Positions 1-64,000 of a DNA stretch of 64,000 nt are shown piece after piece. Position 1 is the first letter of the stretch. Every line of letters starts with the position of its first letter. The translations under genes were made by a program, and so were the position numbers. The notes beneath the pieces were generated by a model. That model saw only the letters and a program-made list of their open reading frames with translations, made no database searches and was not told the origin of the DNA. This DNA comes from Candidatus Thioglobus sp. NP1 (lineage in GTDB: Bacteria; Pseudomonadota; Gammaproteobacteria; PS1; Pseudothioglobaceae). Location: NCBI RefSeq assembly GCF_003326015.1, contig NZ_CP023860.1:1-64000 (forward strand), given 5' to 3'.

Positions 1-298
1 TGACGATGGGTGGCTTGTGCTTAAGAATTAAGTCAATATCATCATTGCTCCTGGCATACATTTTACTGACAATGATATTTACTGCCCATGGAAGTCCATC
101 CTTGCCAGAGCCTAAAGCTTGATTTATATCTGTAAATTCTTGATCTAAAGCTTCTAAAGTCCGGCAATTTGCAGTCGGGAATGAACCAATAATTCCTGCT
201 TTTGAGGATGCAATAACTAATCTCGCATTGGATACTATAAACATAGGAGACTGAATAATAGGCAGTCTTAAATTTTTTATAAAGTCTTTTTTTGACAT
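1..298 (-). CDS. Nitronate monooxygenase family protein, N-terminal part (cut by window edge)
   Basis: Only the first 99 codons are inside the window; the rest lies beyond the left edge. The start MSKKDFIKNLRLPIIQSPMF and the stretch AGIIGSFPTANCRT followed by PWAVNIIV are typical of the FMN-dependent nitronate monooxygenase (2-nitropropane dioxygenase) TIM-barrel family, which oxidises nitronates and related acids. Its ATG directly abuts the TAA of the upstream thiolase gene (TAAATG), so it is the fourth gene of the beta-oxidation operon and probably translationally coupled. Members of this family also include FabK-type enoyl reductases, so the exact substrate is open. Confidence 0.8.
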   Translation of the reverse strand, partial: MSKKDFIKNLRLPIIQSPMFIVSNARLVIASSKAGIIGSFPTANCRTLEALDQEFTDINQALGSGKDGLPWAVNIIVSKMYARSNDDIDLILKHKPPIV

Positions 299-1492
299 TT
301 AGTTTTTTATATTTTTAATAATTCCAGCAGCACCCATACCTGTTCCAATGCACATAGTTACCATACCATAATCTATATTTTCTCTTTGCATAGCTGATAA
401 TATTGTTGCAATCCTTATAGCTCCTGTTGCTCCTAATGGATGTCCAAGTGCAATTGCACCTCCTAATGGATTAACTATTTCAGGATTGAGCCCCAACTCA
501 TTAATAACAGCTAAAGATTGAGCTGCAAATGCTTCATTAAGCTCAATCCAACCAATATCATCAAGACTCAAACTAACTGATTTTAAAACCTTAGGGATTG
601 CCTTTACTGGTCCAATTCCCATTATTTCTGCAGGGACACCTGCAACTGAAAAATCCATAAACTCTGCTTTTGGAGTTAAATTATATTTTTCTACAGCTTC
701 TTCACTAGCAACTAAAACAGCAGCAGCAGCATCAGACATTTGGGAACTGTTGCCTGCAGTAACTGAGCCATTCTGAGCAAATACAGTTCTAAGTTTTCCC
801 AACACCTCAAGACTTGTATCTTCTCTTGGGCCCTCATCCTGAGAAACAATATTAGAATTTGATATATATTCATTGGATTCAAGGGAATAACTATTTTCAA
901 TAGTTGTTATTGGCGAGATTTCATTTACAAATGCACCATTATTATTAGCTAATATTGCCTTCTGATGGCTATTAAATGCAAATTCATCCTGAGCTTCTCT
1001 AGAGATATTATATTTCTTAACAACTTTCTCTGCTGTCAATCCCATGCCATAAGCAATAGAAATATTCTCATCAGATAAAATTTTTGGATTCATAGATGGC
1101 TTGAAACCGGTCATAGGAACACTACTCATACTTTCAACACCAGCAGCAATTACTAAATCTGCGGAGCCTGACTTAACAAGATCAGCAGCGTTAGATACTG
1201 ACTGAAGCCCAGAAGAACAAAACCTATTTAGGGTATATGCGGGGGTTGAATCTGGTAAGCCAGCTAGTAAAGTTGCTATTCGAGCAATATTAAGGCCCTG
1301 GGGACCTTCTGGCATTGCACAGCCAACAATAATATCATCAATATTTTTATTAATTTCTTCTTTCGCATCAGAAGATTTAAGAACACTTTGTATTGCATGG
1401 ATTAATAAATCATCTGCTCTAGTCTTTGATAATAGTCCTCTAACTTTTCCAACTGGAGTTCTTTTTGCATCAATAATATAAGCTTTTTTCAT
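299..1492 (-). CDS. fadA: Acetyl-CoA acyltransferase (3-ketoacyl-CoA thiolase)
   Basis: Thiolase of 397 residues that cleaves 3-ketoacyl-CoA to acetyl-CoA plus a shortened acyl-CoA, the last step of beta-oxidation. The nucleophilic cysteine is in NRFCSSG (Cys92), and the other active-site residues are in GHPLG (His351) and CIGTGMG (Cys381). A longer reading frame begins at a TTG at 1504, but that TTG overlaps the Shine-Dalgarno GGAG, so the ATG at 1492 (MKKAYI) is the likely start. It lies 12 bases after the dehydrogenase/hydratase gene. Length and motifs are normal for the family; a biosynthetic acetoacetyl-CoA thiolase is the main alternative, made unlikely by the operon. Confidence 0.93.
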   Translation of the reverse strand: MKKAYIIDAKRTPVGKVRGLLSKTRADDLLIHAIQSVLKSSDAKEEINKNIDDIIVGCAMPEGPQGLNIARIATLLAGLPDSTPAYTLNRFCSSGLQSVSNAADLVKSGSADLVIAAGVESMSSVPMTGFKPSMNPKILSDENISIAYGMGLTAEKVVKKYNISREAQDEFAFNSHQKAILANNNGAFVNEISPITTIENSYSLESNEYISNSNIVSQDEGPREDTSLEVLGKLRTVFAQNGSVTAGNSSQMSDAAAAVLVASEEAVEKYNLTPKAEFMDFSVAGVPAEIMGIGPVKAIPKVLKSVSLSLDDIGWIELNEAFAAQSLAVINELGLNPEIVNPLGGAIALGHPLGATGAIRIATILSAMQRENIDYGMVTMCIGTGMGAAGIIKNIKN

Positions 1493-1504
1493 AATATTCT
1501 CCAA

Positions 1505-3943
1505 TTAATTACGAAGTGGTTTACTATTTCTAAGCATGTATTCAATTCGATCTTGGGTTTTTTTAGTACCTAACAGATCAACAAAATACTTTCTTTCAAG
1601 ATCAAGAAGCATTTGAGAGTTAACTATTGTATTCTCTTCAACTTTTGAGCCAGTCATAACCTTTGCTAAACAGGTAATACAATATTTATCATGCTCTGAC
1701 ATAAACTGACCTTCATACAGATTAGCTACTTGGGCCATAAGATTTGCATATCCTGCATTACCTACAACTTTAAAAGTTGAATCTAATGGAGATTTAAAAC
1801 CTGATTCAAGTAAATTCAAAGCTTGCTGTTTTGCAACGTAAAGGAGTTCATTAGGATTAGAGATAATTACATCGTCTTGTTTCAAATAACCCATCTCTTT
1901 TGCCTCAAGTGCACTGGAAGAAACTTTAGCCATGGCAATCTGTTCAAAATGCTTTGCAAGTAAAGGAAAAATATCTTCTGTTTCTTTATTGGCAAAAGCT
2001 CGAAGAGCCATTTCTTTACTTCCACAACCTGCAGGCAATGCACCAATACCAACCTCAACTAGACCTATATATGAGTTCATTGAAGCAATGACCTTATTAC
2101 AATGAAGAAGCAGTTCACAGCCTCCTCCTAATGCAAGTCCATCGACAGCAGCAATAGTTAATATCTTGCCATGCTTTAAACGCATCAATAATTGTTGCAA
2201 CATTGCCACTGTTTTTTTAATTGAGTATAGTTTTCCAAGCTTAGGAAGCTCAGGATGCATAACCTCAAAAGCCTTCTTCTTTGCTTGAGATGTAACGCCT
2301 GGATCTTTTTCTAAAAGGCCTAACTTGATAGCTGAAATAATTTCATATAGGTTTGCGCCAGCACAAAAATGCTCTTGCTCCTGCTTAAATATCAGCGCAT
2401 GAAAACCATTATCTTCTAAGTAATCTAAGCACTTTGGAAGCTCAATTAAAACACTAGAACTCAAAACATTCATTTTAGTTTTAAAAGAAACACTGGCGAT
2501 ACCATCACCTAAGTTTATTAATTTAGTAGCATCACCATCTTTTAATATATCTTGTTGTTGTTGCTTTTCACCCTGAAGTAATGTTTTGAATAGCTGCCTC
2601 TCATAGACTGGATGAGATGACCTAGAGATGTATTCATTCTTATTTGGATCAAAAGCTCCTTCATCAGAATAAACAAAGGATCTTTCCTGCACCCAGGATG
2701 GAAGTGATTCACTTATAAGTGTTTTGCCATTTTTAATGTCGGTATTAAGACTATCCCTGACCTCGTTCCATCCAGTTAGTTGGACTTGCTCAAAGATACC
2801 ACGTTGCCATGCAAAACCTGACTTGAGGGCTATATCGACACATCTTACTGTCTCAGCAACATGTTCAAGCTGATAGCTTGCATAATGAAATACATCACGA
2901 TGAACAGACCATAGAAATTGAGCTTGAGGATCGTCTGACTTTGAAAGTGCTAGTAAAGAATTTTCGATATTTCCATTCTCTTTGAGAATTTTTTTAACTT
3001 TTGAACTTATAGTTTTATCTGAGAGTTTATATTCCTCAAGTATCGGATCATAGACATATATATCCTTTCCAACTTTTTCATAAATACCTTTTTTTGTTTT
3101 GCTTCCTAAAGATCCTATTGAAATTAAATTATCCATCCAATCAGGGAGTTTGAATAACTCAACCCAAGGGTCATCTTTAGCATTTTCAAAAATATTTTTT
3201 ACAACATTTGACATAACATCAAGTCCAACCACATCAAGTGTTCTAAAGGTTGCACTTGATGGTCGTCCAACCCTCTTACCAGTCAAAGCATCAACTGTAT
3301 CAGCAGAGAGTGAGTAATTTTCAGCATGCTTTAAGACGGCTAAAAAGGAAAAGACACCAATCCTATTTGCAATAAAAGCTGGATTATCTTTTGCATAGAC
3401 AACTTCTTTACCAAGTGCTGAGGTAATAAAACCCTCGGCCTTATATAGAAGTGATTCATCACTAAAAGATGTGCGAATTAATTCAACTAATGGCATATAT
3501 CGAGGAGGATTAAAAAAGTGCACACCAAAAATTCGACTTCTTAAATGTTCTGGCGCATGTTCAGCAATTTTTTGAATTGATAAACCAGAGGTATTTGTTA
3601 CTAGAATAGCATCGTCACTGACATATGGAGCAATATTGGCAAATAATTGCTTTTTAATATCTAGATTTTCAACAATAGATTCTATTATGAAATCACAATT
3701 TGATAAAGCATCCATACTGTCATAAGTTGAAGTTTTAATGCTTTTAGCAATAGAAGAACTTGCAAAAGGTGGTGGCTTTAATTTTGTCATCATGCCAAGA
3801 GATTTTGAAAGGGCATCTTTGCTTGTATCAAACATTACAACCTCGAATCCTAAGTTAGCAAAGTGTGCTGCGATTTGACCACCCATTGTTCCTGAACCAA
3901 GAACAGCAATCTTACTAAAAGCTTTATCAAAATATTGTTTCAT
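1505..3943 (-). CDS. fadN: 3-hydroxyacyl-CoA dehydrogenase / enoyl-CoA hydratase fusion (FadN type)
   Basis: Bifunctional beta-oxidation enzyme of 812 residues. The NAD-dependent 3-hydroxyacyl-CoA dehydrogenase is N-terminal (dinucleotide motif GSGTMGG at 16-22; GVHFFNPPRYMPLVEL of the catalytic region near 140-155). An enoyl-CoA hydratase/crotonase domain follows from about residue 480 to 700 (DGLALGGGCEL). This order and length match the FadN-type proteins of Bacillus, not E. coli FadB, where the hydratase is first. An AGGA Shine-Dalgarno precedes the ATG. It sits 16 bases after fadE and 12 before fadA, so all three steps after acyl-CoA formation are encoded together. Confidence 0.92.
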   Translation of the reverse strand: MKQYFDKAFSKIAVLGSGTMGGQIAAHFANLGFEVVMFDTSKDALSKSLGMMTKLKPPPFASSSIAKSIKTSTYDSMDALSNCDFIIESIVENLDIKKQLFANIAPYVSDDAILVTNTSGLSIQKIAEHAPEHLRSRIFGVHFFNPPRYMPLVELIRTSFSDESLLYKAEGFITSALGKEVVYAKDNPAFIANRIGVFSFLAVLKHAENYSLSADTVDALTGKRVGRPSSATFRTLDVVGLDVMSNVVKNIFENAKDDPWVELFKLPDWMDNLISIGSLGSKTKKGIYEKVGKDIYVYDPILEEYKLSDKTISSKVKKILKENGNIENSLLALSKSDDPQAQFLWSVHRDVFHYASYQLEHVAETVRCVDIALKSGFAWQRGIFEQVQLTGWNEVRDSLNTDIKNGKTLISESLPSWVQERSFVYSDEGAFDPNKNEYISRSSHPVYERQLFKTLLQGEKQQQQDILKDGDATKLINLGDGIASVSFKTKMNVLSSSVLIELPKCLDYLEDNGFHALIFKQEQEHFCAGANLYEIISAIKLGLLEKDPGVTSQAKKKAFEVMHPELPKLGKLYSIKKTVAMLQQLLMRLKHGKILTIAAVDGLALGGGCELLLHCNKVIASMNSYIGLVEVGIGALPAGCGSKEMALRAFANKETEDIFPLLAKHFEQIAMAKVSSSALEAKEMGYLKQDDVIISNPNELLYVAKQQALNLLESGFKSPLDSTFKVVGNAGYANLMAQVANLYEGQFMSEHDKYCITCLAKVMTGSKVEENTIVNSQMLLDLERKYFVDLLGTKKTQDRIEYMLRNSKPLRN

Positions 3944-3959
3944 AATTTTCCTATTTTAT

Positions 3960-6416
3960 TTACGCCTCTAAATTTTCAAAGTCATCAACTTTGAGTGCTT
4001 CAAGAACTAGTTCATTTAATCGTAACCAGTCATCTTTATCTTGACTAGTTAAAGTTTTGTTATCTACTAGTCCCTGCAACCACTGCTCCAAAGTAATACT
4101 TGGTTGATATTTATAGCCTGCTTTCTTTACTTTTTGTCTTAGTATTTTTAATTCACTACCAGCCTCATATCCTTGAAACAATATATAAAAAGGATGTCCT
4201 GGTATATCTTTTAAGTTTGAACACATACAAGTTGATAAGTTTTCTAGTAACCAGTCAATATTGTTTGCAGACTGTGAAGTAGCAATTATTAATTTATCAT
4301 CAATTTTGCTACTTGTAACTGAAAAGGGGAAAAATAAGAATCTTAATAATGACTTAAAAACTCTGTTAATTGGCATACTCTGTATATTTTCCATCATTGC
4401 AATATCAGCTTCTTTTACTAATCTAAGTATGGACAACTTTAGAATACTTTCTACGTTTTTATCATTTTTAAACTTCTCTTCATAAAGCTTAAGACATGAG
4501 CTAATTTCATACATTGCAGAAATAGCATCAGCAAACCTACCTGATACCATCTCTTTTCTTTTTAAAGATCCACCTAATAGAAGGGATGCTATATCAGTTA
4601 AACAGGCAAACTTTGAGGATAGAACTGATAAATTTCGGTAGTAAACTCTAGTAGTAGAGTCTCCATAGGGCTTAGCTAGTCGTCCTCTTGTCCAAGAAAA
4701 TATAAGTGCCCTAGCAATATTATTAATAAAGTTGCCAACATGCTTAACTAGTGCTTTATCAAAATTTTTAATTGATTTTTTACTATCTTCATGAAGCGCT
4801 GTTAACTCATCCAACATTGTTTTATGGCATCGAATAAGTCCTTGTCCAAAAATCATTAGACTTCTAGTCAGTATGTTTGCACCCTCAACCGTAATTGCTA
4901 CAGGAGCACCCGCATAAACATTTGCAACATAGTTTCTTTTTCCTTGCATTACTGCTCTTCCTCCATGAATGTCCATAGCATCAATTGAAGATTGTTGAAG
5001 TAGTTGAGTATTGCGATACTTAACAATAGCGGAAATAATTGAAGGTCTATGCCCAGCATCTAGAGCCCATGTTGACAAGTTTATATTTGCAGTTGCTCGA
5101 AATGCATTGGATGCAAGATTAGAAATTTTTTCTTGAATTCCTTCCATTTTTGAAATTGGGATTCCAAACTGCTCTCTAGTTTGTGCATATGTACTCGAGG
5201 TTAAAAGCATTGCCTGAGTGGCTGAGGCACCAGTTACTGGGAGTGAAATTCCTCTTCCAACACTAAGACATTCCATTAGCATTCTCCATCCATGTCCTAT
5301 CATTTTGTCACCACCAATAACCCACTCCATAGGAATAAAAACATCCTTACCAAAGATAGGTCCGTTTTGAAATGGTTCGCCAATTGGTCGGTGACGAGTG
5401 CCAATACTTAAACCTTTCGTCTTACGTGGAATTAATGCACAGGTTATGCCTAAATCATTTTGTTTGTAAAGAGGATGCTCTTCAGATAATAAATTATCTG
5501 GATCATAAGCCTTAAAGGCTAATCCTATTACAGTTGCTATAGGGGCCAATGTAATATATCTTTTTTCCCAATTTAATCTTAGTCCTAAAACCTCTTTACC
5601 TTCATGCTCTCCATAACAGACAATACCGTTATCGACTAACGAACCAGCATCTGAGCCAGCTACTGTTGAAGTAAGACCAAAACATGGTATCTCTTTTCCT
5701 TTTGCTAAGCGAGGTAAATAATATTGCTTTTGCTCATCTGTTCCATATTTTAATAGTAACTCGCCTGGTCCTAATGAATTTGGAACCATCACAGAGATGC
5801 CTAAAAATTGTGATGCTGATGAGAGCCTTCCAACGATAATAGCATGTGCAAAATGAGTAAAACCAAGACCACCAAATTCTTTAGGAATAATCAATCCTAA
5901 AAAACCTTTGTCAAAAATATACTTCCAAACCTCTTTAGGTAAGTCTTGGTTGGCAACTATGTCATATGAATTTATCATAGAGCATAGAACTTCTACCTCA
6001 TTATCAACAAAATTCTGTTCGTCCTCAGTCAATTCAGTAGCCTCAAGATCAGATAGTTTTTTCCAATTTGGGTCTCCTTGAAATAATTCAGCATCCCACC
6101 AAACATTTCCAGCTTCAAGTGCAATTCTCTCAGTGAGTCCAATTGGAGGGAGAGACTTACGCATGGTATTATATAAAGGCTTAGTAAACAATTGCATTCT
6201 AGCAGCAGGGACTAAAAAGATACCCAAGAAGAGCAATATTAGTAACATAAGTTGTGCTCCAAAGTGATCAACAATTACTGCACCAGGATAAGTTAGTCCA
6301 ACCGCCAGAAGCCATAACTGCCAAATTCTTATTTTGGTTTTAACCAGAACAATTAAAATCAAAACTACTGATAGTAGAAAGGAAAATAATGAATATTCAA
6401 ATATTGTTTCAAGCAT
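3960..6416 (-). CDS. fadE: Acyl-CoA dehydrogenase, long membrane-associated type
   Basis: FAD-dependent acyl-CoA dehydrogenase of 818 residues, the first oxidation of beta-oxidation. The length is that of E. coli FadE (about 814), roughly twice ordinary acyl-CoA dehydrogenases. Residues 8-80 form two or three hydrophobic segments that should anchor the enzyme to the inner membrane. The dehydrogenase core runs from about 110 to 560 (FGLTSTVAGSDAG of the flavin/substrate region near 245; YNRIG-type helices replaced by MDIHGGRAVMQG near 485). The rest is the extra C-terminal domain of this subfamily. It is the first gene of the fadE-fadN-fadA operon; AAGGA lies about 11 bases before the ATG. Confidence 0.92.
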   Translation of the reverse strand: MLETIFEYSLFSFLLSVVLILIVLVKTKIRIWQLWLLAVGLTYPGAVIVDHFGAQLMLLILLFLGIFLVPAARMQLFTKPLYNTMRKSLPPIGLTERIALEAGNVWWDAELFQGDPNWKKLSDLEATELTEDEQNFVDNEVEVLCSMINSYDIVANQDLPKEVWKYIFDKGFLGLIIPKEFGGLGFTHFAHAIIVGRLSSASQFLGISVMVPNSLGPGELLLKYGTDEQKQYYLPRLAKGKEIPCFGLTSTVAGSDAGSLVDNGIVCYGEHEGKEVLGLRLNWEKRYITLAPIATVIGLAFKAYDPDNLLSEEHPLYKQNDLGITCALIPRKTKGLSIGTRHRPIGEPFQNGPIFGKDVFIPMEWVIGGDKMIGHGWRMLMECLSVGRGISLPVTGASATQAMLLTSSTYAQTREQFGIPISKMEGIQEKISNLASNAFRATANINLSTWALDAGHRPSIISAIVKYRNTQLLQQSSIDAMDIHGGRAVMQGKRNYVANVYAGAPVAITVEGANILTRSLMIFGQGLIRCHKTMLDELTALHEDSKKSIKNFDKALVKHVGNFINNIARALIFSWTRGRLAKPYGDSTTRVYYRNLSVLSSKFACLTDIASLLLGGSLKRKEMVSGRFADAISAMYEISSCLKLYEEKFKNDKNVESILKLSILRLVKEADIAMMENIQSMPINRVFKSLLRFLFFPFSVTSSKIDDKLIIATSQSANNIDWLLENLSTCMCSNLKDIPGHPFYILFQGYEAGSELKILRQKVKKAGYKYQPSITLEQWLQGLVDNKTLTSQDKDDWLRLNELVLEALKVDDFENLEA

Positions 6417-6596
6417 ATAATTAATCCTTATTTAGAATGCTATTATAAAAAATTAATATTTTTTATACGGCTAGTATGTTTGGCAATAAATATTAAATTA
6501 AATTTATAGCAATATTATAAAATATTAACACTTTCATACAGTAGTTTATTGGTCAAACTAAACTGACTATATCTTCATATAAATTATTATTCAAAA
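6417..6596 (-). promoter_or_regulatory. Leader region of the fad operon
   Basis: This 180-base gap between putA and fadE contains two TATAAT boxes read on the minus strand (plus coordinates 6514-6519 and 6442-6447), either of which could be the -10 of the fad operon. Neither has a good -35 hexamer at 16-18 bases. No terminator hairpin with a T tract is seen after putA. I find no convincing FadR or PsrA operator. Confidence 0.35.
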
Positions 6597-9500
6597 TTAA
6601 AGTGCTAAGAGGTTTGCATTACCACCAGAGGCAGTAGTATCGACAGTTATAACCTGCTCTTTTATTAATTTCCATGGCTCATAGAGAGAGCTCATAATAG
6701 GAATAATTCCTTCCTGACAACTTTCTAATATATTCTCGACTGAAATTAAGCTGCCAAAATAAAGTATTACCTGATATTGTGAACTTGCTAAAAGATTTAA
6801 ACTTGGACCACTTATTAATCTCTGAATATTTTCTTTATTAAAACCTAAATTTAATATTGACGAATAATCTGTATCTGATATTTGACTAATTGTTTTATTT
6901 CCTAAAGCTAGTGCCATAATGGTTTGTTTTAAGGCATCAGAAGAATCTGGACCAAGACAAAGAGCTGTACCTTTAGGTTTATAATTTAGCTCGTTCGACT
7001 CTCCAGTTGGTCCTGGTAAGTTATGTTTAACTGAATAATTACTAAATGTATCATTTAATAAATTAAAGAATTCACTTTCAATAAAGGGGAATTTTTTTTG
7101 AATTTTTTCAATGAATGATTTATTAAATATAATTTTTGGTGCAACCAACCTCTGAATTTCATTTTCAGAGGAAAGCCTTAGTTCTTGACTTCCTATTTCT
7201 CCAGTTTTTATATTTTGACTATAACCATGAAGTGAATTGAGCCCTCCAGCTTTTGGGCCAGTTCCTGAAAACCCTTCACCTCCAAAAGGTTGTGAACCGA
7301 CAATTGCCCCAATTTGATTCCGATTCACATATATATTACCTGCATTAACAATATCTATAACCTCATCTACTTGCTTTTTGATTCTGGAATGTATTCCAAA
7401 AGTTAGTCCGTAACCTTTAGAATTTAAACGTTCAATTACGTTTGTTAAGTTCTGGCTCTTATAGCGAATGACATGCAGAATTGGACCAAAGAATTCATCG
7501 TTGATTTCGTCAATATTATTAAGACAAATAATAGTTGGTGTCACAAAATATCCATTAGTTATTTCAGAACTTAACCCTTCAATAACTTGATTTTCTTTTT
7601 TTGATTTATCTATGTAGCTTTGAAGCTTTAATTTTGCATCTGCATTAATTACTGGACCACAATCTGTGGAGAGAAATAAAGGGTTGCCAGTCTTAAGCTC
7701 CATCATTGCTCCCTTTATCATCTTGATAATCTGATCAAAACACTCATCCTGAATCAAAAGTATTCTAAGAGCAGAGCATCTTTGGCCAGCACTTTTGAAA
7801 GCACCCTCTATAACATCTCTAGTAACTTGCTCACTCAGGGAAGTTGAATCAACTACCATAGCATTCAAACCTCCTGTTTCAGCGATAATTCTTGCCTCGG
7901 CATTATTATTTTTAATCAAATTAGACTTTATTTTTTTTGCTACCTGAGTTGACCCTGTAAATGCAACACCAGAAACTAATGAGTTACTTGTAAGATATGC
8001 GCCAACTTCAAAACCCTTACCTAAACACAACTGGAATACCCCTAGAGGTATTCCAGCTTCAAGTAAAAGTTGGCTTGCTCTAAATGCAATAAGAGAAGTG
8101 CTTTCGGCAGGTTTTGCAATTACTACATTTCCAGCTGAAAGTGCTGCTGCTATCTGTCCAGTAAAAATTGCTAGTGGAAAATTCCAAGGGCTTATGCAAA
8201 CAAAGATACCTAGGGCTTTTCGATTATTAGGCATAACCTTGCGTGAAAGATTTGCATAATATCTTAGAAAGTCAATTGCTTCTCTTACTTCATCAATGGC
8301 ATCCTGATAAGTTTTTCCAGCCTCTCTCATTGCAAGGCACATCAACTCTGCTTGATTTATCTCATAAAGATTTGCAGCTTGCTCTAAACATTTACAAATT
8401 TTTTCATAAGAATGGCCATAATTACTAAAGGAGTTTTTTGCAGCTTCAAGACAATCCTCTAGCTGTGATTGGCTAGAATCCTCAACTGAGCCTACAATAT
8501 CTATTGTATCTGATGGATTTAATACTTTCTCTTTATGACCATTAGAAGTTTTAATGGAATCTATAAGTGATTTTGCTTGCCATTTATTTTTAAGCCATGG
8601 CTTTTGATATTTATATAAAAGATCAACTTCATTTTGCTCTGTTAATACTATGCTGCTTGAATTTTGACGAACACTTTTATAAATATCTTTTGGGAGTGGT
8701 ATCTTTGAATGTGAATAATCTAAATCCTGTTCAACCTTTGAAAGAACATCGGCTGCCAAACTAGATGGTTTAATATTTTTATCAAATAGTTGGTTAATGA
8801 AGGAGCTATTTGCTCCATTTTCAAGTAATCTCCTCATCAAGTAGGCAAGAAGCTCTTTATGGCTTCCAACTGGGGCATATATCCTTGATAAAATACCATA
8901 TTTAGAGGAAATAACCCTATGCAGAGACTCACCCATTCCATGGAGACGTTGTATTTCAAAACCAATATTATTCCCCGCAATTTCACAAATACTGACTAAG
9001 CTATGTGCGTTATGACTTGCGAATTGAGGATAAATAAAGTCCCGCATTTTAAGTAATCTCTGTGCACAAACTAAAAAAGAATAGTCAGTATTAGATTTTT
9101 TAGTGAACACTGGATAATCAATGTCTCCTAATACTTGGGCTTTTTTGATTTCACTATCCCAGTAGGCTCCCTTAACAAGTCTTAACATTATCTTGAGGTT
9201 ATACTTTTGACAATTATGGTAAAGCCAGTCTATAACAAACGGTGCACGCTTCTGATAAGCCTGAACCACAACACCAAAGCCTTGCCAATCACTACCAGCA
9301 ATAACTTTCATAACATTATCAATAATATCTAGTGAAATGTCTAATCGTTCAGCCTCTTCAGCATCAATATTAATTCCTATATTATATTTTTGAGCTATTC
9401 CTACTAAATCTAATACCTTTGGTATTAATTCAGAAATAACTCTGTCTCGATGAATGAAGTCATACTTTGGATGCAAGGCTGATAACTTGATTGATATTCC

Positions 9501-10229
9501 ATCAGCTTCAAAAATACCATTAGTTTGGTTACATTTGCCAATTTCAATTAGTGCATTTCTATAAGATAAAAAATATTTATTAGCATCTTCTAAAGTCCAT
9601 GCGGCCTCTCCTAACATATCAAATGAATGTAGGTTTTTATTAGAATGATTCGAATTTAAAGCAGCATTAATACTTTCAGCAAAGACAAACTGCTTAGCAA
9701 AAAATTTCATAACATTATTTGCACTAAATCGAACAGTAGGTCTAGATAAAATTTCCAGGGCTTGTTTAATTCTATTTTTTATAATAGCGTCATGCCCATG
9801 TGCAATCATTTTGTCTGCGATACTAAGAGCAATAGTTGCTAGATTGACCATTGAGGATTTACTTCCACCCAAATGCTTAGACCAACTTTTCATTGCTACT
9901 TTATCAATAAATAATTGATCCCTTGTCTTGTTGTCTGGAACACGAAGAAAAGCTTCAACTAGGGTCATTAATGACAGACCTTCTTCACTAGTAAGGTTAT
10001 ATTCTGAAATAAAGAGTGATAGTAAGTCAGGTTTACTGATTAATCTTAGCTCATCAATAAGATCAATTGTTATTTTTTGGAATCTTAGTCTTTCTTGTAG
10101 ACTAGTATTTTCTATTGACTGAAGATAATCTAAAATCTCACTTTCCGTCTTTACACGAGATTCTCTTATTATATTTCTAAGCTTAGAATAATCAACTTCA
10201 TTATTTTTTTCAATTAATTGTTTAGTCAC
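6597..10229 (-). CDS. putA: Bifunctional proline dehydrogenase / P5C dehydrogenase, without DNA-binding domain
   Basis: Oxidises proline to pyrroline-5-carboxylate (FAD domain, about residues 150-490; MLRLVKGAYWDSEIKKAQ is the flavin/substrate region). It then oxidises the glutamate semialdehyde to glutamate (NAD aldehyde dehydrogenase domain, about 570-1010; catalytic Cys818 in GQRCSALR; AETGGLNAM carries the conserved Glu). A further 200-residue C-terminal domain is typical of long PutA proteins. At 1210 residues it is shorter than the 1320 of E. coli because the N-terminal ribbon-helix-helix repressor domain is missing: it begins directly with the helical arm. The start is GTG; there is no upstream ATG in frame. 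It is divergent from an Lrp-type gene that probably regulates it. Confidence 0.95.
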   Translation of the reverse strand: MTKQLIEKNNEVDYSKLRNIIRESRVKTESEILDYLQSIENTSLQERLRFQKITIDLIDELRLISKPDLLSLFISEYNLTSEEGLSLMTLVEAFLRVPDNKTRDQLFIDKVAMKSWSKHLGGSKSSMVNLATIALSIADKMIAHGHDAIIKNRIKQALEILSRPTVRFSANNVMKFFAKQFVFAESINAALNSNHSNKNLHSFDMLGEAAWTLEDANKYFLSYRNALIEIGKCNQTNGIFEADGISIKLSALHPKYDFIHRDRVISELIPKVLDLVGIAQKYNIGINIDAEEAERLDISLDIIDNVMKVIAGSDWQGFGVVVQAYQKRAPFVIDWLYHNCQKYNLKIMLRLVKGAYWDSEIKKAQVLGDIDYPVFTKKSNTDYSFLVCAQRLLKMRDFIYPQFASHNAHSLVSICEIAGNNIGFEIQRLHGMGESLHRVISSKYGILSRIYAPVGSHKELLAYLMRRLLENGANSSFINQLFDKNIKPSSLAADVLSKVEQDLDYSHSKIPLPKDIYKSVRQNSSSIVLTEQNEVDLLYKYQKPWLKNKWQAKSLIDSIKTSNGHKEKVLNPSDTIDIVGSVEDSSQSQLEDCLEAAKNSFSNYGHSYEKICKCLEQAANLYEINQAELMCLAMREAGKTYQDAIDEVREAIDFLRYYANLSRKVMPNNRKALGIFVCISPWNFPLAIFTGQIAAALSAGNVVIAKPAESTSLIAFRASQLLLEAGIPLGVFQLCLGKGFEVGAYLTSNSLVSGVAFTGSTQVAKKIKSNLIKNNNAEARIIAETGGLNAMVVDSTSLSEQVTRDVIEGAFKSAGQRCSALRILLIQDECFDQIIKMIKGAMMELKTGNPLFLSTDCGPVINADAKLKLQSYIDKSKKENQVIEGLSSEITNGYFVTPTIICLNNIDEINDEFFGPILHVIRYKSQNLTNVIERLNSKGYGLTFGIHSRIKKQVDEVIDIVNAGNIYVNRNQIGAIVGSQPFGGEGFSGTGPKAGGLNSLHGYSQNIKTGEIGSQELRLSSENEIQRLVAPKIIFNKSFIEKIQKKFPFIESEFFNLLNDTFSNYSVKHNLPGPTGESNELNYKPKGTALCLGPDSSDALKQTIMALALGNKTISQISDTDYSSILNLGFNKENIQRLISGPSLNLLASSQYQVILYFGSLISVENILESCQEGIIPIMSSLYEPWKLIKEQVITVDTTASGGNANLLAL

Positions 10230-10277
10230 ATGTTTTCAAAGTGATTTAATAACAATTAAATTATAATTTATATAAAC

Positions 10278-10292
10278 TAGTCATAATGACTA
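10278..10292. promoter_or_regulatory. 15-bp palindrome, candidate operator of the Lrp-type regulator
   Basis: TAGTCATAATGACTA is a perfect inverted repeat (7-base arms around one base) in the middle of the putA / regulator intergenic space. Its length and outer TAG...CTA match the published Lrp consensus (15 bp, YAG...CTR), though the centre deviates. It lies 49 bases from the putA start and 91 from the regulator start, where it could control both. The assignment to the adjacent regulator is an inference from position. Confidence 0.55.
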
Positions 10293-10383
10293 TAGATTTA
10301 CTTATTTATAGTTTTTTTTTCTATATATTATTAAAATATTATATAATTAATCTTATATTTATAATATTTTAGGAATAAAGACT

Positions 10384-10827
10384 ATTCTAGATACTTTTGA
10401 TCATAAAATTCTAACACTCCTTGAGAGTAATGGGAGGATATCCATTACAAATCTTTCTGATCAAATTGGATTATCAAAAACACCATGTCTAAATCGCATT
10501 AAAAAATTAGAAAGAGATGGTCATATTAAAGGCTATAAAGCAATTATTAATCATGAATTAATTGAAAATAATCATATTGCATTTGTTCAAATCAAAATGG
10601 ATGATACTAAGACTAAGGCACTAAATGCCTTCAATAAAGCTATTAAGGAGATTATTGAGGTAGAACAATGTCATATGATTGCTTCAAATTTTGATTATTT
10701 ACTTAAAGTAAGAACTGTGGATATGGATAGTTATCGTAAAGTGCTTGGTGAAAAAATTTCAGCGTTACCTCATGTTCAGCATAGTTCAACTTTTGTAGTT
10801 ATGGAAGAAGTTGTAACTCGTGATTAA
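10384..10827 (+). CDS. Lrp/AsnC-family transcription regulator with apparent ATT start (PutR-like)
   Basis: The protein has an N-terminal helix-turn-helix (LDTFDHKILTLLESNGRI, then TNLSDQIGLSKTPCLNRI) and a C-terminal RAM domain, 147 residues in all, the usual Lrp/AsnC size. The homologous frame begins at LDTFD, which is where family members start (M-LD..D..IL). No ATG, GTG or TTG occurs in frame between the stop TAA at 10348 and an internal ATG at 10597, which would delete the whole DNA-binding domain. ATT at 10384 is preceded by AGGA with a 9-base spacer; ATA at 10375 is the other option but abuts the AGGA. Divergence from putA resembles Lrp-type PutR activators of alphaproteobacteria. Confidence 0.85.
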   Translation: MLDTFDHKILTLLESNGRISITNLSDQIGLSKTPCLNRIKKLERDGHIKGYKAIINHELIENNHIAFVQIKMDDTKTKALNAFNKAIKEIIEVEQCHMIASNFDYLLKVRTVDMDSYRKVLGEKISALPHVQHSSTFVVMEEVVTRD

Positions 10828-10842
10828 AATAGTTATTTTTAA

Positions 10843-11289
10843 TTAAGATAATTTAGACTTTATAAGTTGAGAAACTAGCCCCATATCTGCTTTACCATCT
10901 ATTTGGCTTTTAAGGATACCCATGAGCCTTCCCATATCCTTCATTGAATCGGCACCAGAATCTACAATCACTTTAGTTACAGCAGCATCAACCTCATCCT
11001 CAGTCAACTGCTTAGGCATATAGTTATTGATAATAGCTAACTCTGACTCTTCGACTTCAACTAAATCTATTCTGCCAGCATCTGAAAATTGAGATATTGA
11101 ATCCTTACGCTGCTTGACCATTTTTTGAATGACAACCAAGACTTGAGTGTCATTAAGCTCAATACGATCATCAATTTCTTTTTGTTTGATAGCCCCTAAG
11201 ATCATTCTAACTGCTTTAAGGGCGGGTTTGTCTTTGGCTTTCATTGCTAACTTCATATCGTTAGTAATTTGTTTTTTAAGCTCAGACAT
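10843..11289 (-). CDS. yqeY: GatB/YqeY domain protein
   Basis: Protein of 148 residues, the standard YqeY length, related to the C-terminal tRNA-binding tail domain of amidotransferase subunit GatB. Its role is not firmly established; a link to tRNA or mischarged-tRNA handling is inferred from the family. Recognisable segments are KDKPALKAVRMILGAIKQKE near the N-terminus, NNYMPKQLTEDEV and DMGRLMGILKSQIDGKADM at the end. It follows rpsU by 28 bases and is the last gene of the ribosomal superoperon. It converges with the Lrp gene over a 15-base gap, where only an A/T-only inverted repeat (10823-10843) could act as a weak terminator. Confidence 0.9.
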   Translation of the reverse strand: MSELKKQITNDMKLAMKAKDKPALKAVRMILGAIKQKEIDDRIELNDTQVLVVIQKMVKQRKDSISQFSDAGRIDLVEVEESELAIINNYMPKQLTEDEVDAAVTKVIVDSGADSMKDMGRLMGILKSQIDGKADMGLVSQLIKSKLS

Positions 11290-11317
11290 ATTTGATTTTT
11301 TGCACTAAATAAAGTGC

Positions 11318-11533
11318 TTAATACATACGTTTACGGTGAATACGATTTTTAGACATTTCTTTGTGGGTTCTTTTGACAGCTGCAGCTTTCTTTCGCTTAT
11401 TGACCCAAGTTGGTTTTTCAAAAAATTCTTTTTTCCTAACATCAGTAATTGTCCCTGCTCTATCACATAGACGTCTGAAACGACGAAGTGCGATATCAAA
11501 TGGCTCATTTTCTCTTACTTTAATTGCTGGCAT
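11318..11533 (-). CDS. rpsU: 30S ribosomal protein bS21
   Basis: The 71-residue product is the small-subunit protein S21, which sits near the 3' end of 16S rRNA and assists initiation. The start [19 protein letters not shown] and the basic C-terminal tail are family hallmarks. In E. coli rpsU heads the rpsU-dnaG-rpoD operon. Here it is attached to the 3' end of the alpha operon, 12 bases after rplQ, and is followed by yqeY, a common partner of rpsU. Neither dnaG nor rpoD is nearby. Confidence 0.97.
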
Positions 11534-11545
11534 ATAATAATTCCT

Positions 11546-12109
11546 TTAAGATTCTTTTTTTGCGGCTTTAGTTTTGGCTTCTTTCTTTGGTGTTGCAGTT
11601 TTAGCTTCTTTCTTTAGTGTTGCAGTTTTAGCTTCTTTCTTTGGTGTTGCAGTTTTAGCTTCTTTCTTTGGTGTTGCAGTTTTAGCTTCTTTCTTTGGAG
11701 CTGCAGTTTTAACTTCTTTCTTTGGAGCTTCAGTTACAACCTCTTCAACACTTTCAAAATCAACTAATTGAACTAAGGCCATAGGTGCTTTATCTCCAGT
11801 ACGGAAACCTGCCTTTAAGATACGTACATAACCACCAGGACGATCTTTATAAAATGGACCTACCTCAACAAAAAGTTTTGCTACCATAGCATCATCTCTT
11901 AATTTTGAAAAAATATGACGACGATTAGCGACACTATCTGATTTCGCTCTAGTAATTAAAGGCTCAACAACTCGTCTAAGTTCTTTTGCTTTTGGCAAAG
12001 TTGTTTTGATTGTCTCATGAAGTATCAGAGAATTAGCCATATTTTTAAACATAGCTTTTCTATGAGATGAATTTCTATTTAGTTGTCTACCTGACTTTCT
12101 GTGTCTCAT
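11546..12109 (-). CDS. rplQ: 50S ribosomal protein bL17 with repetitive basic C-terminal arm
   Basis: Residues 1-118 are ordinary L17 ([20 protein letters not shown] at the start; ALVQLVDFE at the end of the core), a protein near the exit of the peptide tunnel. The usual length is about 120-130 residues; this one has 187. After residue 128 comes a tail of about 60 residues made of the nonapeptide KKEAKTATP repeated about six times, with net positive charge. The reading frame is continuous and no frameshift is needed. The gene starts 9 bases after rpoA, the standard position at the end of the alpha operon. Confidence 0.96.
11561..11722 (-). repeat. 27-bp tandem repeat encoding KKEAKTATP units in L17
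   Basis: Six units of 27 bases, nearly identical, encode residues 130-183 of L17. Variation is limited (one V for A, one L for P, and a degenerate last unit). The copies are similar at DNA level, which suggests expansion by slippage or unequal exchange. Confidence 0.95.
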
Positions 12110-12118
12110 TATTTATCC

Positions 12119-13099
12119 TTATTCACTCATTAAATCAACTGGTGGCCAGTTTTCAATTTCAGTACCAAGATCTAAATTCTTTTCAGTTAATACTTCCTTA
12201 ATTTCATTTAGTGACTTACGACCTAAATTTGGTGTCCTTAATAAGTCTTGCTCTGATTTTTGAATTAAATCACCAATATAATATATTTGCTCTGCTTTTA
12301 AGCAGTTAGCAGAACGAACAGTTAGCTCAAGCTCATCAACGGCGGAAAGATACATAGGTGGGAAATCATCTGATGTAGGTTGTGGCTCCTCTTCAACTAC
12401 TGGCTCAAGTTCAACAAATGATGAAAGCTGATCTTGAAGAATTGTTGCTGCTCTTTTAACAGCTTCTTCAGCATTAATTGAGCCATTAGTCTCAATAACT
12501 ATATTTAATCTATCTAGATTTACTTTTTGCTCAACTCTGGCAGACTCAACAGTAAAACTAACACGTTTAATTGGTGAAAAACTTGCATCTAATTGAATAC
12601 TACCAATAGTTTCAGCATCAACTGATCTTGAAACTGCGACGTCATAACCAACACCGCTTCCAATTGCTAGAGTCATTCTTATTTTTCCACCTTCATTAAC
12701 ATTAGCAATAACCTTTTCAGGATTAAAGACAGAAACATCAGTTCCATTTGCTTCAATATCAGCAACCGTTAATTGACATGGGCCTTCTTTTTCAATAATA
12801 ACTGATGCAGTTTCTGCAGAGTTAAGACCGATAGAAGCCTCTTTTAAATTGAGTAATATATCTAGAACATCTTCTTGAACATTTTCAATAGTTGAAAATT
12901 CATGCATTACACCATCAATAGCAACTTCAGTTATTGCTGAGCCAACCATTGACGATAATAAAGTTCTTCTTATTGAATTACCCAAAGTATGTCCAAAGCC
13001 ACGCTCAAATGGTTCAAGCACGACTCGGTACTCATTTTTAGACAGCTCTACAGAATCTACTAACTTTGGTTTTAGAAAATCTCTTGCACTTCCTTGCAT
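12119..13099 (-). CDS. rpoA: DNA-directed RNA polymerase subunit alpha
   Basis: Alpha subunit of RNA polymerase, 326 residues (E. coli 329). The N-terminal domain (about 1-230; [20 protein letters not shown] is the dimerisation core) scaffolds beta and beta-prime. An acidic linker ([12 protein letters not shown]) leads to the C-terminal domain (about 245-326; [20 protein letters not shown] and [19 protein letters not shown]) that contacts UP elements and activators. It lies between rpsD and rplQ with 9-base gaps on both sides, as in other gammaproteobacteria. Confidence 0.98.
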
Positions 13100-13108
13100 A
13101 TTTAATTC

Positions 13109-13735
13109 CTATTTAGAATACAATTCAACGATTAATTGTTCTGAAATATCAGAAGATAATTCATCACGTGCAGGTATGTTTTTAAACACACCCTTTAATG
13201 CTTTATTATCAACGTCAACCCATTCAGCTAATCCACTTTGGCCAGAAATTTCAAGTGCTAATTGAATTCTGCTTTGTTTCTTTGCTTTTTCTCGAACAGC
13301 AATTTCATCATTTGCACTAACTTGAAATGAAGGGATGTTAACGACCTTACCATTCACAACAATTGATTTATGCGAAACTAATTGTCTCGCTTCTGCACGT
13401 GTCGATGCAAAGCCCATACGATAAACAACATTATCAAGTCTGCACTCAAGAAGTGACAATAGGTTTTCACCTGTTGGTCCTTTTTTCGAGCTTGCTTTTT
13501 TATAGTAAAGGCTAAACTGCTTTTCTAAGACTCCATAAATACGTCTTACTTTCTGCTTTTCACGCAACTGAAGACCATACTCACTTCCTTTTTGTCGGCG
13601 AGCATTTGCTCCATGAACACCTGGAAGTTGAGTCAATTTACATTTAGAATCAATTGATCTAATTCCACTCTTCAACTCTAGATCAACACCTTCTCTTCTA
13701 GCTAATTTGCATGTAGGGCCTGTATATCTTGCCAT
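13109..13735 (-). CDS. rpsD: 30S ribosomal protein uS4
   Basis: S4 is a primary 16S rRNA binder of the 5' domain and in E. coli the translational repressor of the alpha operon. At 208 residues it has the typical length. It begins [20 protein letters not shown] and has the S4 RNA-binding fold near residues 95-155 ([20 protein letters not shown]). The N-terminal zinc cysteines of the zinc-binding S4 type are absent. A hairpin leader upstream of rpsM, described separately, is a candidate target for autoregulation. Confidence 0.98.
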
Positions 13736-13744
13736 AATTTATCC

Positions 13745-14131
13745 TTATACTCTTCTTTTTTTAGAAGGACGACAACCATTATGAGGTATAGGCGTCACAT
13801 CTGTAATTGATTGAATTTTCAAACCTTGCGCATTGAGACCTCGAATAGCTGAATCTCGTCCTGGACCAGGTCCCTTAACTCTGACTTCAACATTCTTCAT
13901 CCCAAAAGCTTGCGCTTTTTCACCGCAATTTCCTGCAGCTACTTGTGCAGCAAAAGGAGTTGATTTTCTTGATCCTCTGAAGCCAGCTCCACCTGAAGTC
14001 GCCCAACATAGTGTGTTACCATGACGATCAGTTATCATCACAATTGTGTTATTAAAAGTTGCATGAATATGTGCAACACCATCTGAAACAATCTTTTTTG
14101 ACTTCTTCTTAGCTTTTTGCTCTTCTGCCAT
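13745..14131 (-). CDS. rpsK: 30S ribosomal protein uS11
   Basis: S11 is a platform protein of the small subunit that helps shape the E-site side of the mRNA channel. The 128 residues include the characteristic [18 protein letters not shown] and the C-terminal [20 protein letters not shown] lysine-rich N-terminus ([10 protein letters not shown]) precedes the fold. The gene is 17 bases after rpsM and 9 before rpsD. Confidence 0.98.
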
Positions 14132-14148
14132 AATATCTTATGCCTTTT

Positions 14149-14502
14149 TTATTTAATTAAACGACGAGGACCCTTGCGAGTTCTAGCATTTGTTTTTGTT
14201 CTTTGTCCACGTAATGGAAGCCCTTTTCTATGACGAATACCCCGATAACAACCTAAATCTCTTAATCGTTTTATATTCATTGCAACCTCTCTTCTTAGGT
14301 CACCTTCAACTTCAAACTGTGTGATAGTGGTTCTAATTGACTCCAACTGGTCTTCTGTTAATTCAGAAACCTTAGTACTTGGTTTTAATTTTAAAGTTTC
14401 GCATATCAATTTAGCTCTCGTTTGACCGATACCAAAAATTGATTGCAATGCAATAACTATATGCTTATTTGTTGGAATATTTATTCCTGCAATACGTGCC
14501 AT
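14149..14502 (-). CDS. rpsM: 30S ribosomal protein uS13
   Basis: S13 sits in the head of the small subunit and makes bridges to the 50S. The 117 residues begin [20 protein letters not shown] and end in the basic tail [19 protein letters not shown] that reaches toward the P-site tRNA. It is the first gene of the alpha segment. A 113-base gap with a near-consensus promoter and a long hairpin separates it from rpmJ, so it can be transcribed independently of the spc genes. Confidence 0.98.
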
Positions 14503-14532
14503 AAAATGATCCTATGCCTCAAAAATACTATA

Positions 14533-14557
14533 TTTGAATGAAGCTTCTCCATCCAAA
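14533..14557 (-). promoter_or_regulatory. Leader hairpin upstream of rpsM (possible S4 control element)
   Basis: On the minus strand this stretch folds into an 11-bp stem (9 Watson-Crick and 2 G-U pairs) closed by a three-base AAG loop. It lies in the transcript leader, 18-42 bases after the predicted start site and about 30 bases before the rpsM ATG. In E. coli S4 represses the alpha operon by binding a pseudoknot in this leader. Function here is inferred from position; the E. coli pseudoknot sequence itself is not recognisable. The T-rich stretch 3' of it is too distant for a standard terminator. Confidence 0.5.
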
Positions 14558-14581
14558 TTTTTAACGTTGAAAAATCGTGCA

Positions 14582-14610
14582 ATTTTACTTTGTAAAACCC
14601 TGCCTGTCAA
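14582..14610 (-). promoter_or_regulatory. Promoter of the alpha segment (rpsM onwards)
   Basis: TTGACA (14605-14610) and TAAAAT (14582-14587) are separated by 17 bases on the minus strand: a perfect -35 and five of six -10 bases. It lies between rpmJ and rpsM, overlapping no gene. It should start a leader of about 75 bases before rpsM. Confidence 0.78.
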
Positions 14611-14615
14611 TGTAT

Positions 14616-14729
14616 TCATCCTTGTCTCTGCTTGTGACGCGGCTCTTTACAGATAACACGAATTACTCCATGCCTTTTAATAATTTTGCAATTTTTACAA
14701 ATTTTCTTAACTGATGCTCTTACTTTCAT
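14616..14729 (-). CDS. rpmJ: 50S ribosomal protein bL36
   Basis: The 37-residue product reads [14 protein letters not shown] and ends [14 protein letters not shown]. It carries the three cysteines and one histidine (CKNC, C, H) of the zinc-binding form of L36. L36 is a small globular protein of the large subunit near helix 89-91. The gene starts 9 bases after secY, the conserved position at the end of the spc operon. Confidence 0.97.
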
Positions 14730-14738
14730 ACCTTACCC

Positions 14739-16019
14739 TTACTTTAAATTTGCTTTACGCATCAAACCTTCATATTGGTTAGACATCATATGAGATTGTG
14801 CTTGTGCAATAAAATCCATTACTACAACAACAATAATTAAAAGACTTGTACCACCAAAATAGAAAGGTACATTCCAATATAAAATCAAAAACTCAGGGAG
14901 CAAGCATACTGCTGTAATATAAATAGCTCCAACTGCTGTCAATCTAGAAGTTACTGCATCAATATAATCTGCTGACTGCTGTCCAGGTCTAATTCCAGGA
15001 ATAAAGCCACCAGATTTCCTTAAATTATCAGCTGTATCTTTTGCGTTAAAGGTTAAAGCAGTATAGAAAAATGTAAAAAAGATTATTGCTGCTCCATAAA
15101 ACATTATGTAGAGTGGTTGTCCTGGAGATATACTTGAAGTAATATCTGCAAGCCATCCCATTCCTTCAGATTGCGAAAACCATCCACCTAATGTTGCAGG
15201 AAATAAAATTATACTTGAAGCAAAAATTGGTGGAATAACACCTGCCATATTTATCTTTAATGGCAGATAAGAGGTCTGGCCACCAACCATTTTTCGACCT
15301 TGCTGTCGTTTCGCATAATTTACTGCAATTCTTCGCTGACCTCGTTCCATGAAAACTACAAAGGCCATTACTAAAACAACCATTATTAGCATCAAAATGA
15401 CAGTAAATACGCTTAGCTCACCAGTACCCACCATACTTAAAGTATTTCCAAATGATGATGGTAAACCAGCAACAATACCTGCAAAAATAATCATTGAAAT
15501 TCCATTACCAATTCCTTTTTCACTTATCTGTTCTCCAAGCCACATCAAGAATAGAGTACCAGTAGTTAATGTTACAACTGTTACAAAACTGAAAGTCAAG
15601 CCAGGATTAGTTACCAAAGCGACACCTCCCCCAGACTGTGATTGAAGAGCAATTGATACACCATAAGATTGAAAAACAGCTAGAAAAACTGTACCCATAC
15701 GAGTATATTGAGTAATAACTCTTCTTCCTCTCTCACCCTCTTTCTTTAATTGTTCAAATCGAGGCACTACTGAAGTCATCAAGTTCATAATAATTGATGA
15801 GGAAATATAAGGCATAATTCCTAGAGTGAAAATTGATAGTCTTTCAAGCGCACCACCAGAAAACATATTCATCATACCTAAAATACCAGTTCTATTATCT
15901 TCTACTAGAGAAGCAAGTGCAGTCTGAGATATAAATGGAATAACAATATGCGTTCCAAGTCTAAAGACAATTAAAGCACCTATTAAATAAAAGATGCGTT
16001 TTAATAGATCATCATTCAT
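14739..16019 (-). CDS. secY: Preprotein translocase subunit SecY
   Basis: Channel-forming subunit of the Sec translocon in the inner membrane, 426 residues with about ten hydrophobic helices (E. coli 443). Seen are the first helix ([19 protein letters not shown]), the plug region with [20 protein letters not shown], and the cytoplasmic loop [11 protein letters not shown]-like segment [15 protein letters not shown] that contacts SecA. It begins 2 bases after rplO and ends 9 before rpmJ. Confidence 0.97.
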
Positions 16020-16021
16020 AG

Positions 16022-16456
16022 CTACTCGCTAACAGTTCCTTTTACAGCTTCAATTGCAGCCTTTGCACCTTTAGTTGCTTTTATTCCAACAAGGTTTATT
16101 GAACGATTTATTTCACCTGAAAGCATAACCTTCACTCTCAAAATATTTTTAGTAACAAGATTATGTTTCTTAAGAACATCAATATTTATATCTTTTTCAG
16201 ATAATTTATCTAGTTGACCTAGCGTTACTTGAGATGTTACTATTGAAATTCTAGATGAAAATCCAACCTTAGGAAGCCTTCTTTGAAGTGGCATCTGACC
16301 ACCCTCAAAGCCAATCTTAGTAAAGCCACCAGATCTTGATTTTTGTCCCTTATGACCTCTTCCTGAAGTTTTACCCATACCAGAACCCATCCCACGACCA
16401 ATACGTTTTCTACTAGTTTTTTCGCCAAATGCAGGCTTTAATGTATTTAAATTCAT
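16022..16456 (-). CDS. rplO: 50S ribosomal protein uL15
   Basis: L15 is a late-assembly protein that threads a basic, glycine-rich N-terminal arm into 23S rRNA. That arm is evident ([20 protein letters not shown], residues 16-35), followed by [18 protein letters not shown]. The 144 residues are normal length. The gene is 3 bases after rpmD and 2 before secY, so translation is probably coupled. Confidence 0.97.
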
Positions 16457-16459
16457 TAG

Positions 16460-16879
16460 TTATCCCTCAACTTTTAATAAGTAAGAAACTTTATTGATCA
16501 TGCCTCTTACTGCTGGCGTATCCTCTAAAACAACTGTGTGATTAATTCTTTTTAAACCAAGCCCAGTAACCGTTGCACGATGCTTTGGAAGACGGCCATA
16601 AAAACTCTTAACCAAAGTAACGCGAACAGTTGGTTTATTAGAAGCTAGTTTCTTAGTGGTAACGTCTTTTGCCTTAACTGTCTTAGTTGACTCTATTTTT
16701 TCATTAGAAACTTTTGAAACTGTTGCTTTCTTAGGAGCTGCGGCTTTCTTAGGAGCTGCGGCTTTCTTAGGAGCTGCGGCTTTCTTAGGAGCTGCGGCTT
16801 TCTTAGGAGCTGCGGCTTTCTTAGGAGCTGCGGCTTTCTTAGCAGCTTTATTCTCTTTGTCTAACTTCTCATCAGCCAT
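16460..16879 (-). CDS. rpmD: 50S ribosomal protein uL30 with long repetitive basic N-terminal arm
   Basis: Residues 82-139 are a normal L30 ([20 protein letters not shown] to VSYLLKVEG, 58 residues), which is usually the whole protein. In front of it is an extension of about 81 residues. It contains a charged start ([16 protein letters not shown]), six copies of AAPKKA, then a K/T/S-rich linker. The extension is genuinely in frame: the only plausible start is the ATG whose A overlaps the rpsE stop (TAATG), with GGAG 6 bases upstream, and no Met lies between it and the L30 core. A histone H1-like composition suggests nucleic-acid contact, which is inference. Confidence 0.95.
16724..16831 (-). 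repeat. 18-bp tandem repeat encoding AAPKKA units in L30
   Basis: Six copies of an 18-base unit, practically identical at DNA level, encode residues 17-52 of L30. The lack of synonymous variation suggests a recent expansion. Confidence 0.96.
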
Positions 16880-17397
16880 TAGACTTCTCCAATAATTTGT
16901 TCGACAGTCTTGCCACGCTTAGCAGCAACAATTTGAGGCGATGACATTTGAGTTAAACCTTCAACAGTAGCTCTTACAACACTAATAGGATTTCGAGTAC
17001 CATTACACTTAGCCAAAATATTATGGACACCAACCGCCTCTAAAACGCTGCGCATTGGGCCACCAGCAATTACTCCAGTACCTTCCGATGCGGGCTGCAA
17101 ATATACTTTAGCTGCTCCAACACATGATGTAATAGGATAATGAAGAGTTCCATTAATTAATGGAACTGGTTTCATTGCTTTTTTTGCTTTATCCATTGCT
17201 TTTTGAATAGCTAAAGGAACTTCACGAGCTTTGCCTGTACCATAGCCAACTTTACCATTACCGTCACCGACAACAACTAAAGCAGAAAAACCGAAAATCC
17301 TACCGCCCTTAACAACTTTAACTACTCGGCGAATATTAACAAGTTTTTCAATAAACTCACTTTCTTCTTTAAAATTTTTTCTCTTATTTTCAGCCAT
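16879..17397 (-). CDS. rpsE: 30S ribosomal protein uS5
   Basis: S5 sits at the mRNA entry tunnel and influences decoding accuracy. The 172 residues include the S5 double-stranded RNA-binding region ([20 protein letters not shown]) and the C-terminal ribosomal fold ([19 protein letters not shown]). It lies 24 bases after rplR and overlaps rpmD by one base. Confidence 0.98.
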
Positions 17398-17421
17398 TCT
17401 TAAAACCTTAATTTCTATTAA

Positions 17422-17769
17422 TTAAAAATCTAATCCACCTTCTCTAGCAGCTTCAGCAAGTGCTTTAATACGTCCATGGTATTTAAAACCAGAACGATCA
17501 AAAGCGACTTTAGAAACTTTAGCTTTTTTAGCAGCTTTTGCTATCAAATCTCCAACTTGAGAAGCAGCATCTATATTACTACCATTCTTAAGTTTTGGAG
17601 AAACACTCGAAGCAGAAGCTAATGTCTTTGTTCCACAACCACTTATAATCTGAGCATAAATATGCTGTGAAGATTTAAATACGCATAGACGCTCTACATC
17701 TCTTTCAGAATGCTTAGCTCTAAATTTTGTTGCTCTTCTTATACGAGCTTCTTTTTTTGATAATTTCAT
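17422..17769 (-). CDS. rplR: 50S ribosomal protein uL18
   Basis: L18 binds 5S rRNA together with L5 in the central protuberance. The 115 residues show an arginine-rich N-terminus ([16 protein letters not shown]) and the conserved C-terminus [27 protein letters not shown]. It follows rplF by 18 bases. Confidence 0.98.
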
Positions 17770-17787
17770 TTAACTACCTTCAATCAA

Positions 17788-18333
17788 TTATTTTTTCTTA
17801 GCGGCTTTACGAACAACCTCTTCATCTGTATAACGTACTCCCTTTCCTTTATAAGGCTCAGGAGGACGGAATGCTCTTATTTCTGCAGCAGCTTGGCCAA
17901 CTTTCTGTTTATCAATACCTTTTACAATTACTTCAGTTTGAGTCGGTGTTTCAACAGTTATGCCTTCAGGCAAACTATAATTTACCGGATGCGAAAAACC
18001 TAAGGTTAGATTCAAAATCTTTCCTTGAGCTTTTGCACGATAACCAACACCTATAAGTGTTAATTTTTTCTCCCAACCTTCAGTAACACCTTTTATAAGG
18101 TTTGCTGTATTAGCTCTGACAGTTCCTGCTTGCGCCCATGCAAGTTTCTCTTCTTTCTTTTTAACATCAGTAGGCATAAAAGTAAGGACATTATCATTAT
18201 TAGAGATAACAACTGATGAATTAACATGCATTTTCATTTCACCAAGCTTTCCTTTCACAGAAAGAACACCCTCACCTTGGGTAATATCAACACCCTCTGG
18301 GATTGTAATTGGTAATTTTGCAACTCTAGACAT
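17788..18333 (-). CDS. rplF: 50S ribosomal protein uL6
   Basis: L6 lies near the sarcin-ricin loop and the factor-binding site of the large subunit. The 181 residues contain the two L6 folds and the signature [20 protein letters not shown] near the end. The start [15 protein letters not shown] is typical. It follows rpsH by 15 bases. Confidence 0.98.
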
Positions 18334-18348
18334 TATTAATCTCCAATA

Positions 18349-18747
18349 TTATGAAACGCTACACAAAACTTCACCACCAATATTTTGTGCTTTGGCAGCT
18401 TGACCAGTCATAACACCCTTAGGCGTTGAAACAATAACAATCCCAAGACCATTCATAATATTTGGCATATCATCTTTGCTAGAATAATGCCTTAAACTTG
18501 GTTTTGATATTCTATTTAATGTTTCTATTACAGGCTGATTATCATAGTACTTTAGTTTTATTACTAATGTTTTAGTAGCAGCAGAATCTCCCTCAATTGC
18601 AAAAGAAGTAATATAACCCTCATCTTGCATTACACTGGCAATTGCAGACTTCAAATTTGAAGCAGGGATGCTTACTTGTTCTTTATTTACTGACTGTGCA
18701 TTCCTAATTCGAGTCAACATATCAGCTATTGGATCAGACATACTCAT
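18349..18747 (-). CDS. rpsH: 30S ribosomal protein uS8
   Basis: S8 binds the central domain of 16S rRNA and in E. coli represses the spc operon. The 132 residues start [18 protein letters not shown] and end with [21 protein letters not shown], both conserved. It is 9 bases after rpsN. I see no obvious S8-target mimic in the short rplX-rplE gap, so autoregulation cannot be judged by eye. Confidence 0.98.
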
Positions 18748-18756
18748 ATTAACCTC

Positions 18757-19062
18757 CTACCAGCTTGCTTTAGTTAAACCAGGAACTTCACCATTCATGG
18801 CACGTTCTCTTAGTTGTGATTTCGCTAAACCAAATTTACGATAAAAACCATGAGGACGACCTGATAATCCACAACGATTTCGTTGACGGACTGGTGAGGC
18901 ATCTCTTGGAAGCGACTGCAATTTAATCATTGCTTGAAAGCGGTCTTCATCAGAAGTATGAATACTCTTGATCATCTTCTTAAGTTCAAGACGTCTCTCT
19001 TTATATTTTTCGACCAACTTGGCTCGCTTAACATCTCTGTGTATCATAGACTTTTTAGCCAT
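18757..19062 (-). CDS. rpsN: 30S ribosomal protein uS14, zinc-free type
   Basis: S14 of the small-subunit head, 101 residues, beginning [20 protein letters not shown] and ending [17 protein letters not shown]. This is the long zinc-free form; the CXXC pairs of the short form are absent. The frame is open further upstream to 19131, but that part overlaps rplE, and the ATG at 19062 has AAAGGATG in front of it at good spacing, so the short form is chosen. It begins 4 bases after the rplE stop. Confidence 0.98.
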
Positions 19063-19066
19063 TATT

Positions 19067-19606
19067 TCATCCTTTAAATGGGAAATTAAACATCGCCAAT
19101 AGTTTCTTAGCATCTTCGTCATTTTGCGCATTTGTAGTTATTGCAATATCCATACCACGCATCTTTGTAACCTTATCAAAATCAATCTCTGGAAATACTA
19201 TTTGCTCAGTAATACCCATATTGAAATTTCCACGACCATCAAATGAATTAGTATTGAGTCCTCGAAAATCTCTGATTCGAGGAATTGCAACATTTACTAA
19301 GCGATCTAAAAATTCGTACATTCTTTCTTTTCTCAAAGTTACCTTACATCCAATTGCATTTCCTTCTCTAAGTTTAAAACTAGCAACTGATTTTCTTGCT
19401 AAACATGTCACAGGTTTTTGTGATGAAATTAAACCCAGCTCTTCTAATGCACTTTCTAATACTTTCTTATCGCCTAATGCACTTCCTAGCCCCATATTAA
19501 TAGTAATTTTCTCTATCTTAGGGACTGACATAGTATTAGCTACTCCCAACTCTTCCTTCAATTTAGGAATCATTTCATTTTTATATTGTTCGTTTAATCT
19601 AGACAC
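19067..19606 (-). CDS. rplE: 50S ribosomal protein uL5
   Basis: L5 carries 5S rRNA into the large subunit and contacts P-site tRNA. The 179 residues include [20 protein letters not shown] and the C-terminal [20 protein letters not shown], both characteristic. It lies 25 bases after rplX and 4 bases before rpsN. Confidence 0.98.
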
Positions 19607-19631
19607 TTAACACCTTTTTTTGTTTGTTGAT

Positions 19632-19946
19632 TTAAATAACAGCTTCGCCACTCGATTTAAAAAATCTTTCTTTATTACCTTTATCATTTACTCTAATACC
19701 TATACGATCTGCCTTTTTAGTTGCTGGATTATAGATAGCAACATTTGAAGTATTTAATGGCATCTCTTTTTCTTCAATACCACCTTGAATACCTTCTTGG
19801 GGATTAGCACGAACGTGTTTTTTTGCCAAATTAAAACCTTCAACTATAAGCTTTGATCCTAATACCTTTGTAACCGTTCCAATTGAACCTTTATCTTTTC
19901 CTGCAATTACTATCACTTCATCATTTTGTTTAATTTTCATCATCAT
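19632..19946 (-). CDS. rplX: 50S ribosomal protein uL24
   Basis: L24 is an assembly initiator that binds the 5' end of 23S rRNA. The 104 residues contain the KOW motif ([20 protein letters not shown]). Three successive ATG codons open the frame (19946, 19943, 19940); the first overlaps the rplN stop as ATGA. The second is best spaced from the GAGG upstream, so the true N-terminus may be one or two residues shorter. Confidence 0.97.
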
Positions 19947-20311
19947 AGTACCTCTGGTGCAAGTGAAACAATTTTCATAAATTGCGCACTTCTTAATTCA
20001 CGTGTTACAGGTCCAAATATTCGAGTTCCAATTGGTTCAAGCTTAGGATTTAGAAGGACAACTGCATTATTATCAAACCGAATACGGGAACCATCCTGAC
20101 GACGAACGCCTTGGGCAGTTCTTACAACTACAGCATCATATACATCACCTTTTTTGACCTTACCACGAGGTGAAGCTTCTTTAATACTCACCTTTATAAC
20201 ATCACCAATATTAGCATAGCGACGTTTTGAGCCGCCCAATACTTTAATACACATTGCTTTAACTCCACCACTATTATCAGCAATCTGAACTCTTGTCTGC
20301 ATTTGTATCAT
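19943..20311 (-). CDS. rplN: 50S ribosomal protein uL14
   Basis: L14 takes part in intersubunit bridges on the large subunit. The 122 residues begin [20 protein letters not shown] and end [16 protein letters not shown], both diagnostic. It follows rpsQ by 30 bases and overlaps rplX by 4 bases. In E. coli rplN opens the spc operon; no promoter is apparent in the 30-base gap here. Confidence 0.98.
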
Positions 20312-20341
20312 GTTATTCTCTTCTCTCTAAAATGCGATTAT

Positions 20342-20611
20342 TTAATCTATATCTACTGACTTTTCAATAACTTCTATCAAAGCCCAGTTTTTTGTTTTTG
20401 AAAAAGGCTTTGATTCAGCAACTCTTACAACATCGCCTAGCCCACATTCATTATTTTCATCATGCGCATGAACCTTTGAACTTCGCTTTATATATTTTTT
20501 GTAAATTGGATGACGCACTTTGCGTTCAACCAAAACAGCTATTGTTTTATCTCTACTATTACTAACTACTTTTCCAGTAAGTTCTCTTTCTACTGCTTTA
20601 GTTTCATTCAT
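20342..20611 (-). CDS. rpsQ: 30S ribosomal protein uS17
   Basis: S17 is an early-binding protein of the 16S 5' domain with an OB fold. The 89 residues include the conserved [20 protein letters not shown] and [20 protein letters not shown]. It overlaps rpmC by 4 bases (ATGA). Confidence 0.98.
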
Positions 20612-20796
20612 GACTGCTTCTCTTTAATAATTGTTTTAATTTGAGCAATAGATTTTTTTGTTTTTTTAAGCTTTGATAAATCACTTAACTGTGAAGTACT
20701 TTTTTGCATACGCAGCTCAAAATGTTCCTTAAGCAATGTTATTAGCTCTTCATTTAACTTAATCTCATCTTGCTCTCTTAATTCTTTGACATCCAT
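20608..20796 (-). CDS. rpmC: 50S ribosomal protein uL29
   Basis: The 62-residue helical protein L29 sits at the tunnel exit and forms part of the docking site for trigger factor and [22 protein letters not shown] is the conserved start, and the C-terminus [12 protein letters not shown] is typical. It overlaps rplP by one base and rpsQ by four. Confidence 0.97.
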
Positions 20797-21206
20797 TACA
20801 TTATTGTCCGTTTAATTATTGCAGTTTTAACAGGGAGTTTAGCTGCAGCAAGTTCAAAAGCTTCTCTGGCAACTACTTCATCAACACCTTGCATTTCAAA
20901 TAACATTTGGCCAGGCTTAACCTGAGCAACCCAATACTCAACACTTCCCTTACCTTTACCCATTCGAACCTCTAAAGGCTTTTTAGTTATAGGTTTATCA
21001 GGGAAAACACGTATCCAAATTTTTCCTTGGCGCTTGACATGTCTTGTCATTGCTCGACGTGCAGCCTCAATTTGCCGTGCAGTCATGCGACATCTGCCTG
21101 TTGCTTGTAGTCCAATATCACCAAAGCTAACATTGTGACCATTAGCCAAACCACGATTACGGCTTTTCATGACTTTTCTAAATTTTGTACGTTTCGGTTG
21201 TAACAT
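20796..21206 (-). CDS. rplP: 50S ribosomal protein uL16
   Basis: L16 lines the A-site tRNA corridor of the large subunit. The 136 residues start [20 protein letters not shown] and carry the signature [11 protein letters not shown]-like segment [20 protein letters not shown]. The arginine that is hydroxylated by YcfD in E. coli (Arg81) falls in this region. It follows rpsC by 14 bases. Confidence 0.98.
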
Positions 21207-21220
21207 TTCTTAATTCCTTT

Positions 21221-21913
21221 TTATTTCTTAGCTACTTGTTTACCAGCACCACGTTTTGAAACCTCTTCAATAGTGCCTTTATTATGATCAAGAATTTCAC
21301 CCTTAAAAATCCAAACTTTAATACCAATAACTCCATACTGAGTATTAGCTCTGAAACTACTGTAGTCAACATCTGCTCTAAAAGTATGTAAAGGAACTCT
21401 ACCTTCACGGTACCATTCAGATCGTGCTATTTCAGCACCATTTAATCTTCCACTGACCATAATTTTAATACCCAGAGCACCAAGTCTACTTGCGTTACCT
21501 AAAACTCGCTTTACAGCTCGTCTATACATAACACGCTTTTCAAGTTGTTGTGCAATATTTTCAGCTACTAAACGTGCATCTAATTCAGGTTGTTTAACCT
21601 CTTCGATACTAATATGAACGGGAACTCCCATTTTTTTGGAAACTATATTTTTTAATCTTTCAATATCTGCACCTTTTTTTCCAATTACTATGCCAGGTCT
21701 AGCGGTATGGATAATAACTTTTGCAGTATTAGATAGTCTTTCAATACTTATTCGACTAACAGAAGCAGAAGTTAATTCTTTAAATAAAAAATCTCTTACT
21801 GAAATATCAGACAATAAATATTCTGAATAATGTTTACTGCTAGCATACCACTTGGAATCCCAATCCTTTACAATTCCTAATCTTATACCTACTGGATTTA
21901 CTTTTTGACCCAT
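21221..21913 (-). CDS. rpsC: 30S ribosomal protein uS3
   Basis: S3 forms the mRNA entry pore with S4 and S5 and has helicase activity. The 230 residues contain a KH domain with GKKG ([20 protein letters not shown], residues about 70-89) and the C-terminal fold [20 protein letters not shown]. It lies 6 bases after rplV. Confidence 0.98.
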
Positions 21914-21919
21914 AATTAT

Positions 21920-22252
21920 TTACTCGCTTACGCCAACACTAATGTGGCTAGTTCGTTTAAGAATACGATTTGCTCGTCCCTTCGCTCTTGGACGCATCCT
22001 CTTCATTGTAGAACCTTCATTAACGAAAATACTACTTACCTTTAATTCATCAACATCTAAACCATCATTTTGCTCAGCATTAGAAATTGCAGAACTTAAA
22101 ACTTTTTTAACTAGAACTGCAGCTTTTTTATTGCTAAAAGTCAAAATATTTAAAGCCTCCTCAACAGGCTTATTTCTAATCTGATCAGCAATTAATCTGA
22201 CTTTAAAAGCAGAAATTTTTGCATACTTATGAATTGCTTTAACTTCTTTCAT
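21920..22252 (-). CDS. rplV: 50S ribosomal protein uL22
   Basis: L22 lines the peptide exit tunnel with a long beta-hairpin ([20 protein letters not shown]), the region mutated in macrolide resistance. The 110 residues are of normal length. It is 15 bases after rpsS and 6 before rpsC. Confidence 0.98.
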
Positions 22253-22267
22253 TATTTCACCTTATGC

Positions 22268-22537
22268 CTAAGAGTTACGATCACCAGAGTGACTCTTAAA
22301 TGTTCTTGTTACGGCAAATTCGCCTAATTTGTGACCAATCATATTTTCGTTAATAGATACTGGAACATGAACTCGGCCGTTATGGACTGCTATTGTAAGT
22401 CCAATCATTTCAGGGACAATTACTGAACGACGGGACCAAGTTTTAATTGGCTTTCTGTCATTACTATCTTGAGCCTTTAATACCTTTTGGATTAAGTGCT
22501 CATCTACAAACGGTCCTTTTCTAAGTGATCTAGCCAT
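22268..22537 (-). CDS. rpsS: 30S ribosomal protein uS19
   Basis: S19 of the small-subunit head pairs with S13. The 89 residues begin [19 protein letters not shown] and include [16 protein letters not shown] and [12 protein letters not shown]. It lies 9 bases after rplB. Confidence 0.98.
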
Positions 22538-22546
22538 AATTACCCT

Positions 22547-23371
22547 TTATTTTCTTCGACGTACGATAAGCTTATCTGTACGTTTATTAGTTCTAGTTTT
22601 ATATCCTTTGGTCGGGGTACCCCAAGGAGAAACAGGATGTCTTCCACCACTTGTCTTTCCTTCACCACCACCATGGGGATGATCAACTGGATTCATTACA
22701 ACTCCACGCACGGTTGGTCTAACTCCTCTCCATCGCGTAGCACCAGCTTTTCCTAATTTTCTTAAACTGTGCTCTGACTTTGAGACTTCACCAAGAGTGG
22801 CTCTGCATTCAGCCAATACCTTTCTAACTTCACCGGAACGAAGTCTAATAGTTACATAGTTCCCTTCTTTAGCAACTAATTGAACAGAAGTCCCTGCACT
22901 TCTGGCAAGCTGTGCTCCTTTCATTGGTTTTAACTCAACACAGTGAATAACACTACCAAGAGGGATATTACTTAAAGGTAAACAATTACCTTTTTGGATA
23001 GCAACTGAATTGCCTGAAATAATTTGATCACCAGCTTTAACGCCCTTTGGAGCAATAATGTATCTTCTCTCGCCATCTGCATATAATACTAAAGCTATAT
23101 TTGCGCTTCTGTTGGGATCATATTCAAGTCTTTCAATAGTAGCAGTAATATCATCCTTATTTCTCTTAAAATCAATAATACGATATCTCTGCTTATGACC
23201 ACCACCTCTATGCCTTACAGTTATTTTTCCACGATTATTACGACCATTAATTCTATTTTTACTCTCAGTTAAAGCTGCAAAGGGCTTACCTTTATGTAAG
23301 TCTTTTTCCACCACACTGACAACAAATCGTCTTCCTGGAGATGTTGGTTTTCTTTTTATAACTGTTGCCAT
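22547..23371 (-). CDS. rplB: 50S ribosomal protein uL2
   Basis: L2 is a primary 23S binder required for subunit joining and peptidyl transfer. The 274 residues end with the signature [20 protein letters not shown]; the histidine here (His229 in E. coli) is close to the catalytic centre. It follows rplW by 10 bases. Confidence 0.98.
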
Positions 23372-23381
23372 AATAAATTCT

Positions 23382-23672
23382 CTATGAAGAGGTCGCGTCG
23401 ATCATCTGACCTTCAGATACTCTAACGACTGCTCTTTTCCAATTAACACGTTGTCCAACCCTTCCTTTGTAAATTTTCTTCTTACCTTTTACATTGGAGG
23501 TAGTAACTGATTCAACAGTAACACCAAATAGTGATTCTACTGCTGCTCCAATCTCTCTTTTATTACTATCTGTTCTAACTTTAAAAACATATTGATTATT
23601 TGCAGAAGCAAGAGTTGTCTTTTCAGTAACGATAGGTCCAAGAAGAACACTTAATACTTTTTCTTGATTCAT
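23382..23672 (-). CDS. rplW: 50S ribosomal protein uL23
   Basis: L23 stands at the tunnel exit and docks trigger factor and SRP. The 96 residues contain [11 protein letters not shown] and a C-terminal [20 protein letters not shown]. Its ATG overlaps the rplD stop by 4 bases (ATGA), so the two are translationally coupled. Confidence 0.97.
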
Positions 23673-24286
23673 AACATTGCCTCTACTTTCTTAAGTGCAG
23701 CTTTAGTTAAAACTACATTTTCATAACCAATCAAACTTACAGGATCAATACTCTGAGTATCACACACACCAACATGGTATAAATTACGAGATGAAAGATA
23801 TAAGTTTTCATCTAATTCATCTGTCATCAAAAGTGCATCTTTAAGATCCAAAGATTTCATTAACGAAGTGATATTTTTTGTTTTTGGCTCTGCAACCTCA
23901 AAATCAGATACTACTTTTAAGCGATCTTTACGCAGAAGTTCAGAAAAAATTACACTTATTGCACCTTTGTACATTTTTTTATTAACTTTTTGTGAAAAAC
24001 TTTTAGGCTGAGCAGCAAATGTAACACCACCACTTCTCCAAATAGGACCACGTGATGTTCCTGCTCGAGCTCTACCAGTACCTTTTTGCTTCCATGGTTT
24101 TTTTCCACCACCACTTACTGCAGCACGATTTTTTTGGGCTTTTGAGCCACTTCTACCACCTGCCATATAGGCAGTTGTAATTTGATGAACCAACGACTCG
24201 TTATAAGTTCGGTCAAAAATATCATCCGAAACTTCTTGAGAAGTAGATTTATTTGTTTTTAAATTTAATACTTTTACTTTCATCAT
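23669..24286 (-). CDS. rplD: 50S ribosomal protein uL4
   Basis: L4 lines the exit tunnel and in E. coli represses the S10 operon. The 205 residues include the loop [20 protein letters not shown] and [19 protein letters not shown] that reaches into the tunnel. Two ATG codons (24286 and 24283) open the frame. The space before rpsJ is too short for the long S10 leader used by E. coli L4, so that control may be absent. Confidence 0.97.
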
Positions 24287-24309
24287 AAAACCTTTATATA
24301 AACCTTTCT

Positions 24310-25233
24310 TTAAGCCTTAGTTTCGTCATCTTTAGTATTTTCAACTTCTGCTTCAACTACTGGAGTTTCAATTGCTTCTGCTTCAACTACTGGAGTTTCA
24401 ACCGCTTCTGCTTCAACTGCTGGAGTTTCAACCGCTTCTGCTTCAACTACTGGAGTTTCAACCGCTTCTGCTTCAACTACTGGAGTTTCAACCGCTTCTG
24501 CTTCAACTACTGGAGTTTCAACCTCTTCTGCTTCAACTACTGGAGTTTCAGATAACTGTTTAGTAATTTTTGTATTTACAGTATTTTTTTTATCTGATAA
24601 GAAAACTCTTACAAAACCATTCTTAGAACCTGGTATTGCTCCTTTAACTAATAATAAATTACGCTCACTATCAACGCGAAGAATTTCAAGACACTCTTCA
24701 GTGACTTGGCTATTCCCCATCTGACCAGCCATTTTCTTACCTTTAAATACTCGCCCTGGATCTTGACACTGACCAGTTGATCCAATAGCACGGTGAGATA
24801 TTGAATTACCATGAGTTGCATCTTGCATACTAAAATTATGACGCTTTACGCCTCCCTGAAATCCTTTACCTTTTGACTGTCCAGTGACATTAACAAAATG
24901 TCCAGCGCCAAAAAATGAAATATCAAGTTTAGGTATTTCAGATGAATTTAAATCATCAGTTCTCATTTCCCATAGACCAAGGCCTATTTCTTGAGAGGCC
25001 TTTGCATAATGTCCTTTTAAAGAACTACTTACTCTTCCAATTTTAGCCTCACCTTTCTTATTTATTTTTTTACCAGTAGTAACTTGGACTGCGTTGTAAC
25101 CATCTGTTTCAATAGATTTAGTTTGAACTATACGGTTAGGTTCTATTTTAATTACACTAACAGAAGATGCCGAACCATCATCCGATAGAAGTCGGGTCAT
25201 TCCAATTTTTTGTCCTACTAGTGAAATTGCCAT
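24310..25233 (-). CDS. rplC: 50S ribosomal protein uL3 with acidic repeat tail
   Basis: Residues 1 to about 214 are a full L3 ([20 protein letters not shown] at the start; the central [19 protein letters not shown]; the loop with [20 protein letters not shown] near the peptidyl-transferase centre). L3 usually ends near residue 210. Here about 93 more residues follow, including seven units of [10 protein letters not shown] (residues 229-298), strongly acidic with no basic residue in the units. The frame is uninterrupted and ends in KDDETKA. The gene is 21 bases after rpsJ and 23 before rplD. The Gln methylated by PrmB (Gln150 in E. coli) lies in the conserved region. Confidence 0.97.
24340..24549 (-). 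repeat. 30-bp tandem repeat encoding [10 protein letters not shown] units in L3
   Basis: Seven adjacent 30-base units, almost identical, encode residues 229-298 of L3. Differences are single bases (EEV, PAVE and EAI variants). There are no spacers, so this is a coding minisatellite and not a CRISPR array. Confidence 0.96.
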
Positions 25234-25254
25234 TTTATTAATCCTATTATTCTA

Positions 25255-25566
25255 TTAGTTAAGTTGGATTTTTACATCTACACCTGCAGCTAGATCTAAT
25301 TTCATTAGAGCATCTACAGTTTTATCAGTCGGACTAATTACATCCATTAACCTAACATAAGTTTTTAATTCAAATTGATCTCGAGCATCTTTATTAACAT
25401 GTGGAGAAGTCAAAACTGTAAAACGCTCCTTCTTGGTAGGCAAAGGAATTGGACCCCTTACACTTGCACCAGTCCGTTTAGCTGTCTCTACAATCTCTAC
25501 GGCAGATTTGTCGATTAATCGATGATCAAATGCTTTTAATTTAATTCTAATATTTTGATTGCTCAT
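25255..25566 (-). CDS. rpsJ: 30S ribosomal protein uS10
   Basis: S10 belongs to the small-subunit head and, with NusB, to transcription antitermination complexes. The 103 residues contain [20 protein letters not shown] and [20 protein letters not shown]. It is the first gene of the S10 segment and follows a terminator-like hairpin after tuf. Confidence 0.98.
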
Positions 25567-25597
25567 TTGCTTATTTACCTTATCAAACTTCTAAAAC

Positions 25598-25633
25598 GAA
25601 AAAACCGTCGATTATACAATAATTCGACGGTTT
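25598..25633 (-). terminator. Intrinsic terminator between tuf and rpsJ
   Basis: On the minus strand a perfect 10-bp stem (AAACCGTCGA paired with TCGACGGTTT) with a 12-base loop runs into TTTTTT. It lies 12 bases after the tuf stop. The loop strand contains TATAAT (plus coordinates 25611-25616), which could double as the -10 of an S10 promoter, although no good -35 precedes it. Confidence 0.75.
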
Positions 25634-25645
25634 CTAATTAACTAA

Positions 25646-26836
25646 TCAACTCGTAATTTTTGAGACGACGCCGGCACCTACCGTTCGGCCACCTTCTCTA
25701 ATTGCAAATCTTAATCCTTCTTCCATTGCAATTGGAGCCAGTAACTCGACTACCATCTTAACATTATCACCTGGCATAACCATTTCAGTACCTGATGGCA
25801 ACTCTACAGCACCAGTTACATCCGTTGTTCTAAAGTAGAACTGTGGACGATAATTGTTAAAGAATGGCGTATGACGTCCACCTTCTTCCTTACTTAATAT
25901 ATATACTTCAGCTTCAAACTTAGTATGTGGGTTGATCGTGCCTTTCTTAGCTAATACTTGACCACGCTCAACTTCTTCACGCTTAGTACCACGAAGCAAA
26001 ACACCAACGTTATCACCTGCTTCACCTGAATCAAGTAACTTTCTGAACATTTCAACACCAGTACAAGTAGTCAACTGCGTATCTTTAATACCAACGATCT
26101 CAATTTCATCACCAACATTAACAACACCACGTTCAATACGACCTGTTACAACAGTTCCACGACCTGAGATTGAGAACACGTCCTCAATTGGCATTAGGAA
26201 GGTTTTATCAGTATCACGCTCTGGCGTTGGGATGTATGTATCTAGTGCTTCAACTAGTTTAACAATAGATGGCACACCGATATCAGATGTATCGCCCTCT
26301 AGTGCTTTCAAAGCTGAACCAAAAATCACCGGTGTGTCATCACCTGGGAACTCATATTCAGTCAAAAGTTCACGGATTTCCATTTCAACAAGCTCTACTA
26401 GTTCTTCATCATCAACCATATCAGCTTTATTCATATAAACAACGATGTAAGGAACACCAACTTGACGAGACAATAGAATGTGCTCACGCGTTTGAGCCAT
26501 TGGTCCATCAGTTGCAGCAATTACAATAATAGCGCCGTCCATTTGTGCGGCACCGGTAATCATATTCTTAACATAGTCAGCGTGTCCTGGGCAGTCAACA
26601 TGAGCGTAGTGACGAGCATTTGACTCATATTCTACGTGCGCTGTTGAAATGGTAATACCACGCTCTCTTTCTTCAGGCGCGTTATCAATATCGGCATAAT
26701 CCTTGAACTCACCGCCTTGAGCTTCAGCCATAACCTTAGTAAGGGCTGCTGTTAAAGTAGTTTTTCCATGGTCAACGTGACCAATTGTTCCCACATTCAC
26801 GTGTGGTTTGGTTCTTTCAAATTTTTCTTTTGCCAT
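25646..26836 (-). CDS. tuf: Elongation factor Tu
   Basis: GTPase of 396 residues that delivers aminoacyl-tRNA to the A site. G1 motif [14 protein letters not shown] (residues 18-31), G3 [13 protein letters not shown]4 NKADM, then the two beta-barrel domains to the C-terminal [12 protein letters not shown]. It is 13 bases after fusA and is the last gene before the terminator. Only one tuf copy is within this window. Confidence 0.99.
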
Positions 26837-26849
26837 TTCTAATCCCCTA

Positions 26850-28952
26850 TTAAGTATTTAATTTTTCAATAACGTCATCTGCTACATTTCTTGGAGCAGC
26901 TGTATATTTAGCAAATTCCATAGAATAGTTAGCACGGCCTTGAGACATTGATCTTAGATCAGTTGCATAGCCAAACATTTCTGCTAAAGGAACTGCTGCT
27001 TTAATTTGCTTACCAGCTGGCGTGTCATCCATAGCACTTACAATGCCTCTTCTACGATTTAAATCGCCCATCACATCACCCATATAATCCTCAGGCGTTG
27101 ACACTTCAACATTCATCATTGGTTCAAGTAGTTGAGGATTAGCAAGCTTCACACCTTCTCTAATACACATAGAAGCTGCAATTTTAAAAGCCATCTCATT
27201 TGAGTCTACATCATGGTATGAACCATCATAAACTGTAACCTTAACGTCAACTAGAGGAAAGCCCGCAATAACACCATTTTGCATTTGCTCTTGTACGCCT
27301 TTATTTACAGCAGGAACGTATTCTTTAGGAATAACACCACCCTTAATTTCATCAACAAACTCATAGCCAGCACCAGGTTTTTGAGGTTCAATACGAAGAT
27401 ATACATGCCCATACTGACCACGACCACCAGATTGTTTAGCAAATTTATGTTCATGCTCAACTAACGTTGTAATTGTTTCACGATATGCAACTTGAGGAGC
27501 ACCAACATTACAACCTACATCAAATTCACGCATCATTCTGTCAACAATGATATCTAAGTGCAGTTCACCCATACCAGCGATAATAGTTTGTCCGGATTCT
27601 TCATCAGTAGAGACCCTAAAAGATGGATCTTCATTTGCTAACTTACCTAAAGCAATACCCATTTTTTCCTGATCAACTTTAGTTTTAGGTTCAACTGCAA
27701 CTGCAATAACTGGCTCAGGAAATTCCATTCTTTCTAAGACAATCTTATCTTTCATATCACACAAAGTATCACCAGTTGTGACATCTTTTAAGCCAATCGC
27801 TGCAGCAATATCACCAGCTCTAACCTCTTTAATTTCTTCACGATCATTAGAATGCATTTGCACAATTCTACCAATACGCTCTTTCTTGTCTTTGGATGAG
27901 TTATAAACAAAATCGCCTGATTTCAATACGCCAGAATAAACTCTAAAGAATGTCAAGTTTCCGACAAAAGGATCAGTAGCAATTTTAAAAGCTAAAGCAG
28001 CAAATGGTTCATCATCAGATGGTGGTCTTGGAGCTACAGTTTCAGCAGCATCATCTAAGATACCACTAATAGGTTCAACATCCTCAGGAGATGGCATATA
28101 CATTATCATTGCATCTAATACAGCCTGAACACCCTTATTTTTAAAAGCTGTTCCACAAAACATTGGTATGATTTCATTTGCAATAGTTTGAAGACGGATA
28201 CCCTCTTTAATTTCATCATCACTAAGAGTTCCTTCTTCAAGATATTTTTCCATAAGCTCTTCATTTGCTTCTGCAGCAGACTCAATCATGAATTCACGTT
28301 TTTCTTCTGCAAGACTTTGTAAATCAGAGGGTATATCTCTGTCTTCATAAGTCGCGCCTTGATCGGCTTCATTCCAATAGATAGCCTTCATTCGAATTAA
28401 ATCAATAACTCCCTCAAAACCCTCTTCAGCACCGATGGCAATTTGCATAGGTACAGGATTAGCACCTAATCTTGATTTAATTTGACCAACTACACGTAAA
28501 AAATCTGCACCTGAACGATCCATCTTATTAACGAAACCAATCCTTGGAACATTATATTTATTGGCTTGTCTCCAAACTGTTTCAGATTGTGGCTCTACAC
28601 CACCAACTGCACAAAAAACGGCGCAAGCGCCGTCTAATACTTTTAATGATCTTTCAACCTCGATCGTAAAATCTACGTGTCCAGGAGTATCAATAATATT
28701 AATTCTATGATCATCAAATTGATTATCCATTCCCTTCCAGAAACAAGTGGTAGCTGCAGAAGTAATCGTAATTCCTCGCTCTTGTTCTTGCTCCATCCAA
28801 TCCATTGTTGCACTTCCATCATGGACTTCACCAATCTTATGAGTACGACCAGTATATAAAAGAATACGTTCAGTAGTTGTAGTCTTACCAGCATCAATAT
28901 GTGCCATGATTCCTACATTACGATAACGATTAATTGGGGTAGATCGAGCCAT
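26850..28952 (-). CDS. fusA: Elongation factor G
   Basis: Translocase GTPase of 700 residues. G1 is [15 protein letters not shown] (about 16-30), G3 is [14 protein letters not shown] and G4 is [10 protein letters not shown]. Domain IV ([15 protein letters not shown]) and the C-terminal [11 protein letters not shown]-type segment follow. It lies 15 bases after rpsG and 13 before tuf, the canonical str order. Confidence 0.99.
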
Positions 28953-28967
28953 ACTAAATTCCTTAAA

Positions 28968-29447
<480 letters not shown>

Positions 29448-29455
29448 TTAATAAA

Positions 29456-29830
29456 TTATTTTTTTGGTTTCTTTGTGCCATATTTTGATCGGCCTTGCAT
29501 TCTTCCATCTACACCTGTTGTATCAAGTGCTCCACGAACAGTATGGTAACGAACACCAGGAAGATCTTTTACTCGACCACCACGAATAAGGATTACTGAG
29601 TGTTCTTGCAAATTATGGCCTTCACCGCCAATGTATGTTGTAACTTCAGCAGAATTAGTCAATCGAACACGGGCAACCTTTCTTAAAGCAGAATTTGGTT
29701 TTTTAGGAGTAGTCGTATAAACACGAGTGCAAACACCTCTTTTTTGAGGACAACTCTCTAATGCTGGAACACCAGTTTTAACTATTTTTTTGCTTCTTGG
29801 CTTTCGCACCAATTGATTAATCGTTGACAT
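29456..29830 (-). CDS. rpsL: 30S ribosomal protein uS12
   Basis: S12 lies in the decoding centre. The 124 residues contain [16 protein letters not shown], whose lysine is the classical streptomycin-resistance position, and the loop with [15 protein letters not shown]. Both are wild type. It is the first gene of the superoperon, downstream of a consensus promoter. Confidence 0.98.
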
Positions 29831-29893
29831 AAAGTCTTCACTCCAAAGTTTTTTTTAATTTTTACCCACATACCGGGGTTAACAAAGCCGGCA

Positions 29894-29923
29894 ATTATAC
29901 TTTGGTGGCAGCTCAGATGTCAA
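29894..29923 (-). promoter_or_regulatory. Main promoter of the ribosomal superoperon (before rpsL)
   Basis: TTGACA (29918-29923) and TATAAT (29894-29899) are both perfect consensus hexamers, 18 bases apart, on the minus strand. The start site should lie near 29887, giving a leader of about 55 bases. The -35 abuts the stop codon of the upstream phosphatase gene. Confidence 0.88.
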
Positions 29924-30403
29924 TTAATATTGCTCTTTTTTTACAATACTTTCAAAAAAAGAATTACAGGCGGAAGAAACTAACTCAAAGACTTCATTAA
30001 ATTTACCTTCATAATAAGGATCTGGAACGCTTTGAAGCTTATTGTCAGGAAGAAAATCAAGTAATAGTTGAACTTTAGATTGACTTTCTTTTGGATAATT
30101 TGATTTCAGTATCTCAAAATTATCAATATCCATTGCAATAATAAAATCATAATAATAAAAATCACTTTCGTGAATTTGCCTAGCTCTTTGCATTGATATA
30201 TCAATTCCATAATTTTTAGCAGTTAGCTGAGACCTACTATCAGGAGACTTTCCTATATGATAGGCATGTGTTCCAGCTGAATCTATATCAAAATTTTCAA
30301 ATTGCTGATTCTCATTGACTATAGAACGGAACACGCCTTCAGCAGTTGGGGAGCGACAAATATTACCCATACAAACAAACAAAATTTTATTTTTTAAGCC
30401 CAT
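29924..30403 (-). CDS. Low-molecular-weight protein-tyrosine-phosphatase family protein
   Basis: Small phosphatase of 159 residues with the CX5R P-loop at the N-terminus (VCMGNICRSPTAEG, Cys11 to Arg17) and the catalytic aspartate in PDPYYEG near residue 130. The family dephosphorylates tyrosine kinases of exopolysaccharide export or small phosphoesters; arsenate reductases of the ArsC type are relatives, but the spacing here favours the phosphatase. It stands alone, reading toward the rpsL promoter. No kinase partner is in the window. Confidence 0.88.
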   Translation of the reverse strand: MGLKNKILFVCMGNICRSPTAEGVFRSIVNENQQFENFDIDSAGTHAYHIGKSPDSRSQLTAKNYGIDISMQRARQIHESDFYYYDFIIAMDIDNFEILKSNYPKESQSKVQLLLDFLPDNKLQSVPDPYYEGKFNEVFELVSSACNSFFESIVKKEQY

Positions 30404-30503
30404 TTCTTATGATCTAATAAATTATCAAGAATAATTATAAGACACAACTTATTCTAATAATATTTATAATCTGTCTAATATTAAAAATTATTTTATTGTA
30501 CTT

Positions 30504-31469
30504 GTGAATAAATCAGTAATCGAAATTGCAAAAACAGTCATAAAAACAGAAGCTGAAGCAATTCTGGAGCTACAGAACAGAATTAATGAAAATTTTGATG
30601 AAGTATGTCATCTCCTTAAAAATTGCAAAGGAAAAGTAATTCTTACTGGAATGGGTAAATCTGGGCATATTGCTAAAAAGATTGCATCGACTCTATCTTC
30701 AACTGGTACTGCCTCATTTTATATTCATCCTGGAGAGGCTGGACATGGTGACTTTGGAATGATTACTAATAATGATGTTGTCATTATGATTTCTTATTCA
30801 GGTGAATCTGATGAAATGATTTCACTCCTTCCTGGTATTAATAATATGAATGTTCCAATTGTAAGTATGACTGGTAATTCCAAATCTACTATTAGCCTAT
30901 CAAGTCAATTTCATTTAGATGTTAGTGTTGAAAAAGAGGCATGCCCTAACAACCTTGCTCCAACATCGAGTACCACTGCAGCAATGGTTATGGGTGATGC
31001 TATTGCTATTGCTCTTATTAATATAAACAATTTTACTTCGGATGATTTTGCTATTTCTCATCCCTCAGGAACACTTGGCAGGCGTTTGCTTACTTTAGTT
31101 TCAAGCATAATGCAATCTGGAACTGATATTCCTATAGTTTCAAAAGACTCACTGCTAATAGATTCTCTTTTGGTTATGAGTGAAAAAGCACTTGGAATGG
31201 TTCTTATCGAAGAAAATAATAAACTTTTAGGAATTTTTACTGATGGTGATTTAAGACGCTCAATTGAATCTTATGCAAATTTTCAAGAATTAACCATTGA
31301 AGAAGTAATGACTAAAAACTGCAAATCGGTTGAAGCCCATGAAACCGCATTTGTTGCAATGCAAATGATGCAAAGTTACAGTTTAAATTCTTTACCAGTT
31401 GTAAACTCGAATAATCAAATTGTTGGAGCTATTAATATGCATACATTAATTCAGGCTAAATTAGTTTAG
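30504..31469 (+). CDS. kdsD: D-arabinose 5-phosphate isomerase
   Basis: Converts ribulose 5-phosphate to arabinose 5-phosphate, the first step to KDO for lipopolysaccharide. It has 321 residues: an N-terminal SIS sugar-isomerase domain (about 40-170; GMGKSGHIAKKIASTLSSTG and HPGEAGHGDFGM) and two CBS domains (about 205-321; GIFTDGDLRRSIE and NSLPVVN). The start is a GTG without a strong Shine-Dalgarno. It is followed after 53 bases by murE, so envelope precursors are grouped. Confidence 0.94.
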   Translation: MNKSVIEIAKTVIKTEAEAILELQNRINENFDEVCHLLKNCKGKVILTGMGKSGHIAKKIASTLSSTGTASFYIHPGEAGHGDFGMITNNDVVIMISYSGESDEMISLLPGINNMNVPIVSMTGNSKSTISLSSQFHLDVSVEKEACPNNLAPTSSTTAAMVMGDAIAIALININNFTSDDFAISHPSGTLGRRLLTLVSSIMQSGTDIPIVSKDSLLIDSLLVMSEKALGMVLIEENNKLLGIFTDGDLRRSIESYANFQELTIEEVMTKNCKSVEAHETAFVAMQMMQSYSLNSLPVVNSNNQIVGAINMHTLIQAKLV

Positions 31470-31522
31470 CTAAAAGTACTTTATTTTATTCGTATTATTG
31501 GTTTTTCCCAAAAATAACTTAG

Positions 31523-32911
31523 ATGGATATCAAAACCTTACTAGCAAATATTCAAAACACATCATTCTCATTTGATGTCAATGGGCTTTCATTAAACTCA
31601 CAAACAGTTCAAAAAGGTGATCTTTTTGTTGCATTACAAGGTAATCAGGAACATGGTTATGATTATATTGAGGATGCAATATCTAATGGGTGTGTGGCAG
31701 TTTTAGTTGATGGAAAAGATGTTGAATGTTCAGTTCCATCAATAAGAGTAGATAATCTTAAGTCTTATTTAGTAAAACTTGCCAAAAATTTATATCCTAA
31801 AGCCAACAATATTAAACTAATTGCTGTTACAGGTACTAATGGAAAAACCTCAGTTTGTCATTTTATATCTCAACTTGCCACTTCACTAAATATCAAAAAT
31901 GGAGTTATTGGCACTCTTGGACTAACTAGTATTGACAAAAAAACAATTAATACTACTCCTGATATCTTTACAATTTATAGTGCTCTTCAAAATTATATTA
32001 ATCAAGGCATGAAACTCGTAGTGATCGAAGCCTCCTCTCATGCCCTTGTTCAGGGTAGGTTAGAAGGGCTAACTTTTATTCAAGGGATATTTACAAATCT
32101 TACTCAAGATCACTTAGATTTCCATAAAAATATGAAGAGTTATAAAGAAGCAAAAGGTAAATTATTTAATAAGAATTCTATAGAAAAAGCTATTATAAAT
32201 CTTGATGATGATAATCATTCTTATTTTTTAAATGTCTCATCTGAAATTCCAACGGAAACTTTTTGTAATAATGATTTTAGCTACTTCAAAAGTAATGAGT
32301 ATGGGTTCATTTGTAAACTCAACAACTTTGTTTTTGAATTACCTTTAATAGGTAATTTTAATCTTTCAAATGCTTTAGCAGCATATAAAAGTATTAGATC
32401 CTTAGGTTATGAGGATGATAATGTTATACCAAAATTAACAGAATTATCTCCCCCTCCTGGTAGGATGCAAAAAATACCCAGAAAAAACATTTGGATCGAT
32501 TATGCCCATACTCCAGATGCATTATTGAATGTCTTGAAAACTCTAAAGTTTCATTATCCAGATTATAGAATCCGGCTAGTTTTTGGTTGTGGTGGCGATA
32601 GAGACAAGACTAAACGTCAAATAATGGGAAAAATTGCTAGTGCAAATGCAAATAGTATTATCATTACTAACGACAATCCCAGAAGTGAAAAACCTGAAAA
32701 AATTTGTGATGACATTCTTGCTGGAATAAAAGTTGAAAATGATGTTCAAGTAATACTAGATAGAAGAAAAGCAATTACTTCAGCTGTTCAAACTTTAGGG
32801 GAGGATGAAGTTTTGCTAATTGCTGGAAAAGGTCATGAGGAGATTCAAATTATTGGTTCAGAAAGACTCGCATTTAGTGATTATGAGGTGGCAATAAATG
32901 CTCTTATCTAA
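31523..32911 (+). CDS. murE: UDP-MurNAc-L-alanyl-D-glutamate--2,6-diaminopimelate ligase
   Basis: Cytoplasmic ATP-dependent ligase of peptidoglycan synthesis, 462 residues. The P-loop is GTNGKTSVCHF (about residue 108), the central domain has HTPDALLN, and the C-terminal DNPR motif (TNDNPRSEKP) is the signature for meso-diaminopimelate as substrate instead of lysine. The gene overlaps murF by 14 bases, so the two are coupled. Confidence 0.96.
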   Translation: MDIKTLLANIQNTSFSFDVNGLSLNSQTVQKGDLFVALQGNQEHGYDYIEDAISNGCVAVLVDGKDVECSVPSIRVDNLKSYLVKLAKNLYPKANNIKLIAVTGTNGKTSVCHFISQLATSLNIKNGVIGTLGLTSIDKKTINTTPDIFTIYSALQNYINQGMKLVVIEASSHALVQGRLEGLTFIQGIFTNLTQDHLDFHKNMKSYKEAKGKLFNKNSIEKAIINLDDDNHSYFLNVSSEIPTETFCNNDFSYFKSNEYGFICKLNNFVFELPLIGNFNLSNALAAYKSIRSLGYEDDNVIPKLTELSPPPGRMQKIPRKNIWIDYAHTPDALLNVLKTLKFHYPDYRIRLVFGCGGDRDKTKRQIMGKIASANANSIIITNDNPRSEKPEKICDDILAGIKVENDVQVILDRRKAITSAVQTLGEDEVLLIAGKGHEEIQIIGSERLAFSDYEVAINALI

Positions 32912-34226
32912 CACTCAAGAAATTGCTAATGTGCTAAATGGTAGTTTATCTGTGGATAGAAAAATTTATTTTGAAGGAGTCTCTACTGACACCAGGTCTG
33001 GTGTTGAGGGAAAGCTTTTTGTTGCTCTTGAAGGAGCCCATTTTGATGGACATGACTTTATTAAAGTTGCTGAAGATCATGGTGCAAAAGCTATTATTAC
33101 CCATAAGGATATCAACTCAACCCTACCATTAATTAAAGTTGTTGATACTGAAAAAGCCTACCAAAAGATAGCTGCATTCCATCGAAAATCTTATGGACCT
33201 ATTGTTATTGCAATTACGGGTAGCAATGGTAAGACAAGTACTAAAAATATGCTCAATTCAATATTACAATTAAAGGCACCAACGCTTTCAACAGAAGGCA
33301 ATTTTAATAATCACCTTGGTGTTCCAAAAACCCTACTCAATCTTAAAAAAAATCATCAATTCTGCATTATTGAGATGGGTGCAAATCATCAAAATGAAAT
33401 TAGTCTTCTATGTAATATAGCAAACCCTAATTTGGCAATAATAACCAATGCAAATAATGCCCATCTTGGAGAATTTGGCAATTTAAAAAATTTAGTCGAA
33501 GCAAAAGGGGAAATCTTTGAATCTTTATCAAAAGATGGAATTGCATTTATAAATAATGAGTCTCCACATAAAAAAATTTGGAGAAAAATATCTGGAACTC
33601 AAGAAATTATATTTTTTGGAAATCAAAGTGCTATTTACGCTTCTAATATTCAACAATCAACTGAAGATATAAATTTTCAACTTAACATTGGGGAAAATAA
33701 AATAAATATTACTCTAAAGTTGATTGGACGTCATCAGGTTGATAATGCCTTAGCTGCAGCTGCATGTGCCAGTGAACTTGGGATTGGATTAGAGATTATT
33801 AAAGATGGGCTTGAGAATACAATTCCAGAAAAAGGCAGGCTTGAATTGATAGAACTAGAAAATTTCACGCTTCTTAATGATAGTTATAATGCAAATCCAC
33901 ACTCTATGAAGGCTGCTATTGATACAATAAAAAATTTTCCAGGAAAGAAAATTGCTGTTCTTGGCTCGATGGATGAACTGGGAAAAGATTCAATAAAACT
34001 GCATCAAGAAATTGGAGAATATGCTAAGAATTCAGGAATCGAAAAACTGTTTTCAATTGGCAAAGATGCTAAACATTATCAAGGTGATCATTTTCAGGAT
34101 GTTCAATCAATAGTAAATACACTTTCTAGGAATAATCAAAAGTCAGTAATTCTAGTAAAGGGATCCAGGATGATGGAGCTAAATAAATTAGTTGATATTC
34201 TAGTGAATAGTCAAAACTCTCCTTGA
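32898..34226 (+). CDS. murF: UDP-MurNAc-tripeptide--D-alanyl-D-alanine ligase
   Basis: Adds D-Ala-D-Ala to the UDP-MurNAc-tripeptide, 442 residues. The P-loop is GSNGKTSTKNML (about 111), followed by GNFNNHLGVP and EMGANHQNEI typical of MurF. GAGGTG lies upstream of the ATG inside murE. In E. coli mraY follows murF; here it does not. The next features are a tRNA and pgsA, and the promoter of the tRNA overlaps the murF stop. Confidence 0.96.
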   Translation: MLLSNTQEIANVLNGSLSVDRKIYFEGVSTDTRSGVEGKLFVALEGAHFDGHDFIKVAEDHGAKAIITHKDINSTLPLIKVVDTEKAYQKIAAFHRKSYGPIVIAITGSNGKTSTKNMLNSILQLKAPTLSTEGNFNNHLGVPKTLLNLKKNHQFCIIEMGANHQNEISLLCNIANPNLAIITNANNAHLGEFGNLKNLVEAKGEIFESLSKDGIAFINNESPHKKIWRKISGTQEIIFFGNQSAIYASNIQQSTEDINFQLNIGENKINITLKLIGRHQVDNALAAAACASELGIGLEIIKDGLENTIPEKGRLELIELENFTLLNDSYNANPHSMKAAIDTIKNFPGKKIAVLGSMDELGKDSIKLHQEIGEYAKNSGIEKLFSIGKDAKHYQGDHFQDVQSIVNTLSRNNQKSVILVKGSRMMELNKLVDILVNSQNSP

Positions 34227-34251
34227 CCTTTACTGGAAACATGGCGATAAT
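34223..34251 (+). promoter_or_regulatory. Promoter of tRNA-Arg
   Basis: TTGACC (34223-34228) and GATAAT (34246-34251) with a 17-base spacer stand 9 bases before the tRNA. The -35 overlaps the murF stop codon. Confidence 0.78.
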
Positions 34252-34260
34252 TACGCAGCT

Positions 34261-34337
34261 GCGCTCGTGGCTCAACTGGATAGAGTACTCGGCTACGAAC
34301 CGAGCGGTTGCAGGTTCGAATCCTGCCGAGCGCGCCA
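34261..34337 (+). tRNA. tRNA-Arg (anticodon ACG)
   Basis: The 77 bases fold into a cloverleaf: acceptor GCGCTCG/CGAGCGC, anticodon stem CTCGG/CCGAG with loop CTACGAA (anticodon ACG), T arm GCAGG-TTCGAAT-CCTGC. CCA is encoded. The A of the anticodon is expected to be deaminated to inosine by TadA, reading CGU, CGC and CGA. Confidence 0.97.
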
Positions 34338-34392
34338 TACTGTTAAAAGTTTATTCTAATCAGCAAGAGTCTTTGATAGAATTAGCAATATT

Positions 34393-35004
34393 ATGATGAC
34401 TCTACCTAATTTAATTACTTTATCTAGAATTGGTTTAATCCCTATTTTTGTAGGATTATTCTACCTTCAACCTGGCTACTTAGAAGGGGCGCCCTTGTCC
34501 TTAATTAATCAAGGCACTCCATTGCCATGGATTAATAACATTTTAGTTTTAATTTTTTTTATAATCAGTGCTACAGACTTCCTTGATGGTTTTTTAGCAA
34601 GAAAACTTAATCAAGTTTCAGATCTTGGTGCTTTTTTAGATCCTGTTGCAGATAAACTTTTAGTCTGTGTTGCCCTAATTCTACTCACAGATTATTATCA
34701 CTCTTGGTTCATTACAATTCCTGCAATTATAATTATTTCAAGAGAAATTCTAATTTCTGCTCTAAGGGAATGGATGAGTGAAATAGGTAAAAGAGCAAAC
34801 GTTGCTGTATCTTGGATTGGTAAATCCAAAACCATGATGCAGATGGTTGCTATATTGTTTCTTTTGTTGCAGCAACCACTACTATTTTTCTCTTATAATC
34901 AGATTAATATTACTGGAAAAGTTCTTTTATTTACTGCTACGATTCTTACCCTTTGGTCAGGTGTAAAATATTTATCTGCAGGTTTAAAAACATTTGACAG
35001 CTAG
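34393..35004 (+). CDS. pgsA: CDP-diacylglycerol--glycerol-3-phosphate 3-phosphatidyltransferase
   Basis: Integral membrane enzyme of 203 residues that makes phosphatidylglycerol phosphate, the precursor of phosphatidylglycerol and cardiolipin. The CDP-alcohol phosphatidyltransferase motif (DFLDGFLARK followed by SDLGAFLDPVADK) is complete. Several hydrophobic segments flank it, and MTLPNLITLSRIGLIPIFV is the family's usual N-terminus. Two ATG codons (34393 and 34396) open the frame. The -35 box of the next tRNA overlaps the end of the gene. Confidence 0.95.
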   Translation: MMTLPNLITLSRIGLIPIFVGLFYLQPGYLEGAPLSLINQGTPLPWINNILVLIFFIISATDFLDGFLARKLNQVSDLGAFLDPVADKLLVCVALILLTDYYHSWFITIPAIIIISREILISALREWMSEIGKRANVAVSWIGKSKTMMQMVAILFLLLQQPLLFFSYNQINITGKVLLFTATILTLWSGVKYLSAGLKTFDS

Positions 35005-35021
35005 AAAAAAAACACTATAAT
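34994..35021 (+). promoter_or_regulatory. Promoter of tRNA-Gly and tRNA-Cys
   Basis: TTGACA (34994-34999) and TATAAT (35016-35021) are perfect hexamers 16 bases apart, 11 bases before tRNA-Gly. The -35 lies inside the end of pgsA. Confidence 0.88.
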
Positions 35022-35032
35022 TTCAGCCTTGT

Positions 35033-35108
35033 GCGGGAATAGCTCAGCTGGTAGAGCATCACGTTGCCAACGTGAATGTCGCGAGTTCGAATCTCGTTTC
35101 CCGCTCCA
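35033..35108 (+). tRNA. tRNA-Gly (anticodon GCC)
   Basis: The 76-base cloverleaf has acceptor GCGGGAA/TTTCCCGC pairing, anticodon stem TCACG/CGTGA with loop TTGCCAA, T arm GCGAG-TTCGAAT-CTCGT, and an encoded CCA. It is co-transcribed with the following tRNA-Cys. Confidence 0.97.
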
Positions 35109-35157
35109 TATTCAGAAAGTTTAAATAAGCCAGATTATTAAGGTTTTTGAAGCTTAT

Positions 35158-35231
35158 GGCTGGGTAGCAAAGCGGTTATGCAGGGGCCTGCAAAGCCTTA
35201 TAGACCGGTTCGACTCCGGTCCCAGCCTCCA
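35158..35231 (+). tRNA. tRNA-Cys (anticodon GCA)
   Basis: The 74-base cloverleaf has acceptor GGCTGGG/CCCAGCC, loop CTGCAAA (anticodon GCA) on a stem with two G-U pairs, T arm CCGG-TTCGACT-CCGG, and an encoded CCA. It is the last gene before a strong terminator. Confidence 0.96.
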
Positions 35232-35237
35232 AATAAT

Positions 35238-35266
35238 AAAAAGCTCGATTAAATCGAGCTTTTTTT
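35238..35266 (+). terminator. Terminator of the tRNA-Gly-Cys transcript (likely bidirectional)
   Basis: AGCTCGAT pairs with ATCGAGCT around a TAA loop, extended by four A-T pairs, and runs into seven Ts on the plus strand. Read on the minus strand it also gives a stem followed by TTTTTATTATTT, so it can also end the SulP transcript. Confidence 0.9.
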
Positions 35267-35280
35267 ATTTATATTCAAAT

Positions 35281-37014
35281 TCAAAGGCACTCTTTAAATA
35301 CTAATGCTTGGCAAGTTTGGCACTTGCTTCTATCCAGTCGATCATATAGAGTATGAATCGCCTCTTCTTTTGAGTTGAAAAAATTTTCTTGACCTAACTC
35401 ATTAATAAAATTCACTTTTTGCATAAAGTCAAAAGTAAAAGTATTTAAATCAACAAAATATAAACCTCCATTTAAGGCCTTTAAGCGTCTATTTTCAATC
35501 AAAAGACCCTCAATACCAGCAAGATCTATAAAGTTAACTCCACTTGCAACAATTAAAATATGATTAATTTTTTGGTTATCTACAATTCGACTAATTTGTT
35601 TTTGAATATGATTTATTGATCCAAAATAAATGGACATATCTATACGAATTATTTTAAGTTGAGGACACTGGGTTAAAGGTGTTTTTCTTATTGATTGTAA
35701 TTTCCTTATCTCTTCACCAGGCTCATTAGCAAATGCCAAGGTATGAACATCTGGGGTTGAGGTCTTTGCTATGAAAAGCATTAATGATAGCAAGACTCCT
35801 AGATAAATAGCAAACTCAAGTTCGAATAATAATGTCGCAAGGAAAGTTGCACTAAAAATAACACTTTCAGACTTACTATATCTAAATGTTTTTTTAATAC
35901 TTTGAAAATCAATCAAATTGTATGCTACGAGCAAAATAATACCAGCCATTGCCGCTAATGGAAGATATGAAAAGAGTGGCGCCACAAGAAGGACAATCAG
36001 CATGAGAAAGAGTGCTGCTAAAATAGCTGATAACGGTGTCCTTGCTCCAGAGGAGTAGTTAACTCCTGTTCTAGTAAAAGATCCAGATGATGCATAACTT
36101 GAGAGGAAACTTCCAATAATATTAGAAGCTCCTTGGCCAATAAATTCTTGGTTAGCATTAATTCTTTGATTAGATTTTGTTGCAATTGATCTGCCGATCG
36201 ATGATGCCTCTATGAGTCCTAAAAGAGCAATTGCAAAAGCCTCAGGGGCAAGCGCCTTCAATGAACTCAATGAAAAGTCAGGAGTGGATAGAGGTGGGAA
36301 GTAAGCTGGCATTACTCCAACAGTTTTAATACTATCTGTGAAATCACCCAAATAGAAGGCTAGAATACCACCCACGAACATTCCAATCATAAGGTTTGGC
36401 CACTTAGGTCTTATAATTTTTACAAAAATTGCACTAAGTAAAGTTCCAAGACCAACTATTAGAAGAAAAATATTAAATTCTGCAACTCCTGAAAATAGTG
36501 CAGCCCATGTATTTATAAAATCTTCACCTCTTGAAATTTCTATCCCCAAAATATATGGGATTTGGCTACTTGCAATAAGCAGAGCTGCTCCAGCAGTAAA
36601 ACCAATAACCACATTGTGAGATACGAAGTTTATTAGGAGCCCAAATTTTGCCAGTCCAAAAACTAATTGATAGACTCCAGCTAAAAATGTTAATGTTAAT
36701 GCTAATGCAACAAATTCATCGCTTCCAGGAATAGCGTACTTACTTACAGCTGCGAAAACAACAATTGAAATTGCAGTTGTAGGGCCAGAAACTAAATGAA
36801 AAGATGAGCCAAATAATCCTGCAACTATAGGAACAACCATTGCAGTATAAAGCCCATATTCTGGAGGCATACCTGCAATCGTTGCAAAAGCCACACTTTG
36901 AGGAAGCACAATTATTGCACCGGTCAAACCTGCAAAAAAATCAGCCTTTATTGTTTCTAATGTGGTTAATCTAAACCAGATTATAAAAGGGAAAATTTTG
37001 ACCAGTTGATTCAT
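35281..37014 (-). CDS. SulP-family anion transporter with STAS domain
   Basis: Inner-membrane transporter of 577 residues with about twelve hydrophobic segments (residues about 20-420; GAIIVLPQSVAFATIAGMPP is the SulP signature near the N-terminus). A cytoplasmic STAS domain follows (about 440-550; LIVASGVNFIDLAGIEGLL). The last residues are cysteine-rich (SKCQTCQALVFKECL). SulP proteins carry sulfate, bicarbonate or other anions. The sat-apr genes 1.3 kb away suggest sulfate export or uptake, but the substrate cannot be read from sequence alone. An inverted repeat lies in its upstream region (37065-37084). Confidence 0.9.
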   Translation of the reverse strand: MNQLVKIFPFIIWFRLTTLETIKADFFAGLTGAIIVLPQSVAFATIAGMPPEYGLYTAMVVPIVAGLFGSSFHLVSGPTTAISIVVFAAVSKYAIPGSDEFVALALTLTFLAGVYQLVFGLAKFGLLINFVSHNVVIGFTAGAALLIASSQIPYILGIEISRGEDFINTWAALFSGVAEFNIFLLIVGLGTLLSAIFVKIIRPKWPNLMIGMFVGGILAFYLGDFTDSIKTVGVMPAYFPPLSTPDFSLSSLKALAPEAFAIALLGLIEASSIGRSIATKSNQRINANQEFIGQGASNIIGSFLSSYASSGSFTRTGVNYSSGARTPLSAILAALFLMLIVLLVAPLFSYLPLAAMAGIILLVAYNLIDFQSIKKTFRYSKSESVIFSATFLATLLFELEFAIYLGVLLSLMLFIAKTSTPDVHTLAFANEPGEEIRKLQSIRKTPLTQCPQLKIIRIDMSIYFGSINHIQKQISRIVDNQKINHILIVASGVNFIDLAGIEGLLIENRRLKALNGGLYFVDLNTFTFDFMQKVNFINELGQENFFNSKEEAIHTLYDRLDRSKCQTCQALVFKECL

Positions 37015-37064
37015 AAGAAATAAGTTACTTGAATAGTAGACTAATAAAGGGTTGTAGATTATAT

Positions 37065-37084
37065 AGTAAATCCATTAATTTACT
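37065..37084. promoter_or_regulatory. Inverted repeat upstream of the SulP gene
   Basis: AGTAAAT and ATTTACT are separated by six bases in the 108-base gap between azlD and the SulP gene, beside a minus-strand TATAAT. It may be an operator, or only chance in AT-rich DNA. Confidence 0.3.
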
Positions 37085-37122
37085 GTGGCTATAGGGAATT
37101 CAGTCTAAAGAAAAGACTTAAG

Positions 37123-37449
37123 CTAAATTTGTACAAGACTCATATAGATAATAGTTCCTGTCAAAATACTAAGTAACGCATTTCTTTTATAGAAATGAAG
37201 GGTGCTAGTTGCAAGAAGGGCTATTATAGTATTAGCTCCATCGAAGGAGAAATAGTTAACTTCTCGAAGCATATAAAAAACTAGTATTGTTAAAACCATA
37301 GGTGGTATTTTTTTCGCAATAAATTTAAGTACTGGAGTCTCTGCTCCACTTGCAAAAAAAATAAAAGGCGTAAGTCTTGAAATATAGGTTGCAATTGTCA
37401 TCACAAGAAAAACTAAAAGCAGATAATTACTATCAATCATTTTCTTCAA
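37123..37449 (-). CDS. azlD: AzlD-family branched-chain amino acid export subunit
   Basis: Small membrane protein of 108 residues with three or four hydrophobic helices and the AzlD-type TYISRLTPFIFF near residue 22. AzlD works with AzlC as a two-component exporter of branched-chain amino acids and analogues. The gene overlaps azlC by 17 bases, so the pair is co-translated. Gene and subunit identity are from family resemblance; the substrate is not established here. Confidence 0.85.
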   Translation of the reverse strand: MKKMIDSNYLLLVFLVMTIATYISRLTPFIFFASGAETPVLKFIAKKIPPMVLTILVFYMLREVNYFSFDGANTIIALLATSTLHFYKRNALLSILTGTIIYMSLVQI

Positions 37450-38137
37450 CCTTGATTAATCTTAAAAGTAACATAACTATGATTGATAAAATAATTGCTA
37501 CCAATAGCATATGTTGACTAAAAAATATGAAGGCCATGAAAGCTGAGAATAAAGCAATAATAAATGGTAATGGCTTTCTAACTTTTAACCATTGTTCAAT
37601 TAATAAAACTACAAATAGAGCGGTAGCTGCAAACTCCATACCTTCAGTATTAAAAGTTAAAAAATCGCCCATCAAAGCTCCAATAGAACAACCAAGAACC
37701 CAGTAAATTTGAGAGAATAGGGTTATTAGTAAGTAATATTGTTCAGTATTAAAATTTTTTGGAACTTTTATAGTCGTCATCAAAGAAAAGGTTTCATCTG
37801 TTAAGCCAAAAATTAAATATAACTTCCTAGCATTCCAATTACCAAAACTTTTAAGGAAAGATAGGCCGTAGAATAAATGTCTTGAGTTCAGAAAAAATGT
37901 TGATATGGCAATTTCTATTAAACCAATACCTGCACTTATTAAACCAATTGCCATAAACTGTGCAGCCCCAGCGTAAACAAAAATACCCATTAAAGTTGAG
38001 TAATACCATGGATATCCAAGTTCTTGAAATAAAAGTCCAAATGCAATTCCAAGTGGCAAAAAACCAAAAAAAATTGGAAGAGTTATTTTTAATGCTGATG
38101 AAATCATTTTTGTAATTATAACTTGAGCCTTATCCAA
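37433..38137 (-). CDS. azlC: AzlC-family branched-chain amino acid permease
   Basis: Membrane protein of 234 residues with about six to eight hydrophobic segments. The family core is FGLLFQELGYPWYYSTLMGI with FVYAGAAQFMAIGL next to it, then FFLNSRHLFYGLS and GLTDETFSL. E. coli YgaZ is a homologue, functioning with a small AzlD-type partner as L-valine exporter. It is the first gene of azlCD, divergent from sat over 212 bases. Confidence 0.88.
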   Translation of the reverse strand: MDKAQVIITKMISSALKITLPIFFGFLPLGIAFGLLFQELGYPWYYSTLMGIFVYAGAAQFMAIGLISAGIGLIEIAISTFFLNSRHLFYGLSFLKSFGNWNARKLYLIFGLTDETFSLMTTIKVPKNFNTEQYYLLITLFSQIYWVLGCSIGALMGDFLTFNTEGMEFAATALFVVLLIEQWLKVRKPLPFIIALFSAFMAFIFFSQHMLLVAIILSIIVMLLLRLIKVEEND

Positions 38138-38349
38138 ATGTTTAATTTCAATTAATTAAGAATATGCCCAGTTCAAAAAAAAATAGATATATATTAATTC
38201 ATGTATACTTTTCATTACTTTTAAAAGTATTTTTTTTAAATTAAATATTGCTTATTTAATTAATTATCTCTATGAAAAAATCACGATAACTAATAAAGGC
38301 TACTAAAAAAAATCTATAAAATTAAACACAGGATAACTTAAACATTACT
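38138..38349. other. Intergenic region between azlC and sat
   Basis: This 212-base, very AT-rich gap must hold the divergent promoters of azlCD and of sat. Poly-A/T runs and a palindrome TACTTTTAAAAGTA followed by eight Ts (38216-38229) are visible, but no hexamer pair is convincing. AGGA lies 16 bases before the sat ATG, rather far. No small gene or RNA is recognised. Confidence 0.4.
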
Positions 38350-39555
38350 ATGACTAATCTAGTGCCTCCCCATGGAAGTAAACATCTTAAAACTCTAACT
38401 ATAGAAGGAAAAGAGTTAGAAGCTGAAAAGTTTAAAGCAGATTCACTACCAAAAGTGTATTGTTCATCACGAGAGTTTGGTGATGTCATTATGCTTGGGA
38501 TTGGTGGCTTTACTCCACTAGATGGCTTTATGAACAAAGATGACTGGCAGAGTGTATGTGACAATATGGTTATGACTAATGGTATTTTTTGGCCAATTCC
38601 AATAACACTCTCATCAGATGATGAAGCTATAAATGTTGATGATGAAATATCAATTGTTTATGAAAAAAATAATGAGATTATAGCAACAATGGTTATTTCT
38701 GAAAAATATACTATTGACAAAATACATGAATGCAATAAAGTTTTCAAAACAACTGACACTGAACATCCAGGAGTTGCTTTGGTAATGGCTCAAGGTAAAT
38801 ATAATCTTGCAGGAAAGATTAAAGTTTTTACTAATGGAGGCTTTCCTAGCAAATATGGTGATCTATATATGACACCTTCTGAAACAAGAGCTTACTTTGA
38901 TGAAAAAGGTTGGTCCTCTATAGCAGCATTCCAGACTCGAAATCCAATGCATCGCTCTCATGAGTATCTCGCGAAAATTGCAATTGAAATTTGTGATGGT
39001 GTGATGATTCATTCTACATTAGGTGAGTTAAAACCAGGTGATATTCCAGCTGAAGTTCGTTCAAAAGCTATTTCAGCATTATTAGAAAATTACTTTGTTG
39101 ATAATACAGTATTGCAATCTGGCTACCCCTTAGATATGCGTTATGCAGGGCCAAGAGAGGCATTATTACATGCACTATTTAGACAAAATTATGGTTGCTC
39201 ACATTTAATTGTTGGTAGAGATCATGCAGGAGTTGGTGACTTTTATGGACCATTTGATGCACATAATATTTTTGATGAAATTCAAAATGGATTAATAACT
39301 CAGCCACTTAAAATTGACTGGACATTTTGGTGTAATAAATGTGCTGGAATGTCTAGCATGAAAACTTGCCCGCACGGTCATGAAGATAGATTGTTATTAT
39401 CAGGTTCAAAATTACGACAGCTATTAAGTGAAGACCTTGATGTGCCAGATAATTTTTCAAGACCAGAAGTATTAGAAATTCTTCGTCAATATTATGCTGG
39501 GCTCAAAGACGATGAAAAAATCAAAGTTGAAGTTAAGGGCCATTCAGCTAAATAA
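38350..39555 (+). CDS. sat: Sulfate adenylyltransferase (dissimilatory ATP sulfurylase)
   Basis: In sulfur oxidisers it runs in reverse, turning APS and pyrophosphate into ATP and sulfate. The 401 residues are of the homo-oligomeric type: nucleotide motifs [13 protein letters not shown] (about 197) and [17 protein letters not shown] (about 293), then a zinc-binding cluster [17 protein letters not shown] near 337. The cluster is typical of dissimilatory Sat and absent from the assimilatory CysDN enzyme. The start MTNLVPPHG is the usual N-terminus. It precedes aprMBA on the same strand, giving the complete indirect sulfite oxidation route. Confidence 0.96.
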
Positions 39556-39562
39556 TTGTTTT

Positions 39563-39718
39563 ATGCGTATGAAACTTATTAAAATTAGTAATAAACAATT
39601 CTGGTCTATGAGTTATGAGTTTTCTGGTTCCATAAATATCAATACTGTTAGTTACTTATATTCTACAATTTCAATCTCGGAAAAAGTAGTGAATTTAGAA
39701 TATGAAAGCTATTCATAA
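39563..39718 (+). CDS. Possible small protein between sat and aprM
   Basis: A 51-codon frame (MRMKLIKISNKQFWSMSYEF at its start) fills most of the 190-base gap between sat and aprM, beginning 7 bases after the sat stop and ending 27 before the aprM ATG. No Shine-Dalgarno precedes it, no signal or membrane segment is seen, and I do not recognise the sequence. It may be a real small gene, a decayed gene or simply an open frame in leader RNA. Confidence 0.3.
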   Translation: MRMKLIKISNKQFWSMSYEFSGSININTVSYLYSTISISEKVVNLEYESYS

Positions 39719-39745
39719 TGCAACTAAAAAAAGGATAAATTTAAT

Positions 39746-40540
39746 ATGATTTCTATAAACCCATTTACTGAAATATCGGCCTTCATCCCAGCTATTGTTA
39801 TGCAAGTATATGTAGTCGCAATGTTTCTATTAGTAATAGGTGCAACTCTATTTGATGTTGTTCATAAGAAAAGTGCTAAATATTTTTTTAATAATTCAGT
39901 TAAAGCTAAAAAATCTGCCACTCGAAATGTAGGTTCTAGTGAAAAAGCATCAATTGCTTTTAAAACTGCAACTAATGAAGTCTTAACTTCGTCTGAATTT
40001 TGTAGCACCAGAAGACGCTTAGCTCATCTTCTCACAATGTATGGTTTTTTAATATTTGTAACTGCTACAGTAGTTATGATTTTTTTATATCCAGCCACAA
40101 GTTCAATCACACCCTCAGTATGGCCACTAGCGTGGCATTTAGGAGCTGCTATGCTTGCTGTGGGTGGTTACTGGTTCTGGTTTTTTATTCGAGTCGATGT
40201 AGCAGCTGAAGGAAATAAATGGTATAAAGTTATGCGGGCTGATTTATTTGTCCTTTCGCTTCTTGCAATGTCTACTTTCGCTTTAATTTGGTCATTCTTT
40301 CAATCGAATGGTGTTGTGGTTTGGCAAACTTTATTCTTTGGTCTTTTTATTGGTTCTAGCACTGTTCTATTTGGTGGAGTCCTATGGTCAAAGTTCGCTC
40401 ACATGTTTTATAAGCCTGCAGCAGCTTTTCAAAAGCGTGTTACTAAGGCTGATGGATCAAGAGAAAATCTTCCTGAGCCCGCTGACTTACCAGAGCAATT
40501 TGGTCTTGGAATTAAACGCGAAGCCCCTCATCACTATTAA
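39746..40540 (+). CDS. aprM: AprM, membrane anchor of APS reductase
   Basis: Membrane protein of 264 residues with five or six hydrophobic segments (about 12-35, 95-118, 130-150, 170-195, 200-225), beginning MISINPFTEISAFIP. In SUP05-type and some other sulfur oxidisers AprM replaces QmoABC as the link between APS reductase and the quinone pool. Histidines within or near helices could bind haem or quinone, but this is not proven. AAGGA precedes the ATG. It is directly followed by aprB and aprA, which is what identifies it. Confidence 0.88.
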   Translation: MISINPFTEISAFIPAIVMQVYVVAMFLLVIGATLFDVVHKKSAKYFFNNSVKAKKSATRNVGSSEKASIAFKTATNEVLTSSEFCSTRRRLAHLLTMYGFLIFVTATVVMIFLYPATSSITPSVWPLAWHLGAAMLAVGGYWFWFFIRVDVAAEGNKWYKVMRADLFVLSLLAMSTFALIWSFFQSNGVVVWQTLFFGLFIGSSTVLFGGVLWSKFAHMFYKPAAAFQKRVTKADGSRENLPEPADLPEQFGLGIKREAPHHY

Positions 40541-40563
40541 ATTAATTATTCGGAGATAAACTT

Positions 40564-41034
40564 ATGCCAACTTTTGTATACATGACTAGATGCGACGGCT
40601 GTGGACACTGTGTAGATATTTGTCCATCAGATATTATGCACATCGACAAGACTATTCGACGTGCAGTAAATATAGAGCCAAACTTTTGCTGGGAGTGTTA
40701 TTCATGTGTGAAAGCATGCCCTCAAAATGCAATTGATGTAAGAGGTTATGCTGACTTTGCTCCAATGGGACACAGCGTGAGGGTTCTTCGTGAAGAGGAA
40801 AAAGGATCTATATCTTGGAAAATTAAATTTAGAGATGGTCGTGAGAAAAACTTTGTATCTCCAATTACAACAAAACCATGGGGAGAGAATATTCCGAAAC
40901 TTGCAGATATGGAAGTTCCAGATCAAGCAGCGCTTGATTCTCAACTACTATGCTTTGAACCTGATGCTCTTAATATTGAAACAGGTCTACCAGTCATTAA
41001 TAAAGACAAACTGAAAGAGGGAGTCTACTACTAA
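40564..41034 (+). CDS. aprB: Adenylylsulfate reductase subunit beta
   Basis: Iron-sulfur subunit of 156 residues. Two [4Fe-4S] ligand sets are seen: CDGCGHCVDICP (from residue 10) and CWECYSCVKACP (from about 42). The C-terminal half (after residue 70) is the tail that wraps around AprA. It carries electrons from the FAD of AprA to the membrane partner. GGAG precedes the ATG, and its stop overlaps the aprA start by one base (TAATG). Confidence 0.96.
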   Translation: MPTFVYMTRCDGCGHCVDICPSDIMHIDKTIRRAVNIEPNFCWECYSCVKACPQNAIDVRGYADFAPMGHSVRVLREEEKGSISWKIKFRDGREKNFVSPITTKPWGENIPKLADMEVPDQAALDSQLLCFEPDALNIETGLPVINKDKLKEGVYY

Positions 41035-42869
41035 TGGGTAAAAGAAAAACAGTCTGGGAAGATTGCGACATTTTAGTTATTGGTGGAGGAATGGCTGGAA
41101 CTGGTGCTTCTTATGAAGCGAGGTACTGGGGCCGTGATATGAGAATTATTTGTGCAGAAAAAGCAAACATTGATCGAAGTGGTGCAGTTGCTCAAGGATT
41201 GTATGCAATTAACTGCTATATGGGAATGCAGTGGGATGAAAACCAACCTGAAGACCATGTTCGATATGCGCGAAATGACTTAATGGGATTAGTCCGTGAA
41301 GACCTCGCTTTTGATATGGCTCGACATGTTGACTCTGCTGTACATAAGTTTGAAGAATGGGGACTACCCATTATGAGGAATGAAGAGAATGGACGTTACC
41401 AGCGTGAAGGTAAATGGCAAATAATGATTCATGGAGAAAGCTATAAGCCTATTGTTGCAGAAGCAGCTCGTAAATCAGTAGATAAAATATATAACCGAAT
41501 CATGATTACACATCTTTTAATGGATGAAGCTAAGGAAAATAGAGTTGGTGGAGCAGTTGGCTTTAATTGCCGTACTGGTGATTACCATGTTTTTCGTGCA
41601 AAAGCAGTAATTGTAGGAGCAGGTGGTGCCTCTCATATCTTCAAGCCTCGTTCAGTAGGTGAAGGAATGGGAAGAACTTGGTATGCTCCATGGAGTAGTG
41701 GTTCAGCCTATGCGCTTCCAATTCAGGTAGGTGCCAAAATGACACAGATGGAAAACCGAATTGTGTTAACGAGATTTAAAGATGGCTATGGGCCAGTTGG
41801 TGCCTATTTTCTCCATCTTAAAACATACACTCAAAATACTTACGGTGAAGAGTACGAATCTAAATGGTATGAACATACTAAAGCCATGGTTGGTGAATAT
41901 ATTGATCACACGCCAACGCCTACATGTTTACGAAATCATGCGTTTATAGAGGAAGTTAAAGCTGGTAGAGGTCCAATTCATATGGTTACTATGGAAGCCT
42001 TTCAAGATCCGCACCTTGAAGTAATTGGGTGGGAAAACTTCTTAGGAATGACAGTTGGTCAAGCTGTTGTTTGGGCTTCTCAAAATATTGATCCTAAATA
42101 TACTAATCCTGAACTAACTACATCTGAACCTTACGTAATGGGATCTCATGCTACCTGCTCTGGTGCATGGGTTAGTGGTCCTGAAGATATTTCTCCACCT
42201 GAGTACTTCTGGGGATACAATCGAATGCTAACTGTTGAAGGCCTCTTTGGTGCTGGTGATACTGTTGGTGGAACTGCTCATAAATTTTCCTCAGGCTCTT
42301 TTACTGAAGGGAGGATAGCCGCAAAAGCAGCTGTTAAATATATCCAAGATATGGGTGATGATAAGATTCAAGTTAGTAATAAACAATGTGATGATCTGAA
42401 AGAGATTATTTATAAACCATTAGAAAACTATACAGTGGGTCGTAATGAAATTACTGCTGGAACAGTATCACCAAGTTATATATTGCCTATTCAAGGACTT
42501 CAACGTCTTGAAAAAATAATGGATGAATATTGTGGTGGTATTGGTGTTAACTATATGACAAATGGAAACCTACTTAAAAAGTGTATTGAACTATTAGAAA
42601 TATTGCAAGAAGATCTTGAGCATATTGGTGCTGAAGACCTTCATCAGCTAATGCGTGGATGGGAATTAAGGCATCGTACAATTACTTCAGAATGTGTTGC
42701 ACAGCATACATTATTTCGGGAAGAAACACGCTGGCCAGGATACTACTATAGAGGAGATCACATGAAACTAGATGATGAGAATTGGCATTGTTTAACTGTT
42801 TCTAGACGTGATCCAAAAACTGCTAAATGGACTTTGGAAAAAGCGCCTCTTTATCATATAGTTGATTAG
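41034..42869 (+). CDS. aprA: Adenylylsulfate reductase subunit alpha
   Basis: FAD subunit of 611 residues that, in oxidisers, condenses sulfite with AMP to APS. The dinucleotide-binding motif VIGGGMAGTGASYEARYWG (about 15-33) opens the fumarate-reductase-like fold. GAGGASHIFKPRSVGEG and GAGDTVGGTAHKFSSG are the further FAD segments. The helical C-terminal domain carries RGWELRHRTITSE and EETRWPGYYYRGDH, typical of AprA. A strong AGAGGGAG stretch lies upstream. Confidence 0.97.
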   Translation: MGKRKTVWEDCDILVIGGGMAGTGASYEARYWGRDMRIICAEKANIDRSGAVAQGLYAINCYMGMQWDENQPEDHVRYARNDLMGLVREDLAFDMARHVDSAVHKFEEWGLPIMRNEENGRYQREGKWQIMIHGESYKPIVAEAARKSVDKIYNRIMITHLLMDEAKENRVGGAVGFNCRTGDYHVFRAKAVIVGAGGASHIFKPRSVGEGMGRTWYAPWSSGSAYALPIQVGAKMTQMENRIVLTRFKDGYGPVGAYFLHLKTYTQNTYGEEYESKWYEHTKAMVGEYIDHTPTPTCLRNHAFIEEVKAGRGPIHMVTMEAFQDPHLEVIGWENFLGMTVGQAVVWASQNIDPKYTNPELTTSEPYVMGSHATCSGAWVSGPEDISPPEYFWGYNRMLTVEGLFGAGDTVGGTAHKFSSGSFTEGRIAAKAAVKYIQDMGDDKIQVSNKQCDDLKEIIYKPLENYTVGRNEITAGTVSPSYILPIQGLQRLEKIMDEYCGGIGVNYMTNGNLLKKCIELLEILQEDLEHIGAEDLHQLMRGWELRHRTITSECVAQHTLFREETRWPGYYYRGDHMKLDDENWHCLTVSRRDPKTAKWTLEKAPLYHIVD

Positions 42870-42971
42870 TCAAATTTAAAGTTTTTAGAACTGGGTCTCA
42901 ATTTGTAACCCCAACAATAAAGCTATAGATTATTATAAAATCCAAACTTAAAAAACTACTAGGTGAACTAA

Positions 42972-43322
42972 ATGAATCTTCTTGAGAAAACTAATGAAGA
43001 AATACTTGAAATTGCTGATCCCTTAATGGATGAGTTAGTTGCATCATCGAACAAGCGAGATTATCTAGGCTTTATTAAAAACTTTTCAAAAGAAATGTTG
43101 ATGGGTGCAAATGAGATTGAAATGGGAAAGCAATGGACTAAAAATAAAATGTTATCAAGCTTATCTATTGAAAGAGAGTTCCTAGGCTGTCTTAGAAGAG
43201 GAGAATATGTTTCAGTCCTATATAAACAAACCAGCGATGAAGTTCCTGGAGAATTTTTAGGTCGACTTGTTCTTGGTATTCAAGACTCTGAAGTCAAAAT
43301 ATTTGGTGCAACTATTTTTTAA
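42972..43322 (+). CDS. Small conserved-looking protein of unknown function downstream of aprA
   Basis: A 116-residue soluble protein without signal peptide or cysteine motifs (one Cys). The first half is helical and acidic (EEILEIADPLMDELVASSNK), the second half predicted beta-strand (GRLVLGIQDSEVKIFGATIF). The helix-then-sheet layout resembles small NTF2/cystatin-like folds, but I cannot assign a family. It lies 102 bases after aprA on the same strand, with an AGGTGA stretch 4 bases before the ATG, and is followed by an FKBP gene. Confidence 0.7.
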   Translation: MNLLEKTNEEILEIADPLMDELVASSNKRDYLGFIKNFSKEMLMGANEIEMGKQWTKNKMLSSLSIEREFLGCLRRGEYVSVLYKQTSDEVPGEFLGRLVLGIQDSEVKIFGATIF

Positions 43323-43382
43323 CACCTCTATAAATTTGTTGAATATACATCTGTCTATTCAATTTATTAAACTAATAAACAT

Positions 43383-43853
43383 ATGAGTGAAATAATCTCC
43401 ATAAACAAATTTGTTGAACTAACTTACCGAATTATAGATCAGTCTAATGGTGAAGTTATAGAGCAGGTTGAAGAGCCATTAGGTTATGTTCAGGGAGATA
43501 ACTCATTATTATTTAATCAAGTAACCAAAGAGCTTGAAGGTAAATGTGTAGGTGATGAAGTAGAAATTTTACTAAAAGCAGAAGATGCATTTGGAAAAAA
43601 AGCTGATGAACTAATTTTTACTGACGATATTGATAATGTACCAATGGAGTATAGACACATAGGCGCTAACGTAACGATGCAGAATGATAAGGGTGGAACT
43701 AAAGATTTTGTTGTCTCAAATATTGAAAATGGCAAACTTACAATAGATGGAAATCATCCACTTGCGGGTAAAGATATCATTTTTTTTGTAGAGGTTCTAT
43801 CGATTCGTGATGCAACAGCTGATGAGATTATTGAAGGTGGCTCGATAGACTAA
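43383..43853 (+). CDS. FKBP-type peptidyl-prolyl isomerase (SlyD-like)
   Basis: Prolyl isomerase/chaperone of 156 residues. An FKBP half-domain (FVELTYRIIDQSNGEVIEQ) is interrupted by an insert-in-flap domain (about 70-125; GKKADELIFTDDIDNVPMEY), then closes with GNHPLAGKDIIFFVEVLSI. This is the SlyD/FkpB layout. The histidine- and cysteine-rich metal-binding tail of E. coli SlyD is absent, so a nickel role is unlikely. It converges with a phosphodiesterase gene 12 bases away. Confidence 0.9.
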   Translation: MSEIISINKFVELTYRIIDQSNGEVIEQVEEPLGYVQGDNSLLFNQVTKELEGKCVGDEVEILLKAEDAFGKKADELIFTDDIDNVPMEYRHIGANVTMQNDKGGTKDFVVSNIENGKLTIDGNHPLAGKDIIFFVEVLSIRDATADEIIEGGSID

Positions 43854-43865
43854 TTAGTTGTAAAT

Positions 43866-44354
43866 TCAAGAAAAAATATCATCATAAACATGTGACTTAA
43901 TGTTCCACTCATCTTGATTTTCAATTGTAAGTAGAAGACATCTTGCTCCACCATAATTTCTTACTGGGCCAGCAGATCCAGGATTTATAACCCAAGGCGA
44001 TTGCTTGTCATCTATTACCTGCACATGAGTGTGGCCATAGACAATAGCTTTTGCCTCTGGATGTGTGGCCCTCAGTGAATCATGACTTGGCTCATAATGC
44101 CCATGCATATGGCCATGCTCAACAACAATCTTTCCACCAGGTAACTCTAGACTTTCAATATCACTAAGTGAGACTATATGCCCATCATTATTCCCTCTAA
44201 CAGCAAGCATCCTTTGTCTGGGATTAATTTGTTCTAAAGAGTCCTCTTCCATTACATCACCAGCATGAATGACATAATCACAGTCATTCATAAGCTCTAT
44301 AATTCTTGGATGAATTGTTCCATGGGTGTCTGAGAGAATACCAACCTTAATCAC
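43866..44354 (-). CDS. YfcE/MJ0936-type metallophosphoesterase
   Basis: Small phosphodiesterase of 162 residues with the calcineurin-like metal ligands in order: GILSDTHG (Asp, His), HAGDVM, RGNNDGH, EHGHMHG and YGHTHVQ. Relatives hydrolyse bis-p-nitrophenyl phosphate and similar model substrates; the natural substrate is unknown. The start is a GTG overlapping the argG stop by one base, so it is the last gene of the argG operon. Confidence 0.9.
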   Translation of the reverse strand: MIKVGILSDTHGTIHPRIIELMNDCDYVIHAGDVMEEDSLEQINPRQRMLAVRGNNDGHIVSLSDIESLELPGGKIVVEHGHMHGHYEPSHDSLRATHPEAKAIVYGHTHVQVIDDKQSPWVINPGSAGPVRNYGGARCLLLTIENQDEWNIKSHVYDDIFS

Positions 44355-45550
44355 TATTGAAGTGACTTAAGTCTAAGTCGAAGCGCATTAAGTTTTATAA
44401 AACCTTCAGCATCTTTTTGATTATAGGCACCATCATCATCTTCAAAGGTTGCAATTTTTTCACTGAATAAGCTTTTATTAGATTTACGACCGACTATTGA
44501 AACATTACCTTTATAAAGCTTTACTCTCACAGTACCAGTAACATTTTCTTGAGAAGCATCAATAGCAGCTTGCATCATTTCACGTTCTGGAGCAAACCAA
44601 AAACCGTTATAAATAAGTTTTGCATATTTTGGCATTAGTTCATCTTTCAGGTGAGCAGCTTCACGATCTAAAGTCAAAGATTCAATTGCTCGATGAGCTT
44701 TCAACATGACCGTTCCTGCTGGCGTTTCATAACAACCTCGAGACTTCATACCAACAAAACGGTTTTCAACAATATCAAGCCTGCCAATACCATGAGCACC
44801 TGCAAGCTGATTAAGCTCTTCCATAATCTGCGCTGGCGACAATGAATTCCCATTAATTGCAGTAATATCGCCTTTTTCATAACTTAATTCTAAATATTCA
44901 GCATTATCAGGTGCTTCTTCTGGTGATACTGTCCATCGCCACATATCATCTTCAGGTTCTTTCCAAGGATCTTCTAAGAGATCACCTTCATAAGAAATAT
45001 GGAGAAGATTAGCATCCATTGAATAAGGAGACTTTTTTGATTGTTTTTTATATTCAACCTCTATATTATGCTCTTTCGCATAACTCATTAAACTTTCACG
45101 AGAAGATAAATCCCATTCGCGCCAAGGAGCAATAATTTGAATATCAGCATTAATAGCATAGGCATTAAGTTCAAACCTAACCTGATCATTTCCTTTTCCA
45201 GTAGCGCCATGAGAAATCGCATCAGCACCAACTGCTTGAGCAATTTCAACGAGTCGCTTAGAGATAAGTGGCCTTGCAATAGATGTACCTAAAAGGTACT
45301 CCCCCTCATAAATAGCGTTAGCACGAAACATAGGAAAAACAAAATCCCTTGCAAATTCTTCTCGCAAATCTTCTATATAAATTTCCTTTATCCCCATTGC
45401 AACAGCTTTCAACCTTGCAGGTTCAACCTCTTCACCTTGTCCAATGTCTGCAGTAAAAGTAACAACTTCACAGTTATAAGTCTCTTGCAACCATTTAGCA
45501 ATAATGCTAGTGTCTAATCCACCAGAGTAAGCTAAAACAACTTTATTCAT
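44354..45550 (-). CDS. argG: Argininosuccinate synthase
   Basis: Joins citrulline and aspartate with ATP in arginine synthesis, 398 residues. The PP-loop motif [15 protein letters not shown] is at 7-21, and [15 protein letters not shown] near 115 binds citrulline. The sequence is complete and of the short (type I) class. It overlaps the DUF2914 gene by one base (TAATG) and the phosphodiesterase gene by one base. argH is not in the window. Confidence 0.97.
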
Positions 45551-45942
45551 TATTTCTCAATATAGTTAAATTCTTTTTCGTAAAGCAATTCACTGTTATC
45601 AGCAAAGACTTGAACCTTCCATTTTCCTAGCCAGGTATACCAAAGATTTTTTGATGACCAAACTCTCCAACGTGGCCCCTTAACATCAAATGAAATACTA
45701 GCCATAACTTTATCATTATAAATCCAGCGATGAATAACAGTTTGGCCTTGCAGATTTCGTAAATTTGTAAAAAAGTAGATTTTACCCAAAGAATTATCAA
45801 GTTCTTCAACAATATTAATAGGGGTCCTATCAATAACATCTATAGCAAACTCTGCATTTGAAATATTCTGATGAGGCCACTCATCTGCTAATCCATTAAC
45901 TGATATTAAAAAACAAAATAATAGTACTACTATTTTTTTCAT
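45550..45942 (-). CDS. Secreted DUF2914-family protein
   Basis: A 130-residue protein with a clear signal peptide ([21 protein letters not shown]), so probably periplasmic. The mature part is beta-rich with tryptophans ([20 protein letters not shown], then [13 protein letters not shown]), the pattern of DUF2914 proteins, whose function is unknown. It directly abuts ycgN (TAAATG) and overlaps argG. Confidence 0.82.
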
Positions 45943-46392
45943 TTAATCCACCCAAGTTATAACATGTTCGAATAATTGATCATTTGAAACAACATCATCT
46001 CTATAAGTTCGGCCCCTCACAGAAATACCTGCTAAATGAACACTTTCCCTGTTACCACTAACCAAAGGGTGCCAGACAGGTAAATCTTTACCCTCATATA
46101 TTAACCGATATGCACATGTACTAGGAAGCCAATTAAATTTTTCTCCCCAATTGGGCTTAATACTTAAACAGTCTGAAACAAAACTTTGACGATCTTCATA
46201 GTGAGGACAAGTACACTCTTCTTCATCTAAATAGTGACATGCAACATCTGTAAAATATATCTTTCCAGAGTCGTCATCTTCTAATTTATGAAGACAGCAG
46301 CGCCCACATCCATCGCAAAGCGACTCCCATTCTTCAGAACTCATCTGATGTAAGGTTTTAGATTTCCAGAAGGGTTTTTTTAATATTTTCAA
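45943..46392 (-). CDS. ycgN: YcgN-type cysteine-cluster protein (UPF0260)
   Basis: A 149-residue protein with the cysteine cluster CDGCGRCCLHKL (from about residue 27) plus further cysteines at about 52, 60 and 62 (YLDEEECTCPHYE), likely an Fe-S or zinc site. The family is widespread in proteobacteria and its role is unclear. The conserved N-terminus FWKSKTLHQMSSEEWESL aligns with E. coli YcgN. The start is a TTG (no ATG upstream in frame) without a good Shine-Dalgarno. The 5' end is partly duplicated on the far side of the neighbouring oxidoreductase gene. Confidence 0.9.
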   Translation of the reverse strand: MKILKKPFWKSKTLHQMSSEEWESLCDGCGRCCLHKLEDDDSGKIYFTDVACHYLDEEECTCPHYEDRQSFVSDCLSIKPNWGEKFNWLPSTCAYRLIYEGKDLPVWHPLVSGNRESVHLAGISVRGRTYRDDVVSNDQLFEHVITWVD

Positions 46393-46442
46393 TTTGTTTT
46401 ATAAAATGTAATTAACTGGGCTGCCTATTAATATTATTTTAA

Positions 46443-47048
46443 TTATAGACTCCTTGCTAGTTTTCTAACAGCTTCCATATGATTGTCAAAAACATCCTTT
46501 TTCATATTAGGAAGAACGGAATAGAATCTAATATATTTTGTTTTTAAACCACCTAATTGAAACACAGATTTTTTAAGTCTTCTAAAAGGAATATTATCAA
46601 AAAATGAAAAGTTCCAATAACTCACCATAGGCCCTCCATAACTTATTGAAACAATACCTAGTTTACCTTTCATTGCTCCGGGGACTGGAAAACCATAATT
46701 TTTAAAATATTTACTATCAGCAAACACCGACCTATAAGAGAAAAACCATTTAGGATGAAGCACCCAATCTATCCAATTTTCTAGAATACTGTTAAGTCTT
46801 AAATTATGACATGCCCCAATCAAAAACATAACATCGCTTGATTCAAGTCTTTCTCTGTAGTCTAAAACGAGCTGTGGTGGGGGGTTAATATTCGTGTTAT
46901 AGAATGGAAGTTGATTTTTTTCTTCAAACAAATTAACAAGATCTACTGCATGACCGCATTGTTTTGCCTCATCAATAAAAGTATCTCTGACTGCTGAATT
47001 AAAAGAATCACTTGTATTATGATGGCCGTAAGCAATAAATATTTTCAA
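46443..47048 (-). CDS. NAD(P)H oxidoreductase, flavodoxin-like fold (KefF/MdaB type)
   Basis: FMN-dependent quinone or nitro reductase-type protein of 201 residues: start KIFIAYGHHNTSDSFNSAV, central VMFLIGACHNLRLNSILENW, and KWFFSYRSVF with GKLGIVSISYGGP typical of the Flavodoxin_2 family. A frame from an ATG at 47066 exists, but AGGAGG (47055-47060) stands 6 bases before the TTG at 47048, and KIFIAYG is the family's normal N-terminus, so the TTG start is preferred. It is bracketed by two copies of the ycgN 5' region, as if inserted between epmA and ycgN. Confidence 0.85.
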   Translation of the reverse strand: MKIFIAYGHHNTSDSFNSAVRDTFIDEAKQCGHAVDLVNLFEEKNQLPFYNTNINPPPQLVLDYRERLESSDVMFLIGACHNLRLNSILENWIDWVLHPKWFFSYRSVFADSKYFKNYGFPVPGAMKGKLGIVSISYGGPMVSYWNFSFFDNIPFRRLKKSVFQLGGLKTKYIRFYSVLPNMKKDVFDNHMEAVRKLARSL

Positions 47049-47058
47049 TCCAAACCTC

Positions 47059-47113
47059 CTATCCATTAATTTCAGGATTCATCTGATATAAAGTTCTAGC
47101 TTTCCAAATTATT
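47059..47113 (-). pseudogene. Relic of the 5' end of a ycgN copy
   Basis: Read on the minus strand this stretch encodes IWKARTLYQMNPEING then a stop, closely resembling the YcgN N-terminus FWKSKTLHQMSSEEW. At DNA level, 38 bases (47071-47108) match 46333-46370 in the intact ycgN with about seven differences in the same frame. It has no start codon and its end has become the ribosome binding site of the oxidoreductase gene. It is evidence of a duplication or insertion event. Confidence 0.7.
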
Positions 47114-47162
47114 TCTTTAAAGTCCTTTTTTAAATAATGCTTATATTAATTTTTAAAGGTAA

Positions 47163-48053
47163 TTATAAGCCTGTTTGAGAAAATAATCTTTCTATTCCAA
47201 TTGCTACTCCAGAGCAAAAAGGAAGCTCTTTTTCATTTAGCTCATTTAAAAATTGTTCGTCAATTAGAGGAATTTTTTTATTTAACTTTTCCCTTTTATT
47301 TAACTCATCATTAAATCTTAATCGATAACTCTCACTACTTTTTAACTCTTGATAGCCATTAGCTATCTCTATACCTTTAATATATATTTCGAAACGATGT
47401 GCAATAGGTCCATTAATTTGGGCTAGTGCCGACTGCTCTTTTGGATAATCATAAATAATACAAATAGGGATTTTTGCTATTTTAGGTTCAATTAAATGAA
47501 CAAAAAGAAGTGTTTGAAGATCTTCAATCCATTGATAATCTGGATTTAAACCATGTGATTTTGCTATTAACCTTAGTCCATCAAAATCTGTATTCAATAT
47601 ATCTATTTCACTATATTTATTAAATACATCATTATATGAAAGCCTTACAATATCTTTTGAATGGCCAAGCTCAACTAAGAAATCTTCAATTTCATCAATT
47701 AATTGGTGCATCCCAAAACCAATTCGATAGTACTCGAGCATTGTAAATTCATTTGAGTTAAATCTACCATGTTCATTATCTCTAAATACTTTAGAGATTT
47801 GAAATATGTCGCCACTTCCTTTTAGAATGAGCCTTTTCATTTCTATTTCTGGTGAGGTGTGCAAGTAGCGTTTACTATTTTGATGAATATCTTCATTAAT
47901 TTCCATACTGATACTATCTATATAGACATCACTCGTTGGTGTTAATAATAATGAGGGGGTTGAAACCTCAACTACTTTTCTTTTATAAAAGAAATCTCTT
48001 ATAAGACAAATAAAATTTTGATATTTTAGAAGGCTAGTCTTAATTTCAGACAT
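47163..48053 (-). CDS. epmA: Elongation factor P--(R)-beta-lysine ligase
   Basis: Lysyl-tRNA synthetase-like enzyme that attaches beta-lysine to a lysine of EF-P. The 296 residues are only the class II catalytic core, without anticodon domain: motif 2 region YLHTSPEIEMKRLILKGSGD followed by FRDNEHGRFNSNEFTMLEYY, and motif 3 GVAIGIERLF at the end. It is slightly shorter than E. coli EpmA (325). The gene is 12 bases after efp, its substrate. The mutase EpmB that supplies beta-lysine is not in the window. Confidence 0.93.
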   Translation of the reverse strand: MSEIKTSLLKYQNFICLIRDFFYKRKVVEVSTPSLLLTPTSDVYIDSISMEINEDIHQNSKRYLHTSPEIEMKRLILKGSGDIFQISKVFRDNEHGRFNSNEFTMLEYYRIGFGMHQLIDEIEDFLVELGHSKDIVRLSYNDVFNKYSEIDILNTDFDGLRLIAKSHGLNPDYQWIEDLQTLLFVHLIEPKIAKIPICIIYDYPKEQSALAQINGPIAHRFEIYIKGIEIANGYQELKSSESYRLRFNDELNKREKLNKKIPLIDEQFLNELNEKELPFCSGVAIGIERLFSQTGL

Positions 48054-48065
48054 AGAAAAATGAAA

Positions 48066-48626
48066 TTATGCCCTTCCTGAGTATTCATTAGTTCGAGTGT
48101 CCACCTTAACCTTATCACCAATGCTTACAAATAAAGGCACCTGAACAACTACACCAGTATTGAGAGTTGCTGGCTTACCTCCTGTTCCAGCAGTATCTCC
48201 TTTTAACCCAGGATCTGTATCAACAACCTCCAGAGTTACTTGAATTGGAGGGATTACTGAAATTGGATTATTATTCCATAAGGTAACAATACAATTATCC
48301 TGCTCAACTAAATAGTTTATTGCACTTCCCATTGACTCCTTACTTAAGTCAAATTGTTCAAATGAGTCTGGCTCCATAAAGTGCCATTTTTCACCGTCAC
48401 TATATAAGTACTGCATTTCTAGCTCCATTACATCTGCGCCCTCAAGCGACTCTCCTGATTTAAAGGTTTTTTCTAGGCTTTTCCCAGTAATCAAATCTTT
48501 AAACTTAACGCGATTAAATGCCTGGCCTTTTCCTGGCTTCACAATTTCGTTATTCACAATTGAGCAAGGGTTTCCATCAAGCATGAGTTTTAGACCGTTC
48601 TTAAATTGACTCGTGTTGTAATTCAT
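48066..48626 (-). CDS. efp: Elongation factor P
   Basis: EF-P relieves ribosome stalling at polyproline stretches. The 186 residues have the three barrel domains, and the modified lysine is in KPGKGQAF (Lys33, equivalent to Lys34 of E. coli). The C-terminal signature [19 protein letters not shown] is present. A lysine at the tip agrees with the EpmA gene next door. Confidence 0.97.
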
Positions 48627-48683
48627 ATTATTAAATCCTAAAAAATTCTTTGATTTGGTTTATTGTTTTCATCATATATTTAA

Positions 48684-48712
48684 TATCTAAATAAAACTAA
48701 TAAAGTCGTCAA
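48684..48712 (-). promoter_or_regulatory. Possible efp promoter
   Basis: On the minus strand TTGACG (48707-48712) is followed after 17 bases by TAGATA (48684-48689), a good -35 with a weak -10, in the 142-base divergent gap between efp and sucC. Confidence 0.35.
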
Positions 48713-48768
48713 ACTAAGAATGATAAAATGTTTCCCCAGATATTTTAACCTTTATTTTTCAGCATTAT

Positions 48769-49929
48769 ATGAACATACATGAATACCAAGCAAAAGTACT
48801 ATTTAAAAATTATGGTATTAACGTCCCAAATTTCAAAGTTATTTCAAACAGCAATGAAACTAAAAATGCCTGTGAAGAACTTGGAGGTTCTGTTTGGGTT
48901 GTTAAAGCCCAAGTTCATGCTGGTGGAAGAGGAAAAGGAGGTGGGGTAATAGTATGTCACACTATTGAAGATGCTATTAGTGCCAGTAAAAAATTACTAG
49001 GAAGTAATTTAATAACTCCTCAAACTGATTCAACTGGTCAGCCTATTAATAAAATTATTGTTGAAGCAGGACAAGAAATTTCTAAAGAACTTTACTTAGG
49101 GCTACTAGTAGATCGTGCCACAGAAAGCATAACTATTCTTGCATCTACAGAAGGTGGCATGGATATTGAAGAGGTTGCAACCAATTCTCCAGAAAAAATC
49201 ATTAAACAAGCTATTAACCCCTTGGGCAAGTTAGAAATTAAAGAGTGTCATGAAGTGGCAGCTAAAATTGGATTAAGTCTATCATTATATGATCAATTTA
49301 CATCAACTATGATTGGGCTCTATAACATCTTCACAGATAATGATGCTAACCTGATTGAAATTAATCCTCTAATTATTACTAGTAACAATAACATCATTGC
49401 TCTGGATGGAAAAATAGATTTTGATGATAATGCGCTCTACAGAAATGAGGAGATTTCTAGCCTAAGAGATATTGAACAAGAAGATAAAAAAGAAAGGAGT
49501 GCTAGTGAACATCAATTAAATTATATCTCCTTGGATGGTTCAGTTGGCTGCATGGTTAATGGCGCAGGACTTGCTATGGCGACAATGGACCTTATTGAAT
49601 ATCATGGTGGTTCACCAGCTAATTTTTTAGATGTAGGGGGTGGTACAACTTCTGAAAGAGTCGCAAAAGCTTTTGAGATAATTCAAAGTGGAAAAAATGT
49701 TAAAGCAATTCTTGTCAATATTTTTGGAGGCATAGTCCGCTGTGATCTTATTGCTAATGGCATTTTACAAGCAATAGAAAAGGTGGGTCTGACTCTACCA
49801 ATTGTAGTAAGGCTTGAAGGAACAAATGCCCAAGAGGGACTTGAAATTTTAAACAAAAGTAATATTAATATTGTGACTGAGGCAGATCTTACAAAAGCTG
49901 CTAAAAAAATTGTGGAGATGGCAAAGTGA
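48769..49929 (+). CDS. sucC: Succinate--CoA ligase (ADP-forming) subunit beta
   Basis: Subunit of succinyl-CoA synthetase, 386 residues, making ATP in the TCA cycle. The ATP-grasp domain begins [17 protein letters not shown] and has [17 protein letters not shown], with the C-terminal CoA-ligase domain holding [17 protein letters not shown] and [14 protein letters not shown]. It overlaps sucD by 4 bases (GTGA). The sucAB genes that usually precede it are not here. Confidence 0.97.
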
Positions 49930-50792
49930 GCGTTCTTATAAACAATCAAACAAAGGTTATTTGTCAAGGTTTTACTGGAAAACAAGGAACATTTCATTCT
50001 GAACAATCAATTGCTTATGGAACAAATTTTGTTGGAGGAGTCACACCCGGTAAAGGTGGCCAAACTCATCTAAATAAAAAAGTTTTTAATACCGTTAACG
50101 AGGCTATGCAGGATACTGGTGCAAATGCCTCAATGATTTATGTTCCACCTAAGTTCGCCTTAGCTTCAATCATTGAAGCAATTGAAGCTGAAATGCCAGT
50201 AATTGCATGCATCACTGAGGGTATCCCAGTTCAAGATATGATCAAAATTAAGGCCATCTTAAAAGGCAGTAAATCTATACTAATAGGTCCTAATTGTCCT
50301 GGTGTCATTACTCCTGAAGAATGTAAGCTTGGCATTATGCCTGGTAATATTCATAAGACTGGAACAGTAGGAATTGTCTCACGATCTGGCACTTTAACTT
50401 ATGAAGCAGTTCATCAAACTTCACTTGTTGGTCTTGGTCAAAGCACATGTATAGGAATTGGCGGCGATCCAATTCAAGGAATGAATTTTGTAGACTGTCT
50501 TGAATTATTTGAAAATGATAAAGACACTCACTCTATCGTAATGGTTGGAGAGATAGGTGGAAGTGCAGAAGAGGAAGCTGCTGAATATATTTCATCTAAT
50601 GTAACTAAACCTGTGATTTCATACATTGCAGGCCTTACTGCACCTAAAGGAAAAAGAATGGGACATGCTGGAGCTGTAATAAGTGGAGGCAGTGGAGACG
50701 CTAAAAGTAAAATTAGGGCTATGGAGAATGCTGGTGTAAGTGTTTCTCCTACCCCAGCAATGATGGGTCAAACTTTACTTGAAATTTTATAA
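49926..50792 (+). CDS. sucD: Succinate--CoA ligase subunit alpha
   Basis: CoA-binding partner of SucC, 288 residues. The Rossmann domain has [15 protein letters not shown], and the phosphorylated histidine is in [14 protein letters not shown] (about residue 246). The start is a GTG inside the last codons of sucC, implying coupled translation. Confidence 0.97.
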
Positions 50793-50820
50793 TAATGCTG
50801 CATGAAACTAAACTGCTACA

Positions 50821-51966
50821 GTGAGAAAAATAAGAACTCCTAGATATGCTGTTTCAATAATTTTTGCTGTAAATGGCGCACTATTTGGAACATGGGCATC
50901 ACGAATACCTGCAATAGCAAACATTCATGATCTCTCTCCTGCTTTATTAGGATTTTTAATTTTTTTAGCAGGAGCATCTGCTGTCATTGCATTTTCAATT
51001 TTTGGGAAGGCTGCAGATCGATATGGTGCCGCTTATGTTTCTAAACGGGCAACTATTCTTCTGATACCAATCTCCATTATCTTCATTGCTTATGCAAATT
51101 CATTTTTAGCTCTTACAATTGCGGTAATTTATTTTGGAGGAATCCATGGTGGTGTTGATGTTGCAATGAATGCCTGGGCTGCTGAAGTTGAACGTAAAAA
51201 TGAAAGGCCATTAATGTCATCATTTCATGCAATGTGGAGTCTTGGAGCAGGAATTGGAGCCGGTTTAGGGGCATTACTGGCTTTCAATCAAATAGGGGTT
51301 CAAGGCCATTTTACAATCGTTTCAATATTAATTTTTCTCATAACACTGAGCATCTATAGTGTGCCTTTTAAATCTGAAACTAAAGAAAAAGATAAAAAAG
51401 CACCCTTCATCTCAATACCTCAGGGGTCTCTACTTACAGTTGCATTTATAACTTTTTTTGCTTCACTTGGAGAGGGGGCTGTCGCAGACTGGAGTGCAAT
51501 TTTCCTTATAAGTGTTTTAAGTATTGGTGAGGGGAGTGCCGCATTAGGTTACACTTTTTTTTCGATTTGCATGTTTGCCATGAGGCTAATGGGTGATCGT
51601 ATTTCCTTTAAGTTTGGACCATCCAAGACTGCGCAATATTCAGGTTTAGTTGCTCTAATAGGTTCAATAATATTATTAACATTTGAATCTCTTCTGCCTT
51701 TACTTATTGGCTTTAGTCTTATTGGATTGGGAATTGCAGTAATAATTCCCTTAGCTTTTTCTCGTGCAGGGAATGATAAAAATATGTCACAAGGAACTGC
51801 TATCGCAAGCATTGCAACATTGGGATATGGTGGGATGTTAATTGGTCCATTATTTGTTGGGTTTATTGCTGAAATAACCTCAATTAAGACTAGCTTTTTT
51901 ATTCTACCAATACTAGCTTTATTAATTTTCCTCCTTTCAAAGAGCCTGTCAGTTAAATCACATTAA
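50821..51966 (+). CDS. MFS transporter (YbjJ-like)
   Basis: Major-facilitator protein of 381 residues with twelve hydrophobic segments. The N-terminal pattern GALFGTWASRIPAIANIHDL and the loop KAADRYGAAYVSKR resemble the YbjJ/FucP-related group; the substrate is unknown. It starts at a GTG 28 bases after sucD, so it may ride on the sucCD transcript. Its last four bases overlap the end of the convergent queA gene. Confidence 0.85.
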   Translation: MRKIRTPRYAVSIIFAVNGALFGTWASRIPAIANIHDLSPALLGFLIFLAGASAVIAFSIFGKAADRYGAAYVSKRATILLIPISIIFIAYANSFLALTIAVIYFGGIHGGVDVAMNAWAAEVERKNERPLMSSFHAMWSLGAGIGAGLGALLAFNQIGVQGHFTIVSILIFLITLSIYSVPFKSETKEKDKKAPFISIPQGSLLTVAFITFFASLGEGAVADWSAIFLISVLSIGEGSAALGYTFFSICMFAMRLMGDRISFKFGPSKTAQYSGLVALIGSIILLTFESLLPLLIGFSLIGLGIAVIIPLAFSRAGNDKNMSQGTAIASIATLGYGGMLIGPLFVGFIAEITSIKTSFFILPILALLIFLLSKSLSVKSH

Positions 51967-52976
51967 TTTTTTTCTATTAGCATTGCATCACCATAACTAA
52001 AAAAACGATACCTTTCTTTAATAGCATATTGATATGTTTCTAGCATTTTTTCAAACCCAATAAAGGCACTTACAAGCATTAATAATGAAGATTTTGGTAG
52101 ATGAAAGTTTGTAATTAATACATCAACTATTTGAAATTCAAATCCCGGATAGATAAAGATGTCAGTTTCACCTTTTTGGGATGAAAGATTACCCTTAAGG
52201 GCTACTGACTCAAGTGTTCGTAATGCAGTTGTGCCAACCGCGATTACTCTTCCTCCTTTAGATCTTGTTTTTGCTATTTGGTCAACAGTTTTTTGTGAAA
52301 TCTCATAATACTCACTATGCATCTTATGGCTCTCAATGTTTTCAACCTTTACAGGTTGAAAAGTACCTGCCCCAACATGAAGGGTTACAAAGGTATGATC
52401 AATGCCTTTTTTCTTTAACTTTGATAACAATAACTCATCGAAATGAAGGCCGGCTGTAGGGGCCGCAACTGCACCATTTTTTTTTGCATAGACCGTCTGA
52501 TAGCGCTTCGAATCTTCTTTTATATCTTCTCGATTAATGTATGGTGGTAAAGGTATATGTCCAACTTCATCAAGCACATTGAGTATAGCGTCTGAGACAA
52601 AATCAACTTTATAAATTCCATCATTTTTATCACATATTCTTAATTGAATATTATTTTCAAGAATTATAGAGCTGCCAATTTTTGGAGCCCTGCTTGCCTT
52701 TATCATGACTAGTGCTTCATGCTCATTAATTAAACGCTCTATTAAGAGCTCAACCTTACCTCCAGATTCTTTGTGGCCAAATAAACGAGCTGGTATTACC
52801 TTTGTATCATTAAGAACTAGTAGATCATTTGGCCTTAGAAAATCGCCTAATTTAGAAAAAGTCGAGTTGGTAAAGCCCTGCTTTGTGACCAATAAACGTG
52901 ATTCCGTTCTTCTTTTACTAGGGTATTGAGCAATTAAGGACTTCGGTAAGTCAAAATCAAAATCACTTAACTTCAT
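51963..52976 (-). CDS. queA: S-adenosylmethionine:tRNA ribosyltransferase-isomerase
   Basis: Builds the epoxycyclopentane ring of queuosine in tRNA wobble position 34, 337 residues. Conserved segments: [54 protein letters not shown] and [20 protein letters not shown]. It overlaps the upstream RnfB-like gene by 14 bases. tgt is not in the window. Confidence 0.96.
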
Positions 52977-53697
52977 TTCCTACCTTGGAAGTCTTGATCC
53001 TTGACATTGCTGCATCAATCTTCTCCTTCTGATTTTTGTCTTTTGCCATTTTCTTTTTTAATGCAACCATCTTAGACTCAAGTAAATTAGCCCTTTCACG
53101 CTTATTTCGTTCTAAACGCATTTCACGAAACTTAAATCTATTCCTTGCATTTTCTCTTTGCTCTTGTTCTTGTATTTGCTTTTTATTTAACGACTCATAG
53201 TATTGAAGATAATTTATAAAAGGAGTTTTACTAGTTGGTTGAAGTTCAATCATCTCAATACAATCAACTGGGCAAACTGGGAGGCATAAATCACAGCCTG
53301 TACATTCTTTAGCAATTACCTGAGTCATTACCTTTGATGAACCTACAAATGCATCTACTGGGCATGCTTTAATACACAAAGTACAGCCAATACATGCGTT
53401 TTCATCAACTAAGGCAATTCTTTTTGGTTTGGTTTCGCCATGAGTTTCATCTAAAAGTATAGATTTAAAACCCATAAGCTCTGCTAAGGCATCTGCACCC
53501 TCTTGACCTCCTGGAGGACATTGATTTACTTTAGCATCCCCACTTGCTATTGCTTCAGCATATGGCCTACAACCTGGATAATCACACTGAGCGCACTGAG
53601 TTTGAGGCAATACAGCATCTATTTGATCAACTAATGGCCCACCATTGGACTTTGCTGCATAGCCTAAACCGGTAAGAATTAAAAAAGACTCATTCAT
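52963..53697 (-). CDS. RnfB/RsxB-like ferredoxin without membrane anchor
   Basis: Iron-sulfur protein of 244 residues. After a short N-terminus comes the RnfB Fe-S domain ([20 protein letters not shown], with CPPGG near residue 61). Two [4Fe-4S] sets follow ([12 protein letters not shown] and [12 protein letters not shown]), then a charged, probably coiled-coil tail of about 70 residues rich in K, E and R. The N-terminal membrane helix of classical RnfB is reduced to [12 protein letters not shown], and an in-frame stop lies just upstream, so no longer form exists. None of rnfA, C, D, G or E is adjacent. It may be a free electron carrier. Confidence 0.88.
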
Positions 53698-53795
53698 ATT
53701 CTTATTAATTTTAATCTAAATTAAGTTTATAGTCTTTATGCCTATAAAGAGATAGCTACTTAAGGAAAATTTTGAATCAAAAAAAAACCTACAAA

Positions 53796-54569
53796 CTAGG
53801 ATTCGACGAAAGCTCTCTCAATAACAAAGTGTCCAGGCTTTACATTTCGAGCCTCAATAAAACTTCTTGCTTCAAGCATATCAACTAGCTCCTTAAGCAT
53901 ACTTGGGCTTCCACAAATCATGAAACGATCGTCTTCTAAATTTGGATAGGGCTGATCTAAATCTAAAAATAATTTACCAGAACTCATAAGCGTTGTCAGT
54001 CTTCCATTATTTTTAAAAGGTTCGCGAGTTACTGTTGGATAGTAAACTAACTTTTCGCGAACTATTTCACCCATATATTCATCATTTGGTAAAACATTCT
54101 CGATGTAATCGGCATAAGCCAATTCAGAAATTTGGCGCACACCATGAGCCAAAATAACTCTGTCGAATTGATCATAAATTTCAGGATCTTTAATAATACT
54201 CATAAATGGTGCTAAACCAGTCCCAGTACAAAGTAGGTATAGATAGCGTCCAGGAAGCATATTATCAGGGATTAGGGTTCCCGTTGAGCGCTTACCAACA
54301 AGCACTTCATCACCTACTGCAAGGTTTTGTAGTTTAGAGGTGAGAGCACCGTCAGGCACCTTAATACTGAAGAACTCTAGTTCATTTTCATGGTTTGCAC
54401 TGGTGATACTATAGGCACGCATAAGTGGCTTTCCATCTGAAGGGAGTCCAATCATAGTGAAGTGGCCATTTTTAAAACGATAGCCTGGATCACGTGTGGT
54501 GCGAAAGCTAAATAACGTATCATTCCAATGATGAACATGGGTAACTCGCTCAGTCATTAATGTCGACAT
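53796..54569 (-). CDS. fpr: Ferredoxin--NADP+ reductase
   Basis: FAD enzyme of 257 residues exchanging electrons between NADPH and ferredoxin or flavodoxin. The flavin motif RAYSITSANHENELEFFSI is near residue 50, the NADP site GTGLAPFMSIIKDPE near 115, and the C-terminus HFVIERAFVES is the family's normal end. Two in-frame ATGs (54569 and 54557) are possible starts. It stands alone on the minus strand, next to the RnfB-like ferredoxin, a plausible partner. Confidence 0.93.
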   Translation of the reverse strand: MSTLMTERVTHVHHWNDTLFSFRTTRDPGYRFKNGHFTMIGLPSDGKPLMRAYSITSANHENELEFFSIKVPDGALTSKLQNLAVGDEVLVGKRSTGTLIPDNMLPGRYLYLLCTGTGLAPFMSIIKDPEIYDQFDRVILAHGVRQISELAYADYIENVLPNDEYMGEIVREKLVYYPTVTREPFKNNGRLTTLMSSGKLFLDLDQPYPNLEDDRFMICGSPSMLKELVDMLEARSFIEARNVKPGHFVIERAFVES

Positions 54570-54649
54570 ACAAACCTTCCTTGATAACTAAATTGCATAA
54601 TATTATCAATTAACAAATCTGACAAAATTATACTAGTAATCTTTAAAAA

Positions 54650-55387
54650 CTAATTAAAAAAAACTTTAAGTAAGCCAACTATACAGACTAATATAAGAAC
54701 GCTCCCCATCCAACGTTTGAATTTTGTATCATTTTGAATCATCCTATCATGAACTCTGAGGCCAATGAAATGCCCTAAAGCAGCTACTGGGATAAGCATT
54801 AAAGAGAATTGCCAATCTACAAATACACCAACTGCTAAGAAAGCTGCCATCTTGATTGAAACCAAGAAAAACCATAAAACAAACAAGGTATTTCTTAGTC
54901 TTTTTATATCCACATAGCTCATATAGACAGCAACTAATAGAACACCGCCCATTAAAGAGGTACCAGATAAATAACCACCAAAAAATAAAAGTATGTTATT
55001 TACCCAGCTCTTTTTTGAAATAAATTGTCTATTATTTATCCAAGTTAAGGCATATAAACTTGTTATTAAATAAACAATGACAGTCATAATATTTGGTGAA
55101 AGACTAATAAGACCTATCACACCAATTATTTTTGCAGGCAATATCCAGGGCAGCGATTTTTTCAAATATACCCAGTCCACTTCCTTTAATGAGTTCGAAA
55201 GAGTAATGCCAGAAAAAAACAGTAAGTGGATTCCAATTATTGGAAGCCAATCAATTGGGGAGCCACCAATAAGCATTAAAATTGGAAGCCCTAAAACAGC
55301 CCCACCAAAGCCAAGGCCAGTTCGAACAAATCCAATCCAAGTAAAAATAAAAGCAATTAATACTAATTCTAGAGACGTAAAAGTCAT
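54650..55387 (-). CDS. TauE/SafE-family membrane protein
   Basis: Membrane protein of 245 residues with about eight hydrophobic segments and the family's N-terminal GFVRTGLGFGGAVLGLPILM. TauE/SafE proteins are linked to export of sulfite, sulfoacetate or other organosulfonates. In a sulfur oxidiser sulfite or sulfonate movement is a reasonable guess, but no sulfonate gene is adjacent. Confidence 0.85.
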   Translation of the reverse strand: MTFTSLELVLIAFIFTWIGFVRTGLGFGGAVLGLPILMLIGGSPIDWLPIIGIHLLFFSGITLSNSLKEVDWVYLKKSLPWILPAKIIGVIGLISLSPNIMTVIVYLITSLYALTWINNRQFISKKSWVNNILLFFGGYLSGTSLMGGVLLVAVYMSYVDIKRLRNTLFVLWFFLVSIKMAAFLAVGVFVDWQFSLMLIPVAALGHFIGLRVHDRMIQNDTKFKRWMGSVLILVCIVGLLKVFFN

Positions 55388-55425
55388 GCCATTCTCATGA
55401 AGTTATTTACTAGTCCAAAAAAAAA

Positions 55426-56757
55426 TTATTTATTTTTAATTATTTCAGCTAAATAATTTGCACTTTCTCTAGCTAAATCAAGATTATCGCTTTCAACCAT
55501 TACTCTGATAAGTGGCTCAGTGCCCGATTTTCTAATCAGAACTCGACCAGAATTCGATAGCTTTTTTTCAACGCTTTTTATAGCCTCATTTATTACTTTA
55601 TTATCAATCGGATCTTGTTGAGTATTTGTTTTAATATTAATAAGTATTTGCGGAAACTTACTCATATTATTTTTTAAAGTATTTAGAGATTTTCCTGACT
55701 TAGCTATCACCTCTAATACTTGAAGTGCTGCAATAATAGCATCTCCAGAAGTTGATTTATTTAGGCAAATAATATGTCCTGAACCTTCACCTCCAAGAAC
55801 AGCTTCATTTTGAATCAATTTTTCCATTACATATCTATCACCAACATTAGCCTCAATGAACTTAATATCTTGCTCTGCAAGTGCTTTACGAATTCCTAGA
55901 TTAGTCATTTTGGTGCCCACAACTGTATTCGACTTTAGATACCCAGCTTTCTTCCATGAAGCGGCAATTATAGCAACCAGCTCATCACCATCAACCTCCT
56001 CACCCTTATGATCAACCATTATTAATCTGTCACCATCGCCGTCAAATGCAATACCAATATCAGCATTTTGATCCTTTACTTCTTGCTGAAGGTGTCTTGT
56101 ATCAGTTGCTCCACAATCACGATTGATATTGTAGCCATCAGGGTTATTATTAATCATCAAGACTGATGCACCAAGCTCTGAGAATACATCCTCTGCAATA
56201 TGATACGTCGCACCATTTGCGCAATCAATAATAATTTTAAGATTTGAGAGGTCACAATTTTTATCAAATGTTGATTTACAGAACTCTATATATCTTCCTA
56301 ACGCCTGTCCATATCTCTTTGCTTTTCCAATAGAGGCAGAATCTACACTTAACATTGGGGTAGATAGCTTATCTTCTATTGCTTTTTGAACATCATCTCC
56401 AAACTTTACGCCCTTACTCGAGAAAAACTTAACGCCATTATCTTGGAACTGATTATGCGAAGCACTTATTACAACTCCAGCATCCGCTCCAAAAGCTTGA
56501 GTCAAATAGGCAATTGCTGGAGAAGGCATTGGACCTAACATTCCTACATTAACACCTGCTGATAAAAAGCCTGCCTCAAGGGCAGACTCAAATAAGTACC
56601 CAGATACTCGAGTATCTTTTCCTATGATAACACTAGCACTCCCACTTTCTCTCAAGACTGATCCAACCGCCCAACCAACCTTTAATATAAAGTCAGCTGT
56701 AATTGGCGCTTTACCAACCTCTCCTCTAATACCATCAGTTCCAAAAAAATTACTCAA
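55426..56757 (-). CDS. glmM: Phosphoglucosamine mutase
   Basis: Interconverts glucosamine 6- and 1-phosphate for UDP-GlcNAc synthesis, 443 residues. The phosphoserine is in [15 protein letters not shown] (about residue 100), the metal loop is [12 protein letters not shown] (about 240) and the sugar loop GEGSGHIIC (about 324); the C-terminal [14 protein letters not shown] binds phosphate. It follows folP by 5 bases, the conserved ftsH-folP-glmM order. Confidence 0.96.
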
Positions 56758-56762
56758 AACAA

Positions 56763-57569
56763 CTACCCCCTAAAGTTCTTAATTTGTTGCCATACTGTAA
56801 GTGCATCTTTTGTCTCTGCAACATCATGAACCCTTATGATATCAGCTCCATTTTCAACAGCAATAAGAGCTGCTGTAACACTTCCTATCATCCTTGAATC
56901 AACATCTTTATTGCCTAACAAGGAACCAATCATTGATTTTCTAGACAACCCAGCTAAAATTGAAACGCCAAACTCATGAAATTCGGACAGATTTTTTAAC
57001 AAAGCTATATTATGACCTAAATTCTTTCCAAAACCAAACCCAGGATCAAGAGTAATTGCCCTAAGCTCCATTCCAGCTCGCTGACATTCATCAATCCTCT
57101 CTTGAAAAAAAACTTTGATGTCACTTACAACGTTTTCATATGAGGGATTATTTTGCATGGTTCTTGGCGTTCCTTGCATATGCATTAAGCAAACATCTGC
57201 ACGTAATGAAACAGCCATTTCAACAGCACCTTCAGCACGAAGTGCATTAACATCATTAATGATACTAGCACCTGCTTCAAAGGCTTTCTGCATAACTTCT
57301 GGCTTTGATGTATCAATAGAGATTGGTACATTAATATTACCACTTAAGGCTTCAATAACTGGCATCACCCGCTTCAATTCATTTTCAACACTTACTTCGG
57401 GAGCACCTGGGCGGGTTGATTCACCACCAATATCAATAATACCAGCACCTTCTTCGACCATTATTTTTGCCTGTGCAATTGCACTAGAGGACTTAATAAA
57501 CAAACCACCATCAGAGAAAGAGTCGGGTGTAACATTCAGCACACCCATGATGATTGGTTTATTGACCAT
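56763..57569 (-). CDS. folP: Dihydropteroate synthase
   Basis: Condenses 4-aminobenzoate with dihydropterin pyrophosphate in folate synthesis; about 268 residues. [14 protein letters not shown] and [13 protein letters not shown] are the family signatures near the N-terminus, and [11 protein letters not shown] and GLSRKSMIG follow. A GTG at 57572 directly precedes the ATG at 57569; the spacing from AGAAGG is short for both, and the ATG is preferred. The gene begins 14 bases after ftsH. Confidence 0.95.
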
Positions 57570-57583
57570 CACCCTTCTAAAAG

Positions 57584-59509
57584 CTAAGCGAACTCGCCAG
57601 TACTTCCCTCAGGGTCTTGTTTTTCATCTGCAGATGGTTTAGAACTTGTAGCATCTCCTCGCCCAGTTCCAAGATCAGAGGAAACTTGATCAGAGTCTAC
57701 AATATCAGCCGCTTCTCTAATAGGGACTCTTGCCATCAAATCATCTATTTGATTAGTATCAATAGTTTCATACTCAACAAGTGCAGCAGCCATTGCATCT
57801 AATATATCTCTATTTTCTTCAATGATCTTATAGGCTAATGAGTAATTTGTATCAATAATCTTGCGAATCTCACTATCAACCTTAGTAAAGGTCTCATCAG
57901 AAATATGCTTATGTTTTGTAACTTGGCGACCTAAAAAAACCTCACCTTCATCTTCACCATAAGCCATAGGACCCATAACTGTTGACATGCCCCAAAGCTT
58001 AACCATCTTATGAGCAATTTCAGTCGCTCGCTCAATATCGTTACTGGCTCCAGTTGTTACAGCATCTTCTCCGTAAACAACTTCCTCGGCAATACGACCA
58101 CCAAAAAGTGAGGCTACTTGAGAATTAAGCTTGCGCTTAGAAATACTATAACTATCTTTTTCAGGTAGAAACATAGTTACACCTAAGGCTCTTCCTCTAG
58201 GAATAATACTGACTTTGTATACTGGGTCATGTTCTGGCATTAATCTTCCAACTATTGCATGACCAGCCTCATGGTATGCAGTCATTTCTTTTTCTGAGGC
58301 ATCCATCACCATGCCTTTGCGCTCTGCACCCATCATAATCTTGTCTTTTGCTTTTTCAAATTCACGCATTCCAACTAGCTCTTTACTAAAGCGTGCTGCA
58401 ATTAAAGCTGCCTCATTAGCCAGATTAGCTAAGTCTGCGCCAGAAAAACCTGGGGTTCCTCTTGCAATATCCATAGATTTAACATTTTTAGCAATTGGAA
58501 GTTTTCTCATATGTACTTTTAAGATAGCATCACGACCATTAATATCAGGTAAACCAACAGTAACCGTTCTATCAAATCTTCCTGGCCTTAGTAAAGCTGG
58601 GTCTAGAACATCAGGTCGATTAGTCGCTGCAACAACAATAATCCCTTCTGAACCTTCAAATCCATCCATTTCAACTAGCATTTGGTTTAGTGTTTGTTCA
58701 CGCTCATCATGCCCACCACCCATTCCAGCTCCACGCTGGCGACCAACGGCATCAATCTCATCAATAAAAATAATACAAGGCGCATGTTTCTTGGCCTGTT
58801 CAAACATATCACGAACTCTCGAAGCACCTACTCCAACAAACATTTCAACGAAGTCTGATCCAGAGATGAAAAAGAACGGAACATCCGCTTCTCCAGCAAC
58901 TGCTTTAGCTAATAAAGTTTTTCCAGTTCCAGGAGGTCCAACCATAAGAACACCTTTTGGAATTTTTCCACCGACCTTAGTAAATTTAGAAGGATCTGAA
59001 AGGAAGTCTACAAGCTCACCAACCTCTTCTTTAGCCTCGTCGACGCCAGCAACATCTTCAAATGTAACATGAGATTCATCTTTAGAGATTAATCTGGCTT
59101 TTGATTTTCCAAATGACATTGGATTCTTTCCGCCCATGGCACCACCAGCACCCTTCATAGTGTACAAAATAACACCAATTAAGAGCAGTATTGGAGCAAG
59201 TGAAATTATTAATTGCTTTACAAAACTCTCTTTAGCAGGGGGGGTTGCTTGGACAGAAACTCCATTATTAAGAAGATCTCCCATTAAACCTAGATCACCT
59301 GGACTATAAGTTTCAAATTTCTCGCCTAATGCAGTAACACCAGTAATATTACTACCAGCAATCTTAACGCTAGAAACATTGCCCTGTTTAACGTTTTGAA
59401 TAAATTTTGAGTAACTTACCTCATTAGTTTCACTAGTTCCATTGAACTGCCCAAAAAGAGAAGCTAGAACGCTTCCTAAGACTAACCACAATAATATATT
59501 TTTATACAT
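57584..59509 (-). CDS. ftsH: ATP-dependent zinc metalloprotease FtsH
   Basis: Membrane-anchored AAA+ protease of 641 residues that degrades misfolded membrane proteins and, in E. coli, LpxC and sigma-32. Two transmembrane segments (about 5-23 and 105-123) flank a periplasmic domain. The ATPase has [28 protein letters not shown] and the second region of homology; the zinc site is [13 protein letters not shown] Ser/Asp/Lys-rich tail ends in EGSTGEFA. It heads ftsH-folP-glmM. Confidence 0.98.
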
Positions 59510-59560
59510 ACTTTTAAATTTATCCTAAATTAGAAAGGTAAATATACCCTATAGATTTCT

Positions 59561-59589
59561 TATATATAGTGTTTGATAGCATTTTTCAA
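59561..59589 (-). promoter_or_regulatory. Promoter of ftsH, with heat-shock-like -35
   Basis: On the minus strand TTGAAA (59584-59589) and TATATA (59561-59566) are 17 bases apart. With the preceding C the -35 reads CTTGAAA, the exact sigma-32 consensus, while the -10 fits sigma-70 better than CCCCAT. E. coli ftsH is under sigma-32, so dual control is possible. Confidence 0.55.
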
Positions 59590-59688
59590 GGTTTAATGAA
59601 ATTATTTTTATAATTATGACATAATGACTAGGACTAGGTTAAATCTTGTTTTGTATCATTTTTACTCAACATACAGCTATATAAAACC

Positions 59689-60708
59689 ATGAACATAAAA
59701 CCTGAACAACTCTCAAATAACCTTGCAAGCGGTATTAAGCCAATTTATTTTGTGTTTGGAGCAGAAATACTATTAGTTGAACAATCCTTAACATTAATTA
59801 AAGATTTTGCAAAAGAACAAGGCTTTAGTGAACGCACTCGATTTGATATTGATGGTAATTTTTCTTGGGATGCAATCTTTGGCCTAATTGCAAGTCCATC
59901 ACTTTTTGCTGAAAAACGAATCATTGAGTGCCGACTCACAACTGGGAAAATTGGTATTAAAGGATCTAAAGCTCTCGCTGAGCTAACTGAAATTCTGCCA
60001 GATGATATTTTGCTAATAATTTCTACAGGCAAACTAGATATAGCTCAGCAAAAAAGTAAGTGGTTTAAGGCATTAGACAAAAATGGGGTTACCATTCAGC
60101 ACTGGGAAGTTCAAAGTGATCAACTTGTAGGGTGGCTTCTTAATCAAATGAGACAGCTAGGCTTAAATCAGAATAATGATGTTGCAAATGCAATAGCTTA
60201 TGCTACCGAAGGAAATCTTTTAGCAGCAATGCAAGAAATTCAAAAACTTCAAATTGCTTATCCAGATGGTAATATTGCTGCCGATCAATATCTAAATCAA
60301 ATTGATCAGCAGTCACAATACTCAGTCTTTGGCCTAATTGATGCTGCTCTTAAGGGTGATTCTATTAAAGTTAATAAAATTTTTAACTTTCTTGAGGATG
60401 ATGCATCACCACCAGTAATAATCATTTCATCACTCTACCGCGAAATAAAGTCATTAGCTACAATGTCAATCGAACTCAAACAAAATCAAAAAATTGATGC
60501 AATCTTTAATAATCATAGAGTTTGGCAAAAAAGAAAGCCATTAGTCTCAAATGCTTTAAAAATGCATAGTTACCAAAAACTTCAAAAATTACTTTTAACG
60601 CTTGGACGTATTGACCGCTCTGTAAAAGGCATGGATAATCTTAATGTTTATGATGAATTACGAAGTGTCGTAATTACTTTATCGGGTAAAAATCAATGGA
60701 CTCAATAA
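59689..60708 (+). CDS. holA: DNA polymerase III subunit delta
   Basis: Clamp-loader subunit that opens the beta clamp, 339 residues. The N-terminal domain has [17 protein letters not shown], the clamp-contact region follows, and the collar domain closes with [14 protein letters not shown]. The sequence is diverged, as is usual for HolA, but length and domain order agree. It overlaps proA by 13 bases. Confidence 0.92.
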
Positions 60709-61955
60709 GTCAACTAATAGCAAGCATTGGACAAAAGGCAAAAAAAGCCTCTAACTCGTTACGTGTTGCAAGCACTTCTGCCAAGAATAATGCTTTAGTT
60801 AATATTGCTAAGGAAATTAAAAAGAACCAAGGTGCTATCCTTGATGCCAATAATAAAGATTTACTTATCGCAAAAAATAATAATATTGATGATGCACTAT
60901 TAGATCGCCTAATGCTCAATGAAGAAAGACTTTTAGGGGTTATAGAGGGTCTTGAACAGATTGTATCTCTTGATGATCCCATTGGAGATGTTTCAGAATT
61001 AGTTAAAAGACCAAGTGGTATTGAAATTGGCAAAATGAGCGTTCCTCTTGGAGTCATTGGGATGATCTATGAGTCTCGGCCAAATGTTACTATTGATGCA
61101 GCAGCATTATGCATAAAGTCGGGTAATGCTGTCATTCTAAGAGGTGGCTCTGAAGCAATTAATTCAAATATGGCTTTTTATGATTGCATAAAAAATGGAC
61201 TCATTAATGCAGGCCTTGACCAGAACTCAGTTCAACTTATTGAGATAACTGATCGTGAGGCAGTAATAGAACTTGTTAAGGCTAGTGACTATGTAGATGC
61301 TATTATCCCTAGGGGTGGCAAGGGACTTATTAAAAATGTAAGTAATCATGCTAGAGTTCCAGTAATCAAACATCTTGATGGTGTTTGTCATACCTACCTC
61401 GATGAAGACGCTGATCCACAAAAAGGGATCGATATTGCCTTCAATGGTAAAACTCGTCGCTACGGAGTCTGTAACGCAACAGAGACTCTTCTTGTCCATA
61501 AGAATTTTGATAACAAAGCACTTGATCAATTAATAAAACTTTATTTTGATAAAGGAGTGGAGCTTAGGGGATGTGAGGTATCACAAAAACTTTCAAACAA
61601 TATTCTTGGCGCCACAGAAGAGGACTGGAGTGAAGAATATCTTGCTCCAATTCTTTCAATTAAAATGGTCAACTCAGTTGATGAGGCCATCTCTCATATT
61701 GAGAAATATGGCTCTTCACATACTGATGCAATAGTTACTGAAAACAAAGCTCATTCAGATAAATTCCTGGCAGAAGTCGACTCTTCTTCTGTTATGGTTA
61801 ATGCTTCAACGGGTTTTGCTGATGGTTTTGAATATGGACTTGGTGCAGAAATTGGGATTAGTACTGGAAAATTTCATGTCAGAGGCCCTGTTGGTCTTGA
61901 AGGATTGACATCACAAAAATATATCATCATGGGTGATGGACAAACAAGGCCATAA
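60696..61955 (+). CDS. proA: Glutamate-5-semialdehyde dehydrogenase
   Basis: Gamma-glutamyl phosphate reductase, second step of proline synthesis, 419 residues. The catalytic cysteine is in [13 protein letters not shown] (about residue 260); [20 protein letters not shown] and [20 protein letters not shown] are conserved. It is co-transcribed with holA and tyrS. Together with putA elsewhere in the window the cell can both make and break down proline. proB is not here. Confidence 0.96.
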
Positions 61956-61969
61956 AGAGAGCATATAAA

Positions 61970-63154
61970 ATGACAATTAAAGAAACACTAGCTATCATCC
62001 AACGAGGAACGGATGAAATTCTCCCTCTTAATGAACTCAAGACTAAACTAGAAAAAAACAAACCTTTGCGAATTAAATTAGGTCTCGATCCAACGGCGCC
62101 AGATCTTCATCTTGGGCATACTGTTGTTATTAATAAACTAAAGCAGCTTCAAGATCTTGGTCATGAAATTATTTTCTTGATTGGAGATTTCACAGGAATG
62201 ATTGGAGATCCAACTGGAAAGAATGTTACTCGTAAGCCACTAACTAAAGAAGAAGTAATCGAAAATGCTAAGAGTTATGAAGAACAAGTATTCAAAATAT
62301 TAGATAAAGATAAAACTAAAATTGCTTTTAATTCTGAATGGATGGGCAAGATGAGTTCTACTGAAATGATTTCTCTAGCATCAAAGCATACGGTTGCAAG
62401 AATGCTGGAACGTGATGATTTCTCAAAGCGGTATAAATCTAATCAAGCAATTTCGATACATGAGTTTTTATACCCATTAGTTCAAGGCTTTGATTCGGTT
62501 GCTCTTCAGGCTGACATGGAGCTTGGAGGCACAGATCAAAAATTTAATCTTTTAGTTGGTAGAGATCTTCAAAAGCAATCTGGAATGGAGCCTCAAGTAA
62601 TTCTAACTATGCCTCTTCTGGAAGGTCTCGATGGCGTTCAAAAGATGAGTAAGTCTCTTGATAACTATATTGGTATTGATGAGACTCCTGATAGTATGTT
62701 TGGAAAGATAATGTCAATTTCAGATGAGTTGATGTGGCGTTATCTTGAGCTTCTTAGCTTCGAATCACTTGAGACCCTTGAATCCTGGAAGAAGGAGGTT
62801 AAAGATGGTGAGAATCCAAGAAATATTAAATTCCGCTTAGCTGAAGAAATTATTACGCGCTTTCATAACAATGAACAGGCCAAAAAAGCTCAGCAAAACT
62901 TTATAGATCGATTTGCTAAAAATCAAACCCCAGATGAGATGGATGAATTTACCTTTGATCAGGGCATGAAGATTGCAAATCTTCTTAAAGACTCGAATCT
63001 AGTTAGCTCAACTTCTGAAGCCTTTCGTATGATAAAGCAGGGTGCTGCTAAGATCGACGGTGAAAAAATTAATGATAAAGATTTAATTCCTAATAAAGGC
63101 ACGTCAGTTTATCAAGTTGGTAAGAGAAAATTTGCGAGAATTACAATTAGCTAA
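61970..63154 (+). CDS. tyrS: Tyrosyl-tRNA synthetase
   Basis: Class I synthetase of 394 residues (type with KMSKS near 230, as in TyrRZ). The HIGH-like motif is [14 protein letters not shown] (about 42), and KMSKS is exact in [15 protein letters not shown]-terminal S4-like RNA-binding domain (about 335-394; [20 protein letters not shown]) is intact. It starts 14 bases after proA and is followed by ssrA. Confidence 0.97.
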
Positions 63155-63171
63155 ATCTAGATAATCAAGAG

Positions 63172-63177
63172 TATAAT
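63172..63177 (+). promoter_or_regulatory. Probable -10 box of ssrA
   Basis: A perfect TATAAT stands 10 bases before the mature 5' end of the tmRNA. No good -35 hexamer is seen at the right distance, so activity may depend on other elements or on read-through from tyrS. Confidence 0.5.
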
Positions 63178-63187
63178 ATAGCTATCT

Positions 63188-63537
63188 GGGGATGACATGG
63201 CTTCGACGAGGAGTTGGATTTCAAGGATGCATGTCGAGGATAAAGATTACTCGTAAAAATGTTCTTTAAATAATAGTTGCAAACGAAGACAACTACGCTT
63301 TAGCAGCATAATGCTAACCGTTACTTAGAAGTTGTCTGTACTTTTGGGATAACGGTCGCTTACAGACTCGCCACTATTATTATTTTAGGATAATAGGGTT
63401 AAAACCTAAACTAAAATCGCTTTCTACATCCCTGTTGGTCGGGTGGTAAAAAGTTAACTCAATAGACCTATACTAAGCATGTAGATTTCTTGTTTGAAGG
63501 TTTTCGGACGGGGGTTCAATTCCCCCCATCTCCACCA
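63188..63537 (+). ncRNA. ssrA: tmRNA (transfer-messenger RNA)
   Basis: Rescues stalled ribosomes and tags the broken product. The 350 bases have the paired ends GGGGATG and CATCTCC with encoded ACCA, the T arm GACGGGGGTTCAATTCCCCC and the 5' element GCTTCGACG. The tag frame is at 63279-63311 and encodes ANEDNYALAA before TAA, ending in the ALAA recognised by ClpXP and ClpAP. It is a one-piece molecule. Confidence 0.96.
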
Positions 63538-63540
63538 CTT

Positions 63541-63570
63541 AAATCAAAATGCGAAAGCATTCTTGATTTT
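63541..63570 (+). terminator. Terminator after ssrA
   Basis: A 12-bp stem with one bulged base (AAATCAA/TTGATTT and AATGC/GCATT) is capped by a GAAA tetraloop and followed by TTTT. It separates ssrA from the convergent aminotransferase gene. Confidence 0.85.
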
Positions 63571-63604
63571 ATGTGTCGATAATATGTACCTGAATAATGC
63601 TAGA

Positions 63605-64000
63605 TTAGACTAATAATTTTGACAATGAATCCACCAATAACTTTGCATTATCTTGGGTAAAGACCAGAGGAGGTTTAATTTTAATAACATTATTATATGG
63701 TCCATCAGTACTGAGGAGTATGCCAAGTTCTTTCATTTTATCAGTAATCAACTTTGCCTTTTTTGTTGCAGGTTTTAGGGTTTTTCTTTCTTCAACCAAT
63801 TCAATTCCAATAAATAATCCAGCACCTCGAACATCGCCAATCAATGAAAATTTATCTTTTAATAAACACAACTCTGAGAGCAAATAATTTCCTACATATT
63901 GGGCATTGTGCTGCAACCCCTCCTGTTCAATTACATTGAGAACAGAGAGTCCAATTGCACAAGAAACTGGGTTGCCACCAAAAGAGTTGAAATACTCCAT
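63605..64000 (-). CDS. Class III (PLP) aminotransferase, C-terminal part (cut by window edge)
   Basis: The last 131 residues of a pyridoxal-phosphate aminotransferase whose N-terminus and catalytic lysine lie beyond the right edge. [20 protein letters not shown] and [18 protein letters not shown] are characteristic of class III enzymes; [20 protein letters not shown] is close to the alanine-glyoxylate aminotransferase 2 / ethanolamine-phosphate lyase subgroup. The exact substrate cannot be told from this fragment. Confidence 0.85.

Follow-up and report, generated by a model that had tools for sequence, protein, structure and literature searches.

In Candidatus Thioglobus sp. NP1, the rplC gene encoding ribosomal protein L3 (uL3) continues in frame past the point where L3 ordinarily ends and runs into an array of acidic repeats, raising the question of what this tail is, where else it is found and why it may be kept. 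We addressed this question using a window of 64,000 nucleotides (positions 1 to 64,000 of contig NZ_CP023860.1), together with related and more distant genomes.

The NP1 rplC gene encodes an L3 protein with a 91-residue acidic tail

Re-reading of the open reading frame recovered the gene at the coordinates and in the frame originally predicted, with the following features:

24310..25233, minus strand: rplC, ribosomal protein L3 (uL3), 307 amino acids including the acidic tail (open reading frame; Pfam PF00297; phmmer against solved L3 chains; core model against solved L3, Z 17-19)
24586..25233, minus strand: L3 core, residues 1-216, net charge +11, pI 9.75, aligning with E. coli L3 residues 1-209
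24550..24585, minus strand: linker of 12 amino acids, residues 217-228, similar throughout the family, with a short helix predicted at 217-229
24340..24549, minus strand: seven tandem 30-bp units, residues 229-298, forming 10-amino-acid repeats that are predicted to be disordered
24313..24339, minus strand: terminal NTKDDETKA following the array, resembling the D/E/K-rich ends of relatives (KDKEPEA, DKETEA, EETEDK)

The L3 domain was recognized by PF00297 (54.8 bits, cut-off 22) and by TIGR03625 (E 1.6e-71), and structural comparison of the core model with solved L3 gave Z scores of up to 19.4. The gene is single-copy (one match in a genome search) and lies in an ordinary S10 operon between rpsJ (25255-25566) and rplD (23669-24286), the start of rplD being located 23 bases downstream of rplC. 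Since the structural alignment pairs core residue 216 with residue 209 of E. coli L3, the tail begins at the ordinary end of L3 and extends 91 amino acids past the E. coli terminus. The uninterrupted in-frame extension that had been claimed is thus real, its length being 91 rather than about 93 residues when counted from residue 216. With a net charge of -22, this tail turns a protein with a basic core into one that is acidic overall (pI 5.14, net charge -11).

The description of the repeats as seven acidic 10-residue units was confirmed, each unit carrying three or four acidic residues and no basic residue. The units were also said to be near-identical in DNA, and the array is indeed homogeneous, the first six units differing on average by 1.3 of 30 bases. 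The array is far above chance, with a TRF score of 384 compared to maxima of 52 in 300 dinucleotide shuffles and 56 in 300 codon shuffles of the gene. All seven matches to the unit pattern in the 1,689,404-base genome (a single contig, 99.94% complete) fell in rplC, and no second copy that could have acted as a donor was found elsewhere in it. Pfam models for the Spt5 CTD and for extensins matched the repeat weakly and below the cut-off; these matches reflect composition only and were rejected.

The tail is predicted to be disordered and resembles known extensions

In an AlphaFold2 model of modest overall confidence built from 29 related sequences (mean pLDDT 60, pTM 0.51), the L3 barrel and a short helix at residues 217-229 were followed by a segment (residues 232-307) with a pLDDT of about 30 (all values below 50, block means 29-40), which is therefore predicted to be disordered; the barrel itself was modelled confidently. 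Solved L3 chains aligned with the core only, leaving the tail essentially uncovered by the comparison. Considering this predicted disorder, the acidic and uninterrupted tail, which is presumably translated, probably projects from the subunit, as one part of the original prediction proposed.

Extensions of ribosomal proteins are common across bacteria, mostly predicted to be disordered and of elusive function (PMC9534751). With 91 amino acids past the E. coli terminus and its predicted disorder, the NP1 tail falls within the definition used in that study (more than 20 amino acids past this terminus). The uL3 protein of M. pneumoniae (PDB 7ood chain b, 287 amino acids; PMC9534751) likewise has a C-terminal extension, of about 78 amino acids past the E. 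coli length, and 229 of its residues were modelled in the in-cell map, most of the extension being unresolved. However, it comes from an unrelated lineage, and the comparison covers its length and its unresolved state; no tandem repeat was shown in it. The tail also has the features of an electronegative cluster, being an acidic, low-complexity and predicted disordered segment on an rRNA-binding L3 core. Such clusters, for example in Nop15, are likewise acidic disordered segments on a basic RNA-binding domain, where they curb nonspecific binding to RNA and stabilise the RNA-binding proteins that carry them, although the proteins tested were eukaryotic factors of biogenesis and splicing rather than a bacterial ribosomal protein (PMC8348266). 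In the literature searched, we found no report of acidic repeat tails on L3 in the SUP05/Pseudothioglobus group and none that deals with ribosomal tandem repeats in SUP05. Ribosomal proteins with disordered extensions are already known, L3 among them, and the variant described here is an acidic, repeatedly rebuilt tandem form.

Acidic L3 tails are the norm in the family, with lineage-specific units

Searches with the L3 core in the genus and in the family, after which the loci were read, yielded 59 L3 genes with a readable end (one genome per species). A tail of at least 15 amino acids was found in 58 of these 59 genes; 54 of the 58 tails were net negative, two had a net charge of zero and two were positive. 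An acidic tail on L3, initially considered unusual, is thus the norm in this family, and in other classes of the phylum negative tails of this length were also found, in 22 of the 46 genomes examined. Median values were 57 amino acids and a net charge of -12 in the genus, and 27.5 amino acids and -3.5 in the remaining family; the median net charge of the whole L3 protein in the genus was 0. Exceptions among close relatives were the family genome G029 (11 amino acids, net +2) and a MAG titled 'PS1 clade' (L186; 5 amino acids only). G006 was rejected as a tailless relative: its frame is interrupted and an acidic APVEE-type tail can be read in the adjacent other frame.

Reading rplC in relatives, along the lines that had been proposed, revealed species with other tail lengths and other units. 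The tails of other Pseudothioglobus/SUP05-type genomes share position, linker and acidity with that of NP1 but differ in units and lengths, the latter ranging from 29 to 91 amino acids in the genus (frameshifted G006 left out). The units are lineage-specific: APVEE is found in G014, G007 and G028, VETEVVETEA-like units in G002, G005 and G018, and a non-repetitive tail of the APVEEVEETVVEASVEAVVEAPVVED type in G001, G019 and G027. The best explanation for this distribution is that the tail was gained in the family ancestor.

In a tree of concatenated core proteins, the window genome (G000) is sister to a clade comprising G003, G007, G014, G028, G006, G001, G019 and G027, with G013 placed just outside. 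Since core synonymous divergence between G000 and G013 amounts to 0.96 per site, compared to a mean of 1.3 differences per 30 bases among the first six units, the array was probably amplified or homogenised more recently than the species split. The G013 tail contains a single ETSVVEA, which looks like the seed of the seven-unit array of G000.

Three other sets of tails were also observed. In the clam-symbiont genus g5 (L080, L082, L083 and L085-L091), whose genomes are reduced, the tail measures 20-28 amino acids and is near-neutral (-3 to +1), which suggests that its acidic character has been relaxed there; together with G029 and the 'PS1 clade' MAG, these symbionts indicate that a strong charge may be dispensable in some lineages. 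The longest acidic tail (159 amino acids, net -28) was found in L189 (Candidatus Thioglobus sp. TC_Bin1; L3 gene end 2445), with degenerate VEKVE/APEATE-type repeats, at a locus where the normal L3 N-terminus is absent. L074 (G053) has a 123-amino-acid tail of mixed-charge repeats (KPAEQKVAEKPAE, NETEIKTEAKAEA) with a net charge of -10, which sets it apart from the purely acidic arrays.

Other classes of the phylum also carry acidic L3 tails

In Gammaproteobacteria outside the family, L3 extends only 0-10 amino acids past the core in 96 cases (34 sampled genomes and 62 further loci, for example from Marinobacter and Marinomonas). Of the 46 genomes that represent other classes of the phylum, probably Alphaproteobacteria for the most part, 27 carry an L3 tail of 15 or more amino acids; 22 of these tails are negative and not one is positive. 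These tails (L127-L172) are likewise C-terminal and of low complexity (19-88 amino acids, net 0 to -16), but they have an LP..(A/V)P(F/K)P-type linker, more Ala and Pro, and no perfect tandem array was seen among them. Because their linkers are unlike those of the family, parsimony makes the family tail a separate gain, and the L3 tails in the family and in other classes apparently have separate origins.

Tails evolve faster than cores but below the neutral rate

Pairwise dN/dS values ranged from 0.05 to 0.55 for tails and from 0.02 to 0.13 for cores, most tails lying above their core and all values being below 1; the tail estimates are rough, repeat units being non-independent and alignments uncertain. 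This indicates that the tail evolves under an amino-acid-level constraint that is weaker than that on the core, changing fast yet below the neutral rate.

Extension in the family is restricted to three of 26 surveyed operon proteins

A survey of 26 operon proteins (S12 and S7 lying outside the loci, S10 and L29 being recovered within the family only) identified only three with extended termini in the family: the acidic C-terminus of L3, the basic N-terminus of L30 and the mixed C-terminus of L17. An apparent N-terminal difference in S14 was attributed to start-codon choice. Two of these extensions are encoded elsewhere in the window:

16460..16879, minus strand: rpmD, L30, N-terminal basic extension of six KKAAAP units plus edges, net +17
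11546..12109, minus strand: rplQ, L17, C-terminal basic repeat tail (KKEAKTATP type), net +10

Long basic L30 N-termini are found in most of the family and are absent from the g9 genomes G061, G062, G064, G067, G068, G069 and G072. Where present, this extension is always basic (up to +21 in the family), whereas the L3 tail of the same genomes has the opposite charge; this speaks against a general bias in mutation or codon use as the only cause of the tails. The basic L17 tail is restricted to part of the genus, L17 ends elsewhere in the family being short and acidic.

Selection for charge may explain why L3 keeps its tail

We tentatively favour the possibility, which falls a little short of an even chance, that the tail is a charge-selected disordered acidic chain, shielding free L3 by electrostatics and later projecting from the 50S subunit. 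According to this model, an in-frame acidic extension of family-ancestral origin would have been rebuilt again and again as short acidic segments duplicated in tandem, an ETPVVEA-type segment having been amplified to seven copies in the G000 lineage, and it would be the negative net charge and the disorder, not the sequence, that are conserved. While L3 is still free, the chain would transiently fold back onto the core, which is basic and binds rRNA, and would so lower unspecific RNA binding and aggregation before assembly. Docking of L3 on 23S rRNA would then displace the tail, which may subsequently form a polyanionic brush projecting from the 50S surface. Selection for charge is favoured by the sign of 54 of 58 family tails, which are net negative despite units that differ between lineages, by the acidic Ala/Pro/Glu L3 tails in other classes, with none positive among 27, and by the terminus-specific nature of both extension and charge sign (acidic on L3, basic on L30). 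The tail dN/dS values below 1, the predicted disorder and the median net charge of 0 for whole L3 in the genus fit this model as well. Shielding of free L3 by its own tail is suggested by analogy with electronegative clusters (PMC8348266). If the tail simply neutralised its own core, one would expect core charge to track tail charge; no such correlation was found (rho -0.19 in the genus, 0.13 in the family), which weakens simple self-neutralisation. The near-neutral tails of the clam symbionts and the short ones of G029 and the 'PS1 clade' MAG likewise count against the model.

Nearly as likely is that the tail is a harmless disordered chain, lengthened by replication slippage at a surface-located L3 C-terminus, with selection removing just its basic or hydrophobic versions, which would make acidity a by-product without positive function. 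The change in length and unit between sister species, the recent and homogeneous array and a dN/dS that is relaxed compared to the core all fit mere tolerance, as do the M. pneumoniae extensions, mostly predicted to be disordered and largely of elusive function (PMC9534751). Yet one would then have to account for the retention of the tail by 58 of the 59 family genomes, reduced symbionts included, for extensions on just 3 of 26 operon proteins with different signs in the same genomes, and for similar acidic L3 tails elsewhere in the phylum; moreover, in M. pneumoniae, fitness or survival is affected when extensions are disrupted (PMC9534751).

The other explanations that we considered are much less probable. 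That the acidic tail docks onto a basic partner, such as the L17 repeat tail or the L30 extension, is distinctly unlikely, even if the charges in the window are suitable (-22 for the L3 tail, +10 for the L17 tail, +17 for the L30 extension) and uL3 and bL17 are in contact in the bacterial 50S (PMC4881015; PMC7804294). This contact involves an N-terminal segment of L17 and a loop of L3, and not the C-termini (PMC4881015; PMC7804294). The tail charges of L3 and L17 are uncorrelated (Spearman rho -0.01 in the genus, n=14; 0.00 in the family, n=49), which speaks against the basic-partner contact also put forward originally, and in G002, G005 and G025 both tails are even acidic, strongly so on L3 (-16 to -22) and at -5 to -8 on L17. 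The charges of L3 and L30 showed no correlation across the genus (n=15, rho -0.14) and a weak one across the family (rho -0.32, p 0.02, uncorrected for relatedness). Still less probable is a function at the nucleic-acid level, for example regulation through coupling to rplD, with the protein tail being incidental: the array does sit at the extreme end of rplC near the rplD start, but the tail mRNA is less structured than 200 of 200 shuffles (z +3.3), so that RNA structure was rejected as a conserved feature of the array. Acidity rather than nucleotide sequence is kept between species, and the array has no second copy in the genome. Finally, copy number of tandem repeats is prone to mis-assembly, but an assembly or sequencing artefact is highly improbable given an in-frame period of 30 in a single-contig, 99.94%-complete genome; acidic tails in separately assembled relatives support the existence of the tail, exact copy number aside.

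A possible but rather doubtful generalisation is that the L3 C-terminus is a recurrent site of independent polyanionic disordered tails, kept acidic by selection and rebuilt by tandem duplication, which would make L3 of the genus neutral or net acidic before assembly. In that case, L3 would serve as an assembly chaperone for itself, and the tail would tune ribosome biogenesis or ribosome surface charge to the environment. The acidic L3 tails and basic L30 extensions of the same genomes provide a natural series of lengths and charges for testing tail function in ribosome assembly, and the finding that a marine bacterial L3 can be acidic overall affects proteomics and assembly models.
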